Below, piece after piece: positions 1-64,000 of a DNA stretch of 64,000 nucleotides. The translations under genes were made by a program, and so were the position numbers. This DNA is from Talaromyces rugulosus (lineage: Eukaryota > Ascomycota > Eurotiomycetes > Eurotiales > Trichocomaceae): NCBI RefSeq assembly GCF_013368755.1, contig NC_049566.1:4154001-4218000 (forward strand), read 5' to 3'. Positions within the stretch are counted from its first letter, which is position 1; the number at the start of each line of letters is the position of its first letter. The notes beneath the pieces were generated by a model. The model worked only from the letters and a program-made list of their open reading frames with translations. It was not told the origin of the DNA and ran no database searches.

Positions 1-824
1 GTGAGTGCGGGGAGAGCTCCGATTCGGGTATAGCGTGTTTTCCCTGGTCTGTACTCTGTAATCTGTATAGTACTATAGTTGTCTTGGTAGTAATGCATGT
101 TTTGTAAAAATAATATTATTTTTATTTAAATTATTCCGTATCAGTTATTTCTGATTATGCGCCAGTCGTTGCCAACATCAATCACATGTATTGTGCTTCT
201 AGCTAGAAGGATTACATGTAAATTAGACTCTCAAACCACACCTACGCATCTTTGATACACATTCAGAAAATATTGCACCATATAATTAGGATACAATCAA
301 ATTTCAGTGACAGGATAAAAGAAGAAAACAAGTCAAAACTCAAAATCAAAAGAGGGCAAATAATCTGCTCACCTGACAGTTGATAGAAAACGGACACGTC
401 ACAATATCATCGGAGTTTCTCTACTTCCCTTCTCACCTAATAGTAACTACTAGTACATGTCGATCTACATGCGCACCAAATACTAGTCACCGGGATATAC
501 CTGGTGATCGAAAAATTGATCGATGGGGAAATTGCTAGTTGCATGGAATGCGTTGCCTTTTCTTGGCTGGAGTAATAGCAACATCTATGATTGGCTGTTG
601 ACTACTATGTACAATATTTGCAGGGTACTGGAATGTTGCAGATCACACACGACAAAGGTTCCATTAACTTGGCAGTCGGAGGAAACGGAGTTTTGTACAG
701 CAGTAAAAACAGAAACAAATCGAATAAATTACTCCTGCGGCTGTCGAAGCGGTTGAATTGCTCCCTTTCTCCGGCTGAAAACACAGTACGTAGTAGTAAA
801 TCATCCATGAAGGTAAGAGTCTTT
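1..824. other. Intergenic, left edge
   Basis: AT-rich sequence without a convincing reading frame on either strand. The frames that open after about 520 run antisense into the protease gene and show no family resemblance. The last part probably holds the 3' untranslated region of that gene. Confidence 0.6.
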
Positions 825-1670
825 TCAAGGGCCGGTGTATGTAACGTCAACTTCGGAAGAGCTGGGGACCTCAACATCGGTCAACACAACGTTGTTTTGC
901 TGAATATCCAAAACATCGGCGCCGTCGGTGCCCACGGTGGACCCGTCAGAGACTCCAGCGGCCGAGTTGGTGAATTGGATGGTGCCAAAGTTGGCAAATG
1001 GCACCTGGCTGCCATTCGAGTCAAAGTCTTCGACGATCCATTCGGCATTCTGGCCTCCGAGATTGGAGTCGGACGAAGGCGCCGTCAGATCCTGACTAAC
1101 CTGCTGACCGCTGGTCAGGTTCTCGATCACGCATGTACCGGCACTGCTGCTGCTCGACGAGACGGACACCTGGATCACATCACCAGCACTGATGTCGATG
1201 CCGGAGAAGTCGTAGGCGTAGTCCGGGAACCACTCGTACCAGGCATCGTATGAAACATCGCCAGCCGTGGAGATAGTAAAGTCCACGCCGGTCTGGAGAA
1301 TGGCCGCAGAGTAGGTGTCGCCGTCGATTCCAACCCAGGCAGAGGCAGACGAGTCGGCAGTGGCGCCTGAGGGCAGTTGGGGAGTTGGCACAGTGAACTG
1401 GGCGCTCACCGAGGTGAAGGTGGTGCCGGACGGAGGCGCGGTGAGGACGGCGCCACCCCAGTTAGAACTGTAGTCGACGTGAGTGCGGTTGGCCTGCTCA
1501 ATCCTGGATTTCTCGTCGCCGGTCAAGGCCGGAGCAGGGATCTTGGGATGGGTGAGACGCTCGACTCCCCGTCCGGTACGGCGAGAAACGCGAGAAGTGA
1601 GGCCATGGCCAGAGGGAGCAGCAACAGCAGAAGCTGCGAGCAGAAGTTGGGCGGCAATAGAAAGCTTCAT
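825..1670 (-). CDS. Eqolisin (G1 family) acid endopeptidase, aspergillopepsin II-like
   Basis: Single-exon gene for a 281-residue secreted acid protease. Residues 1-18 form a signal peptide (hydrophobic LLLAASAVAA core). A basic propeptide with dibasic sites follows to about residue 66, then the mature beta-sandwich starting near YSSNWGGAV. The two catalytic residues of the G1 family are visible: Gln91 in SAQFTVP and Glu210 in NAEWIVED. Length and layout match fungal glutamic peptidases, which digest protein outside the cell at low pH. The ATG at 1670 lies about 135 bp downstream of a TATA-like box, and a GCCAGG hexamer (PacC core) lies on the same strand at 1769-1774. Acid-pH regulation is plausible by family but inferred. 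The gene looks intact. Confidence 0.93.
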   Translation of the reverse strand: MKLSIAAQLLLAASAVAAPSGHGLTSRVSRRTGRGVERLTHPKIPAPALTGDEKSRIEQANRTHVDYSSNWGGAVLTAPPSGTTFTSVSAQFTVPTPQLPSGATADSSASAWVGIDGDTYSAAILQTGVDFTISTAGDVSYDAWYEWFPDYAYDFSGIDISAGDVIQVSVSSSSSSAGTCVIENLTSGQQVSQDLTAPSSDSNLGGQNAEWIVEDFDSNGSQVPFANFGTIQFTNSAAGVSDGSTVGTDGADVLDIQQNNVVLTDVEVPSSSEVDVTYTGP

Positions 1671-3676
1671 GTTGACACTTGATCACAAGCTTCAATATGT
1701 GAGTTTAGTTTATCGATTCTGCTGTGCTGCTCAAGGCAAAAACAGGTGCAAACAGTATGGAAAGCGAGCCTGGCGGGGGAGCACATTCCACAGGGCCCGG
1801 CGACATTATATACCACACACCACGCCTGTCGGTACAGAGAGCATTTACTCCGGCATGGCAGGAGGTCCGGAGCGATCGGCAACAAAAAGCATTTTCGCGC
1901 AAATGAGGGTTGTACATACTACGCAGTCAATCCAATCATCCCGCAAGCGGGAACATGGAGATGGTGGATTAGGGCAAGCCTTTTTGGGATGGCGTGCTGG
2001 CATGCCGCCGTGCGTTAATCAGTAGAAGCCAATCGAAATAGAGGCTAAATAAAGAGAAACCGCTAAGGAGATAGTAGTAGACAGGCCCAGATTCCACCGA
2101 TCCCAAAGTTTTGCGTCCGGCGGTGATTTTGGCCTCGGCTAAAGGCATTTAGGGCTGGCGTCCGGCCCCTTGGTGACATGCAGCAAGGCGCCCCGTTAGG
2201 TAAGGCGAGCTTGATTATTACTCTAATGCTTCGTACGTCTACCCATGCCTTTCTCAGGTCATGGATAAGCTAGGTGATGAGTTCGAGGGGCTCGGACTAA
2301 CAGTCGCAGCGTAGCTATCCAGGAATCCAGCTGCTACGAGCGACATCGCTGCAGGCAAGCATTCGACCCTGCGTGACCACTGACCAGGGGTCAGACGAGA
2401 TCGAAAGATCGGCGCTGCTAAATCAGAGCCTAATCAAATACGAGCCTGTCTGTCTGCGTAACCAAGCAGATGGCACGAGGACTCGCATGCTGACATGGTG
2501 GCGCACCCTCATTTCCAATAATTATTTATTGGCGTTTAGTACATATCTACAGTAGTACGTACTACCTCAAGTGTATTATTGCTGGTGGTGTGGTACTGCA
2601 TGGCCAGCTTTTCCATTTTGAGTAATTTTGCGAGTCGTAGTGATCAGGTGAGAAAAAGCTAGTATCGCCACCTTTCAAAGTTCATGTATAGTATTTATTA
2701 ATACACCAGTTCGTATAAGTAGATCGTGCTAGATAACTTGAGTTTCTTTCCGATGCTGGACATACAAGTGATTTTGCCCTAACCCGCGAACCTCGCCGAG
2801 GTATACGTTACGTACCTTTGAAGCTTGGTCAACGTTTCAGATTTCTTATAATCGCGTCCTTAGCCCTGATGCAACCACGTGTTAAGCCACAGGTTTGTAA
2901 TCCAGCCTACATACCACGCGGCACATGCTATAGAAACCGTCGTTTCTAGGAGGCGGTCCGGTATGTCGCACATTCTTCGCGCGGTTTTTTCTTTGTTCAG
3001 CAAATCTTCGCCTTAAAAGTGGCATGCATATAGCACACGTATAGTTTTGTTATTTAATCTCAATACATATCAATTGATGCCCACTGATCAACTAGTAGAT
3101 GGCATTGGGTTCGATGCTGTGTCCGGTCAGAGAGTAAACCCCTTCATAGTGTATATATATATTTTGAGGTGATCACTGGATTTCACTCAAATTGCTTTTT
3201 TGACAAAAATTTACTGAATGAGTATTCTCTCTATTTTACATATCTATTCTTAAATAATTGATAGCTCGAGGCGTTTATGTGTATTTATGTGTAGAGTTGA
3301 CTGGAATAGTTCATCTCCTTGGCCGCGGGCTATATTTTGGCATATCTCTGCGTGTAAACTACATGTAGAAAGGCTAAAAATTATCTTAATGTCGCATTTA
3401 CCGAATTTAAATTATAGCGCCCCACTTCGATTACAATATCCGTATTGTCAATAAAGAAGTAGTAATAGAGCGGCGGGCCCATGACGTGCAAGACCGAAGA
3501 TTACGATGCGATATCCTTCGGGAATCCCTTCGATTTTCGGGCCGCAATAAGTATGTAGATATTGAAGCTGGATGACCATAAACATAGAGGTGTAGTTGGC
3601 AATTTTGTTGAAAATAATCTATTGAGACTTAAACTATTATCTACTTTGTATTGACTACATTCAAGGAGGAAAAAAA
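1671..3676. other. 2-kb gene-free stretch
   Basis: Apart from the promoter of the protease gene, no reading frame longer than about 60 codons resembles a protein and no tRNA or clear repeat is seen. GC drops and short AT-rich runs are common after 2500. Together with the pseudogene that follows, it may be old degraded sequence. Confidence 0.5.
1805..1812 (-). promoter_or_regulatory. TATA-like box of the eqolisin gene
   Basis: TATATAAT on the minus strand, about 135 bp upstream of the eqolisin start codon. The spacing suits a strong TATA-type fungal promoter. Assignment is by position and consensus only. Confidence 0.45.
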
Positions 3677-4592
3677 AAGTCTACAATCTCCATCCCAAAA
3701 GGCTCCATCCAGCTAACCGGCTTCCTCTACAAACCCTCCATACCCACAAAAGCCCCCGCGCTGGTCGTTGTTCACCCCGGGGGTGGTGTCAAGGAGTAAA
3801 CAGCAAGTCTCTACGCTCGCAATCTTTCTGAAGAAGCCGGCTTCATCACTGTTTGCTTCGACGCTTCGCACCAAGGCGAAAGCGGGGGCGAGCCACGCTT
3901 TCTCGAAGACCCATCGCAGCGGGTTACCGATGTCTTCAGCGTCATCGATTACCTTTCACAGCTCGACACTGTCGACCCAGACCGCATCGGCATCCTGGGC
4001 ATCTGCGCTGGCGGTGGTTACGCTGTTGCAGCGGCCAAGGCGGATCATCGCCTTAGAGCGGTTGCGACGGTTAGTATGGTTAATATTGGCGATATGTACC
4101 GATTAGGATGGTATGGCGACGAAGATGCCTCGAAGCATATCGACACTCTGAAAATGGTCGCGAAGCAGATCTGAGCTGGGTGTTGCGCCGTATGTGCCAC
4201 CGCAAGTGGACGAGAACACGCCAAAGGACTTCCAGGAGGCCCATGAGTACTACCTAACGCCACGCGCCCAGCATCCTAGGGTGGCAAACAAGATGCTTCT
4301 TCGGAGTTTACCGCCTTTGTTCAATTTTGACGCATCCCATCTGGCAGATTTGTACCTGACGCAGCCAGTGTTGCTAATTGCCGGGGAGAATGCCGGGTCG
4401 AGATGGCATACAGGGAGGCTAGACAAGTTGATTGGGGGTACTAGCACAAAGGTTACGATACCAAAGGCCACACATATGGATCTTTATGATAAATCGGATT
4501 TTGTTGGACCAGCAGTGAAGGAGGTGGCCCAATTTATGAAGACCAAGTTGATTTGTTTATTTGTTGATTTTTTTTTTAAACTTAAGAATTGA
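3677..4592 (+). pseudogene. Broken alpha/beta-hydrolase (dienelactone hydrolase / YcjY-like)
   Basis: The translation follows an alpha/beta hydrolase: a strand ALVVVHPGGG, then FDASHQGESGG, the nucleophile elbow GICAGGGY (Cys in place of the usual Ser, as in dienelactone hydrolases), and a late THMDLYD with the likely catalytic His. The frame has no start codon, a TAA stop at about 3798-3800 right after VKE, and a frameshift near 4170 (first part reads in the frame of 3677, last part in the frame of 4194). These lesions make it a pseudogene rather than a spliced gene, since no intron consensus spans them. It runs tail-to-tail into the HHE gene. Substrate unknown. Confidence 0.75.
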
Positions 4593-4596
4593 ATAA

Positions 4597-5350
4597 TTAC
4601 ATACGAAATCGCTTCATCTCGTCTATTGTCCAATACTTTCTCATATTCTCCGCCCCAAGAGTACGAACCTCGTCATCCAGATGCTCCCACAGCACCTTAC
4701 CAAACGTATCCATGACCCCCTTCATCTCGGACAGCCTAAGCTCCTTCTCCCCAGTCCTACAAGCTTCCAAGTACTCCTCCAACCGATCCATGCCCTTGTG
4801 GATCTCCTTGTGCTGTTTAAGCAGATCCAATCCATTTTTGAACTGTGGCATCTTCTTGGCAAGGTTGGGGAAGACGTGTTGCTCCTCGATGCTGTGATGC
4901 ATGTTGAGCTGCGAGGTGAACTCCATCCCCATGTTCATGAACTGGCGGATTGAGACGCCCGATGGTCTTTTATTGGCGCAGCAGGCGTCGTAGAGTGTAT
5001 TCCAGGTGTGCCGGAAATGGTTGTGCTGATGTGAATTAGTAATATTTCTTCCATTATACCAACACTAAGCATGAAAAGGGACGTACAAAATACTCCATAT
5101 GCTCAGCCAACCGGTTATATTCCCGAAACTCCGATGCCGACAGCTTAGGAAGAGCCTCGGTCTCTTTCGACGGAGCATCTGGGTTGGTACTCATGGTACT
5201 GATACGATGCCTGTGAGCAGATAACTTGGCAACCGTCCCAACCCTGACAGAGTCCAAATACCTGCGTTGTGGGATTGATGAGGGTAGTATCTGCCGAGTG
5301 CAAGTGGCGATGGCTCGCAGTTTGCTCGCTGGCCCAATGCAACAACGCAT
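4597..5350 (-). CDS. Hemerythrin-like HHE cation-binding protein
   Basis: Two exons, 5350-5087 and 5025-4597. The 61-bp intron (GTACGT...TTCACATCAG) joins EHMEYF to HNHFRHTW in frame. The protein is a four-helix HHE bundle with the di-iron type ligands in order: HNHF, HHSIEEQHVFP, HKEIHKGMD and HLDDE. From the first ATG it has 230 residues. An internal ATG at residue 53 (MSTNPDAP) gives 178 residues, the usual size of cytosolic fungal HHE proteins. The Arg-rich, nearly acid-free first 50 residues could be a mitochondrial presequence, or the region could be 5' leader. Members bind iron or oxygen; the specific role here is unknown. Confidence 0.85.
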
Positions 5351-5976
5351 GTATGTTCTTGTCGGTATGGCTGAGCGACTATATCATCTGAAATCATAAT
5401 CAGATGAAAAAAAACCCCTTCCTTTTTAAGTTGAGAACGCTGATACCTGATTACAAAGAAATTAATAATAATGAAGATATTTTTAATCCCAGACGCTGAT
5501 TGGCAGGCGTGGCTGTTGTGGGGCGGCACAAGCGAATCAGATATGCGTACAAGATATCGATTTACAGTTTACAATTCATGTCTGATTATTATAAAGGCAA
5601 AGCAGCTCAACGTATCATATATATAATTAGCCGGAATACACAATGGGGGCAATGAGTCATGCATGGATATATTTCCTGAGCATCAAGTATAGCCTGTTGC
5701 TTTTCATTGTCTTATATCAGTTCTTTCCATAGGTTGTATATAGGTAGTTGATTAAAAGGCCATATCTTAGGAATTAAAGAGCATAGATATTAAACAATAA
5801 AGTAATGAGGTTCATTTTTTTAAACTACGAAGACCAAATTCATTAGAGTAGGAAGTTTTGTTATCTGTTGTTGCTTTTTTCACCCTAGGAAAACTTTAGG
5901 CACGAATGACAAGACTCCAATTCCATCACGATATCTCCCAATTTTCAGACCCTGTAAATACCCGCCTAGGCCTCGA
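5351..5976. other. Intergenic
   Basis: AT-rich spacer between the HHE promoter and the 3' end of the NLR gene. No gene is visible. A few residues resembling an NB-ARC continuation (a WEIS motif) can be read on the minus strand just past the NLR stop but are too short to count as an exon. Confidence 0.5.
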
Positions 5977-8900
5977 CTAGTTGCTGGGAAGTTCCACCCT
6001 CCTTCTCGCTCCTCTGCTGGCGAGAACCTTGATATAATCCGAAATTCCACAGCCGTGTCTATTCATATAAGCGGCTGCCTGGGTGATTGCCGACGGAAGA
6101 ACGTCAATTTCGCCAAGAAGTGTAATGGCAGCACCTCTGTCAATAGGCAGGCGTTTTTTTCTAAGTAATGTCTCGAGTATTTTTATCCCAGTCTCTGGAT
6201 CTGGTTTTAAGACTGTCACCTTGTGAAATGACTGCAGTGGTATAGATAGTTTTTGATTGCGTGAGGTAACAAGACAACGACCCCGCAGCCCATGAAACGG
6301 AGGGAATGGCTCGAGATGTCTCTGAAATTCGGTGCTGGGTTCGAACTGCAACTGCGCAGAAAACATTGCGGTATTAAACACCTCTATATCATCACAACCA
6401 TCGAGAATAAAAAGCCACTTCCCGTAAGCTCTTTGGTGGAACTGGATTTGAACTTGCTCAATTCCTAATCCAGGATGCAACCTTTTGATCTCAATTGACC
6501 TTGCGATCTGTCTGTAGGACCGCTGAATATAATCGGAGGTAGTACATGAAATCCAGAATATCGAGAACTCAGGATGTTTGTCTCGGATGCGATGTGCCAA
6601 TTCAAGGGCAATCTGAGTCTTTCCGATTCCATCTGGCCCATCCAGAATGGCCCTACAAGGTCCATTCCGTTGCATGACCCATTCTTCAAGGTTTTTGAGC
6701 TCATCACTCCGGCCCACAAATCGTGTGTTTCGTGAAGGAAGCATCCAGTGGCGTAGACGACCTACAAAACATGTTTAGTATACTGAAAATTGGTCATGAT
6801 TTTACTCCTTGCCTGTAAACGAGTCTCGATAGTCCAAGAAAGCCCTGGCAGCAGAAGCGCCATTGGCTGCTGCATAGTATTGCCATGTCGTGTTCCTGTG
6901 ACTGTCTACATAGTCGCATACCCCTTTGATACTAATACCTTGAGGGTGACATGTTTTCTCTGATTTATTAATGAAACCAATCACGCCATATTCTTGAGTA
7001 AGTTTGTCACGGTATTCTGCAGACTTGCTGGTTATCTCGATGGGCATAACTTTCCCAATGTGCGCAGTTACTCGGGCTTTTTCTGAGCTGTCTCGACGAC
7101 GAATAATTTGCTTCCTATCATTACCGAAGAGTTCGTCTTCCAAGCCTGGGTGTCGCCACTTTATCTCTGATTGCTGGAGTTGGTAACGGTACCGCGATAT
7201 CTGGCCATTAAATAGTTCAAGGTCCTCAGTCTCATTCAGGCTGTTAAGAAGGGTTCGAACTTCTGGAATTGAGCTTTTCGGGAAATTTTCGAAGGGCCGT
7301 CTGCTAGGATTATAGTCATGATGATATCTAATCATATTGTTACTGACGATAACATCACCTAGAAATATTTCGTTATCTCCTGGTGGATATGGAGCCCCTC
7401 CGCAGGTACCCACGATCAGGACAAGTTGTATTTCAGGGTAGTCGGGCAGTGAGTCTGAGATAAATTGCTCTGCAGTGTCATCTTCACCTTGGTAGTATAG
7501 GAGAACATTATTGTTACCGATTCTTCCCTTCAAAAGTGAGTCGAGATCTCCCTGTTCTTCATCAGAAACCTTGCCGGGGTCATCGTATATTTCGTCAAAG
7601 AATGTATACACAGCCTCAAACACTATATAAGACTCGCAGAGAATTGCGACTGCAAAATCGTCGTTGCTTTTAGGTCGCAGTTTGCTCTGCTGGGTCTGGG
7701 AGGAGGGCTCAAGAATGGCGCCTGGTAAATGCCGAACCTGAGCATTCCCAAGTCTCTGAAAGTCATTGAAACCGATATCGTCAAAATACGTGTCAGCGGT
7801 TTCCCTAACATCACAATGCTCCTCTCTAATTGGATTCTCATCGAAGGTCAGGGGTGCTTCGCGTAGACTCTCATCAAACCCACTTGGATATGAAGCGTCA
7901 GAACCTTCGGCCCTCAGATGGTCTTTCTCTTCATCATCAGTCTCAGAGGGTTCTGTTTTTAGCTCTGGGCAATCGAATCTCGGAATAAACTTGAAAGCGA
8001 GATCCTTCAGGTGCCACGCAATGTGCTCGTACAAGCCTTTCTTGGTGTTGGGGTCATTCTTCGAGATCAAAGGCTTTAGAAAGTCTGGAACACATTCGCA
8101 GATGGGGCAACAGAACTCATCCTCCCGGGCAGGCCATTTCTGCCATCCCAGAAAAAGCATCTCGAGTTCATCCTCAGTCGGAGGCTTTCGACCGGGGTGG
8201 CTGGCCGGGTCCATCATGTGTTTCCGGAAACTCTCACGTTCGGTAAACTGAAGTACAGTGTCGTGACCGGTGTCACAATCCCAGGTGTGCGTGTGAACTT
8301 TTCTGTTCCACTGAGGTGAATGACTGTTCTCCATGTGGTCTATCCACTCCTTCATGTTGGAGAAAAAAACCAAGGGATACGTGCAACACTCTGAGAGACA
8401 GACATAAGGCTTTGTATCTCCATCTATATGGTTCCTAAGAAATTGTCAAGCAGATTCCAGCAAAACAAACGGGTAGAATGATTATACTTACTTCCAGTAC
8501 ATTTTATCTCCTTTTAGTATACCAGTGCCGAGCAGTTCAGAGCAGTATGGGCACACGCAGAAATCGTGACGTTTAAAAATTTTGGGCATTTCGGGATACG
8601 CCATCGAGTATAGATGGGCTGAATATTCATCGTTTTCCAGGAGGGCCTGAAATGGATTATGACCGAGGTACTTTTTCTTGAAGCGCCGTGCCGTCTGAAT
8701 AAAACGTATGCGGCGTATTACAAGAGATGTAGCAAGCTGATCGCGCAGATATTGTCTAGCGTTCGGGAATAAGTTCCTCACGAGGGTGGAGGCATACTGC
8801 TTATAATAATCGTCGTCAGTATTGGGACGGATTGAGAGTGTATACTTGTCGGGGCGATTAAAGTGCTGGTCGATTCTATCCCACATGAAGTGTAACTCTC

Positions 8901-9296
8901 TGACGGAAAAATCGATTGCCCACGTGGCGTGTTCTTCTGTCTCATCATAGTTACCCTTTCCGTTAACTGAATGTTTGATAATTAGATTCGCGATGTCATA
9001 TCCACCGATTATGCTTGAGACTTACAATATTGAAGACTTATGGCAAGCACTTCGAGGAGATCAATGATCGAGTCCTTGGCATCCGAGTAATCCTCTAAGC
9101 GATCATCAAGACAGCTATAGGTACCAGACAGAGCCTTAGTCTTGTAGACCCAGTAGTTAAAGCTTGTTTCCATTTTTTCAATGAAGCTTCTCGTGTGCCC
9201 AGGGCCCATAGACCCCTCGGTCAGGGAGCCAAAAACCGCTCTGCACTCAATAGCGGTAGAACTAATTTTCGGTTCTGGACTGCTTTTTGCCGCCAT
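5977..9296 (-). CDS. Zn-finger / PNP_UDP / NB-ARC NOD-like receptor, no C-terminal repeats
   Basis: Four exons by eye: 9296-9026, 8966-8492, 8434-6813, 6761-5977, giving 1050 residues. Introns 1 and 2 have GTAAGT donors; intron 3 reads in frame only with a GC donor (ACAG|GCAAGG) and has a TACTAAAC branch site. Domains in order: helical N-terminus; Cys/His-rich fungal finger region at about 225-390 (CPYCSELL, PYVCL, FCCPICECVP); PNP_UDP nucleoside-phosphorylase-like domain at about 506-789 (AVAILC, VGTCGG near 590, KGVCDYVD); NB-ARC from about 796 with Walker A GPDGIGKT (831-838), Walker B LFILDGCDD (about 906-914), sensor VTSRN and a GLPL-like VLPSA. It stops there, without winged helix, TPR, WD or ankyrin repeats. 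PNP_UDP is a known N-terminal effector of fungal NLRs. It is divergent from the protease gene. Confidence 0.85.
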
Positions 9297-10168
9297 GCTG
9301 ACACTGTCGTCAATTAGTGCTTTGGAAAATGTCGGGCTTGGTAATGAGCAGTGTTGACGGCTTAGAACAGCTGTTAAGAGCAGGTCAGGATGAGTACACG
9401 ATTGAGGAACTGACTGGAAATTGTCAGCTTATCTGCATGATAAATGAACAAAGGAAACAGCGTCATAAAGCGAACCACAGCGAACTCTCATATCCCTCAG
9501 TGTGATCCTATTGGGCTTTTCAGATCCGCTTAGGTGTTTTTAATGCATTGACTAGCCAATGTATCTTGTGTATTTTCACCATGAAACGTATTAATCAAAG
9601 GATTCTGTAAATAACCAGGTGAGATGATAATGGAACCGTATTAATCAAAGAATTCTGTAAATAACCAGGCCAGATGATAATGGAACCCTGCACATGCATG
9701 ATACTGAGAAATAGTACAAGTTCAGATAGTAGCCGAGATCTGGGACTAACTATACTGGGATTAGACGATCTACATACTTGCTGATTTAGGAAATGATGAA
9801 ATACCTAAGATCAGGGCAACTCCACTTTTATACCCATTTCAGTGTTGACTTTGGGCATCAATGCATGTCTAAATTACTACTGGCACGGCGGTTAAAATGT
9901 TTTCGAAAAAAGGAAACAAGCAACCAGTAAGATGGTGGGCTAACCAGCCACTAATTTCTGAAGAGATTACCCTAAGATCTGGGGATTTATGGGCCTTGAT
10001 CAGAAACTTAAAAAGGTTGGCAAAAAACGCCAAATATAACCGCATTTCTGTCTGATATCTGACGTCAGTCAAGTAAAGCCGAATCAATTGCAGTTATCTT
10101 TGTTGAGTGGAAGTCGACCGAGTTTGATCGTCCAGGGGATCAGGAAGAAACGGTTTCAGGTTTTAACG
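9297..10168. promoter_or_regulatory. Divergent promoter region between NLR and protease genes
   Basis: About 0.9 kb between the NLR start codon and the first ATG of the protease frame. It contains a duplicated 50-bp unit and several stop-rich frames. Both flanking genes are probably driven from here. A short plus-strand frame at 9329-9505 was considered as an upstream exon and not accepted. Confidence 0.45.
9587..9686. repeat. 50-bp direct repeat, two copies
   Basis: Two adjacent units, 9587-9636 and 9637-9686, both starting CGTATTAATCAAAG and ending near GATGATAATGGAAC, with only about four differences. It lies in the shared NLR/protease promoter region, so it may duplicate a regulatory element; this is inference. 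Confidence 0.8.
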
Positions 10169-12941
10169 ATGCACATCCGGGTGCACTGGAGTGTTTTTGT
10201 TGCTGTTCATCCTCTGTTCCAGAAAGCTCTACCCCAGACGTGCAGAGGCTCTGTACACGATGTTGATGTTAAACTCATTCGTGAAACACTCGTTTCCGTT
10301 TCATTTGTCCTTCCCAAAATCGACCTAAACTACGATCTCGAGAATCCTAGGCATAGTGCCATTTCAACGGCCCTAGTCCCTTTGTTAGAATTTCTAGAAA
10401 CTCTTGTCAAAGAAGAGGTGCTAGAAATGAAACATAAGGCTGCGATCTCTGAAGAGGAGTCAGATGTGCGAATGGCATCAGACCTTTTTTCTTTTCGTCC
10501 TAAATGCAGCTAACGATCTTGTTAACAGTTGTTTGCCAAATACCCGAAACTAGCCATTCTGAGGAGCATGGTGAGGTGCTCAGAATCCAATATGCCATTG
10601 ACGACACGACTTGAAACGTATATCAACTATATCGATCCCGAAAATTCCGGACAGAACGACCTTCCCCAAGTGGCAGCGATGATGAACAATCTCAAGGACA
10701 AATTCTTGAGCGAATCGCTTGAAGCTCTGAAGGCGAAACTGGCGGATGCTGGTAACCTCAAAGAACATGAAATACGTTTCATCGAAAGAGCAGGCCGTCT
10801 GAACTCGACGTCTTGTTCATTGTTCAAATGCTTATGAAGAGCATAGGCTGTTCTAGGGAGCACCCAGCCAGGTTGCATCTCTCTGGTTTCGACTGCAATG
10901 AAAATTTCGAATTATTCGTTATCGAATGTGAAAAGCAAGATTGGACATCGACTAACTGCATATTGTCAGACCATTGTCCCATTTATGTCCCGATGTCTCG
11001 CTAACTGTTCCTATAGTACCCCCCCTGAAAAATGCAGCCCTCCTCTCAAATATACCCTCCGCACTGGTCAGCAATACGGGGCAGCCAACCCCAAAACTAT
11101 GCACCTAGCATTCAGCAATGACCATTTGTCGAACGGCGAGAGGTTTAAGCCATCGATATGGCAAGGTCCAGACTTGGATTCCATTCCAACACTTTACGAT
11201 TTATTGCATCCAAAAAGAAACGATGATGATGATACCTTGACCTCTAAGGCGGACAGTTTTGTGCATGAGGATCAAAAATTTGTCGAGTTTCTTATTGCAT
11301 ACTCGTTGCTCAACCTGGATGCCAGCGCATGGCTGGGTACCGACTTGGATGTCCAGAATATCTTTATTCTTGCTACACCGAATCTCGATAGACGGTGGAA
11401 GCCACACGTTGTGTGTAGCCTCAAAAACGAAGTCCTTTCCGATAAGACCTACGATGTTATTTCATCTTTTGGTATCCTTCTCATGGAGATTGAAGCAAAG
11501 CGGTCTGCAGGTCTAGGAGCCAGGAACAATGGATGGGAGACAAATCTCTCTCCCAAGGACGCTATGTTAAACAGGATTGTGCAAGATTGGGGCCGCGAAG
11601 TTGATAACAGATATATAAATGTTGCTACTGCATGTTTACGATTTCGAGAGCTGTCAGAGACCTTCTACGATCCACTCTTGCCCGAACGCATGAACGACAT
11701 TGGAACGTTCTACAAGTACATTCTAGCACCATTGTATCGACTTGTTACACAGCAGCATGACAAGATCTCTCTACTTTGTTTAAGGAATTTCCTGACACCC
11801 TCCATGCATCCCTCGTCGCCGGGCAGAGCATCTCCAACCAATCCACTTCACTTCTATTTGACGACTGCGACAAACACGACGATAGGTGTGGCTCTGTATT
11901 GCGAACCATATTAACCGGGATTCTACTAACAGATGCGAACCTGTTAGAGATATCAAAAACGCAGAAACTTTCATGGAGGCGATTAAGTTTTTCGGCACCA
12001 TAATTAAGAAAGCAAGAAATTCCTCAGATTCTCGGAGGAAGAAGATACGGATAGCAGTGATTGATACTGGCATCGACGACGAAGACGATATCTTGATCAA
12101 AGGCGCCCGAGACTCCGGTCGCATCACAAATTGCCGCGGATTTACCACCGGTAACAACGGCGATTACAAAGATGTCAATGGTCACGGCACGCATGTTGCA
12201 AGGCTAATATTACAAGTGGCCCCAGAGGCGGAGATTGTTATTGCCAAGGTATCTGACGGTTCAACCATGAAACCATCAGAGTATCGTCGCATAGCACATG
12301 TTAGTTCTTCATCTTAGCACCTTTTGTTTTTCTCTTCTCGCGTACGCTGACTATACCAGGCCATAACATGGGCTCATAGGGAGATGAATGCGAACATCAT
12401 CTCGATGTCTTTCGGCATCGAGTATGACAGCGAAGTCGATGAGGCTATCCATGCGGCATACAAAGATGACATCGCCATGTTTGCCGCTGCCTCAAACAGT
12501 GGTGGCAACAGAGACCGACCGTATCCATCCAACAGGTCTAACGGTGTGATATGCGTTCATGCCAGCGATGGCCTTGGAAACAATGGTGGAATTAGCCCAT
12601 CGCCCGAAAGAAAGTTGCATAACTTCTCCACCCTGGGCATCTCCGTCCCATCGAAGTGGAAAGGGAACGACGTGCTGAAATCGGGCACTTCGTTTGCAAC
12701 TCCGATTGCGGCAGCTCTAGTAGCAAATGTACTCGAGTTTTCCAGTCATATATGTAATCCTACCGAGAAGCAGAAGAGCCGTCTATGCGCGTTTACTGGC
12801 GCTCGTGACATTCTACGTCTCATGGCCAAGGAAAGACAGGAATACGATTATGTTTATCCTTTCCATATAAACTGGGATGAGAAGGAGCAAGAGGATATTG
12901 TGAGAAAGTTGTATAAGATTGCTCGCGGCCAACCAATATAA
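10169..12941 (+). CDS. Subtilisin-like S8 serine protease with N-terminal helical (DUF7580-like) region; frame interrupted
   Basis: The C-terminal part is a clear S8 peptidase with the whole triad: Asp in AVIDTGID, His in NGHGTHVA, Ser in KSGTSFATP, plus the Asn of AAASNSGG. Supported introns: 12300-12359 (GTTAGT...ACCAG), 11886-11947 and 10965-11016; one at about 10466-10528 is possible. Upstream is an all-helical region with HPARLHLSGFD, LIAYSLLNLDASAWLG and LFDDCD, typical of fungal DUF7580-type proteins. The frame changes without a convincing intron near 10805-10830 and again near 11770 (a 41-nt non-consensus intron is the only alternative there). The start is uncertain; 10169 is the first ATG. 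It is either decaying, mis-assembled or oddly spliced. The nearby gasdermin-like gene suggests a protease that activates a pore-former, by analogy with Podospora HET-Q2. Confidence 0.7.
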
Positions 12942-13519
12942 GCAATTTGGTGGCATACCTCTACGGTTCGCCTATGCTTAGAATATCAAGGGTTGAGATA
13001 CGGCAATGATCTTTACTTGGCAGTTTTTCAAAGGGATGAGGTCTAATGAAAATACGAAAGAAATTATTGAGATTCCAGCCTCGCGCTTCTATGCGTATGA
13101 GATTAATCACCCTGGTTTTGAATTAGACGCTTCGGTGTACCCTCGTTAATTTGAAGAATATCCCAAGATAGCCAACACATTGGATTTTGTGATTACATTC
13201 TTTGTGAGAAACACTTGTAAAAAAATAAAGAAAAAAGACGTGTTTCCAATACTGAAAGAGGTTTCCACACTAGGACCTCAGCACGTAATGATAAGTCGAT
13301 GAGCCCAAACTTTGGCTACTTTCTGTCAGGTGATTATACCAAAGCACTCTGTATTTTACTTTTGACTGCTTAAACGAGGCTGGGGGGGGCAACTGAATTA
13401 TACCCCACAATAGGCCATGCTTGAGCAGATATCTTCCCACAAGAGGGGAAATTGCCCAGATTTCAGCAAAGGAATCATAACTTGTACCCTTACTCTGTGG
13501 CTTCCATACAGCAGTTACA
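12942..13519. other. Spacer between protease and gasdermin-like genes
   Basis: Terminator/promoter region of 578 bp. A 47-codon frame at 13006-13149 (begins MIFTWQFF) is open, but neither its length nor its content supports a gene. A run of nine G lies at about 13382-13390. Confidence 0.4.
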
Positions 13520-14398
13520 ATGTCGACAACAGCCAGTACAATAATGCAGCCAACTTACCATCTTCCCCCGAACTTTTCTACGCCGCCTCCTCCTACAGGG
13601 CCATATCACCTGGGGACCATTATCCGGGACGTCGAACACAAGAAACAGATGTGCCCGCTTAACTCTGGCAAGGACATGTATGGTAAAGACAAACGAATCA
13701 GAATAGACACCGATATTCACCGGGACCACAAGGATGGAGTCGAGCTCACCGGATCCCAGCTGAAGAGCGGCGCGGTTGGCTTCTGGTCCAAATTTATGGG
13801 GTGTGGAATCAACGGCGAGGCTAGCATGACGGCCAACCGCAGCGAAACGGACACGTACAAATTCAACAGTCTTGATACAGAGTTTTTCTTCCCAACGAAA
13901 AGTTACATCTCGCAGTGCATGGAGCTCTCCGACGTCCAAGAATACCTGGAGGTTACAGAGTACAAGAAGCCCGTGTATCTCGTCACCGGGATAAAGGTTG
14001 CCAAAGGGGTCTCTGTGCGGCAGGAGAGTGCTATTAAAGTGGAGGGAAAACTGGGTCTGGGACTGAATATTCCTGTGGGATCGAATATCCAAGTTGGCCC
14101 GAGAACGGAGGCCAAGGTCGAGAACAAATCTGTATCTGCCTTCGGGGATTCCAGCGACATTGTAGTTGGTATTCAGTGTTTGAAGATCCGTTATAAGCAT
14201 AGCTGGTTTGGAAAAAGTCAGTGGCGAGTTGAAGAGGCTCACACCCGCGGCGCTACATTTCTCTCCAGCGATAACAGCAAACCACTGACGGAAGAGTTAG
14301 ATAATTTCACCCTTGAGGGTGAGGTTGAGAAATACCTTTACCACCAACCCACTGAGGAAGGTAAAGAGGAAGAGATCTGGAAGCTTCCTGCAGAATGA
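13520..14398 (+). CDS. Gasdermin-like pore-forming protein (HET-Q1/RCD-1 type)
   Basis: Intronless, 292 residues, starting at ATG in TTACAATGTC. After a Pro-rich head the protein follows the fungal gasdermin N-domain pattern: GPYHLGTIIRD near residue 27, a short helix and hairpins, DTEFFFPTK, the membrane-insertion-like stretch, KKPVYLVTGIKVAKG around 150-165, alternating polar/apolar beta strands, and GIQCLKIRYK near 215-225. No signal peptide, as expected for a cytosolic latent pore-former. The last 45 or so residues are strongly acidic (TEEL, EGEVEKY, EEGKEEE) and could be the removable inhibitory tail; in Podospora HET-Q1 a short C-terminal piece is cut off by the subtilisin HET-Q2. The S8 protease gene lies 578 bp upstream on the same strand. 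The assignment is by pattern; no search was run. Confidence 0.68.
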   Translation: MSTTASTIMQPTYHLPPNFSTPPPPTGPYHLGTIIRDVEHKKQMCPLNSGKDMYGKDKRIRIDTDIHRDHKDGVELTGSQLKSGAVGFWSKFMGCGINGEASMTANRSETDTYKFNSLDTEFFFPTKSYISQCMELSDVQEYLEVTEYKKPVYLVTGIKVAKGVSVRQESAIKVEGKLGLGLNIPVGSNIQVGPRTEAKVENKSVSAFGDSSDIVVGIQCLKIRYKHSWFGKSQWRVEEAHTRGATFLSSDNSKPLTEELDNFTLEGEVEKYLYHQPTEEGKEEEIWKLPAE

Positions 14399-14888
14399 GA
14401 ATGAGGGGGGGGAGGGGGGGACGTAAAGACGTATCCAACATTTCATGTTGAGGTATAATCCAGTTATGTTGATTTATTGATTGGGATCTATTGGACATGT
14501 GTCGATATCAACTTGAAATGTTGCTCTAGTTCTTTAATATAAAATTTAAATCATTTGAATAACATATGATTAAAAATTTACTAATCTAATATTTATATAC
14601 AAGCATTCTTCAATAGGATATCCTTCATAAGTCTATCAATTGATTTTAAATACACCAGTATGTATGTTGCCATTTAGATCGCACTACATGGTTATGTATG
14701 TCAAAGGTGTTTCTTCGCGTACGGTTTGAAAATTAAAGTCCAAGTTCAATTTTTACATGTACATGTAATAATCAACCTGCGTGTTAGAATGCGTCAGAAA
14801 TAATTTTATATAACGCTAGCCCCTTTTGACAGGCTTTAGTCCCCTAAAGTTATACACAACCTAACTATACAGAACGATGACTGGCGCG
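14399..14888. other. Intergenic, G-rich then AT-rich
   Basis: A G-rich tract (14404-14420, interrupted once by A) directly follows the gasdermin-like stop codon, then about 450 bp of AT-rich sequence without a gene up to the convergent esterase. Confidence 0.6.
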
Positions 14889-16490
14889 CTAGAAATAAGG
14901 TAGAGTCGCAAACCACTGCTCAAACAGTTCCACCCTAGCCGGAGGCGAAATAGGTATATTTCCCCAGCCGTCACCAACGTGCTGGACCACTTTAGAGGAG
15001 TTTGTTGCTGCCCATTCTACCAGAGCATTTCCATTAGAATCTAACCCATTAGGATCTCCCGTTTTGATAAAGTTAACCCAGTAGGAGTTCATTTTCTCGG
15101 CAATGGTGTAGTCCGCAGACTCCCAGGGCAGATCCGTGTCATACAGGTTGTTTAGAACATAGTTAATCTCCGATTCGTGGTGGGCACCCTGGTTTTGGCC
15201 TGGCGGTGCGTGGTCCCAGAAATAAGTATACACAGACGCCGTGCGCGTTGTGTTCCACAACTGCGCCCACATCCAGGTGCCAACTTTGGAACGATCAGTC
15301 CATTGTGAATCGTACGCGCCTCGCGCAGTAACAGAGTCGTTAGCTGGATATTGCTTGAGGAAGTGGTCCAGCCACACCCCCGAGAACGTTTCGTTCATGT
15401 CTGACAGATACTCGGAAACGGTAATACTCAGGTTATAAGTGGCACCGTTTTCATCCTTGGTGTTTCCCGTGATCACGGGCACATTATGCGCCAATCCTTT
15501 CACCAGAGTGTTGTAATAAGTGTCCGGCATGGCGTAGTAGTCGAGTACTGCAGTAAAGCTGAATGATGAGGAGCTGCCCGGGGTAGACGAACCGGAGATG
15601 AGATCGTCCATGGGCAGCTCCCGTGCCTCTTCAATGGTGCTTACATTCAAAGATTTGAGGTATTCAATACCTTGGAGCTCGGCGTCGGCGAGCGTTATGT
15701 AGTTCTCGGCCAGAGATGAGCACAATGGATCCTGTGGGTCGCGCACACCACTCTCAATAATTGCACCGACAATGAGCCCCTTGGTCAAGGGACTATTGAG
15801 CATGTGCTGTGTGGCTGCAGACCCAGCCGACTGACCCATTACCGTGATATGGTCCGGATCACCGCCAAAAGCAGCGATGTTGTTGTAAACCCATTCCAGA
15901 GCGGCGAACTGATCAAGCATGGCCCAGTTTCCAGACGAGTTGGAGCCCGAGACCTTATAAAACTCCTTTGAGAGGTCTGGATGCGACAGCCAGCCAAAGG
16001 ACCCGGATCGGTAATTGTAGTTCACGAAGACGATGCCCTTGTCAGCCATGCCGCCGCCGTTAAACAAGGAATCAGCAGCGGTGGATGCAGCAGGGTAGGT
16101 CCACATGACCACAGGTAGCCTACTATCGGTAAAATTTGCAGCACTCCAGATATTGAGGTTGAGACAGTCCTCATTAATGGTGTAATTGCCGGTATCTGAG
16201 GTGGCGGACGGACAGACAGGGCCCCAAGATGAGGCATATAGCGTGCTATTCCATGGACTGGCTGGCTGCGGTTCCTTGAAACGGTTTTTACCAGCAGTTG
16301 TCGCTGCAAACGGAATACCTCTCCACACAGCAACATCTTGCCAGTGAGTCAGATTGCCGGCGGTCTCGCTGCTAAAGGCCGGGTAGCCCTGGACAGCACC
16401 ATATTTGGTCTGGATGATGGTGTCGTAGAGAGTGGCCGCAGAAAGCCTCGTCAATAGGAGAAAGGCGGCGAAAGATAAGGCTTTGTCCAT
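14889..16490 (-). CDS. Secreted type-B carboxylesterase
   Basis: Single exon. The ATG at 16490 gives 533 residues starting with a signal peptide (MDKALSFAAFLLLTRLSAA). The upstream in-frame TTG is not used. Esterase/lipase family B features: EDCLNLNIW, nucleophile Ser221 in VMGQSAGS, acid Glu347 in KDENGATY, His437/438 in GAHHESE, and many N-glycosylation sites. The oxyanion-hole loop, normally HGGG, reads TYPAAST here (about 131-137), with a GGG only later in FNGGGMAD. The enzyme should still fold as an esterase but its turnover or substrate class is uncertain. It is divergent from a second family-B esterase, so the pair shares a promoter. Confidence 0.9.
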   Translation of the reverse strand: MDKALSFAAFLLLTRLSAATLYDTIIQTKYGAVQGYPAFSSETAGNLTHWQDVAVWRGIPFAATTAGKNRFKEPQPASPWNSTLYASSWGPVCPSATSDTGNYTINEDCLNLNIWSAANFTDSRLPVVMWTYPAASTAADSLFNGGGMADKGIVFVNYNYRSGSFGWLSHPDLSKEFYKVSGSNSSGNWAMLDQFAALEWVYNNIAAFGGDPDHITVMGQSAGSAATQHMLNSPLTKGLIVGAIIESGVRDPQDPLCSSLAENYITLADAELQGIEYLKSLNVSTIEEARELPMDDLISGSSTPGSSSSFSFTAVLDYYAMPDTYYNTLVKGLAHNVPVITGNTKDENGATYNLSITVSEYLSDMNETFSGVWLDHFLKQYPANDSVTARGAYDSQWTDRSKVGTWMWAQLWNTTRTASVYTYFWDHAPPGQNQGAHHESEINYVLNNLYDTDLPWESADYTIAEKMNSYWVNFIKTGDPNGLDSNGNALVEWAATNSSKVVQHVGDGWGNIPISPPARVELFEQWFATLPYF

Positions 16491-17207
16491 ACTGGCTGAA
16501 TGGAACAAAAGCAATGGCTGTGTTCAATTGCCCAGTGGAGAGGGGCATCCTCGAGGGGAGGGTTTTATAGTAGTATTTGGCCCCTGTTTTTCCCTGATGC
16601 GTCGTCACCTAGTTTCCTTGAAACAAATCATTGATCTACGTGTTGTTTATCTTTCCGTGCTAATTCTGTTGGCACAAGCCATCCAGACCATGGTCCTGAT
16701 CTGCGAGTAGTAAGTAATACTACATCAGGACTGGCAATCATCCATAAGGCGGCACCGCTTGTTCAGTAGTATTCATCGCTCCAAATAGCGAATGCCATCC
16801 ATATCCTACTTTTCTGGGGGGAAAACGATTACCACTAGTAGCTTGGTATGGATGGAGTCTATTTAACGACCCTGCAACATGGCTAAAGTCTTATGCGGTG
16901 CTCCGCTTCATCGAAGTAACCCCCGGATAATACTTTTCTTTACATTGCACTAGTGCTGTTTTTACCGCGAATCATTGATCAAAGCTTTTGGCTTTAGATC
17001 TGTGCTGACGCGTATCTTACAGTAAGTAGAGGATCCGGTTATGCCAGCCTGCCATCCCACAGTGGAAAAGGCGCCGATCACATTGCATTCAAATGTTTTT
17101 TTTTTTTGTATGGGGTAACCAATGGAGGGTTCAGGTACATAATGATCTAAAGGTGCATCCCGGGTGCTCGAAAATGCATCTACATCCCCCAAGAAATAAC
17201 CACAGCC
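16491..17207. promoter_or_regulatory. Bidirectional promoter of two carboxylesterases
   Basis: 717 bp between the two start codons, with an interrupted T tract at about 17096-17107. No gene lies inside. Joint regulation is inferred from the layout only. Confidence 0.45.
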
Positions 17208-19119
17208 ATGTTCCAGCTGACTAGTACGCTGTCATTGTTAGGGATTGTCGCCCTAGCCCTCAGCGAGCTCAACCCTCCCTACTATGCCAACTTGACATGG
17301 CAGCCAGCTCGTACGCTGTCCAACTGGTCCAATTTGACCGTAGAAACTCGCACTGGCACGTTCATTGGCACCTTGAACGATACTTATCCTAATGTCCGCC
17401 AATTCCTTCGTGTTCCGTTTGCCCAGGTGAGAGATACCGAGTTCATCTCTACTGGTGTTCTGTGTAGATTTTGATAGTATACATTTATATTAGCCACCAG
17501 TTGGTGATCTCCGATGGCTTCCTCCACAGCGACTGCCGAACTCGTCGAAGAGAATTGACTCGACTCGGTACGGGCCCGGTAAGTCATCCACTACTGATCT
17601 TCTTTATTTGCTTTGCTATGAAATGTGCTGACTGTACTCGTAGCTTGCCCGCAATATGTATCCTCGAGCGATGCCATCTGGTCCGAGTACGAACCAACCA
17701 GTCTACTACTCAGTGTCGGCGAAGCCGACAACCAGGGATCGACGGCTTGGTCTTCTGCCGAAGACTGTCTATCGCTGGCTGTCTGGACACCCTCGGACGC
17801 AAAACGAGCATCGAAACTGCCTGTGGCCCTGTTTGTGACTGGGGGTGGCGGTGTTAGTGGTGGAATTGAGATGGAATCTCAATTACCATCACACTGGGTG
17901 TCGCGCTCTCAGGAGCACATTGTGGTGACGATTAACTATAGGTTGAATATATTCGGAAGTGAGAGCCCTACAATCTTTCGTGTAAAAAGGACGTACTAAC
18001 GGAATTATTCCATGTTTTAGATCCCAAATCAAAAGCGTTAAAAGAGACCTCGCTGACCCTGCTGGATGTACGGGCTGCAGTTGAATGGGTATCAGAAAAC
18101 ATCGAGGCCTTTGGAGGGGATCCAGGTAATATTATGGTGAGTCTTTGGTCGTTAAACAAACAGCTTCCTACCACCTAACCTATCCTTCCTCAAATAGCTC
18201 TGGGGACAATCCCAAGGTGCCGCATTGACTCACCTGTACACCCTCGCCTTCCCACACGATTCGCTTGCAACCAAGTTCGGCATCATCTCGCAGCCACCAT
18301 CGGTGACCATCAATCTGACCGAGACAGACGACGTCTATCAAGACTTTCACATTGTGGCACAGGGGCTTGGATGTAATTATGGTGACGATGCGGATGCCGA
18401 ACTCGAATGCATGCGCCAGGTCTCATGGGTTCAGATCGAGGAGTACATAAACCGGTACAATAGCAGTCCATCGATAGCCTTTAGCAACTATATCCGTTAG
18501 TCGTCTCGGCACACGATGCTTGTATGGTGGATTAAGCTGACTGGATATAGCGGACGAGAGATATATCTTCTCAAACGAGACAAAACGATATACCGCTGGC
18601 AAAGTCGCCCGAGGACCAGCGATTCGGTCAGATGCCTCCAGAGAGCAAGCCAACACCAATGAATCCGTGACCATGGAAGTCGAAGGCGAGTGGATATGCA
18701 CTGCCTACACAGATTCCATCTTGCGGTCATCCCTGGGCCTCGACACTTATCGATACATGTGGGCGGGAAACTTTTCAAACATCAGCCCCGTGTCCTACCT
18801 CGGGGCCTTTCACTGGTCAGATCTGTTGATGATTTTTGGCACGTACATGACTGACCAGGGCGACATCTCGGAGCTCGAGGTTGCTACCTCGGAGACAATG
18901 CAAGACTATATATTGGCATTTCTTAAAGATCCTTCAACTGTTAGTGATACCGTCGGCTGGCCTGCTTTCGACGCCGACGCGGCCCACGGTGGGCTCATCC
19001 TGGAGTTTGGCAACGGGACAGCAGTGAAGAATATCACGGGTGACTTTCTCGAGGGAGGTTGTTGGAACTCGTCTATTTCTTTTCCGATTTATGAAATTCA
19101 GAAGAGGGCATGGTCTTAG
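17208..19119 (+). CDS. Secreted type-B carboxylesterase (second copy)
   Basis: Six exons: 17208-17426, 17494-17578, 17644-17958, 18021-18136, 18198-18495, 18551-19119; all five introns are GT-AG with matching phases, giving 533 residues. Signal peptide MFQLTSTLSLLGIVALALS. Family signatures: RQFLRVPFAQPPVGDLRW across intron 1, EDCLSLAVWTP, TGGGGVSGG as the oxyanion loop, FGGDPGNIMLWGQSQG with the nucleophile Ser (GQSQG instead of the common GQSAG), and GAFHWSDL for the His. It is not a recent duplicate of the divergent esterase: intron content differs (five against none) and similarity is low. Substrate unknown. Confidence 0.88.
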
Positions 19120-19559
19120 CCTTGACAAAGAGCTAACAGAACGAAGGACTAAAAACGCCGTGGATATGAAACTTGATTTAAAGTATATTGATTGACTAAA
19201 TTGCATGTATGATCTACGCGTGAATGTTCAGGTTCTTCAATGGATGTCTGCCACTGTACTGCTTGCGCAGAATAGACATACATCTAGTACGTCCCCGACT
19301 GATAATGATATCGTCAATGTAAGCACTTCTTCGGCACAACTGCAGCCATGAAAGGGCTGAATCGCAATTTGACATCCGTGCTAAGTTGCCCCCCAGAGGA
19401 ACCAAAGTCTATCAAGATAGGAAGAAGCTGTGGCTCGTCATTAATTAGCATTACTGGGTCCTGTACATAAATATCTGTGAAGCACCATCTTTGAAAGAAA
19501 GCGATGCACAGAGTAGATAGATAATACATGGCGAGAAGCGTAAAAGATCTCCGATCAAA
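19120..19559. other. Convergent 3' region
   Basis: Terminator region shared by the esterase and squalene synthase genes. Frames on the minus strand here are read-through from the last squalene synthase exon in another phase. No separate gene is seen. Confidence 0.55.
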
Positions 19560-21141
19560 CTATAGTTCGGAGTGCTTGATTTTGTTGGGTGGCCTAAAGT
19601 TGCCCTTCCTGAGCTCTTGAATAGCCAAATCAAATCTGGCACCCAACATCCAGGCAATGAAAAACTGTTTTGTAGTTTAGTATACGGTTGTACCTGAGGG
19701 TTTGAAAGTACACGTACCAGGATTACTGAGATACTAAGGACCATAGCGCCCATGATGGCGAACATCACTTTCATGTCATCCCAGGACTCCTGTTGTCGTT
19801 TCTTGGCCTCCTCATCCTCCTTTGACACCTCTCCAGCGACCTTTCGCTGGGCGTCCTCGATCTGCTGCGATGGGAAGAGCGTCTCGACGAATTTCTCAAT
19901 CTGTTGAAGCAACATTAGCAGCTACACACGCAGCAAGAAAGGGTAAAAACGAACACTGCCACAGGCAATACTGATCTTCACAAAGTTGGGATCCTTGGGT
20001 GTGTTTTTCTGGTGTATCCGGCGGGCATAAGTGCGAAACGTGTTGCAAAGCACTTGCAAATTTTGTGTAGACTCAATCATTAATTGGCAAGCATCACCTT
20101 TGGTAATTTTGACATTGCGTTGAAACATAGAGTAATTGCGGAAGCAAAGCTCCAGAGTCGCAATGGCCATGGCCTGCGGAATAGCGGAAAAGTTAAACAC
20201 ACTTTGCTCGCGGAGGCCAGCAAGGTAGAAAATGCAGTCTTCAACATGCTCCAGAGCATTCAAAACCATCTCCGAGTTGCAGTTCAGCGCAGCTTCTTTG
20301 TACTTGGGATTGAAGAGATCTTCAAACTGGTCGACATGCTTGGACCAAATTTCTTTGGGCCAGAAATGCCTGTTATCGTCATGATCTTCACGCACATCAC
20401 GGATGATGTTGATCTTCTGCAGGAAAAGACCCATCGATTTGTGCAGTTTGGGGCGAGACAGCAGTGCGGGGTTGCCGAACTTGGCTTCGACAAATAGGCG
20501 GGTTAAGCCTTCGCCGACAAGACCGGCAACATAGTAGCAGTACAGATCATATTCTTCAATTTTCTGCACGCTGATGCCATCGCTGGCAGCCTTGACGACA
20601 AAGTCAGCCATGCCGTTGCCCATTTTATTCGTCATGTCTTTAATGATCGCACGGTACGCCGGTTTCAGGGATTTGTACTCGGCGATAACATTTTCAAACT
20701 CGACAAGGAGCTGGCGGTCCTTTTCCTCTTTGCGGTTGCCATTCCAGTTCCAGCCGTCTTTCTCGATGATATTTTTGAAATCACGTAGAAGCGGCTCTTT
20801 TACATCCAGAGGCACCGAGGTGTCATCTTCAATGGTATCGAGTCCACGCAAGACGAGGTAGAAGACAGCAATGGGAACCAGCATCTCCGGATGCAGCTCC
20901 ATGATGACAGCCGAAAAGCTCCGGCTGGTCAATTTAAGGAAGTGGAAGCTCTTTTTGCGTGTCTCTGGGTCCTGCGACGCATCCCGTTCGTGCGGAGGAT
21001 TGTGCCATACTTTCCTACACGGGCATCGTCAGTTCAAGGCCGCCGTGGTACATAGGTGGCAGGTAGCACGAACCATTGGAGAATGGACCTCAGCTGTATG
21101 GGATGGCAGCTGTAGTAGGCGATATTCCAAAGCAAACCCAT
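19560..21141 (-). CDS. erg9: Squalene synthase (farnesyl-diphosphate farnesyltransferase)
   Basis: Four exons: 21141-21074, 21014-19955, 19900-19718, 19664-19560, giving 471 residues, the family's usual size. Introns 1 and 2 both use a GTTCGT donor, intron 3 GTACGT. Two farnesyl diphosphates are condensed to squalene in the ER membrane, the first committed step to ergosterol. The two Asp-rich Mg2+-diphosphate motifs are visible: DTIEDD (82-87) and DVREDHDD (about 229-236), as are the conserved [10 protein letters not shown] and FCNAIP-like FSAIPQAMA. The C-terminal exons add the membrane anchor ([15 protein letters not shown], then FFIAWMLG) and a basic tail. The LRSI and WHNPPHERD head restored across intron 1 confirms the start. 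Confidence 0.95.
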
Positions 21142-21648
21142 GGTGGTGGCGCGTCACAAGATCCGGTGTTCCAGCACTTGGGGACGAGGACAGTGGCAAG
21201 GAGAGCAAGAGAGAAGAAACTACTCGAGAGGAGACAATTGTCGGTCAAGCTGGATCTGAAGGCAGGCAAGCACAGCTCTCCATCATCGTCTCTCGCGGGC
21301 TAGGCAGAAGAATAATAAGACGGGGGGGGGGGGGGAGAGAAGAAGCAACGTTGGTTAAAGGGGAGGGAAGGGAAGGAAGGGCCGGAAAAATTCACGGGGG
21401 TGTTGGACGCACGCACCATGCGGGTACTAGCGCCTCGTGGCCGTGGCCGCCAAGCCCGGCAGTGCAAAGCGTGCAAACATGGTGGGGTGCAGGCTCTAAC
21501 CTAATCCTGGCATTGCAGACTGACTGAACGCTGTCAACAGCCAAAGTTGTCAACCCATCTCCATCGATCCTTGCTGGAGTCCTTGTCCATAGACTACCAA
21601 GACTCTATACTCCGCTCTGCTGGTGCTGGTGGCCTGCTCCCCGCCACC
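21142..21648. promoter_or_regulatory. Bidirectional promoter of erg9 and a DnaJ gene
   Basis: 507 bp between divergent start codons. It contains a 14-G run and purine-rich GGAAGGGAAGGAAGG sequence on the plus strand. No gene inside. Confidence 0.5.
21322..21335. repeat. Poly-G tract of 14
   Basis: Uninterrupted run of 14 G in the erg9/DnaJ promoter, followed by purine-rich sequence. Mononucleotide runs like this vary in length and are prone to assembly error. Confidence 0.85.
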
Positions 21649-23369
21649 ATGGTTGTCGACACTACTTATTACGACGCGCTCGGTGTCCCGCCAACGGCCA
21701 CCGAGCTAGAAATTAAAAAAGCTTACAGGAAGCTTGCCATCACCACCCACCCAGGTATGGCCGCACACAGCCTAACCCATGCCTGCAGTTCACCTCTGAT
21801 CCTTTGTGCCGCCAGACAAAAACCCTGGAGACGAGACCGCCCACGTCCGATTCCAAGCGGTATGTGTGCTGCCTAGCGATTGGCGTTGTTTTTCTTTGCA
21901 TATGTTTTGAATGTTGCGACTGACATGTTTCTCTTTATCTCTATCTCTCTAGATTGGAGAGGCCTATCAGGTGTTGAGCAACGATGAGCTCCGCAAGCAA
22001 TATGACAAATTCGGCAAGGACCAGGCCGTGCCGGGCGGTGGTTTTGGTAAGATTTCATTGAAGATGCAAACAAGAGAAGAAAAAATAACTCATGCCCGGC
22101 AACAGAGGACCCATCGCAGTTCTTCTCCATGATATTCGGTGGCGAAGCCTTTGTTGATCTCATTGGTGAAATCTCTCTGATGAAGGATCTGACTGCCACT
22201 ATGGACATCACCATGCAGCAGATGGAGGAGGAGGAACTAGCCCAATCCGCCGAAGAGAAGCTGCATATCCACGAGGAAGAAACAAAGACTGCCACGACCG
22301 AGGATCACAAGGAGCCTGAACTGGCATCGTCAACGACTGCTCCCGCCGAGTCGGCATCAACCCCGGCGCCTTCTGCCGAAACCGGCTCCGCTTCGGGTAC
22401 CAGCACGCCCCGACGCAACTGGGGACAACAGGCTATTATGGACAAGTCCGAAGAAGAAGCCAGGATGGAAGCCGCAGGGCTCACAGCCGAGGAGAAGGAA
22501 CTGCGTAAGAAGGAAAAGAAGAAAGGCGGTCTTACCAAGGAACAACAGGAGCGTCTCGCTCAATACGAAGAGGAGCGACGAAAAGCCCGCCAGGAAAGAG
22601 TTGATACACTGGTGCGCAAGCTTATTGATAGAATTAGCGTCTGGACAGAAACAGATAAGGGACCTGAAGTGACGCACGCCTTCGAAGAGAAGATCCGCCT
22701 CGAGGTCGAGAATCTCAAGATGGAGTCCTTCGGGTTGGAGATCCTGCATGCCGTTGCCCAGAGCTACCTCCAAAAGGCCACATCGTTCCTCAAATCCCAG
22801 AAGTTCTTGGGCATTTCCGGCTTCTTCTCGCGCCTGAAAGATAAGGGCACCTTGGCCAAGGATACTTGGAACACCATTTCGACAGCAATTGATGCTCAAA
22901 TGACCATGGAAGAAATGGCCAAGATGGAAGAGAAGGGTGGTGCTGAGTGGACTGACGAAAAGAAGGCTGAGTATGAGAGAAAGGTTACAGGGAAAATCCT
23001 TGCGGCAGCTTGGAAAGGCAGCAAGTTTGAAATCCAAGGGGTTCTGCGTGAAGTTTGTGATAAGGTTCTGAATGACAAGTCCGTCAAGCTCGACAAGCGC
23101 ATAGAAAGGGCGCATGCTTTGGTCCTTATTGGCACAATATATCAAAAGGCAAGCTCATTTCTCCCTGACCCGGACCACCTTCCACTAACAACTAACCCCC
23201 TTTATAGGCCGATCGCGACCCTGACGAGGAAGGTGACTACATGGCCTTTGAACAATTGATGGCCGAAGCAGCAACGAAGAAGAACAAAGATGACAAGAAA
23301 AAGAAAAAGGACGACAAGAGCGCGGGTGCGAAGAGCCCTATACCTGAGACACCGACAGCTTCTACTTAA
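21649..23369 (+). CDS. DnaJ (Hsp40) domain protein, Caj1/DnaJ-X type
   Basis: Five exons: 21649-21754, 21816-21859, 21953-22046, 22106-23148, 23208-23369; 482 residues. The start codon sits in a perfect GCCACCATGG context. J domain at about 1-75 with YYDALGVPP and the HPD motif at the exon 1/2 junction, followed by a short Gly/Phe piece (PGGGF). The rest is the DnaJ-X region: a Lys/Glu-rich coiled-coil part ([14 protein letters not shown]) and the conserved [21 protein letters not shown] and [21 protein letters not shown] block, the last formed across intron 4. That intron has a GC donor (AAAG\|GCAAGC). It should stimulate Hsp70 ATPase as a co-chaperone, as yeast Caj1 and its fungal relatives do; location is not evident from the sequence. 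Confidence 0.92.
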
Positions 23370-23889
23370 TTTGTGTTTTGCGATGGCCCGTAGTCGGTGC
23401 ACTACTACTATACATTCGCAGTCTTCCACGTTGATATGAATTGTTTATGTTTATTGTCATCTCATTCCTTTTCGATATCCTTTGCCTGCACCTAGTCACT
23501 GTTGCGCCTGTTATTGGTGTTTCTTTTCGGGTTACACGATAGACCGATGTCTCTGCTCCACAAATTCATTTAGAGAAATTGTATATATGTGAATCTTTCT
23601 CGCCCGGGCATACCACGCGACCATTAATAGAAAGGGTATGCAATTTGTTGTCCATGTAGAGATTCACGTGCTGCGCGGCGCATCTTGGCTGGCGCTAAAC
23701 CGCGTTTGGGGCGATGTTTGGATGTCGCTGCAATCGCCTCAAAAAAGCGGCGATCAACTCTGCCCCCCAAACGGCTGCTTTTCGCCATCATCTCCAGCAA
23801 CGCATGCAAGCAATAACCCTCGCACTCGACGGCGATTCAGGCAGGGCCCGCAATGCTGGCAGCGTCTTGCTTCCCCCCGCAATGCCATA
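23370..23889. other. Spacer and 5' leader
   Basis: 3' region of the DnaJ gene and probable 5' leader of the next gene. The following frame is open from an ATG at 23638, but its first 84 codons look non-conserved. Confidence 0.4.
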
Positions 23890-25770
23890 ATGCGCGACCA
23901 GTTTCACCGCTCTCCTGTCAACCGACCGACGCCGAGCATGAATTCCGATAAACAAAGCAATGGCATGCCTGCCAAACCCTTCAAGCCCAGCCTCAGCGCC
24001 GCATTCAGGACGGCAAATAAACCCTCATACCCTCTCACCCCTCGTCTTGCCCCAGCTGGGGGTTACCAGACGCCGAAGAAGACAAATCCTACCGACAACG
24101 CCCCTCTTCTCCCGCCGAAAAGGGAGGATGCCACCAACACCAGCACCACCATCACAACTCCTGTATCGACCCCCCTCAGCAACAATGTCACGCCGCGCTC
24201 AGGTCCCCGGGTCTCTCGACGCGATGGCCCGATCCCGTCCCCTGAGAATAATACCCCAGTCGCTATTCTTGCCGGGGCACAGCTCCCCCGTCCCTCGCTC
24301 CCCGTTGCTACAGCCTATGTCCGCAGTGAAAGAAGCCCGGTGCGAGGAGGGCTGAGGCTGGAGGCAGGGAAAGCAACAACAGCAAAGAGTGTACTGTCAG
24401 ATGCGTCGAATTTAAGAGCGCCCGCTCTCTTGCATTCATCGTCGGAAAGTTTGGGCGGTTCGCCCAGGTTCTTCCGTGCTGGTGATGCACGCTCCTCTGC
24501 CGGGTCGTCGGAAGCAGAGACACGGCCTGCCTCGTTCTCAAAACCGCTTCAAGCGTCTACATTTTTATATGCAGATGGAACGCTTGATAAGGGTAGTCAA
24601 AGCGATGACTTGAGTAGACCCGGGTCGACCAAACGACGTTCGACAGGGTCATCTTCTCGCCTTCCTCCCAAGGGCCAGGCAATGCTTTCCCCTAGGCTCA
24701 GGACTGCCCAGCTGGTCGACTCGGCTTCTCGATCTTCCAGTGAAAGCAATCTACAGCCCAGTCCGAATATTGAAGAGAACCCCGAACCCAGACTTTCTAT
24801 TTCTCCCAATGTGGTCTCACCTGGACCATCGCAGCAGGTCCCATCTCGTCCATCTCACCAAAAGTCTTGTAGTCTCGATTCTACAACGCAATTAATCTCA
24901 CCTCGAGCAAGCACTCGTCGAGTAACGCCAATTTCGTCACCTCCGCTCCTAGCAGATGTTCTTGCTGCCACTCCAGAACAACCATCTCACCCTAGCCCTC
25001 AAATCGTGACCAACGTGTTGATCGAACCCGTGCCAAACCGTGAATCCCCTTATACAGTACCTCAAAGCCCAGTAAAGTTGGAAGGGCCCAACGCATTTGG
25101 GGATGGTGCTCTTAATGCCCGCACAGAGAGGAAGATTTTAGATCTGGAGATCAGCAACTCTTCTCTCTTGGCAATCAACCGCACCCTTGAACGAGAACTA
25201 CGCAAACAGAATACCGAATTACGCAGGTTCCGACGTCTGAGTCGGTCTGGTCGTTTATCCATGACGGCTTCTGTCCGGTCCATCTCTGGCGGCGCGTTAT
25301 CGATAGTAAGCGAATCTGGCGATATGAGCGAGTTCTCGTCCGTCCATTCGAACGACGAACTATCCGAAGAGAGCGATAACGATTCCTTCGCCGACGATGG
25401 CACGAATAGTCCAAATAGCTTGGCCGACCATGATGCACGACATCGTGCCAGCGACGAGAAACGATTTATGCTCGATATCGCCAAGCATCAAGAACTACTT
25501 GTCGATAGCCAGAAACTCAACCAAAGCCTAAAACGATGTCTTGGGTTGACGGAGGAGCTGATCAACGAGGGCAAAAAGGCCCTCGAATATAACGTTCACG
25601 TTAGTGATGTCGACGTCGGAGGTCGTGTCTTGGCCCCAGAGGAGATTGCAGAGGAGCTTGCAGGTGGCCGAGGCCTCTTGAGTCCTGCTGCTGAAATGGA
25701 CGAAGCTCCTCTCGCTTTTGATACCGCTGGCGAAGACCATACCCCGGTATCCTCACCAGACGAGTTATAA
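23890..25770 (+). CDS. Conserved fungal Ser/Pro-rich coiled-coil protein, function unknown
   Basis: Single exon. The frame is open from ATG 23638 (710 residues), but ATG 23890 (MRDQFHRSP, 626 residues) is preferred because the sequence before it is low-complexity and unlike a domain. Residues 1 to about 380 are disordered and rich in Ser, Pro and Arg, with many SP/TP sites suited to proline-directed kinases. A helical coiled-coil segment follows (ERKILDLEISNSSLLAINRT with LERELRKQNTELRRFRRL), then an acidic Ser-rich stretch and a second helix (DIAKHQELLVDSQKLNQSL). The layout suggests a cytoskeletal or polarity scaffold; no enzyme motif is seen and I do not recognise a named family. Confidence 0.8.
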   Translation: MRDQFHRSPVNRPTPSMNSDKQSNGMPAKPFKPSLSAAFRTANKPSYPLTPRLAPAGGYQTPKKTNPTDNAPLLPPKREDATNTSTTITTPVSTPLSNNVTPRSGPRVSRRDGPIPSPENNTPVAILAGAQLPRPSLPVATAYVRSERSPVRGGLRLEAGKATTAKSVLSDASNLRAPALLHSSSESLGGSPRFFRAGDARSSAGSSEAETRPASFSKPLQASTFLYADGTLDKGSQSDDLSRPGSTKRRSTGSSSRLPPKGQAMLSPRLRTAQLVDSASRSSSESNLQPSPNIEENPEPRLSISPNVVSPGPSQQVPSRPSHQKSCSLDSTTQLISPRASTRRVTPISSPPLLADVLAATPEQPSHPSPQIVTNVLIEPVPNRESPYTVPQSPVKLEGPNAFGDGALNARTERKILDLEISNSSLLAINRTLERELRKQNTELRRFRRLSRSGRLSMTASVRSISGGALSIVSESGDMSEFSSVHSNDELSEESDNDSFADDGTNSPNSLADHDARHRASDEKRFMLDIAKHQELLVDSQKLNQSLKRCLGLTEELINEGKKALEYNVHVSDVDVGGRVLAPEEIAEELAGGRGLLSPAAEMDEAPLAFDTAGEDHTPVSSPDEL

Positions 25771-26412
25771 CCTTTTCCCCGCCTTGAACAGTGACGACAG
25801 CTTCCTCTCTTTCTTATACATTGCGTGACATGGCCGAGCCAGTCATTCTTTCGACCAACCATTTTTCTTTCTTTCTTCCTTTTCTTTTGTTGGAGATGAA
25901 CTCATCTCAAATGTCTTACTATTACTTACAATTAGCCGCATTCTGCGGTTGTTCAGCAATGATTTTGGAGCATGGGCGTACTAAGAAGAGCATTCTATTG
26001 TCATTGGGGAATACTTCTGATGGCGTTGATTTTTTATTAAATTTTGATACATATGATACCTCCTGTGAAACTCTCGCCACTCCTGTCCTATCGCTTTTCG
26101 TTTCTTTTCTTTTTCTTTTCTCTCGATTTTGCGTGTTTGTCTATTGATACCCTTTCAATGTTTTCATATGTATATATCTTGGTTGACCAGTGTATAGCAA
26201 TATTAGATGTCTTGGTATTGCCCATTATAACATGTGTGTTTATGGATTGTTACATATATATATATATATATAGCATCAATCCATTGATTGAATACTGTTC
26301 TAAATCAGTCAAAAATGATCTCTTCATTTATATATATATGCATTGCGTAGTTTTAAATGTGGGTATCAGGAGCCAAAAAAAAGTATGTACAAGAGCAGAC
26401 AATAAACAACAC
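25771..26412. other. Convergent 3' region with AT repeats
   Basis: AT-rich terminator region between two convergent genes, with (AT)n at 26254-26271 and a shorter one near 26329-26340. No gene is visible. Confidence 0.6.
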
Positions 26413-28399
26413 CTAAGCAAAAAACAATCTTCGCTGTCGTATATCCGTTTCACCACCCGACTTCCGCTTTTTGGAAGACTGCTCAGCTGGCAGCTGTAAA
26501 TTTGTCGACGACGAGGAATGTGTTGCCGGTTCGGGAGGAGCAGAGCTCTGAACGGCCTCTAGAATTGTACCCTTTGATAAGCAATAGTCGACGTGCTCGT
26601 TAAACTTCTTGTCGTCAGCGGGTTGGGGCCGGGAGCAGATAGGGCAGGTCCAGTATTCTGTTGGTGGATCTGTTGGGTGGGCTTTTGGGGTTGTTGGATT
26701 GTCGTTATCATCGGGTTGAGCAGAATGGCCAGCAGGTGGTTCATTATAGTCGTTGTCTTCCTGGGTCAGTTTCTCTAGCTCGTCAAGCTCATCTTCTCGT
26801 TCCTGCCGTGCAGCGTTTTCAAAATCTTGCTCTGTGATCAGCTGCGTTTCGCCACTCGGAGAGCTGATAACATTTTCGGACTCTGGAGGAACATCCTCGA
26901 TGGAGGATATGGTAGGTTTTGGAACTGGTTGAAAACCAAACAAGTTCAGACCTCCTTTTTTCGTGCTGACGAGGTTGGTGCATCGCAGTCCCATCAGTCG
27001 CAAGCGCATATTCGGTATCTCCTTCTCGAGTTTGGTCATTATCGGCAAAGCGTAATCATACAAGTCATCGGCCTGAGAGAGTGCTTTGGGCGGCACCACT
27101 TGTCGTGTATACACTTCGAAAGTATGCAATTTTACCTTGAGCACCAGCGTTCGCCCCTTGAACTGCGTGCGTGTAAGATCCCTTTCCAATTCCTCTGCCG
27201 TCCATCGAAGTTGTGCGCGGATAGCGCCCTTGTCACTCATTTCCGAAAACGTGCTTTCGGTGCCCACGCTCTTCCGTTCATACTCTTCAGCCGGTTGGAT
27301 TTTTGTTCGTCCCAGACCAAGATAACACTGCATTAAAAATTGAAAGGCCTTTTCGCCAAAAAGCTTTTTTAGCGAAGCTCGATGAGGGTAGATGTCGCCG
27401 CATGTTTCGATGCCGATTGCTTTTAGCTCTCGTTCGAATACGCGTCCTATGCCGTTGACTTTTCGAACTGGCAGGTCCTTGACAAATGTCATTATTTCCT
27501 GGCGATCACTTGGGATGTAGAACTGTCCGTTGGGTTTGTTCTGATTTGATGCGATCTTGGCCAGTTTCGCGTTCGCGGCTATGCCTGCTGAAACGGTGAT
27601 TTTGGTTTCCTCGGATATCCTCGCTCGCATTTCCTGAACAGCCTCCTGGGGATCTATATTATTCTCATCGCAGTATGCCGTGATGTTGAGGTATGCCTCG
27701 TCGATGGACGCGCTTTCGAAGCAGGGATCGTATTCCACGAAAACGGATCGGATCTCTTCTGCCTTGGCGCCGTACTTTTCATAGTTTTGAGGTAGGCATA
27801 TTAGCTGCGGGCATAGCTTTTTTGCTACAAAGCTAGCCATGCCGCTTCGACAGCCGTATTTCCGTGCAATATAGTTACAGGTCGTCAGCACGCCTTTGCC
27901 CACGGCCATCGGCACGGTTTTGAGCTCGGGCCGGTCCAGCTCCTCAACAGCAGCAAAGAAGGCATCGCAGTCAACGTGAACTACGATCTGAGAGAGGTCT
28001 CGAGTCGTTTCAAGCTCTGCGATGTATTCATCTGCCCGGCGACTGTCGACGGATAAATCCAACCGGTCCAAACGCGCTTTCCGTGCTATGATTTGCTCGA
28101 TCTTTTGGGTCAGTACTTTGTCCCTGGTTTCCTCATGGTTGAAGAATTTTGAGCCCTTGGAGGCATTGTAAATAATTTCCGAAACCTGTTTTTTTTTTAA
28201 TGATGTGGTTAATGGTTGTGCTTGTGCTAGAAAAAGACCGCGTGTCGCTTACTTGACGTTGGTCGACCGCGTCTTGACCCGCTTTCAGCAGCGAGGGTCC
28301 TAGTAATGAATATTTGAGAGTTTTGTGTTCTTGGGAGGACTGCGGGCCCAGTTCGGTATTTGCATCTGGTGCGTCTCCATTCTCTTCTGCACTGTCCAT
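26413..28399 (-). CDS. DNA polymerase kappa (Y-family, DinB-like)
   Basis: Two exons, 28399-28253 and 28185-26413, intron 67 bp (GTAAGC...AAAACAG), 639 residues. Translesion DNA polymerase acting in the nucleus. N-clasp NASKGSKFFNHEETRD, then palm motifs with the catalytic acids: VHVDCDAFFAAVEE and SASIDEAYLN. VGKGVLTTCNYIARKYG matches the fingers, followed by a little-finger region (VGTESTFSEM). The C-terminus has a UBZ-type ubiquitin-binding zinc finger (CPICSRPQ ... HVDYCL) about 90 residues before the end and a basic Lys/Arg end that may act as a nuclear signal. It is head-to-head with the Nbs1 gene. Confidence 0.95.
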
Positions 28400-28591
28400 G
28401 GCGAATGGCGCCAAACAACGACAGTGATCGAGCAACGAGACTTCCTAAGGCAGCAATATGGAAATGCGACGACACGTGACCACGCGTCACAAGTGCGAAA
28501 GTGGAGACACGCTTCCCCCGTCGCAGCCTTATCGGTTTTGTTCTCCAACAACTCTTCGGACGATGATCGTCCACCTGCTGAGGTCCTCGAC
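28400..28591. promoter_or_regulatory. Compact shared promoter of polymerase kappa and Nbs1
   Basis: Only 192 bp separate the two divergent ATGs, so the two DNA-damage genes must share core promoter sequence. CACGTGACCACGCGT near 28475 is an obvious GC-rich box. No TATA is seen. Confidence 0.6.
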
Positions 28592-31040
28592 ATGTGGATT
28601 CTGGAGTCCGATGGGGACCTACTTGGAGGTACACTGCATGCGTGATCCACCAGTTTGAAGAGTCACTAAGAATCTCTCCCAGGAAAAAGAGTCTGGTTGA
28701 AGCCTGGGAAAAAGTATCTCTTTGGCCGCATCAAGCAAGCAGGCGGTAAGTCGATGGAGAGCAAAATTACAAACTGGTGGAGTTGGAAGCTGATGTTTTT
28801 TTATTGTATGTGGATAGTCCGTCATGTCATTCAGGACGTTTCCATATCAAGAAAGCATCTAGTGGTCGAGGTGTCTCCAGTGCAGTCCGGTGATGGCGTA
28901 TGTTTTCTACACTTCTGTTCGCCTCGGTCAAGTTTTACTAACACGAATAGGCGCATGTGCACAAAAAATCTATTCTCACCGTTGCCGACCAAGGATCCAA
29001 ATGCGGAACGACAATCGATGGCCTCCAAATTCGAGGATCCAGTAAAGTGTTGACGGAGGACGAGCATACGCTGCAATTAGGGCGCTATCCGCCGGCGCTG
29101 AGGTATGTCGATATCTTGTAATTCGTGTTTGGAAGGCTGACACATGTGTGTTCTATCCGTACAGGATAAGATGGCAGCCTACCGTTCTCAGCTTTTCCTT
29201 TTCTTCCAAGGAACTAAAAGCGAAGGACCCCCTTGGTCCTGCCCGCAGTCGGTTGGAGGAACTGGATATCAAAACCATTATTCCATTTGTGGAAAAGACT
29301 ACGCATGTCATACAGAATAAACGAAACACCGCAAAAGGTCTACAATCTCTCATCAACGGACGATACATAGTCCAAGATTCATACCTTGACGCCTTGGTCT
29401 ATGCTGCGACGCCTGGAGATCTAGAGACTCTAGAATCGCTATCGCCTCTGGAAGTTGATTTTGATGCGAACTGGCCTGATGCTAACCTGCATCTTCCGCC
29501 GGCCGGTAAAGAACCAGTTCAACGACCAGCTGAATCCTTTGCCCCTAATCCGTCCCGCGTCCATGTTTTTGAGGGCTACACATTTGTCTTTTGCGATGCG
29601 GGTCAATTCGACAATTTGTCACCGCCTATAAACAACGGCCACGGAAAGGCCCTCTTTTATCAGGTTGACAATGGCCAGACCACGGCGGATGAGCTGTTGC
29701 AGTTCATGAGAAATGCTGCAGGTGAAAAGGATGCTTGTTCGACATCTAATAGCGATGGAGGAGTTGTGCTTGTACGGTTCCGGGCCAAGGGCTATGAGGA
29801 CTGGTCTATTCAACTAGGGAACGACGTTGCTTTGATGATGGACCGGCGTGTTATTGAGCAGAGCGAGTTTTTAGATGCCATACTGAGTAATGACGCGGCT
29901 TCACTCTGTCGTTCCTTACCTCGTGACGACTCTATGACTTCCCGAGAAGCTCAACCCAAAACGGACCGTCGCCGGCGGACATCTGTACGGGAGTTATCTT
30001 CAAATATCGATGTTACACCCACCCAGGTTGAGGATATTGTGCAATCCGAACCGTCTCAAGCAGAAACGCAGACAGAAGCAAAACGGGCAAAGCGGTCACA
30101 AAGTCGCCCTTTTGTGAGTAGAGTAAAACAGTTTGACGATGGATTTGACATGAAAGATATTCCAATACACCATTCTGAACCCGGTGATGTTGACGACTCG
30201 ACACACGAATCAGTACATCAAACCAAACCGCAGAGTCCCCCGGAACAACCCGTCGAAGAAGATGATGGCATGTCCGGCCTTCTTCCAGGAGCCAACGCCA
30301 TGAAACGACGGCGAGCGGAGATGGGCACTCGCTCACATCGTGACGCCGTCCAAGTCGAAGATGCGCCGAAACCGAAGCGGCAAAAGGTCGACGTTCTTGC
30401 AGCAGCTCGCCGCCGACGCGAACAAGAAGAAGAGGCGGCCGCGCTGAAACAAAAACATGAGGACGACCTCAATGCTCAAGCGAATGTTGATGGCGTGGCT
30501 ATTGAGGAAATGAAGAACCTTGTCATTGTTGAAGAATTCCAAGTTCCTATTCGCCCAAGAGAAGAGACCACAGCGGAAGAGACTGATCGATGGGACGAGC
30601 GCTGGAATGGCCGCAAGAATTTCAAAAAGTTCCGCAAAAGAGGGGAACCGGGAGCTGCTCGATCCCGTATCCAAGCAGTCATCGTTCCTCTAGATGAAGT
30701 CAAGCGCAAAGATTACGGGATCGGCGATCATTACTGGGCTAACAACGAACGAGAAGAAAGCCCTGATCCTATTTTCCGGCGCACAAGTCAGCAGCAGCAA
30801 AGCACCCGGCGATCCATCAGCCGTGCAGAGAGCCAGGCTTCGCTCGCAGTTTCTGAGGAAGCCCCTACATCGCTCCCAGCCCCATCGGCACGTTCAGAGA
30901 CTCCGCGTATCTCCGCATCGACGACGCAGAAGAGCCAACGGACGAGCCAGAAAAGGACGAGAGACGCTCGTTCGAAAGGCGCAGGAGAAGATGGCAGTGA
31001 TGAGGAGGAACTTCGCTTTAAATTTCGCCGGAGGAGATGA
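28592..31040 (+). CDS. Nbs1/nibrin, MRN-complex subunit (ScaA-like)
   Basis: Five exons: 28592-28628, 28683-28745, 28818-28897, 28951-29102, 29165-31040; 735 residues. FHA domain at about 1-110 assembled over four small exons (LFGRIKQAG, ISRKHLVVEV, GSKCGTTIDG), then BRCT-like region (FVEKTTHVI, LINGRYIVQDSYLDAL). A long disordered middle carries SQ/TQ and charged segments. Near the end is the Mre11-binding motif, KNFKKFRKRG, and the C-terminus ends in an acidic patch plus RFKFRRRR, reminiscent of the Tel1/ATM-binding tail. With Mre11 and Rad50 it senses double-strand breaks and activates Tel1. The A. nidulans homologue is ScaA. Confidence 0.93.
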
Positions 31041-32064
31041 GGCAATAAGATATTTGAAACATACAGATAATATGCCAGCCTCTAGATAAACACATAAACA
31101 CACCCACACACACATACATACAATGATAAAACTAACCAATCAATTGATTAACCGCCCACGATTGTGCAGATTTTCCCTGGGACAATCTCACTCCAGCCCC
31201 TGCCATACAGCGTGTGATTGGCCCGTTATTAATAGTAGTCGTAGACTGCCCAAGTCACGTGGTTCCAGGGAAAAAATCTGCTGAGGCTGAGTCGAGAACG
31301 CGGTGAGACGAAGAGTAGAGTATATGTTTATAATTCGCGATATCTGCGACTGATTGGCGACGACACAGATATTGCCGCCCAATGCACTGGACGCTCACGC
31401 CGTGGCTTGCGATAGTTAAGCATCCAGCGCCAAGTGAAACCGCCCGCCGTTGGAGCCAGCGTCCCCACGCCTTCCCTCGCTGCTTATCAAGGGATCGGAT
31501 CGTCGACACTTCACCTTGCCGTCTTCTCTTTTGCTCTTTGCATCTTGGTCAGAACACACACATCAAGTGGCTTGTTTGCAGTCACCGGCGAAACCTGTCT
31601 GGTCCTGCTTGGCTTGCAACGCCGGTTTGATCAGCATCCACCGATCGAAACTGATTGACCGATTGCACTTATCAGCGAAGCCCGACTCCGCCCGCGTATC
31701 GTCATCCCTCTCCGCTTCTTCTTATACGTCGATTTGCCTTTTGACGCCCAATGCAAACGACTTCACTCGTTATTTGACTAGTCTCTTCTGCCAAAATCTA
31801 GCCCACCAGCAGCCCCGCGTTGGGGGTCCGCTGGCCGGGTGTTGTACTTTACTTCTGGCCCTTGTTTTAACAGCCGTCCATATCTTGCGCCATTTGCCGT
31901 TTCTCGTGCACCCCTTGAAAGAGGGAGAGAGAGAGAGAGAGAGAGAGCGAGGCTGGTTAGTCCGAGTGACCTTACTGCTTTTCATCACAACAGAAAGTAC
32001 CTTGTTGGCGCTGGCGAACTGGGCATAAAAGACACGCCAAAAAAAAAATCACTCATCCTTACTT
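31041..32064. other. Intergenic and 5' leader
   Basis: About 1 kb between Nbs1 and the next gene. The frame at 31450-32028 lacks conserved features and crosses a dinucleotide repeat, so it is not called. A pyrimidine-rich stretch before 32065 suggests a transcription start zone. Confidence 0.5.
31925..31947. repeat. (GA)n microsatellite
   Basis: Perfect GA dinucleotide run of about 23 bp in the probable 5' leader of the F-box-like gene. Confidence 0.85.
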
Positions 32065-33882
32065 ATGTCGACATCTCCAACCATGATTTCCGCCGTACCT
32101 CCTCCACGACCAATTTCGGTCAACTCCTCGATCCTTCCCCTGTCGTCTACGTATTCGGCCACCCACAAGAGCACAAGCAGATGTACGAGCGCGGATATTC
32201 ACAACGACGATGTGGACTCAACGCAGTCGCTGAATGTTTCGTTCGAGTACCATCCCAGTGTGGCTGCGGAAATGGAAGATACCGGGATCCAATCCGACGT
32301 ACCATGTCCCACCAACCGATCAAGCCTGCAATTTGAACACCTGCCTATTGAAATACACGAAGCGATTCTCGACCATTTGTTTGGAGAACGTGCACCAGCT
32401 TCGGGCAACAACGGGTCAGGCCCAGCCTCTCGGAGTTGGGTCAAGGCGTTGCGACATCCTAGGAGGAAAGCCTTGTCGGACCTATCTTTGATATCGCCGC
32501 TTTGGAGGACCCTGGTACAAGAGCGAATCTTTAGACACAGTGAGTATAGTTTGCCTTTGGGGAGTGCTCTTTTTGCTGACTCGCATTTAGTCAAGGTCAA
32601 AGGGACCAAGGATGGTCTGACGGAAACTGAAGATTGGTTTGGACTTCACCCCCATCTCGTATCCTACGTGCGACATATCGAAGTCTGGGTCCCTGTCTGG
32701 GGAAACCGGGCTCGCAAGAATATTACCGCACAGCCTCGTGAGTTTTTAGCGGGACGACGGCATTTGAATGAAGACACTGGATTGGCGGGAGTCAATGCAA
32801 TGCTACAGGGGACTGTGTCGAGATGGGAGGAGCAGGAACACGGCAGTTATGCCTCAAACAACTTTGCATTTCACATGGCTAGCCACAATGCGAGTCTCGA
32901 GGACATATTCCGGCATGTAGGGATATTTTTTCCCGCAGCACAAATCTTGACACTTGAAGCCGGCCATTGCAAGAAACCTCCTCTAATCACACATTTCGCC
33001 GGTGATCCGTATGGATTGAAGGGCGAGTTCCATCTTGAGCCGCTCCCCAATGTCAGAACACTTGTTATGCGTGGCGCGTGGAATATCATGCGGGACTATC
33101 GTCACTGGGCAACGATTTCGGAAGCATTGCCCTCGCTGCGGGAATGGCATTGCGCATATGCCAAGCCAAAAACGGAAGCATGCCACACCATTTACAAGGC
33201 ATTGTCCAACTTATCATCTAGCGTGGTACACCTCGATATTAGCCTTGAAGGCTTCCACAGCAACGATCAATCTCACTGGCATGGTGACAAGGTGAGCCAC
33301 CGTAACCACCTTTGCCGACTGTTGGGGAGTATCGCGCCGCGGTTGGAACATCTCAGTTTCACGGGCAACGTCTGTTCGAGCTTTTTCAATGCTGCACGCG
33401 CAGCCATATCTCATCGGCCACAAGATGCAAGGCTCAGATCTCTCGACCTTGTTGTCAAGACCTGCTGTCGAGAGGCAAGCAGCGAGCCCTCGTCTCCTGT
33501 TCTGGAAGAGCCATCTGGAATCACCAATCTCAAGTTCATCCAGTCGTTTGAGAAATTGGTCTTGGGTGCGGTCCGGTCACTAGAAACGTACCTGTCGTTG
33601 TCGTATATACGAATTCGCTTCATCGACCTCGACTCGACATGTGCATTGCTCAACCCATACTTTCAAATGGTGGGCTATGAATGCACGGGGCTGTGGAATA
33701 TCCAGATAATCGAGACTCTTGCGCAAGTGCGGCCATCCACCCACTATATTCAGTTGTCCGATGGCATTTATCCACAACTTGGTGCTAATCATACCATCAT
33801 CGGCGCTCTATATCCTCGCACACGCCCCCTCAGCATCAACGCTAGCAATTACAAGATTCTTTCTGACGCGGCCAAGTCGTGA
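32065..33882 (+). CDS. F-box-like fungal protein
   Basis: Two exons, 32065-32539 and 32591-33882. The 51-bp intron (GTGAGT, CTGAC branch, ATTTAG) has no stop and keeps frame, so splicing gives 588 residues (IFRH joined to IKVKGT) and retention 605. After a Ser-rich head, an F-box-type start is seen at about 90-150: LQFEHLPIEIHEAILDHLFG, then LSLISPLWRTLVQERIFRH. The C-terminal 400 residues fit a leucine-rich-like region with repeated short strands (LRSLDLVVKTC, LEHLSFTGNV). F-box proteins choose substrates for SCF ubiquitin ligases. The partner is unknown. Confidence 0.8.
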   Translation: MSTSPTMISAVPPPRPISVNSSILPLSSTYSATHKSTSRCTSADIHNDDVDSTQSLNVSFEYHPSVAAEMEDTGIQSDVPCPTNRSSLQFEHLPIEIHEAILDHLFGERAPASGNNGSGPASRSWVKALRHPRRKALSDLSLISPLWRTLVQERIFRHSEYSLPLGSALFADSHLVKVKGTKDGLTETEDWFGLHPHLVSYVRHIEVWVPVWGNRARKNITAQPREFLAGRRHLNEDTGLAGVNAMLQGTVSRWEEQEHGSYASNNFAFHMASHNASLEDIFRHVGIFFPAAQILTLEAGHCKKPPLITHFAGDPYGLKGEFHLEPLPNVRTLVMRGAWNIMRDYRHWATISEALPSLREWHCAYAKPKTEACHTIYKALSNLSSSVVHLDISLEGFHSNDQSHWHGDKVSHRNHLCRLLGSIAPRLEHLSFTGNVCSSFFNAARAAISHRPQDARLRSLDLVVKTCCREASSEPSSPVLEEPSGITNLKFIQSFEKLVLGAVRSLETYLSLSYIRIRFIDLDSTCALLNPYFQMVGYECTGLWNIQIIETLAQVRPSTHYIQLSDGIYPQLGANHTIIGALYPRTRPLSINASNYKILSDAAKS

Positions 33883-34361
33883 AGTGGTTCCTAGCTATAT
33901 TTGGCAATTTATTTGCAATGATTGTTTTTTAAGGTTGTGATTGATTGAACTTTTTGCGAATAATACCCCATCTGTCCGGTGTTTACTGATGTTACTCTGT
34001 GTGTTTTCTTGTTTTTCCTCTTCGGCTTGTGGCATGGAATTTATCGATTGATATTGATCTAGCATGGAGGAGCTGTAGCACTATTCCTGAATTTCTCGGT
34101 ATATCTCTTGTTAAGAACTGCGGGATAGGGGTAGTAGTGTCTAGGTGCTTGCCGAAGCAGACGATGTGCCTCTAGGTTTTCTTTGATTTCAATTCGGCAG
34201 TCAGTTGATGCCTGCCAGATAATAATTATTAATGACAAAATTATTATTTCACTTGAACAATAACCTTTGAAATGGCGAAAAATAGAATTAATTGTTTATT
34301 AAATAGTATGTATGTATGTAATCATGTATACAAGTGTCACGGACGACTTTCCCCTCCAATT
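33883..34361. other. Convergent 3' region
   Basis: AT-rich terminator sequence with a TATG repeat at about 34307-34320. No gene seen. Confidence 0.6.
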
Positions 34362-35808
34362 TTAAACCCTTTTCTTCGTCTCCAAAGACGTTTCGGCACC
34401 ACCTTTGCCAACATCAGTAATAATAACGCCCAGAATCCAGCAATTAACCAAATAAAAGAGCAGGGAGGCAAGCCATAGACCCGGCACAAAGGTTGAAACA
34501 CCCAAAAACTCAAGTTGGAACGCTTGATGGAGCCAGAGTGCCTGTGCACAGTTTATAAAAGAAGAGATTAGTTGTTTCAGAATTAAGTATATGGTATGTA
34601 GGTGGAAGGAAGTTGACGTACCTGAGAAATTACCCACATGAGCAAGGCACCGATACCTAGGAGTGGAGATTTCATAAATGATGAAGACGGCAGGTAGAGG
34701 GGCAGGAAGACGAGGTACCACAAAAAGTACTGTTTAATAGAAAGAATAAATATAAAAATAATTAGTGGGGTGTAGGGAAAGTTAGAGGAGTATAAGGTGT
34801 TACCTGACTCGTGCAAACCTTGTTAAACGCCACAAAGGCAAAGGTCTGTGCCAGCATGGCACCAGCCAGCGATTTCTTCGCTAGGATGAGCGGAATAGCG
34901 ATAGTGGAGAGGATCAATTGTGGGATAAACGCCAATGACTCGAATTGGATTTCCAAGCTTTCTCCGGCAGAAGAATCTCCAGCGAATGAGGACGACAGAT
35001 ATAGCAGGGTGTTGTATGGGGAGAAGTTGTGTCGGTGGTCGATACGAGTCAGATGGTGGAGGTATGTGTGTTGGAGAAACGGGTGGGAGTATAGAGAGTA
35101 CATCCACAGATTGAGGCCGGAAAACGCTAGTAGTGAGACAACTGTCACGGTGATTCTTTCCCGGGTGACGAAGCTGAGAACCTGGTTCAACAACGAGATG
35201 CTTTCTCCTCTTGGGGGTTTGTCCTTGTTGGCAGGAGATAGAAACCAGATCACGCTTGGGGCATAGATGAATGGGTAGATTTTGAAATGAACTCCAAACC
35301 CCAGCAACAAGCCAGCGAGAACGGTCCGACGAGTCAGCACCGCCCATAGCAGGGCCATGACCAAGACCCCGAGCAGACCTTCGGAGCTGCCGCGGGTGCT
35401 GATGGTGGCGACCATTGGATTCAGCAGCCAGATACTGGCATACTTCAGACGGGACTTTTCCGACATATCCGAATGCTCTGTGCGCAGGACAAGCAGCAAC
35501 AGCCACCCGGCCACGAGATCGGCGAGGGCAAACAGGACCTTGCCAAACGAGAACCATAGCCAGCCAGGCTGCCATGCGGTGGGAATCAACAGCCAGGCGA
35601 GCAGTGGCGTGTAGCGGTAGGTATCTCGCAAGTATGGCGATTGGCCCTGGGACATGAAGCGCGATGCATCGGTGAAAACCATGTAGTCAATGTCCGTGTA
35701 CTTCATGGCCGAGTTGTGGTCTTGGTATAAGCCATAGAAAAGGAGCCCGACGCGCAGCAGCGCAGCAAGCGGAAAGATAATCGCCGACGAGGAGAAGAGG
35801 GACGCCAT
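34362..35808 (-). CDS. gpi14: GPI mannosyltransferase 1 (PIG-M / Gpi14)
   Basis: Three exons: 35808-34804, 34729-34622, 34541-34362; introns 74 and 80 bp, both phase 0; 430 residues. A multi-pass ER membrane protein with about ten hydrophobic segments. The PIG-M signature is clear: the first luminal loop carries KYTDIDYMVFTDA (DxD-type motif), then SPYLRDTYRYTPLLAW, and GSSEGLLG and GFGVHFKIYPFIYAPS further on. It adds the first alpha-1,4-mannose to GlcN-PI during GPI-anchor synthesis, using dolichol-phosphate mannose. The last exon ends with a basic tail. Splicing restores FNKVCTSQYFLWYLVFLPL across intron 1, which confirms the model. Confidence 0.93.
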
Positions 35809-36920
35809 TGCCTTTGTTTCTCTCCGTTTGGACTTAGATTTTAATTGACCCTTGAAGATGTTCGGTGGTGATGGCGATAAGTTGACGTCGGATGATCCGG
35901 ATCATCAGTTCAGAGGCGGGAGAAAAGAAATTTCAGCTCCTACCCGTTCATGGCATAACGGAAGCATAGAGAACAACACAAAAACGTAAATATTGGATTA
36001 TTCGTTGCAGGGCCGGACACAACTGTCCTGGTATCAATCGATGTATCGATGTTGAATCGACTTTTGTTGTCGAAATTCCTCTCGCGGTGATTGGCTCGGT
36101 GCACGTGACTCGACCAATCATGTCATTCGCACTGTATATTCACCAAACAGCCCTAAAAAATGCAAAATATTATGTATAAAGGACAAGCAAGGAAAGCATT
36201 GTATTGCCATCCCTGGCTAGACCATGGCTCTCGCACTGGCCGCAATTCACAATCCGACATGCCATTCCATGCCAATTCTAAAGTAGCCCACATTCTCCAC
36301 TGTAGTCTGCATAGAGTCATGGACCCTGACACCGGGACGTTTTACCTATGCAGCCGATCAATCTAATCAGCAACGAATCAGTTGATTTCTTCAGTCTCTA
36401 TTTCGGGTCTAGTGGCCCAACGTTGCGTGTGTCTCGGCCACAGCTCTGAGTTTTCTCGGCCTCGGGTGACTCGGGTGGCGTTCCCATTGGCGATTATCAG
36501 TAGCACTTGAGTAATGACATTCATGAGACAAAAGAAACTTTTTTCTTGGTTTTTTTTTTTTTTTTTTTTTTTTTTTGCCTTTTACTATCTGATTGCTGTT
36601 TTCTTAAATAATGGAGACCACAGACTTTTTTCTGGGGAAATACCCCCAAACTAATAGCCGCTTCGCTTGGGCAGTTGTCTGTGTCTGGGAAAGGAAGAAA
36701 AGAAACCAGGAAGAAATCCCCACTGTATGAACAATCGAATGGGAATCATATGGAGTGAAGGATTTGGATTTTCATTCTGCTCTGAATCAGTACTTCTGGC
36801 TGTGATATCTCGGGTCTCACTCATCTTCTGGGATCACCGCGAACTCATCATATAAGTTGGTGACCGGCACGCATCGCCAAAGCTAAAGAGAAAAACGAAG
36901 CATTTGGCAGGGTCGTAAAA
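35809..36920. other. Intergenic, divergent promoters
   Basis: 1.1 kb between two divergent genes, with a 27-T run. CACGTGACTCG near 36102 is an E-box-like element. Short frames here show no protein features. Confidence 0.5.
36550..36576. repeat. Poly-T tract of 27
   Basis: Uninterrupted T run of 27 upstream of the monooxygenase gene. No terminal repeats or target duplication were recognised around it, so a retroposed tail is not supported. Confidence 0.85.
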
Positions 36921-38486
36921 ATGATTCGCGATATATTAATTATCGGCTCTGGGATTACCGGATTGTCTGCTGCCCTCTCGCTCTCTAACCACCTTTCACC
37001 GTTGATCCCGGATCTCCGTATCACCATCTTCGAACGCCATTTCGTGCCATCGACATCAGGCGGAGCCATTGGCTTGTCACCTGTCGCTTTCCGACATCTC
37101 GATCATTTGGGTGTTCTTGACGAACTTGCGCGATTCGGCCCTGACGCTGGCGCGGATGTCGACGCTATCGAGATATTTTCTGCCCGAACGGGGAAAAGTC
37201 TGGGCCAGGTAGATTATAAGGGAAAACAAGGGACTGGGTTCAGTGCAGATAACATATATCACGGCATCAGTGGGAGAACAATACGAAACCAGGACGGAAA
37301 AAAGTATAAAGGCGGCCGTGTATTGAGGATCAATCTGTCACTGGCTATGCTAGCAGCAATCGACAAACGGCCGAATATCAAGATTGTCTTTGGCAAGGCA
37401 CTTTCCGGGGTCATTCCACTGGACCCAGCCAACAAAGTCGAACTCGTCTTCAAAGACAATTCTACGGCGACGGGGGATCTTCTGCTCGGTTGTGACGGTG
37501 TCCATTCGGCCACACGCAGGAAATTCATCGACCCGGGCAGAGAAGCCGAGTACAGCCGCTTTTCCCTCGTACAGAGCACAATCAAAACGAATAGCTTGAG
37601 GACATCGCCGCATTTCCGGGCAACTTCATTAAATTTTTCCAAATCCGGTACGCTTTTAATGGCCTTTTGCACCAAACACCATGAAGACCTCTTTCTGTCT
37701 GTCATGCTGGAGTGTCGCGAAGAAGCGGTGGAGGGACACACAGTGCACGACGACGACGATCAATCCAAACGTTCTATGATCAAAGCTTCCTTGAGCCATG
37801 AAGTGTCACTGCGGTACGGCCAGTCTTCTATTCCATGCATCAAGGAGGTCGCTGCCCACTCCGACATTGACTGGATGTTGTATCCGATATACCAAGTCCC
37901 ACTGGGGGGAAAGTGGTTTACCGAAAGAGCAATACTGCTCGGTGATGCGGCTCACGCAGTATGTTTAGACATCTAGAAGGACGAATTGAGGAAAGAAAAC
38001 TGACACTGTTTATAGATGCTACCGCGCGACGAATCAGCGGCATACGCCATCGACGATGCCATCGTCTTCTCGCGCGTTCTCACGCAGTATATCGACCTCC
38101 CTCTGCAAAAGACTTTTGAGGTATACGATTCTCTCCGCCGATCCGAAGTTACACACGCTTTCCAGGAATCCTCAAAGCTATGGAAAAGACGCAACAAAGA
38201 CGCCGGCGCTTTTGAGTCCTGGATCCGCGAACGACTGGTCCCACTGCAAATAAGACACACCGAGTCCTCGCGACATGCCGCGTTCAGGTCAGATGCCAGC
38301 AAGGTCGACATTCCACCACCGCCAGGAACCCCCAAAATGGTGACAAAGAGAAATACCTCTAATACTCCCTCTGTGCTTTCTAGTACGTCCAGCTTTAGGT
38401 CAGCTTCCAAGGGTGGCTCGTCGACATCCTCGGGTGAACCTGTGGCTATTGATCTGGTAGATGTCTCGGGCTTGGCCATTCGATAG
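36921..38486 (+). CDS. FAD-dependent monooxygenase (salicylate hydroxylase-like)
   Basis: Two exons, 36921-37958 and 38016-38486, intron 57 bp, 502 residues. Class A flavoprotein hydroxylase: Rossmann GSGITGLSAALSL at the N-terminus with FERH as the end of strand 2, GCDGVHSATRR (the DG motif), and GDAAHAMLPRD, the FAD-phosphate/ribose motif completed across the intron. The usual GQG after MxP is replaced by RDESAAYA. The last 100 residues are an unusual Ser/Thr-rich tail (PPPPGTPK, then SSTSS). It would use NAD(P)H and O2 to hydroxylate an aromatic or polyketide-like substrate. The gene is not inside a recognisable biosynthetic cluster here. Confidence 0.87.
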
Positions 38487-38879
38487 ATTGCTATTTGCTA
38501 CATATGCAACGAGATACGGCCTTTTGTTATGCATTGGGAGAGCCTTCCAAATATGTGTGTTGGAAGACAAGTTTACTTACATGTAATTTTCTACTTTAAT
38601 TATCATACTGCTATGTTTTCAGGCTGTACTTTTATATTGAGCTATAGCGACTCATTAGGGGATAGTTTCTGTGGAACCATACGCTTCTAAAGACTTCAAT
38701 TCAAAATAAACCATTGCCTTCTACCGAAATCTAGCTAACTGTGTGGGCATTGATCAATTGATCAAACTGACCATAGAATGTAATAGGAAAGTAGACGTTC
38801 GACCCCGATTATTAAGAACAACCAAGACCATCAAGGTACATTCGATAAAGATCATTGACCGTTTGCTGTGTTTGTTCTG
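38487..38879. other. Intergenic
   Basis: AT-rich 3' region. The minus-strand sequence just after 38880 may be the mutated tail of the adjacent pseudogene. Confidence 0.45.
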
Positions 38880-39215
38880 TCAAATACGGATAGGATTTAA
38901 CCACCGGTCAATGAGGTCATTGCATTTTCCAATGAGTGTGTCACGGAAGTCGAGATCTTCGCCGCGGTATTCTTTCCAGCAAGTTAGATGGGTAAGATCT
39001 GCCCTTAGGTTGGTTAAGGCCACCACATGACTAGGAATATCTGAGTAATTCTTTCTCAGTTCTTTCGGGAAATGTCCGTATCGGGTTTGGAATGCCTGTT
39101 CAGCATCTGCCGTTTTATAAAGACGATTGTTCAAGTAGGTCTGGCCGGTAGGCAATAGACAGTCGTAAAAGTCCAGGTCATATTTGACCCTGGCGCTGTG
39201 TACGATCTGATTTCC
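38880..39215 (-). pseudogene. Tandem family copy A, truncated at both ends
   Basis: The frame encodes the core of a family shared with the next two genes: VKYDLDFYDCLL, a YGHFPKEL block, DIPSHVVAL, then RADLTHLTCWKE and DLIDRWLNP. Upstream it begins at a stop/possible acceptor (ATAG|GG), and no N-terminal coiled-coil exon can be found before it. Downstream it stops at once after RWLNP, where the relatives go on for about 20 more residues. It is probably a relic. Function of the family unknown. Confidence 0.6.
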
Positions 39216-39826
39216 CTATTCTAAGCAAGAAACGCAACGACTACTAGACCTATAACACTCGTAGTTAGCGATATATATAAATATTGCTACGTGATAGAGG
39301 AATATTTCCAAGAAAATAGTACGGTTCAGGAACAGAATTTAAAAAAGAAAAGTCAGATTCTTATTTCCATAGGGGAATACTATGGCTTTGAAGCATTAAT
39401 TTTTGAAGGATATACCCGTAATCATCAATTGATATCCGGCATCAGTTGATATCCGGCGTAACCTGCCCAACAATACGTCTTTCATGATCTATGAATAGCA
39501 ACAATGCCGGTGCTTTGTTTCTTGGTCGTCTTTTTGTCTTCTTTGTTTTGTTTTGTCTTTTTTGGTCTTTAATTTTATTTTTTTTTCTATTTTATTTTAT
39601 TTTTTTATTTTGGGGTAACATCGAAAATAAAAGGAGACAAGTCTAGGTATAAGGATACATTATAGTGACACGAACAATATGGAGGAGAAGACCGAGGAAT
39701 CAGACTGATGAACATATACATTAGAAAAGAAAACCAACAATACCAATGTATATCCATACAATATTTGAACGCGCCCCCTTTAATTTTGCTTACATTGGTC
39801 ACGTAATCCCAAAATTCTTCTAGTGA
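39216..39826. other. Intergenic, T-rich
   Basis: No gene. 39521-39612 is strongly T-rich on the plus strand. A repeated 11-mer, TTGATATCCGG, occurs twice near 39427-39455. Confidence 0.5.
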
Positions 39827-40461
39827 CTACATGGACCAATACTGACGATCCTTCATTAATAATTCCGTCTCTTTCTTCGAATATGGACGGTCATTGGTTG
39901 GGTCCATCCAACGATTCAGGAGATCGCTGCACTTGTCTCTGAGAATATCGCGCAGTTTGGACTTCTCACCTGTGGCTTCTTTCCAGAAATAGAGATGAGT
40001 AAGGTCGGCCATTGTTTTGTATTTATCAGCCCCACAACATCATCGGGAATTTCGGAGGATTCCAATTTAAAATCTTGTGGATGAAAGCCGTACCGAGCAT
40101 TTATTGCTACGTCAACGTCTGAGATTTTGATAAGTCTATCTTTGACATATTTGGTTTCGCCATTGAGTATCAGAGTCTCGTACAGCTCAAGGTCAAATTT
40201 CACATTTGCATTATTGATGGTCCGACGCCTTGGCTGTTTGGACAAAGATAGGTAACATAAAAGTTCAGAGGTTTGAATTTGAAATGGGTCATGGTCATTG
40301 CGATGTGCGTAGAAATTCCTTCGTTCCCGGCGGATATTGAGAATCCGCTCTTTCATCTCATTCATCCGTCTTTGAAGTTTCGTCGCTTCTGTTTCGAAGT
40401 AACTCTTATTCCTTTCGTATGCAGCATCTCTCGCCTTGAAGTAACTCTCGTCGTATATCAT
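39827..40461 (-). pseudogene. Tandem family copy B, frameshifted
   Basis: From ATG 40461 (MIYDESYF) an N-terminal coiled coil (AYERNKSYFETEATKLQRRM) leads into the family core: VKFDLELYETLIL, ARYGFHPQDF, IPDDVVGLIN. Near 40015 the frame is lost; the family continuation (ADLTHLYFWKE, DLLNRWMDP, RPYSKKETE, QYWS) resumes in another frame up to 39827. No GT-AG intron joins the two parts, so a small indel is likely. If an assembly error is responsible, the gene would be intact with about 210 residues. Confidence 0.6.
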
Positions 40462-40839
40462 TTTAAGGCTAATGTTGTTTCCCACACTCCTCACTTTTTT
40501 GGAGGAAGTACGTTTTGAAAATCGGTGTTGTGAATGGAAGATCTGGTGGTGAGACAAAGCTTGATACGGATGCCTTGCACGTATTGCGAGATACCAATCT
40601 GTTTATATACCCGTAGGCTATTTATTATTACTGTGGCTTTTGTGTATTATTACAGAGCGAGGAGGTGAAATTCATCTTTAATCCAGGGGTTCTTTGTGGG
40701 CTGTGTCTTGCAATGCGATCCTGCTGATTGATTTCTTTTGTTCGTGCCAAAAACGCAAAACAAAATTTGTGTTTCTAAAAACCAACGAAATGAAAATAGA
40801 AGCACCCTCTGTCGCACAGATCTGAAATTCCCTTGGTAC
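40462..40839. other. Intergenic between copies B and C
   Basis: Promoter of copy B and terminator of copy C. No further gene seen. Confidence 0.45.
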
Positions 40840-41523
40840 CTATGACCAATACCGACATTTAAGGTCCTCAAAACCCTTTTCGGTCTCCTCAAGTGAGTAC
40901 GGATGGTTTTCTGTAGGATGAGCCCAGTGTTTGATGAGAGGCTTGCAGTCTGATATCATGTCGCTGTAAAATGTGTCATCGGGTCCGAAACGTTCTTTCC
41001 AGGACTTGAGATTTTCAAGGTCTGTTTTCATATTGATAGCGCTGGCAATGTGCTCGGGAATGCTAGAAGGATCTCCAAGACTCCTTGGGGAGTACTTGTA
41101 CCGAGCCCTGAAAGCTTTCACCATGTCTGACTTTGTGAGGCCATTGCGGTCTAAGAACTTTAGACCTGCCTCTGAAGGGCGTTGTAAAAACGCGAGGTCG
41201 AATCTGACTCGAGCTCCATGTATTGCTTCATTCCTGCTGAAGCGATCGGGCACTTTCTCGCGAGGAAGGAAAGTTGAAAGTTCCGCAATGTAGATCAAGT
41301 CTACCTTCTCTTTCAGAGGTTTGAGCTCCTCTCGAAGCGTGGCGGCTTGGTTTCGATACACTTTGCTGTTGTTTTCTACGGCCGCAAGCCTTTCTTGAAG
41401 CTCATCGATTTGAGCGTGGTAAGTACCATGAAGTGTATTGATTTGAGTTTGGTAATTATCGTGAAGTGAGTCGATTCTGAGAGCGTTCATCCATTGTGGA
41501 TCTTCGCTGTTGTCCATGGCCAT
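40840..41523 (-). CDS. Tandem family copy C, intact protein of unknown function
   Basis: Single exon, 227 residues, ATG at 41523 (a second ATG two codons later). Residues about 15-75 form a heptad-rich coiled coil (IDSLHDNYQTQINTLHGTY, LQERLAAVENNSKVYRNQA). The rest is the family core: RVRFDLAFLQ, ARYKYSPRSL, IPEHIASAINMKTDLENLKS, CKPLIKHWAHPTENHPYS and a terminal CRYWS. No enzyme motif, signal peptide or membrane segment. I do not recognise a named family. This copy is the reference for judging the two damaged neighbours. Confidence 0.75.
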   Translation of the reverse strand: MAMDNSEDPQWMNALRIDSLHDNYQTQINTLHGTYHAQIDELQERLAAVENNSKVYRNQAATLREELKPLKEKVDLIYIAELSTFLPREKVPDRFSRNEAIHGARVRFDLAFLQRPSEAGLKFLDRNGLTKSDMVKAFRARYKYSPRSLGDPSSIPEHIASAINMKTDLENLKSWKERFGPDDTFYSDMISDCKPLIKHWAHPTENHPYSLEETEKGFEDLKCRYWS

Positions 41524-41933
41524 ATTCGTGATTGGAAAATCCGCATGTTTGGGATGAAAACATGTAACAGATGGTTGGCGACGACTTTAATAGTTGGGTA
41601 CTCCTAGAAAAACAGTTTATCGCACAAAAGTACTCTCCAGCACTATACATGATTTCTTAGACCACTTTTGCAACTCGTTCAAGCAGGGATTTGCGACTCA
41701 CTTGATATACAGTATTGTATTACGTCGTACACTGCATGTTTGCTGCGGAGAAAGTATCCTTTCTTCTTCTCACAGGAAGGAACAATAATGTTGCTTTTTG
41801 AAAAGATTGGGGGGTGAAAAGAAAAGGGGTATGAGAGGGAGATAGAGGATTTCTGAGTGGTTGTGGAACCTTTCTAGAAATTATTATCTTATGCTGTTAT
41901 TACCTGATTAGAAATTAGAATACACGTGAAATA
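41524..41933. other. Intergenic
   Basis: Promoter of copy C and 3' region of the Dabb gene. No gene seen. Confidence 0.5.
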
Positions 41934-42414
41934 TCACCAAACCCCCGCCGCAAAATCAACAACTTGAACTTTGTCCACAACCGATCCGATGCTCTGGACA
42001 AATAATAAATGGGCAGGGTCCGCTCTGACGTAGTAATCTCGATCCTCAGAGGTCTGAAAATCCATCGTAAAGATATGGGTCGCGCTGTTCTACACAGGCA
42101 ATAATCATCGGTTAGTATTAGATACATCTACTTCGGTATAGGAGCTGATGAAATCGTCTGATACCTGTAACCCTTCGATAGAGTTCTCACGGCCTCCTTT
42201 TAAGGATATGATATACGGCCTGGATGTTCCCGGATGAAGACACTGGTTTTTTAGATCGAGCATGCGACTGACTATCTATACAAACCTCTTATTAGTACTT
42301 TTACAGAACTGGTGCAACACAAGAACCCCGCATCAGGCTGCCACGTACAGACTGGATTTCTTTGGGAGGCACGTCGTTCTTGAACTTGAACATGACGACA
42401 TGGGTGACAGGCAT
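41934..42414 (-). CDS. Stress-responsive A/B-barrel (Dabb) domain protein
   Basis: Three small exons, 42414-42349, 42275-42165, 42089-41934, all phase 0; introns 73 and 75 bp with GTACGT and GTATCA donors, and a TACTAAC branch in the second. The 110-residue product is one Dabb domain: VTHVVMFKFKNDVPP, then RMLDLKNQCLHP, EGLQNSATHIFTMDFQ, EDRDYYVRADPAHLLFVQS and VQVVDF. Dabb proteins form small dimeric alpha/beta barrels; fungal members are poorly characterised, and some act as cyclases or stress proteins. No exon exceeds 160 bp, so simple ORF scans miss the gene. Confidence 0.9.
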
Positions 42415-43118
42415 TATTGACGGCAGGGTGAATATTCTGCTTCTTGATCGTATGGTTTTCAAGGCCCTTGTTGTAAGTGGGAAGTGATGATCACGCAGTG
42501 TGTTGGACGCAGCTGGTTTGCTCTTCGGGCTGCCTATGCGGGGCTTTTCTGCACGTGCTGGGCGGAGATACGATCATCGGCCGTAATTTATTTCCTAATG
42601 TGGAAATATTTGGACTGCTGTCCTTCGGGGCTATGGACAGAGCAAATTCAAGATTGTAATTAAGTTAGTAGGCACAATGGCTCTATTAAAAATTTGTATA
42701 GTCTTATTTATTAATACAATGTTTTTTTCGAGGTCGTATGCCTTGTAAAAGACATTGGTTGAAACCAAAATTAGCTTTCTCAGAAGAAATAATTTAATGC
42801 TCTGCAAAGATAGCATTTCCTCTCAGAATTTGAAGAAAGTTTTGTTGGTATGGAAATGAAATGTCAATACACCTTTGAGATGGCTGCATTTGCAAATCAG
42901 TTTCTGTGATTGGGTGAATGCTTGCAGAGACTTACAAGGCCTTTAGGTAGCTAGTCGAATTACCCGTGCCACCTTGCGATACTCTCATAGAACCCTTGGA
43001 ATAAAATGTTCATTAGCGAAACACCCATACCGTGAGATTCTGTCGCCTCTGTACTGAGGTATATGGTCTTTGTCGGCCATCTTGTGTGACTGCAATTATT
43101 TTTTCAACCCAAGACTTT

Positions 43119-43199
43119 ATCCTCTCTAGGCTGTCTGTCATAGCCTAGGGCTCGGTAAAGACGTTAAATATGATTAAATAGTAATATCCTAGAGAGGAT
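43119..43199. repeat. Inverted repeat with 12-bp perfect arms
   Basis: ATCCTCTCTAGG at 43119-43130 and its exact reverse complement at 43188-43199, with a 57-bp loop. The right arm also sits in its own small palindrome (AATATCCT-AGAG-AGGATATT). It could form a hairpin or bind a dimeric factor. Confidence 0.7.
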
Positions 43200-43796
43200 A
43201 TTCGTGGCCGAGGTTCAATATTCACGACGCAGATGAAACTGCTTCCATGGGCCGCTCACGATTTCGCTGCCTCATAGCGATGTTTGTTCTAACCTTTTCC
43301 TGAGCGCATGTCGTTATCTTCGGTCGGATCAATCATCCAACGGCTTCCCGGGGCTATCGGAGCACGAAGGGAATGAATATGGCGGCATATGTTAAGGGGG
43401 GCCTTTTCTGGCTCTCCCTTTTATATCAGCATTGTTTGTGTGTATTGCTAGCATATGGGGAAGATTTGAGAGTCAAGCCCTAGATAGTAGCCCTAACCCT
43501 GATTAAGCACGGTCGAGTCGCTGCCATATCCGTCAGGCAGCGATGGCGGGGGCACGTGACTACCACCTTCCCAAAGTAGAAAATCGTCAGCGTTGTCATC
43601 CGCTAACCCAAACAGGCTAGCCTGGACTATCCTACCCCAGACTGATCCACTTGTAGCCAATGGAGGCGCGCGATTTGTTTCTCTACCGGCGAACCCGGTC
43701 TTTTTCGGCTGAATGACCGGACATTCCCTTGTGATGCTTTACTGCAATTGAGTTTCAGGGCAGACGATGCGACCTCACGACATGCTTATCAAGAGA

Positions 43797-43804
43797 TATA
43801 AATA
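43797..43804 (+). promoter_or_regulatory. TATA box of the GH2 gene
   Basis: TATAAATA, about 100 bp upstream of the ATG at 43906, fitting an inducible secreted-enzyme promoter. Confidence 0.6.
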
Positions 43805-43905
43805 GCTCACCACGTTATTTAATGCCGGCTCGCTCACTGCTGCGTGAGAGCTCCCTCACAACCCGTCCCACCTGATCGTACCTGCAGGTGAGCATAACAG
43901 CAGCA

Positions 43906-46672
43906 ATGGGTATTCTGTCACTCGCTACTCTGGTGCTGGGTGCTTTAGCGCCTCTCGGTGCCAACGGCGCTGATATAGTTTCGTCGTCGGGACAAACAGG
44001 CACAATCCCAGGGTGGAGCATACAATCCGTCTTGCATGCCCCTGACAACTTCACCGCGCTGGCCCAGCCAGGCGCCGATGTGTCAGAATGGTATCGAGTG
44101 AGCTCCCGGAAGACGGTAATGGCCGGCCTTATTGAAGCCGGTGTGTACAATGATACCGAGCTGTGGTTCTCCGACAACCTCAATCATGTTGTCGATCGCT
44201 CAGTCTTCGGCTCCCCATGGCTGTACCGGGATGAGTTCACGTTGCGCCCAAAGAAGGGTCAGCATTATTTCGTCGTCACTCATGGAATCACCTCCAAAGC
44301 GGATATATGGGTCAATGGCAAGAAGATTGCCGATAAGAGTTACCAAGTGGGTGCATACGGCGGCCACAAATATGAAGTCACCAAGCTCCTGCAGGAGGGC
44401 CCCAATGCAATCCTGGTCCAAGCCCACGAAACCAGCTACCTGTTGGACTCCGCCATGGGCTTTGTTGACTGGAACCCGTATCCACCAGACAACGGCACCG
44501 GCGTCTGGCGAGATGTTGAAATCTCCCAAACCGGCCCCGTTGCTTTGGCTCCGATTCGTGTTGTGCACGACTGGACGCCTGGCAAGGAGTCAGTCGATAT
44601 CACCATCAAAGTTAATGCAACCAACTTTGAGGACCACCTCATCCACGGCACATTTTCTGCCCAACTTAGTCTTGAATCGGACCACGTTCTTGTTCTTTCT
44701 CAACCGTTTTCCTTGGATGCAAACGAGGAAAAGGTCTTGACTGCAACTGGGACTGTCAAGAACCCACAGATCTGGTGGCCGCGACTCTGGGGCGATCAAC
44801 CCCTTTACGATGTCGGTGTTAAGGTAACAGTTAACGACAAAGTTTCAGACATTGCAGAGCCTCGGAAAATTGGCATTCGCTATGTGGAATCAGGATTGAA
44901 CGACTTCGGAGACCGTACCTTTAAGGTCAACGGAGAGCGCTTCCTTCCGTTGGGTGGCGGCTACGGCCCGGATATGTTCATGCGATGGGATGCGGAATAT
45001 GTACGGCAAAAATTTGAATTGATGCTTGATTTGGGCATGAACACCGTCAGACTAGAAGGGAAACAGGAACACCCGGAACTGTTCGAAATGGCTGATGAAA
45101 TTGGTCTTATGATCATGCCAGGATGGGAGTGTTGTGACTGGTGGGAGGGATGGACAGTAAGCAAGCCTTCATTTGGCAATTGTCGCGCCTCTAATTTTAT
45201 TGATTCTAGTACAACACTGATGTTCCCGACTATGTCCGATTTGACCACCATGACTACTGGATTGCCAACTATTCCATGCTACACGAGGCATCCATGATGC
45301 AGACGCATCCCAGTATTCTTGCATTTTTAGTGGGATCGGATTATTGGCCCGATAATCGAGCTGCATCTATCTATGTAGACGGTCTGAAAACCTGGGACTG
45401 GCCCAATCCAATTGTTGCATCCGCCGGTGAACTAGGATCTCCCAAAATTCTTGGCTCTTCGGGAGCAAAGATGCTCGGTCCCTACGACTATGTCCCCCCC
45501 AACTATTGGTATGGCGGCCAGGTCGGTGCTGCTATGGGATTCGGGTCTGAAGAGGGCCCTGGTGTGGGGACGCCGGAGATTCGAAGTTTGAAGAAGTTTT
45601 TGTCGGATGACGATTTGAACGATTTGTGGACGAAGCCGAAAAAGGGTCTCTTCCACATGTCAAGCAATGTCTCCTCGTTCTACGACCGCTCGATCTATAA
45701 TGACGCCTTGTACAACCGATATGGCGCGCCCACTAGTCTAGAGGACTATCTTCTCAAGGCACAGATTATGGATTATGAGGCTACTCGTGCCGAATATGAA
45801 GGATTTGCGTCCCTTCAGGATGCTCATCATCCGGCCACGGGAGTGTAAGTTTGACCACTTGCTTTTCCACCAGACAAATATCTAATGTGCATAGAATCTA
45901 CTGGATGATGAATAGCGCCTGGCCTAATCTGCACTGGCAGCTATTTGATTACTATCTTAACACCGCAGGGTGCTTCTACGGGGTCAAAGTCGGTGCTCGT
46001 CCAGAGCATGTTTCCTACAACTATGAGAACAATACCATCTACTTAATCAACCGTCTGAATGGTTTGAACGACGGGGATGATGGCTCTCGCTCAGTCTATG
46101 TAGAACTGATTGATACAACGGGTACTTCTCTTTCGACCAAGCAGCTCAATACTACTACAAAACCGAACCATTCAAAAGAGATTGCCAACCTCACCGCATA
46201 TGAAAAAATCAATGATGTCGCCTTTCTACGTCTTGTTCTTTCCGATAAAGAAGAAAACGTCCTTAGCCGCAATGTCTATTGGCTCACACCTCAGAACGAT
46301 GTATTACAGTGGGACAACTCGACTTGGTACTATACACCGATAACAACATACTCGAACTATACTGCTTTGCAGAATCTATCAACTGCTAATGTCAAAACGA
46401 CCGTCACACCCACAACCGAAAGCTCTAATTCAACGACAACATTGCAAGTGCAGCTCAACAACAAATCCAAGACACCTGCCTTTTTCATCAGACTTGTGCT
46501 GATTGACTCAAAGACGAATGAAAATATAAACCCCCCATATTGGTCGGATAATTATGTCACATTGTTTCCGGAAGAGTCCATTACATTGTCGGTGTCGTTT
46601 GACTCCAAACTATCTGGTTCACCAGCGGTAGAAGTGTCAGGTGGGAATATTGCGACGCATATCGTGCAATAA
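43906..46672 (+). CDS. Exo-beta-D-glucosaminidase, GH2 (GlsA/CsxA-like), secreted
   Basis: Three exons, 43906-45156, 45210-45844, 45895-46672; introns 53 and 50 bp; 887 residues. Signal peptide MGILSLATLVLGALAPLGANG. The GH2 layout is complete: N-terminal jelly roll (GSPWLYRDEF, DIWVNGKKIAD), Ig-like domain, TIM barrel from about 330 (LPLGGGYGPDMFMRWD, GMNTVRLEGKQEHPE), and C-terminal beta domains. The acids expected in this subfamily are seen as Asp461 in VGSDYWPD and Glu531/532 in GSEEGPG, spaced about 70 as for D469/E541 of Amycolatopsis CsxA. It removes GlcN from non-reducing ends of chitosan oligomers. An upstream in-frame GTG was ignored in favour of ATG. Confidence 0.93.
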
Positions 46673-47491
46673 ATTCGAGTTTACCCTGAGCAAATACTAC
46701 ATATAAATTATTTACGAATCCGTGTGGCGAATATTTAAATCAGTTGTGTTTTAGCAACATTGAACATTTGAGGCATCACTAGTGCGTTGTATGTGAATTC
46801 AATTTTATGGCATGTAAGATTATCAATCTGTGACCACGGCGCAAAACGGACTCGCAAAGTCTAGTATATAGAGAGCAACGTTCAAACACACAAGGTAATA
46901 ATATTTCCTCTTCAAACTTGTAGCCATGATTAAACAACTTGTACCATTGTGCATCTAGCTTTTGCTATTCTTGTACCTGGACATACAGAGTGTCTTAATG
47001 ACCGAGCTTGAGCGTCCCAGATCACTTTTCCTTTCGGGGGAATTTCCATCTGTGAAAATTTTTAGCATGAGCAGCCGCTTAGCTGGTATATTAGACTAGC
47101 ATTTCTTGCCCGAGTGCATGTTTCTTTAGTTTATCAAGAGTCAACTGGTGGACCAGGAAGGTCGTTTTTCTACGATCTCCACGATTTCAGGTAGACGAAG
47201 AAAAAAAGTTTCACATTGAAAGTAGCATTCAATGAATTTTTCTTATTTTCAATAGACAACCCACTGAACACATAGAGAAAATATTGTCTTCAAACCATAA
47301 CCCTGAAGACTCGAAATTTGCGCACACTTATGAAAAATCCATGAGAGAAAATCACTTCTGTCCTTTTAATTTCTTCGACAAAAGCTAACTTTCCCATCTT
47401 TGTTGGGCCAATTTTCTAAAAATACATTCGTGGGGGTGCGTCAGCTCCGAAACATACTTGACAGTCAAGTATGGCACGCTTGAACAGAGCG
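46673..47491. other. Convergent 3' region
   Basis: 0.8 kb of AT-rich sequence between convergent genes. No frame or repeat of note. Confidence 0.55.
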
Positions 47492-48160
47492 TTACACTGG
47501 TATGAACTCCCACATTGTTCCAGAGTAATCTTGAGAGCACACAACAAGCTGCTCATGGTTGGAAGAACTAATTTTCACCGGCCAAAGACCATTGGAAATC
47601 CACATTAGCAACGAATATGTTCCCTCTCTAGCATCCTGCACTCGAATGGTGAAGTAGCTATAATATCCCGTCCCAGTCATCTGGAGTGGCACTTCTTTGG
47701 CGGCTTTCAAGGGGAACAAAGAGGCATTGCTCTTCTTTATATCAATATAACAGCCAGTGATTGTACTCTTAAAACACAAAACGCGGCTCCGCTCGTAACA
47801 GAGCCAGTGGCTGGTAACTTTGCGAAAGTCACGACGAATCTCTGACTCTGGGAGTACAATCAAAATGCCCTCTCGAATAGCAATAACCCGCCTAGTTACC
47901 GAGTCGCGGATCATGTAATAATGTCCCGCAGAAGGGGATGGACGTTGGATTGAAAGCACTTGTGAGCTGGCTAAAACCGTTGTGGGTTGTGGGATGGAAA
48001 ATGCTTGTGACCTGAATAGAAGCGTTGCGGGTTGTGAGTTGCTCCGATCAGTCCCATTTCCGTTCATGCTGGGCGTGGATATCGCAGTAAGCAGCTTCTT
48101 GGTTTCAGGTACACTCTCAGCCGAATCTGTTAAGGAAGGACGTTTCTTTTCTGAAGCCAT
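47492..48160 (-). CDS. Beta-trefoil-like fungal protein, function unknown
   Basis: Single exon. ATG 48160 (MASEKKRP) gives 222 residues; the in-frame GTG upstream is not used. Residues 1-75 are polar and repetitive: two imperfect repeats are visible (FRSQAFSIPQP and ASSQVLSIQRP). Residues about 78-222 look like a beta-trefoil: GHYYMIRDSVTRRVIAIREG, SHWLCYERSRVLCFKS, YSLLMWISNGLWPVKIS and a closing SGTMWEFIPV. This pattern occurs in many uncharacterised fungal proteins related in shape to fascin or ricin-B folds. No secretion signal. A carbohydrate-binding role would be a guess. Confidence 0.65.
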   Translation of the reverse strand: MASEKKRPSLTDSAESVPETKKLLTAISTPSMNGNGTDRSNSQPATLLFRSQAFSIPQPTTVLASSQVLSIQRPSPSAGHYYMIRDSVTRRVIAIREGILIVLPESEIRRDFRKVTSHWLCYERSRVLCFKSTITGCYIDIKKSNASLFPLKAAKEVPLQMTGTGYYSYFTIRVQDAREGTYSLLMWISNGLWPVKISSSNHEQLVVCSQDYSGTMWEFIPV

Positions 48161-49026
48161 TTTTGTTGCAAGATTTGGATACACTGGTCGATCTGGACCG
48201 ATGAATACAGAGCCAAATGTTAGCAGGGGCGACTAAGGACATCTCATTATTGTTTCAAACCTTTGATGTATTTTTTGGACCAAGGAAATATTGACTCAAA
48301 CACTATAAGTAGGAACTGGGTGGTGAGTGAGAGTAGTAAGTAAGAGTGGTGAATGAGAGTGATGAGTGAGGTGGTGAGTAAGAGTGGTAAAGAAAGTGGG
48401 CACCGAGACGCGAGTTTGTTGATATTCGGTGCTGGGTGGGTCGACTCTCATGACAGATAATCAGGGAGTCTGAGATATTGTGGAAGAATCATAAACCACC
48501 AAGCCTCTGGAGCAGTCCAGGCCATTCGCGGTATGAATATTACTGACGAAAAACTTCTAGGTGCTGGACCAGGATTCAAATCCTTTTCCATACACACTGT
48601 AATATCAAATTGGATAATGTAGTCTACTTCAGCTAGAAGAAACGAGATAATACTGGCCCCTGTAATTAAAAGCAGACATGAACAAGTGGTGGGGTGGACT
48701 TGCCTCATGGTAATAAAACAACCAGGTGTCGAAATAGCTTTCGTCTCTGTAAAGGCCAATCCTATGTCTATATGTAGTGATTAATATGGTGCTTCCCCAA
48801 AAGCCTGTCCAAGTCTCTGGAAATGTGAATTGATGAAATAGTGTGATTCGTTTCCAATCATTAATATGAAGGTGATTGACATTCAAACGTACTGTATGCA
48901 ATAATAATGATAACAAGTCCTGCCTGACACAAATTTAAACTTTCACAACTTCTAAAACATGAATAACATCGCCGGTGAGAGTTATACGAGTAAAAATAAA
49001 GTATACAAAGTTCGGCGAACAATTAC
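48161..49026. other. Weakly coding region, no firm gene
   Basis: Two overlapping minus-strand frames (48629-48916 and 48448-48759) read as folded-protein-like sequence (FPETWTGFWGSTILITTYRH; AWTAPEAWWFMILPQYL). I could not join them: the only acceptor-like site (TTAATTACAG) gives the wrong phase with the GC donor candidate before it. It may be a small gene with unseen splicing or a pseudogene. Confidence 0.3.
48320..48390. repeat. Degenerate GTGAGTGAGAGTG minisatellite
   Basis: About 70 bp of imperfect repeats built from GTGAGT, GAGAGT and AGTGGT units upstream of the beta-trefoil gene. Confidence 0.7.
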
Positions 49027-49999
49027 TCATTTTCGGGTAGGGTCTCTCCAGTTCGGTGGATGCAGAGTCTTTGGGTCGATGAAACTCGTACCGGGACTCT
49101 CTGGGCGCGTCAACTCCTGGCTAACAACCGGTTGCTGTGGAGTGGGCGTTTTCGCAATTGAAGTAGCCGAAGGGTCTTGAGGAAAGAATTCGGACTCCAC
49201 TTCTGCGCGCATGGCAGGATGATCGGACAACATGAGCATCGTGGCCATCGTAAATAGTTGAGGCACGCGGAAGATTGACGGATAAGGAGGCTCTTGGTGC
49301 AAAGGAAATCTCGCTATAGCCATGTGCCGGAGGACCCTGTTCACTAGATTCCAATCGTCGACCAAATGATACCAGTCTTCAGGGAGCTGCAGGGCAAGAT
49401 CTCCGTATTTGAACACTCGAGACCCTGGGGGCTTATTTCCGTCGTATTGGTAGAACCCAAACCAACCAACGCCGTGGATTACCATGGAAAATGGCCACCC
49501 ATGTGGAATATGACATTCTTCAGCTGGGAACACGCGGTTTTCTATCTTCATCTCCAATTCGGTTCGAATATGTCTGTCGTCTTGTAAAGCAGCAAAATCT
49601 CTCGGCGACTGGGCCGGCAAGAACATGATCATCACATGATCGATGATAAGTCCATGGTAGGCAGGTTGTTCGGGGGCATTTCTAACAACGAGCGCGAATT
49701 CGGGTGCTCCGTCGTGCTCACCCGGCTTTCCGGAGATGATGGCAAATCCTCTGGACGGGGGAAAATGATGGTTAAGTATTGAGAAAGATGCACGAATAAG
49801 CAAGAACGAGCTATCGGGTCGAAATGTCAATCTCGAACAGAGACGCCGGAGTTCAGGGAATTCCGAAAGGTTGGGGCAAAAGGCGTCAGGTTTTGGTTCA
49901 CTCTGATAAGTGATCAATCATTAGTGCAAATTCTGTGTACCATCCTTCCTTGAGACGCACCAGATATTCGTTTCCCTGGGCCGACTTGCTGCTGTTCAT
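49027..49999 (-). CDS. Hypothetical fungal protein, function unknown
   Basis: Two exons: 49999-49961 (13 codons, MNSSKSAQ) and 49902-49027. The 58-bp intron (GTGCGT...TTATCAG, phase 0) is required because the large exon has no early ATG. The product has 304 residues. The middle is globular, with alternating strands (GFAIISGK, FSMVIHGVGWFGFYQY) and helices (DDWNLVNRVLRHMAIARF). The last 60 residues are Pro/Thr-rich and disordered. No known motif, signal peptide or transmembrane segment. Confidence 0.65.
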
Positions 50000-50933
50000 G
50001 ATATCGTAGGTTAATCGATAGTCCAATGAGTTGGCGACAGACTGTCTAAGCGAGATAACAACGAGAAGATCAATTGTGATATATCAATCCGTGAAGTAAC
50101 ATGAGTGTTGAGTAGAAGAACAGCGGATGAAGTCGTGACGAGCGAAAGAAAAGGAAGGAAGAAGCGGCTCTGGCAGACGTAGCGCGCTTGAGCTCCGAGT
50201 AGCTTACAGTCAACAGCAATCTGCTCTAGCATGAGTGATTTTTTTCAATCATCGGGCTAGCATTACCGGTCTACAATCGACACAATGGAGCGGTCATGCC
50301 AGTCTGTCTTCGCTTGGCGAGTTTCATTCAACAACCAGGAGAATGGTTAAGTACTTTCGTAGCAGGTACAAAGGTAACTTTTAGCACTTTCATGCTAATC
50401 CAGACCAGTACCAATGGTATTCCTCAGGTTCATGGTTCTAGGCACGAGTCAATGAAAGAATATTGACATCATGGAGAGAACGTAGTGGTGGTCGCCCAGT
50501 TGTGTGGAAGAAACAGCGTCCTTGGTAGCTTCGCGTCGTCCGCTGCAGTTCCATGGTCGCGATTAAGAGAAACAAGAGGTGGCAAGTCAGTTTGTTAGCG
50601 AAACGTTTAGCAGACTTGATCTGTTGCAGTCTCCGTACATATAGTACTAAGTGTATGATGCTCGTTGCATATCAAACAGACATCTCCGGTGTCGGCCACG
50701 GCTTAGTCAGGCCGAGGCAAGTCGGCGCCGATGGTCGCCGATGCCTATAGTCCTCTACGTCAACTGGCATGGAGAAACTGGTTTTTGTTTGTTCGCCTTC
50801 ATTTCTATTTTCTACACAGATATTCACTCGGCACCACTACGTCCTTCTTCAGCTGGCCGTTGAATTCTCTGGATACCGTCAACTCTTCCATACATCACTA
50901 AAAAGCACACCATCTTGTTTAGTGTATCGAAAC
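50000..50933. other. Divergent promoter region
   Basis: 0.9 kb between two divergent genes. Frames in it (a 73-codon minus-strand one at 50011-50232, a plus-strand one running into the next gene) look like leader sequence. No RNA gene or repeat was seen. Confidence 0.5.
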
Positions 50934-51890
50934 ATGTCAGTCAAGTCGGCAGCAACTATTCTCCGTCAGAAATTGGAAAATGGAGAGTTCATTCTGGCTC
51001 CTGGTGTTTATGATGGTTTTTCTGCCCGCATCGCTCTCCAGGTTGGATTTGATGCTCTCTACATGGTACCGTACACATGGCAACATTCCTGGCAGATCAA
51101 AACGTGCTAAGATCTCTTCTAGACAGGAGCAGGCACAACAGCCTCAATGCATGGTCAGGCAGACCTAGCAATATCCACATTGAACGACATGCGTCAAAAT
51201 GCGGAAATGATCGCCAATCTCGATTCTTCTGTGCCGTTGATTGCAGACGCAGACACCGGATACGGCGGTCCCATCATGGTGGCCCGCACAACAGAACAGT
51301 ACGCACGTTCCGGCGTTGCTGGTTTCCACATCGAAGATCAGATCCAAACGAAACGCTGTGGCCATTTAGCAGGGAAAATCCTAGTCGACACGCCTACCTT
51401 TGTCAGCCGTATCAGAGCCGCAGTGCAGACACGGCAGCGACTTGAAAGCGACATTGTGGTCATTGCCAGAACTGATGCACTTCAGAAGTTTGGCTACAAC
51501 GACGCTCTTGCCCGACTGCGTGGTGCGAGAGATGCAGGTGCGGACGTTGGGTTTCTAGAGGGGGTCAGGTCTAGAACGGAAGCCCGCCAAGTGATTGAAG
51601 ATCTGAAGCCATGGCCAGTTTTGCTGAACATGGTCGAGCACGGAGCTACGCCGACGATCTCGGCCAAAGAGGCCCAAGAAATAGGCTTCAAAATCATGAT
51701 TGTGCCTTTTGCAGGCCTCGCCCCAGCATACAAAGCAATCAGCGATTCAATGGAGCAGCTAAAGGAAACCGGCCTTCCAAAGACAGAGTTCACACCGCAG
51801 CAGCTATTCCGGGTGTGTGGGCTGGACGATAGCGTCAAGATTGACGAGGCTGCTGGAGGATATGCTTTTGAGGGCGGCGTCGATTTGTAG
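50934..51890 (+). CDS. ICL/PEP-mutase superfamily enzyme
   Basis: Two exons, 50934-51065 and 51123-51890, intron 57 bp phase 0, 299 residues. TIM-barrel lyase of the isocitrate lyase/PEP mutase superfamily. Visible motifs: PGVYDGFSARIAL, the mobile-loop-side TGAGTTASMHG across the intron, Mg2+ ligands in PLIADADTGYGG and HIEDQ, the catalytic-loop KRCGHLAGK and VVIARTDAL, then LEGVRS and NMVEHGATP. This fits fungal methylisocitrate-lyase-like, dimethylmalate lyase or oxaloacetate acetylhydrolase-type proteins that cleave C-C bonds of 2-hydroxy or 2-oxo dicarboxylates. The exact substrate cannot be told. The N-terminus lacks a targeting signal, so it is probably cytosolic. Confidence 0.9.
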
Positions 51891-52183
51891 TTTGTCTGCT
51901 CATGTTAGCGGCTCGTTTCATCTGTTGGCCAATTCATGTTGTATCGGGATAGATAGCCGTAAGTCAGGGGTCGATGACTGCCTATCAGTCCATGAATAAC
52001 GAAACACGATACTAAATAATGAACTTGGCAACTCGAGCAGTGCGAGAAGAACAAATTGATAGGAGCGGCTTAGCGCCGTCATGTGATGCCGCTGGCTCCG
52101 AATCCTCCGATCGATCGACTCCGATAGCTTTGGGCAACGACCGCTTCCTTCCAATGACAATCGCCGGTCTCACAGACTCAGGA

Positions 52184-55112
52184 ATGGCCACAACCGAGGG
52201 ACAGCCCAGCGCTCCCAAGCCTGGACTCGGCGATTTGGAAAAAGAATTAGTGTGCTCGGTACGTCGAATATTCCCCGAATAGCGTTGTTTTCAACCCATG
52301 GATATTTTCGTTCTGGAAATGGCGGGGAAAAGTGGGTATTCCGTATCGTCACCATCGCTGACACGAGACGCAAAACAATTAGATTTGCACAGAGCTATTG
52401 TATCAGCCTCTCACCTTGCTCGACTGTTTGCATACTTTTTGCGGCTCTTGTTTGAAAGAATGGTTTTCGTGGCAAGCTGTGCGGCCGCGCACTTCGAGCT
52501 CAGCTCCTCGATTCACTTGTCCGTCCTGTCGAGCCTGCGTTCGTGCAACGAGACCAAATGCCACAGTAACGACACTGCTAGATATGGTGCTGAAGGCAAA
52601 TCCGGAGCACGCGAGATCGGAGCAAGACAAACAGGAAATCGCGAAGAAATACAAGCCCGGGGATTCTGTGCTTGTCTCGCCAGAGGGTTCCGATGCTGAT
52701 GAAGAAGACCGACAACTGATCGACAACGTGAGACAGCAAAGCCTGGCCGAAGTTTCTAGGGCTCACAGACGAAGAGCATCCAGTGGTCATGCAGGGGAAA
52801 CGTTCAGCAGGCGACAAACAAGAAGCGCGGACAACCGAGAAAGGTCGGACGACGAACGCAGAAGTCGCCACAATAATGAGCGTATTACTAGACGACGAGC
52901 CCAGCAGAATGCTGCCATGAATGCTGCTAGAGCAGGTGTGACCGTCGGCCCGGATAATGATCCTGCTCGGCGGATAGAGCATCAATCGAGTCTACGTTCC
53001 CTACTAAGTGCGTCGGACGTCGCAGATACAACGCAAGACGAAATTGTCCGTTTGATCATGGAAGAAGGGATGTTGGATGGGATAGACCTGAGTGGATTAG
53101 ACCAGGCTCAAGAAGAAGAGCTGAGCGATCGACTCGTGCAGATTTTCCTTAGCCGACACCCCGAGCGGTCAAGAAGGAGCAGCGAAAACACAGAGCGTCC
53201 ATCACCTTCATCACAGCAACATCGTCGATCTAGATCACATACTGCCCAGAGTGGAAACCCTGTGTCATCGACGGTAGAAGCTGGGAGGCGCCCTCCCGTG
53301 TCCCGGCCCCATCTCCTAGAAGCAACTCCCACTCCATTGCGGCATCAACGAAGAGCATCGGACGAGACTCGACGACGAAGAACATCTCCAACTCCCGTGT
53401 CTCCAGCATCGACGTCTGAAACTGCCCTTAGACCAGCAATGCGGTCCTCTAGCGACATGACAAACAATCGCCCTAGTGGCTCTCCATCTCAGCCTAGAAC
53501 TAGAGAGTCATCGGCAGCTTCTATTTCGCGGCGATCGACCGAGCCCGAAGGTCGTGCCTCGGACATGTGGCTAGCTGGAACCAGAGACAGTTCACAGCAG
53601 CCACAGACTGGAAGACAGGTGCTCGCTTCAACGGATACAAGCAGTCCAAGTGTAATGACACAAACGGAACGGACACGTTCAAGTTCCAATAGTGGGTTAG
53701 CAGGTGTGTCTGCAGTCGATACACCCTCTCCTTCTTCCAGTGCTCCCAATTTACCAATTGCGGCACGACGAACTGCAGTATCGCGTCCGACAGCAAGACA
53801 ACATCCAATCCGTGTGCCCTCTACTCATTACAGGGAGCCTTCTATATCATGTGAACGTTGTGGAAAGACGGATATTCAATACAGTCTTCATAAGCGATGT
53901 ACAAAATGCAAAGATGGCGATTATCACGTCTGTTTTCACTGTTATCGCCTCGGCCAGGGATGCCCCCACTATTATGGAGTTGGTAGTATCGGCGAGGCTG
54001 TTTTCAAGAAGCAACATCACCCAGCAACTAGATTGGCAGTGGAGCAACCTCATGTTTTGACTTCACAACGATATCGAAAACCGAAAGAAAGTTCGCTGCG
54101 TGGCACGTCCGATAGAAAGCAGATAACCAACGAAGATCCAGCCATTCGATTGGAAGACGGCATGTTCTGCGATATTTGCCAATCTGCGGCTAGCAACTGC
54201 TTTTGGCAATGTGGCGATTGTAATGATGGAGAATGGGGCTATTGTCGTCGCTGTGTAAACCAGGGACGCTGTTGTAACCATTCATTGCTGCCTATTCGCA
54301 GAGTATTGCCAACCGAGACTGCTACATCTCCTACAGAAGCGACACCAACCGGACTAGCTATTGTTCCCGCGTCATTGACATCTCCTGGTTCGACGGCTTA
54401 CCAAGTGTTATCATTTTCAACTGAATGCGACATTTGCAAATATCCCATCGCACCATCATCGACCCGATTTCACTGTCTTCAATGCAACGAGGGGGATTAT
54501 GATGTTTGTACAAATTGCTACCTGAAACTGGTTGCGTCTGGGAAGATCAGCAAGGAAAACGGACACAGTGGCTGGCGTCGGTGTTTGAACGGTCACCGCA
54601 TGATCGTGGTTGGATACGAGGACCATGAAAAAGGCCAGCGACGGGCTATCGTTCGAGATCTTGTTGGCGGTTATACTCTGAAAGACGAGATCCCGCAGCC
54701 CTCTAGTCGCTCCGACTCTCAAGCTTCACTCGCCTCACCCGACCTTGGTACTGGAGACTGGTCCTGGAAAGAAGGAAATACAAAACGCAAAAAGGCCAGT
54801 CGCGTTCGCACTACGCACACCGACGCTTCTTCACCTACACCAGATGCTTCGTCGCCAAATGTGTCTCAACCACCATCTGGCCGTCGCGTAGTAGGCACTG
54901 TCTTCCCACCTGACGGTGGCTTAGGCCTGGTCTTGAATGCTAGTTGGTCATATTTCGCAGATGACAATTGCACGGACGAGCTGTCATTCCCGCGCGGCGC
55001 AGAAATCACAGAGGCAGAAAATATCAATGATGAGTGGTACTGGGGCTATTACGCTGGACACACGGGATTATTCCCAGGGAACCATTGCGTCTTGGTCAAG
55101 GAAATTACTTGA
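52184..55112 (+). CDS. RING - triple ZZ-type finger - SH3 protein, probable E3 ubiquitin ligase
   Basis: Two exons, 52184-52258 and 52383-55112. The 124-bp intron (GTACGT...AATTAG) splits the RING: KELVCS joins ICTELLYQPLTLLDCLHTFC, followed by CLKEWF and CPSC. From ATG 52184 the product has 934 residues; an in-frame ATG at 52019 would add 55. After a long Arg/Ser-rich disordered middle come three Cys/His fingers of ZZ type: CERCGKTD with CFHCYRLGQGC, CDICQSAA with CRRCVNQG, and CDICKYPI with CTNCYLK. The last 60 residues are an SH3 domain (WSYFADDNCTDELSF, EWYWGYYAGHTGLFPGNH). RING plus protein-binding SH3 suggests a substrate-specific ubiquitin ligase. Confidence 0.88.
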
Positions 55113-55508
55113 TTGAATGAATGTCTATGGGATATTATTATTCTTCTTGTTAGTATTTGTGTTGTGTGGATGGATATGAAGTGTTGATTATGATGATGAC
55201 GATGACGACGACGATGATGATTATGATTTCTATAGTATAGTGCATGGCATAGCATTGATGAGGAGATTTTTTTTAATAAACAGATTTTTATCAAATTCAC
55301 ATGTGCTCAAATATATCTCTAGCACAATTCTACGCTGGGAGCAAATAGGACTAAGTGATGGGAGTGTTAAGAGAAATATGGAATCTTGGAAAGATCCGTC
55401 AATCGAATTACTTAAAATATATACATTAATACGAATACAAGCAATAAAAACCTCCCATGTTGGTTGCATCAAACAAACTTCACACCACCAGTAACCCCAA
55501 CGAATCAA
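55113..55508. other. Convergent 3' region with GAT/GAC repeat
   Basis: Terminator sequence between the RING and annexin genes, including a GAT/GAC-type trinucleotide tract at about 55186-55225. No gene seen. Confidence 0.6.
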
Positions 55509-56916
55509 TCAACCCAGTAACGCAAGCATCAGTTTCTGGTAGTCGCCGCTAACTTCGCCCTGGACACGCTGGCGCAGATCTTTTCGGTAGTGGTGCTGAT
55601 AAGCTTTCTTGACTTGGTCAAGGTGGGCTCTGTTCCAGTGTAACCGTACGATCCGAGTGACCAGTTTAAAGTCCTTAGTTCCTGCCCCAGCCATAGCTTC
55701 TTCCAATGCGATTGCGTCACGGAGAGCAGGGTCAGTGGCCGTGCGGAGAATGTGGAGCAGAGCATCTTTCATGTGTCCAGATATGTTCTTTTCAATGTGC
55801 TTGTCGAGGTCGCTATGATACCGCTGGTGGAAAGCGTGACTGATGGCGCGCAACTCGTTGTTCGAGCTCTTGGCGAAAATTGCACAGATCTCTGCCACAT
55901 TGTTGATCACTCGCCCTGCCGTTGAACCGTGTATACTACGGACTTCGTTATCGACAAGTTGGGGGTCCACGGGATAGGATTCTTCGTGCCGGGTCGCAGA
56001 GATGACATGCGTGAAGAGATTCTTGGTTTCACCCGACAAATCGTCTTCGACATCACGTTGCAGATTGCGGTTATGATTGCGCTGGTAGGCGTTTTTGATT
56101 TCGTGGAGATCGGCATTGGATCGACCAAGTAGGATATCGTTCAACAGCCACTCTTTGGTGCCAAGGCCCTTGACAGCTTCGCGCACGAGTTCTGCGTCAT
56201 TTGATAGCGGGCCCTCGATAACAGCAAGAAGACCTTGTTTGAGATAGCCTCCCGTTTCACTCTTCACGTCCTTGTATAAATCGCGGTTGATATGCCGAGT
56301 GTATGCGTCACGTACGGAAGCCATCTGCAGCGGGTCCAAGGGAGCGAGAACATTGATCAGAGTTGCCTCGTCCGTGCCAAATCCTTTCATCGCTTTGCGC
56401 AAAGTATTTGCTTGTTCGGTAAAGTCGCCTGGGGCGGTCTGGTTCGGGACATATCCGAGCGATGGACCCGCGGGAGGTCCCTGCGGGGCAGCTCCGAAGC
56501 CGGGAGGTCCATATCCCTGGCGAGAAGGGGGGGCACCAGGGGGGGCACCGTATGCGCCTGGCGGAGGTTGACCATATGGTCCAGGAGGCGGATGACCAAA
56601 GGCTTGTTGAGGGGGGGGATAGCCTTGTGGTGGGTAACCTTGAGGGGGGCCTTGTGGAGGACCGCCGTACGCTCCGGGGGAAGGACCACCAGGAGGACCT
56701 GGGGGTGGATAGCCGCCTTGTTGAGGAGGATAATATCCCCCTTGTGGTGGAGGGGCGCCTGGAGGAGGGCCGTAAGGCTGATGTTGAGGATAAGGCGAGT
56801 GTCCTTGTGGAGGAGGTCCTTGTTGAGGATAGCCTCCAGGCGGTGCTGCTGTTGGTTAGACTGGGATGAAAGACAGCTAGAGGAGCACACTCACGCGGTG
56901 GTCTATTGTATGACAT
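55509..56916 (-). CDS. Annexin with Pro/Gly/Tyr/Gln-rich N-terminal head
   Basis: Two exons, 56916-56895 (MSYNRPP) and 56848-55509; intron 46 bp; 453 residues. Residues 1 to about 150 are a low-complexity head of PPGGYPQQG-type repeats, as in annexin XI/VII and fungal annexins. The C-terminal 300 residues hold four annexin repeats: KGFGTDEATLI (a good type II Ca2+ site in repeat 1), KGLGTKEWLLND in repeat 2, a divergent repeat 3 (AEICAIFAKSSNNELRAI) and AGAGTKDFKLVTR in repeat 4. Annexins bind acidic phospholipids when Ca2+ is present, in membrane traffic or repair. The head could drive phase separation; that is inference. Confidence 0.93.
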
Positions 56917-59900
56917 TTTTTGTCTTTTGTGTGTGTTTATGTATGTATGTTTGTGGATCAAATAGTAGAAACGGACGTGGTTGTCGACGTAGAAGAGGAA
57001 CTGGAGAAGAGGAAATGGAGAATACGAGCGACGTCGGCGGAAACAGTCACAAACTATATACGCGAACCCCGCCTGCCTAGAACGGTTCGCGAAGCTGCTG
57101 CGTCATAGGCGATCCACAAGGCTGGGCCGCGCTATGAGCCACCGACCGTGGCGCAGCCGCTGTCTGCCTGACCACGCAGGCACCAACATCCCATCTGGGC
57201 TTGCGTCATATCATATGCCTTGCTAATTTTAGACGGTTGCGATTCAAGTATCTGCAATGATATTTTTAGTTTTCGATAGTTAGTGGAGCTTTATTGGTAC
57301 TGTTTGCTGCTGTATCACCTACTAGTTGGCATGTCCTTTCTCTCTGTCAAGGTGTGTGCACTAGCATGTCTTGGATATAGTTAATATCGAGGCCCAAAAA
57401 AAAATATTTAGATATGCTGGCTGGGTAGAAAACTTCCCTCTTTTCAAGATGCTCCCCTCTACGGCCATGAAGCGGCCACACAACGAAACCAGTTGTCTTT
57501 GCACGGCGTGTACTTTTTTTTCTTCGGTATAAACTCAGTGACTCCGATCTTCATGCAGGGGCTCTCGGAAGGTATACATGTCCCTCCTCGAGCCAAAATA
57601 ATTTGGATCTGGTCTGGAAAACTAGAGCGGCCCAGGGCAGTTTTCTCGGTCAGAACGGGCATATCTTACTAATCCCGTTGTGCCTTGGTGAAATATCCGA
57701 TGCTCCAATAGTTTGGATTTAAAATGAAACCTATTTCGTGTCTTTTCAGATAGCCTTGTTCCTCTAGTGTGGTGCCAGGGGAAGCACGGTGCCAAATAGG
57801 GAAACGGTTGCCGGATGCGGTAATTTGTTTCCACACGCGCACTGGTAGATTCACAAACACTGCAGTGCCAAGTCATATGATAAAAACACGTGTAACACAC
57901 CGGGGAATAAATATGGTCTTCATGGAGATCTAGCTCTCTTAAAATGGACCCCTGAGCAAACGCCATTCTCGCGGAAGAAGCGGTGTGAGAGCTCTAAAGA
58001 GCCTGGACCGGGAGCTCTGAATAGCCCCGGAGATCAGTCCTATGCAGATCGTATAGCGACGTTACAGATAATCTTGCGAGTTTTAAATACGACTATTCTT
58101 GATCCACATTTCTTTGCCCGACCTTCCAAAAAGGCGACGCGTCTTACGTCGGAGGCGGCTGTGGCTGCATGTTCCGTTTGCTCTACCCCCTCAACTGTAT
58201 TCCCTGAGGACGGGATGGCATTACTTTAGCATGCTTCGAACATGTATTTACTCCACCCAGGCCCCAACCATCTAACTTTTGACATGCCGTCAATCTTTTC
58301 ATAATATTTCCCATCCGATTTGTACCGTGCGCAAGACACCTCGTCTCTCCATGTGTGCCCAGAGTAATGTCCTCTGTTGACAACTGTACCGAAAGACAAA
58401 AGGTCTCTTGGGCAGTCAATCTATTATTTGTCACCAACACCGACGTGTTCTAATTAGCATTCTCGGCTTTCTGCTACTGCATCCGTCACTGAACCAGAAC
58501 TCTCACACGAAGTACGTATAACATAGCAAGATTTCTCAGCGACCAGACACTAATGGGTTTTTAAAGCAAGTTTCACCTCGAATACGCCGATCTGCTTTAT
58601 TAGCCCTCAAATCCTATCTGATGCGAGACGGCGACTCGGGATCTGACGCTCTAGTTCGGCGGACGCCATCTCCGGTACGATTCACTCGACCAACATAGTA
58701 TCTTGCTAGTCGGGCCTGGAACATCAAATCCTGTCGAGCATCTAGTTTCACAGGCCTTTTGTTTTGTATCGATGGTGAAAATCGAGGAAACATACCATTT
58801 CAGCTCTTGGCCCACGTACGACAAAGTCACCACGGTGAACCCCCCGGAAAATTTATCGGGATCACGGGATACAAGTGATGTTATACTCAATTTATATTTT
58901 CAACTGGTGATTAGGTCAGTTTCGAAATCTGGATATACCTCCATGTTACTGAGTTGGCAGTAGGGTCGAACAATGTGTTTCTCTACGCTACACCTCGAAA
59001 ACATGCAAAAGGGTGCCGAGCACGTGAATGTTTCCAGAGTAAACATGTTCTTAATGCCTGGATATGCCTTACATAAAAATCAGGTGCGTTGACAAGTGTT
59101 TTCTTCTCAAAAACGTAACTGATGAAACTTTTAGTTACAGCCGATCGTCGGATGCTCGCGCCGGTTTTGCCGATCTCCATTTGACATTTATCGCCATCGT
59201 GCTGAGTATACTGGAACTCAGATACAATGTCGAGTCCCTGGCTTTCGAGAACCTAATCAGAGAAGTGGAACCACAATCACAGGACCAAACCTACGAAGAA
59301 TAATATTAAATGCCTAGACGGTATCTGCTCCCGCTAACTGTAAGTGAAACCGTCACTTATAATACGATGTAGTGAGAGAAATGCTAACGTTACATTACAG
59401 CTCCATTTTCGTTCTCATTATCGTCCTCTCAAGAGCTGTCATTACAGTACGCATAAAAGATGATCTCCTCCCTTCGGCTAACTCGACCTCGACGAACCCG
59501 CCACTTGTCTTTTCCAATCCTCTACAAGGCCATGTTAGTTCCATCACCCCAAAGTCTCTTGTCGAAGACTTGAGTCTGTTTTTTACGTATTATCTAACCC
59601 TGGCTACAGATACCCTTTGAATCACCATCTCAGGAAACGTCAAACCCTTGGAGATCAATACGGTCCAAGACTACATCCACACACACACACACACCGGTCG
59701 AAGAGATTGCGTAACAGGGTCTCTGATAATTTCTGGCGAATGAAATTACTTCTGCTGTCACTACCTTCCTCGGGCCACTTTATGGATATCCAACGAACTT
59801 CAGACCATCGACGGCCAAAACAATGGATGGGTCGTTTTCATATTCTTTTCTCCATAGTATGCCAAGAACTTCTCTCCAAAGATAAACAACGCTGGCATGT

Positions 59901-62900
59901 ACGACATATGCGGCCCTTATCTACATATGGAGACTTTTCCTCAACAAAATACTAGCGGTCACCTAGCTAGTCGACATCTAAGCCGGCGGATGATCTCAAT
60001 ACTCAGAATTCCGTCGCTTAATGCAACAATATATCAGTCTCTACACCCCATATAGGGTCCAAAAGTTCATGAGCCCTTAGGAAGTACGCCGTGCAGTGAC
60101 ACCACATCTAGAAACTCCGGGTTATATCGGAGATTATCCCCGAGCCTGCGACATCTGCTACAAATGTGATACATGAGTATTGACCGTCTGAGACCCGTCC
60201 AAAATGAAGCCCAATTTTAATGCCCATGAATGGCCCTGGAACCTGGTGAGAAACTTTGAGGCAATGGTAGAGACCCCTGTTGGGGGATCTTCGATCTCAG
60301 TACCCTGCACATCAACATCTCAAAAATGGAGGACAGCCAGCAAATATTTCAGTAAAGCAATGCGTTTTCTGGATTGCAATTTTTTTTTGGTTTCCGTCAA
60401 AAGAGTTCATGGCGCATACCCAATTTGCAACTTGGCTTCAGGGCTCTCTCTATCGTCTCGTCGTTTTACTCGTCACTTGCACCGATCCAAATTGAGGATC
60501 GTTCTTTGAGTATTGAAAACTGGAAATGGCCATCGCAATCTCTAGCGAGATTTATGAGCTCAGGTGCCACGGGCTCCTGTTAGTATGCCATATATATCGA
60601 TTTGGGAGTGTTCTTCGATTTGCCAGGGCATACTTTTGGGTTTATGTGACTTTCGCTCCAATACTTGGAGGTACCAGGGAATAAATACCACCAACCGGCG
60701 TCTAATACCAACAAATGAACAAAACAATGGTGGAACAATTTGCTCAGAAACAAAAGCCGCATTTCTGGACCATGTCTCTCTCACCGGGTCATTCTTGACC
60801 TCGATGACATTTTCTCGTTGTTATCAATGACCAACAAACCCTGGCCCCTTGCATTCTGTCCTAGGGATACAGGAACAAGCATGTTCTGTTCCTGGAAACA
60901 AACTCCACGAGCACAAAGCCGACAGCTGATTCCTTTCCGACCGAGAAAGAACACACCTCCTTCTCGTGGCAGAAAGGAGAGGGATGCCTCATATTTCCAT
61001 CCAATGCCTGGGTGGCACCTCCCGAGATGAATGTTTTTTAAGATCGGCGCAGCGGCGGAGTTTTTTTTTACATACTTGGGTGACCAGATATTAATAACGT
61101 CGACGAACCGACATCTAGTGTTTATGTACTTCATGACGGACGAAGGGCAGCACGCCTTGAACGAGAATTAAGTGGTCGAACCATTTCTACCAATTAGATA
61201 CTCCCTTGTGTGAAACCAGAACATGGAACAGAGAAATACGAGATACGAGCTGCATGCGACAAGGGGTATACTAACCTCTACCTACCCACTGTCTTTAATT
61301 ATTACAGACACGGGGTTCAAATTGTACCAGGGGACGTGGTACTTGGACCCGTATTGGTAAAGGTCTCCATCCGCACAGACAGCATTGAACGAACCATCAA
61401 GACAAATAATATTCCAGACGTTTCATTTGAAGATAAAAGATTTTTCGATTGTGGACTGGGCGTTATTGGAATCCGGCGGTGCTGGCGTGAAGTAATGGCC
61501 GGTCAATTCTGACATGCCATTGGAAGAGAGACACAGGACAGAAATATGCGGTTACCCATACCGGCCTTCTAAATCTTGGACACCCAGAACGTTAGTTGAA
61601 TCCCTAGGTAGCAGTATGAGATGGCCTTTACTCTACGAAAGGCCAGCCACAACTTCGAGAAACACAGAATCACAGTGAGATGAATGGGATATAGTCATGG
61701 TCAATGAAAGCCAAAATCGAAGTACCCTGGAAGGCATTTATACAAACACGTTCCAAGAAAGCAACATGAAATAAGGTATAATCACCTCGAAATCACAATC
61801 CAATTATCTGAGATAAAGCCGACCAGGAACACGCAACCGTTTGATCCAACACTATATCTCGAAGGTGCTTCGTGAAATGGTACTCTTCATGAGATGTATG
61901 GGGGACTGCACGTTGTATGGGACACAACGATCCTTATATTAACATTTATGCTTCATTTTGGCAGTTTGAGGAGAGAAAGAAACGAACCAGCGAAAGAGGG
62001 CATGCATCCGGTTTGCAACTGTCACCGAAAACTGTGTAAAGGATATTGGGATTCTTGGGTTCAATGATAACCTACGACAGGAAACGAATGGAGAATACTT
62101 CAATATTGGGATAGCAATATCAGTACCGACGAGACAAAGTTAACAAGTATTTGTTCCGTCGAGTGGATTCGCACATATGCAGTCTTGAGATGGAGCAACC
62201 GTCGGTGTTCCTGAGTCTTCAAATGTTGAAGAACCTTGGAAACTCATAAATCATCCTGTTTTAGGAAACATGAAAAAAGGCTACACATTGATTCGTGTAT
62301 ATCCGGATGGCGACCGTGAGTATTTCTCTCAACATTCCACGCAAAAAAAAGAGTTAACATTCCATGCAGTGGGCGTGATGCAAATCCAATTCCTTCTGTT
62401 GCTATCCAATGAAATAGTCTACAGGCCAAACGCTCTCACCCCTGCCATTATAACGACTCGACAGACAAAAACACGCAAATAGAACCAAACACGGGGGCAG
62501 GTTGGCAGAAATCAAGGAATCATCTCCCAAAAGCTTCTCTTGATATTCACCCTTTCGGAATGTCCAACAAATACAATACCGGGGTCGTTTATGAAGCACG
62601 AACTATCGAAGTTCCTAGATCCTAGCGTCGATTGACCTAACGAAAATCCAGTACCATGTGTCCCGTCCCCCTATTGACGAGCGAGGGAAATATAAAGGCC
62701 TTGCTTTGAAAAACAAAAAATTGAACTTTTGACAAATGATTGTGATAGTCCAGGCTATTCGCAAAATCAGGATCTACCTTATCGAACCACTCTTTGAAGA
62801 ATTGGGCGGAACTCACAAATGACGAAAGACGAAAAGAACAGCAGCACCTGATTTCGATATACAGCAAAAATATTGAAACTTAACAACGCTGCAAAAGCCA

Positions 62901-63606
62901 CTTAGGGCACTTGCTTGCGCTCCTAGCAAATCCTGGAGCAGCCCAATGTGATGAGGTTAGCCGTCTCGTGTGTCAAAAATGTGAAAGTCCCATAAGGATG
63001 TCGATGGGTTCCGTGACGTTGCCTGTTCCATATCAATTCGCAGCAAGTCCGTTTGACCTAGATTCAACTTTGATCGGTAGTTTTAGGGGAGGCAATGTCA
63101 AAGGACAATGACAATATCTTTTAACGCCCTTGAGAACATGCTCAACGAGATTGAAACAGGATGACATCGATTTCCTGGGATTCATGGCGCTAGAAGGTGA
63201 ATTTCCGATCTTCACCACGTGGCAAGGGATACGACACGCGTCTAGAAGAGAAAGCTATATCACAGCAGCAATCTCAGGTCGGTAGTTCAACAATTCATTA
63301 TATGCAAAATAGGCAGACAATGTTGGCAGAAGAAGCAATAGGAATCGTCAAGGGGGAAAGGAAATTCAAGTTCCACAAAGTAGCTTGCAACCTATACATG
63401 TAGTCAATATAACCTACATCCACGACGATGCCTCTAGCGGCAGAAACATTACATTAAAATTAGTTCAAAGTCATTTGAGTATCCGTTGGATAAACTATCC
63501 ATATGTTCAATATTCAACAGTAGACAACAAGCCATTAAGTACTAAATATCAAGCTAAATATCACTGTCATAGACTTCGTCAAGTACGCAAATCACAAATA
63601 CCAGCT
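56917..63606. other. 6.7-kb gene-poor region
   Basis: After the annexin promoter no frame has the features of a gene on either strand: the longest are about 115 codons, overlap without order, and carry no motif. I saw no LTRs, terminal inverted repeats, transposase or reverse-transcriptase motifs, and no tRNA. A (CA)n run lies at 59678-59694. Base composition is moderate rather than AT-extreme, so strong repeat-induced mutation is not obvious by eye. It may contain non-coding transcripts or heavily decayed genes. Confidence 0.5.
59678..59694. repeat. (CA)n microsatellite
   Basis: CA dinucleotide run of about 17 bp inside the gene-poor region. Confidence 0.8.
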
Positions 63607-64000
63607 TCAAGCCTTCTTCTTCCCGGTAGAGGAAGCCTCGGCTTTGACAAAAACAGCCTTGATCTCCTTGTACGCCTCAGTCAAGATCCAAAACGGGATG
63701 AATACCCAAAGCATATTGAAGAAAACAAGGTACAACCACAGAAACGCCGGGTTACTCCCATCTAGCTGTGAGTTCGCGCTCAGCCACTCGGGCGCAAACG
63801 TCATGAATCCGCCATACAGCTCAGCCGTTGCGACAGCGGGCGCAACAAGCCAGAGCTTCCCCTTTGCGGCGCCATGCTCCTGGGCACTCAATTTGGGGTT
63901 ACCGATTTGGTACAGCAGATAGCAGATATACACAGCAGCAGGCCCCGCCAGAAACACCGTGAGCAACTCCAGCGAAATCACGGTAGTGTCAGCAGTAGCC
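63607..64000 (-). CDS. Emopamil-binding protein (EXPERA domain), partial at the window edge
   Basis: The gene enters from beyond 64000; the last 131 codons are seen, open to the edge. Two or three membrane helices are visible: LTVFLAGPAAVYICYLLYQI, APAVATAELYGGFMTFAPEW and LWLYLVFFNMLWVFIPFWIL, ending in a Lys-rich tail (TGKKKA) that may be an ER retention signal. The ELYGG Glu and the closing FFNMLWVFIP match the EBP-type sterol delta8-delta7 isomerase family. In fungi the main isomerase is the unrelated Erg2, so the job of this EBP-like protein is unclear. Another EXPERA protein is possible. Confidence 0.78.
   Translation of the reverse strand, partial: ATADTTVISLELLTVFLAGPAAVYICYLLYQIGNPKLSAQEHGAAKGKLWLVAPAVATAELYGGFMTFAPEWLSANSQLDGSNPAFLWLYLVFFNMLWVFIPFWILTEAYKEIKAVFVKAEASSTGKKKA

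What the first reader, a model, noticed from the sequence alone, without database searches (positions are those of the whole stretch)
5977..14398. Gasdermin-like gene clustered with a subtilisin-like protease and a PNP-type NLR
The sequence shows a 292-residue protein with the fungal gasdermin pattern 578 bp downstream of a complete S8 catalytic triad, and a PNP_UDP/NB-ARC receptor diverging from the same locus. In Podospora anserina, HET-Q1 (gasdermin) is activated by HET-Q2 (subtilisin) to cause cell death, and fungal gasdermin genes are reported to lie near protease or NLR genes. This is therefore probably a regulated cell-death (allorecognition or immunity) module, with the NLR as a possible third component. 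The three-gene link is inference.
Basis: partly seen in the sequence, partly recalled or inferred. Interest (0 to 1): 0.92.

Follow-up and report, generated by a model that had tools for sequence, protein, structure and literature searches.

The report
Fungal gasdermin with subtilisin partner
A mould carries a pore-forming cell-suicide gene beside the protease that should switch it on, a known kind of pair; here the protease gene looks broken, and the same genome holds three more such pairs, two with a much-diverged pore-former.

Summary
The window is Talaromyces rugulosus, and 13520-14398 encodes a gasdermin. It matches RCD-1 (E 2.5e-9), the bacterial gasdermin profile (E 1.5e-5) and the RCD-1 fold. 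It lies 578 bp downstream of a DUF7580-subtilisin (S8) gene whose relatives in two other fungi lie on contigs of the same length as the closest gasdermins there. This is the published fungal two-gene module: a gasdermin with a HET-Q2-like protease, in which cleavage of a short tail frees a membrane pore.

Three corrections. (1) As assembled, the protease gene has two frame changes in its sensor half; the S8 half is open. The window module is probably decaying, unless these are assembly errors. (2) The PNP-NACHT receptor is real but ends straight after its NTPase domain. It does not recur at the genome's other modules, so a third-component role is unsupported. (3) Four S8 genes of this type were found in the genome, each beside a gasdermin-like gene. 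Two partners belong to a family without a Pfam model that shows the gasdermin fold; its overlap with the published gasdermin census could not be checked. One protease carries a 5-phosphatase-like domain with changed catalytic motifs.

The parts
13520..14398 (+). Gasdermin (fungal gasdermin-like pore-former), 292 aa, one exon; the database copy of this genome's own protein is 284 aa
14249..14395 (+). C-terminal tail layout: conserved G-A-[TA]-F ending at Phe247, acidic variable linker, conserved Trp287; predicted cleavage after Phe247 would free 45 residues
   Evidence: Phe in 21 of 26 rows (Leu or Met in 5); 45-60 residues follow in 25 of 26 rows; Trp in 26 of 26 (one row, P0019, ends short, so its Trp may be an alignment artefact). 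Cleavage itself is inferred from HET-Q1
10169..12941 (+). DUF7580-S8 subtilase gene (HET-Q2-like, TRUGW13939_11742); probable introns 10466-10528, 10965-11016, 11886-11947 and 12300-12359
11093..11671 (+). DUF7580 domain (PF24476), sensor half of the protease
   Evidence: (E 6.9e-15)
12039..12749 (+). S8 catalytic domain in two exons, Asp/His/Ser motifs present
10819..10840 (+). Frame change 1: conserved protein sequence continues in another frame without room for an intron; the deposited gene model skips the stretch as a long 'intron'
   Evidence: shifted-frame piece 50-54% identical over 52 aa to P0085 and P0086 (E 6e-15, 7e-14, against three relatives only)
11765..11776 (+). Frame change 2, in the linker between DUF7580 and S8
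   Evidence: shifted-frame piece 11.9 bits against a profile of the three relatives' linkers, 0 of 2000 shuffles reach it; in-frame piece -0.2 bits, 1244 shuffles reach it. BLAST alone is ambiguous here (shifted E 0.001 to P0086, in-frame E 0.003 to P0085)
5977..9296 (-). PNP-NACHT/NB-ARC receptor, divergent from the protease; ends straight after the NTPase domain

Best explanation
The window holds a member of the known fungal gasdermin two-gene module. Inferred mechanism: the cytosolic DUF7580-S8 protein acts as sensor and protease. When its sensor half is engaged, the subtilisin domain cuts the neighbouring gasdermin after the conserved hydrophobic residue Phe247. This frees a 45-residue acidic tail; the pore-forming domain then oligomerises in the plasma membrane and kills that hyphal compartment (non-self fusion, virus or another intruder). 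Shown here: homology, fold, pairing, tail layout, and linkage elsewhere as far as contig lengths show it. Inferred: cleavage, trigger, pore. In this assembly the protease gene carries two frame changes in its sensor half, so in strain W13939 this copy is more likely decaying than working. The NLR is probably a neighbour, not a required part.
For: Gasdermin homology and fold. Own-genome searches find two gasdermins of this type and four S8 matches to this type. Of 17 S8 loci (19 PF00082 matches) held with 1.5 kb flanks, four have a gasdermin-like ORF in that stretch and 13 do not; the four are the same. In Trichoderma evansii and Xylariaceae FL0255 the DUF7580-S8 protein and the closest gasdermin found lie on contigs of equal length (1,033,202 and 625,363 bp). 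Frame changes. Gasdermin drift: 5 of 54 conserved positions changed against 0-2 in its four nearest rows; end branch 0.55 against 0.23-0.32 for those four. Reviews state that about 80% or more of fungal gasdermin genes lie beside protease genes (passages).
Against: The structure model has low confidence (pLDDT 57). The frame changes could be assembly errors: eight long ORFs of the window, about 15 kb, run uninterrupted, but they were picked for being long. Linkage in other species rests on contig lengths alone; distances are unknown. The drift test has few rows: P0035, in the same clade, departs at 11 positions with end branch 0.97, P0032 and P0046 at 5, P0048 at 13.
Confidence: 0.72

Rival explanations
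1. The module is whole and working in W13939; the two frame changes are sequencing or assembly errors.
For: The S8 exons and the gasdermin are open; probable introns explain the other frame steps; indels in short repeats are typical long-read errors (general knowledge; how this genome was sequenced was not found).
Against: Two such changes within about 1 kb of one gene, against none in eight long ORFs of the window (picked for length); a third frame change in the gasdermin of the C6:3.28 Mb module, which could equally mean that the assembly has such errors; the window gasdermin is also drifting.
Confidence: 0.35
2. An allorecognition allele in the making: the sensor half decays, the S8 half is kept as a free protease like the 388-aa HET-Q2, and it reacts with gasdermin variants of other strains. 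This is the 'pseudogenization' model that a review proposes for het-Q1/het-Q2 (passage).
For: Both frame changes lie in the sensor half or its linker, none was seen in the S8 exons; the catalytic motifs are present; the own gasdermin departs from its family at 5 of 54 conserved positions.
Against: No population or transcript data were available; a free active protease beside an intact gasdermin would need a resistant gasdermin.
Confidence: 0.12
3. A three-gene pathway in which the PNP-NACHT receptor drives the protease.
For: Divergent neighbour 872 bp away. DUF7580 is fused to PNP elsewhere in the genome, so the PNP and S8 effectors share a sensor type. A review mentions two- and three-gene clusters (passage).
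Against: At least 63 PNP clusters in the genome, chance expectation about 0.02 within 5 kb; none near the other three modules. The receptor lacks what follows the NTPase part in NF040586.
Confidence: 0.08

Closest known systems
HET-Q1 / HET-Q2 of Podospora anserina
   Same: Gasdermin plus S8 subtilase; hydrophobic residue about 40-45 residues from the C-terminus (HET-Q1 F238 of 278; here F247 of 292)
   Different: HET-Q2 is a 388-aa protease; here S8 is preceded by DUF7580 and the gene is frame-broken as assembled. The family profile reaches HET-Q1 (9uv9) only at E 0.068, next to unrelated rows at 0.07-0.1
RCD-1 of Neurospora crassa
   Same: Closest solved gasdermin in sequence and fold
   Different: RCD-1 is not controlled by cleavage but by two allelic variants, of 257 and 244 aa; the window protein is 292 aa with a longer tail
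Bacterial gasdermin (bGSDM) systems
   Same: Gasdermin beside a dedicated protease; the bGSDM profile matches (E 1.5e-5)
   Different: Fungal host, subtilisin with a DUF7580 sensor half; lipid anchoring not tested
Fungal PNP-NACHT/NB-ARC NLRs
   Same: Phosphorylase-type effector plus NTPase
   Different: No repeat region after the NTPase; no evidence that it acts on the gasdermin

Membership tests
Fungal gasdermin (fGSDM), window protein | Sequence homology to a proven gasdermin | tested here: met
   RCD-1-2 E 2.5e-9; profile E 1.3e-13; bGSDM E 1.5e-5
Fungal gasdermin (fGSDM), window protein | Pore-forming-domain fold | tested here: met
Fungal gasdermin (fGSDM), window protein | Short cleavable C-terminal tail | tested here: inconclusive
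   Layout present; cleavage not testable here
Fungal gasdermin (fGSDM), window protein | Membrane pore and cell killing | not testable with these tools
   Needs expression
HET-Q2-like protease (Q2L) | S8 domain with catalytic triad beside a gasdermin gene | tested here: met
HET-Q2-like protease (Q2L) | Intact reading frame | tested here: not met
   As assembled, two frame changes in the sensor half and linker; assembly error not excluded
HET-Q2-like protease (Q2L) | Cuts the neighbouring gasdermin | not testable with these tools
   Needs biochemistry
Fungal NLR | NACHT/NB-ARC domain with N-terminal effector | tested here: met
   NACHT 29.5 bits, cut-off 26.7; PNP through paralogues
Fungal NLR | C-terminal repeats | tested here: not met
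   The ORF stops at 5977; NF040586 is matched over positions 1-218 of 830 only
Three-gene module with NLR | NLR recurs beside gasdermin-protease pairs | tested here: not met
   In this genome 1 of 4 modules; nearest PNP cluster 75, 79 and 689 kb away for the others (PNP-type receptors only). Other species not testable
Gasdermin (second family, C2 and C4 modules) | Sequence homology to gasdermins | tested here: inconclusive
   hhalign E 0.0011, probability 20; best PDB match RCD-1-2 at E 0.62; family-1 profile finds the C4 and C2 proteins at E 0.0016 and 0.004, while the second-family profile finds the window gasdermin only as a cut copy at E 0.027; no bGSDM hit
Gasdermin (second family, C2 and C4 modules) | Gasdermin fold | tested here: met
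Gasdermin (second family, C2 and C4 modules) | Adjacent protease gene | tested here: met
   2 of 2 full-length members found lie tail to tail with an S8 gene

The most novel reading that the evidence does not exclude
T. rugulosus carries a second, strongly diverged gasdermin family for which Pfam has no model. Both full-length copies lie tail to tail with a HET-Q2-like subtilisin. One of the four sensor proteases uses an inositol-polyphosphate 5-phosphatase (synaptojanin-like) domain whose catalytic motifs are changed, apparently a pseudoenzyme decoy. Fungal gasdermin sensors would then include pseudoenzyme baits, which would point to what they detect: tampering with phosphoinositide enzymes.
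Probability: 0.3. Interest if true: 0.72.

Novelty: new member of a known kind. Interest (0 to 1): 0.5.

Why it matters
A review names the triggers of fungal gasdermin sensors as a major open question (passage). One genome with four gasdermin-subtilisin pairs, whose proteases carry DUF7580 (two), a 5-phosphatase domain with changed catalytic motifs (one) or no other recognised domain besides S8 (one), gives concrete sensor domains to test. The window copy itself adds a case of apparent decay that fits the birth-and-death picture and can be checked by resequencing.

Tried and rejected
NLR as essential third gene: rejected for lack of recurrence. Mobile-element (Starship) origin: no DUF3435 captain match lies within 500 kb of the window locus; the nearest to any module is a degraded match about 28 kb from the C6:3.28 Mb locus. 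Relatives in viral or prokaryotic contigs: none confirmed for the first family in viral contigs, nor for the second in viral contigs or genome contigs. Transfer of the window gasdermin between classes: the three Eurotiomycete rows fall in three places, but no starred branch forces more than one origin, so it is not shown (22 of the 26 rows, the 4 without an organism name dropped). NCBIfam gives no gasdermin name. The PDB sequence search and VIA did not list HET-Q1 (9uv9) for the second family; that is no evidence against it. Frame change 2 was first doubtful, since BLAST of short pieces was ambiguous; a linker profile with shuffles settled it. The primary survey (Clave 2022, PMC8851545) is not held, so I could not check whether the second family or the phosphatase-S8 architecture is already in it. 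Print searches: DUF7580 0 papers; gasdermin+fungi+synaptojanin 0; gasdermin+Exo_endo_phos+fungi 0; fGSDM 4 papers; all in the held open-licence library only. Papers: passages seen of PMC12881547, PMC10989679, PMC10197012, PMC11138114 and PMC10885436; none read whole.
Full report
What is there. The window is G000:C6:4154001-4218000. The DUF7580-S8 protein of the window is identical over the searched region to TRUGW13939_11742 of Talaromyces rugulosus, on a contig of 4,978,393 bp, the length of C6, so the organism is T. rugulosus (Eurotiomycetes). A paper cites strain W13939 as a mycoparasitic biocontrol candidate (reference title seen).

Protease. Upstream lies a gene with DUF7580 (PF24476, E 6.9e-15) and S8 (PF00082), 10169-12941. 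The two best-matching solved structures are intracellular serine proteases of the subtilisin type, in line with a cytosolic enzyme. The search with its DUF7580 part, limited to proteins of 0.55-1.75 times the query length, gave 4 hits of 919 candidates, one its own copy; the other three all have DUF7580 plus S8. In T. evansii and Xylariaceae FL0255 the protease and the closest gasdermin found share a contig length (1,033,202 and 625,363 bp), so the pair appears linked in Sordariomycetes too; the distance between the genes there is unknown.

Frame changes. Against P0085-P0087 the window gene needs introns at about 10466-10528, 10965-11016, 11886-11947 and 12300-12359. Two frame changes remain that no intron can take up. 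Near 10.82-10.84 kb the shifted frame continues the protein at 50-54% identity over 52 aa (E 6e-15 and 7e-14 against the three relatives), whereas the first frame matches for 15 residues only; the deposited 796-aa model skips this stretch. Near 11.77 kb BLAST of short pieces is ambiguous (shifted frame E 0.001 to P0086, first frame E 0.003 to P0085), but against a profile of the relatives' linkers the shifted piece scores 11.9 bits, reached by 0 of 2000 shuffles (1858 reported), and the first-frame piece -0.2 bits, reached by 1244 of 1983 reported. Intact copies exist in other species. Whether the changes are real or assembly errors cannot be told here; eight long ORFs of the window (about 15 kb) are open, but they were picked by length. 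The gasdermin departs at 5 of 54 conserved positions; its four nearest rows depart at 0-2, but P0035 of the same clade at 11, and more distant rows at up to 13.

NLR. 9296-5977 (-) has a PNP-type part (34-36% to paralogues that carry PF01048) and NACHT above cut-off. NF040586 is matched over its first 218 of 830 positions only: what follows the NTPase part there is missing. 83 matches in the genome (a lower bound) form 63 clusters, and about 0.02 are expected within 5 kb of a random point; the other three modules have none nearer than about 75 kb. One link is worth keeping: DUF7580 is also fused to PNP in this genome. One stretch has both Pfam domains (C5:3.03 Mb); at C1:6.36 Mb the DUF7580 and PNP-like matches share one 647-aa frame.

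All modules found in the genome. The S8 piece finds four loci; PF00082 finds 17 loci in 19 matches (a lower bound). Scanning these loci, 1.5 kb on each side, with profiles of both gasdermin families gave neighbours at four of 17, the same four. They are the window; C6:3.28 Mb; C2:1.396 Mb; C4:2.362 Mb. At C6:3.28 Mb the gasdermin is of the first family (29% identical). Its protease carries a domain matching a synaptojanin-type 5-phosphatase (1i9y, E 8.9e-42; PF22669, E 8.8e-46) in which the aligned motif letters differ at N to D, QE to QG, GD to GN, DR to GR and SDH to SDQ (that these are the catalytic positions is recalled). The tail of that gasdermin lies in a shifted frame: the piece scores 4.2 bits against the family profile, reached by 0 of 2000 shuffles (1417 reported). 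At C2 and C4 the partners are 47% identical to each other and belong to a second family without Pfam model; both are full-length open frames. The C4 protease has DUF7580, with an intron that takes out its one in-frame stop; the C2 protease has S8 and no other recognised domain. The frames of these two proteases were not tested against relatives.

Verdict. Known kind of system, new member; the window copy is probably decaying. The interest lies in the set of four modules and in the pseudo-phosphatase sensor.

Noticed in passing
L003:5667-7800 (C6:3.284 Mb): Subtilase fused to a synaptojanin-like 5-phosphatase domain with five changed motif letters; possible pseudoenzyme decoy beside a gasdermin.
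   Followed up: partly
L003:4788-5647: The gasdermin of that module has its C-terminal tail in a shifted frame.
   Followed up: partly
L029:3986-4789 (C4:2.361 Mb): The second-family protein is 93% identical to one of Leptodontidium (a Leotiomycete, recalled), 89-90% to Clarireedia and 85% to Trichoderma evansii, while the two copies within this genome are 47% identical; suggests transfer between classes, no baseline computed.
   Followed up: no
L062 (C2:1388642-1388824): Fragment of a second-family gene about 7.7 kb from the intact one.
   Followed up: no
L053:1501-2703; L052:334-2277: DUF7580 fused to PNP_UDP_1 in L053 (both Pfam models match); in L052 DUF7580 and PNP-like matches share one 647-aa frame. 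The same sensor domain is used with two kinds of effector.
   Followed up: partly
L003, L028, L029, window: Three of four gasdermin-subtilase pairs are tail to tail; the window pair is head to tail.
   Followed up: no
window 828-1682 (-), 4600-5064 (-), 14892-16523 (-), 19925-21028 (-): Flanking genes are ordinary: peptidase A4, hemerythrin, carboxylesterase, squalene synthase family.
   Followed up: yes
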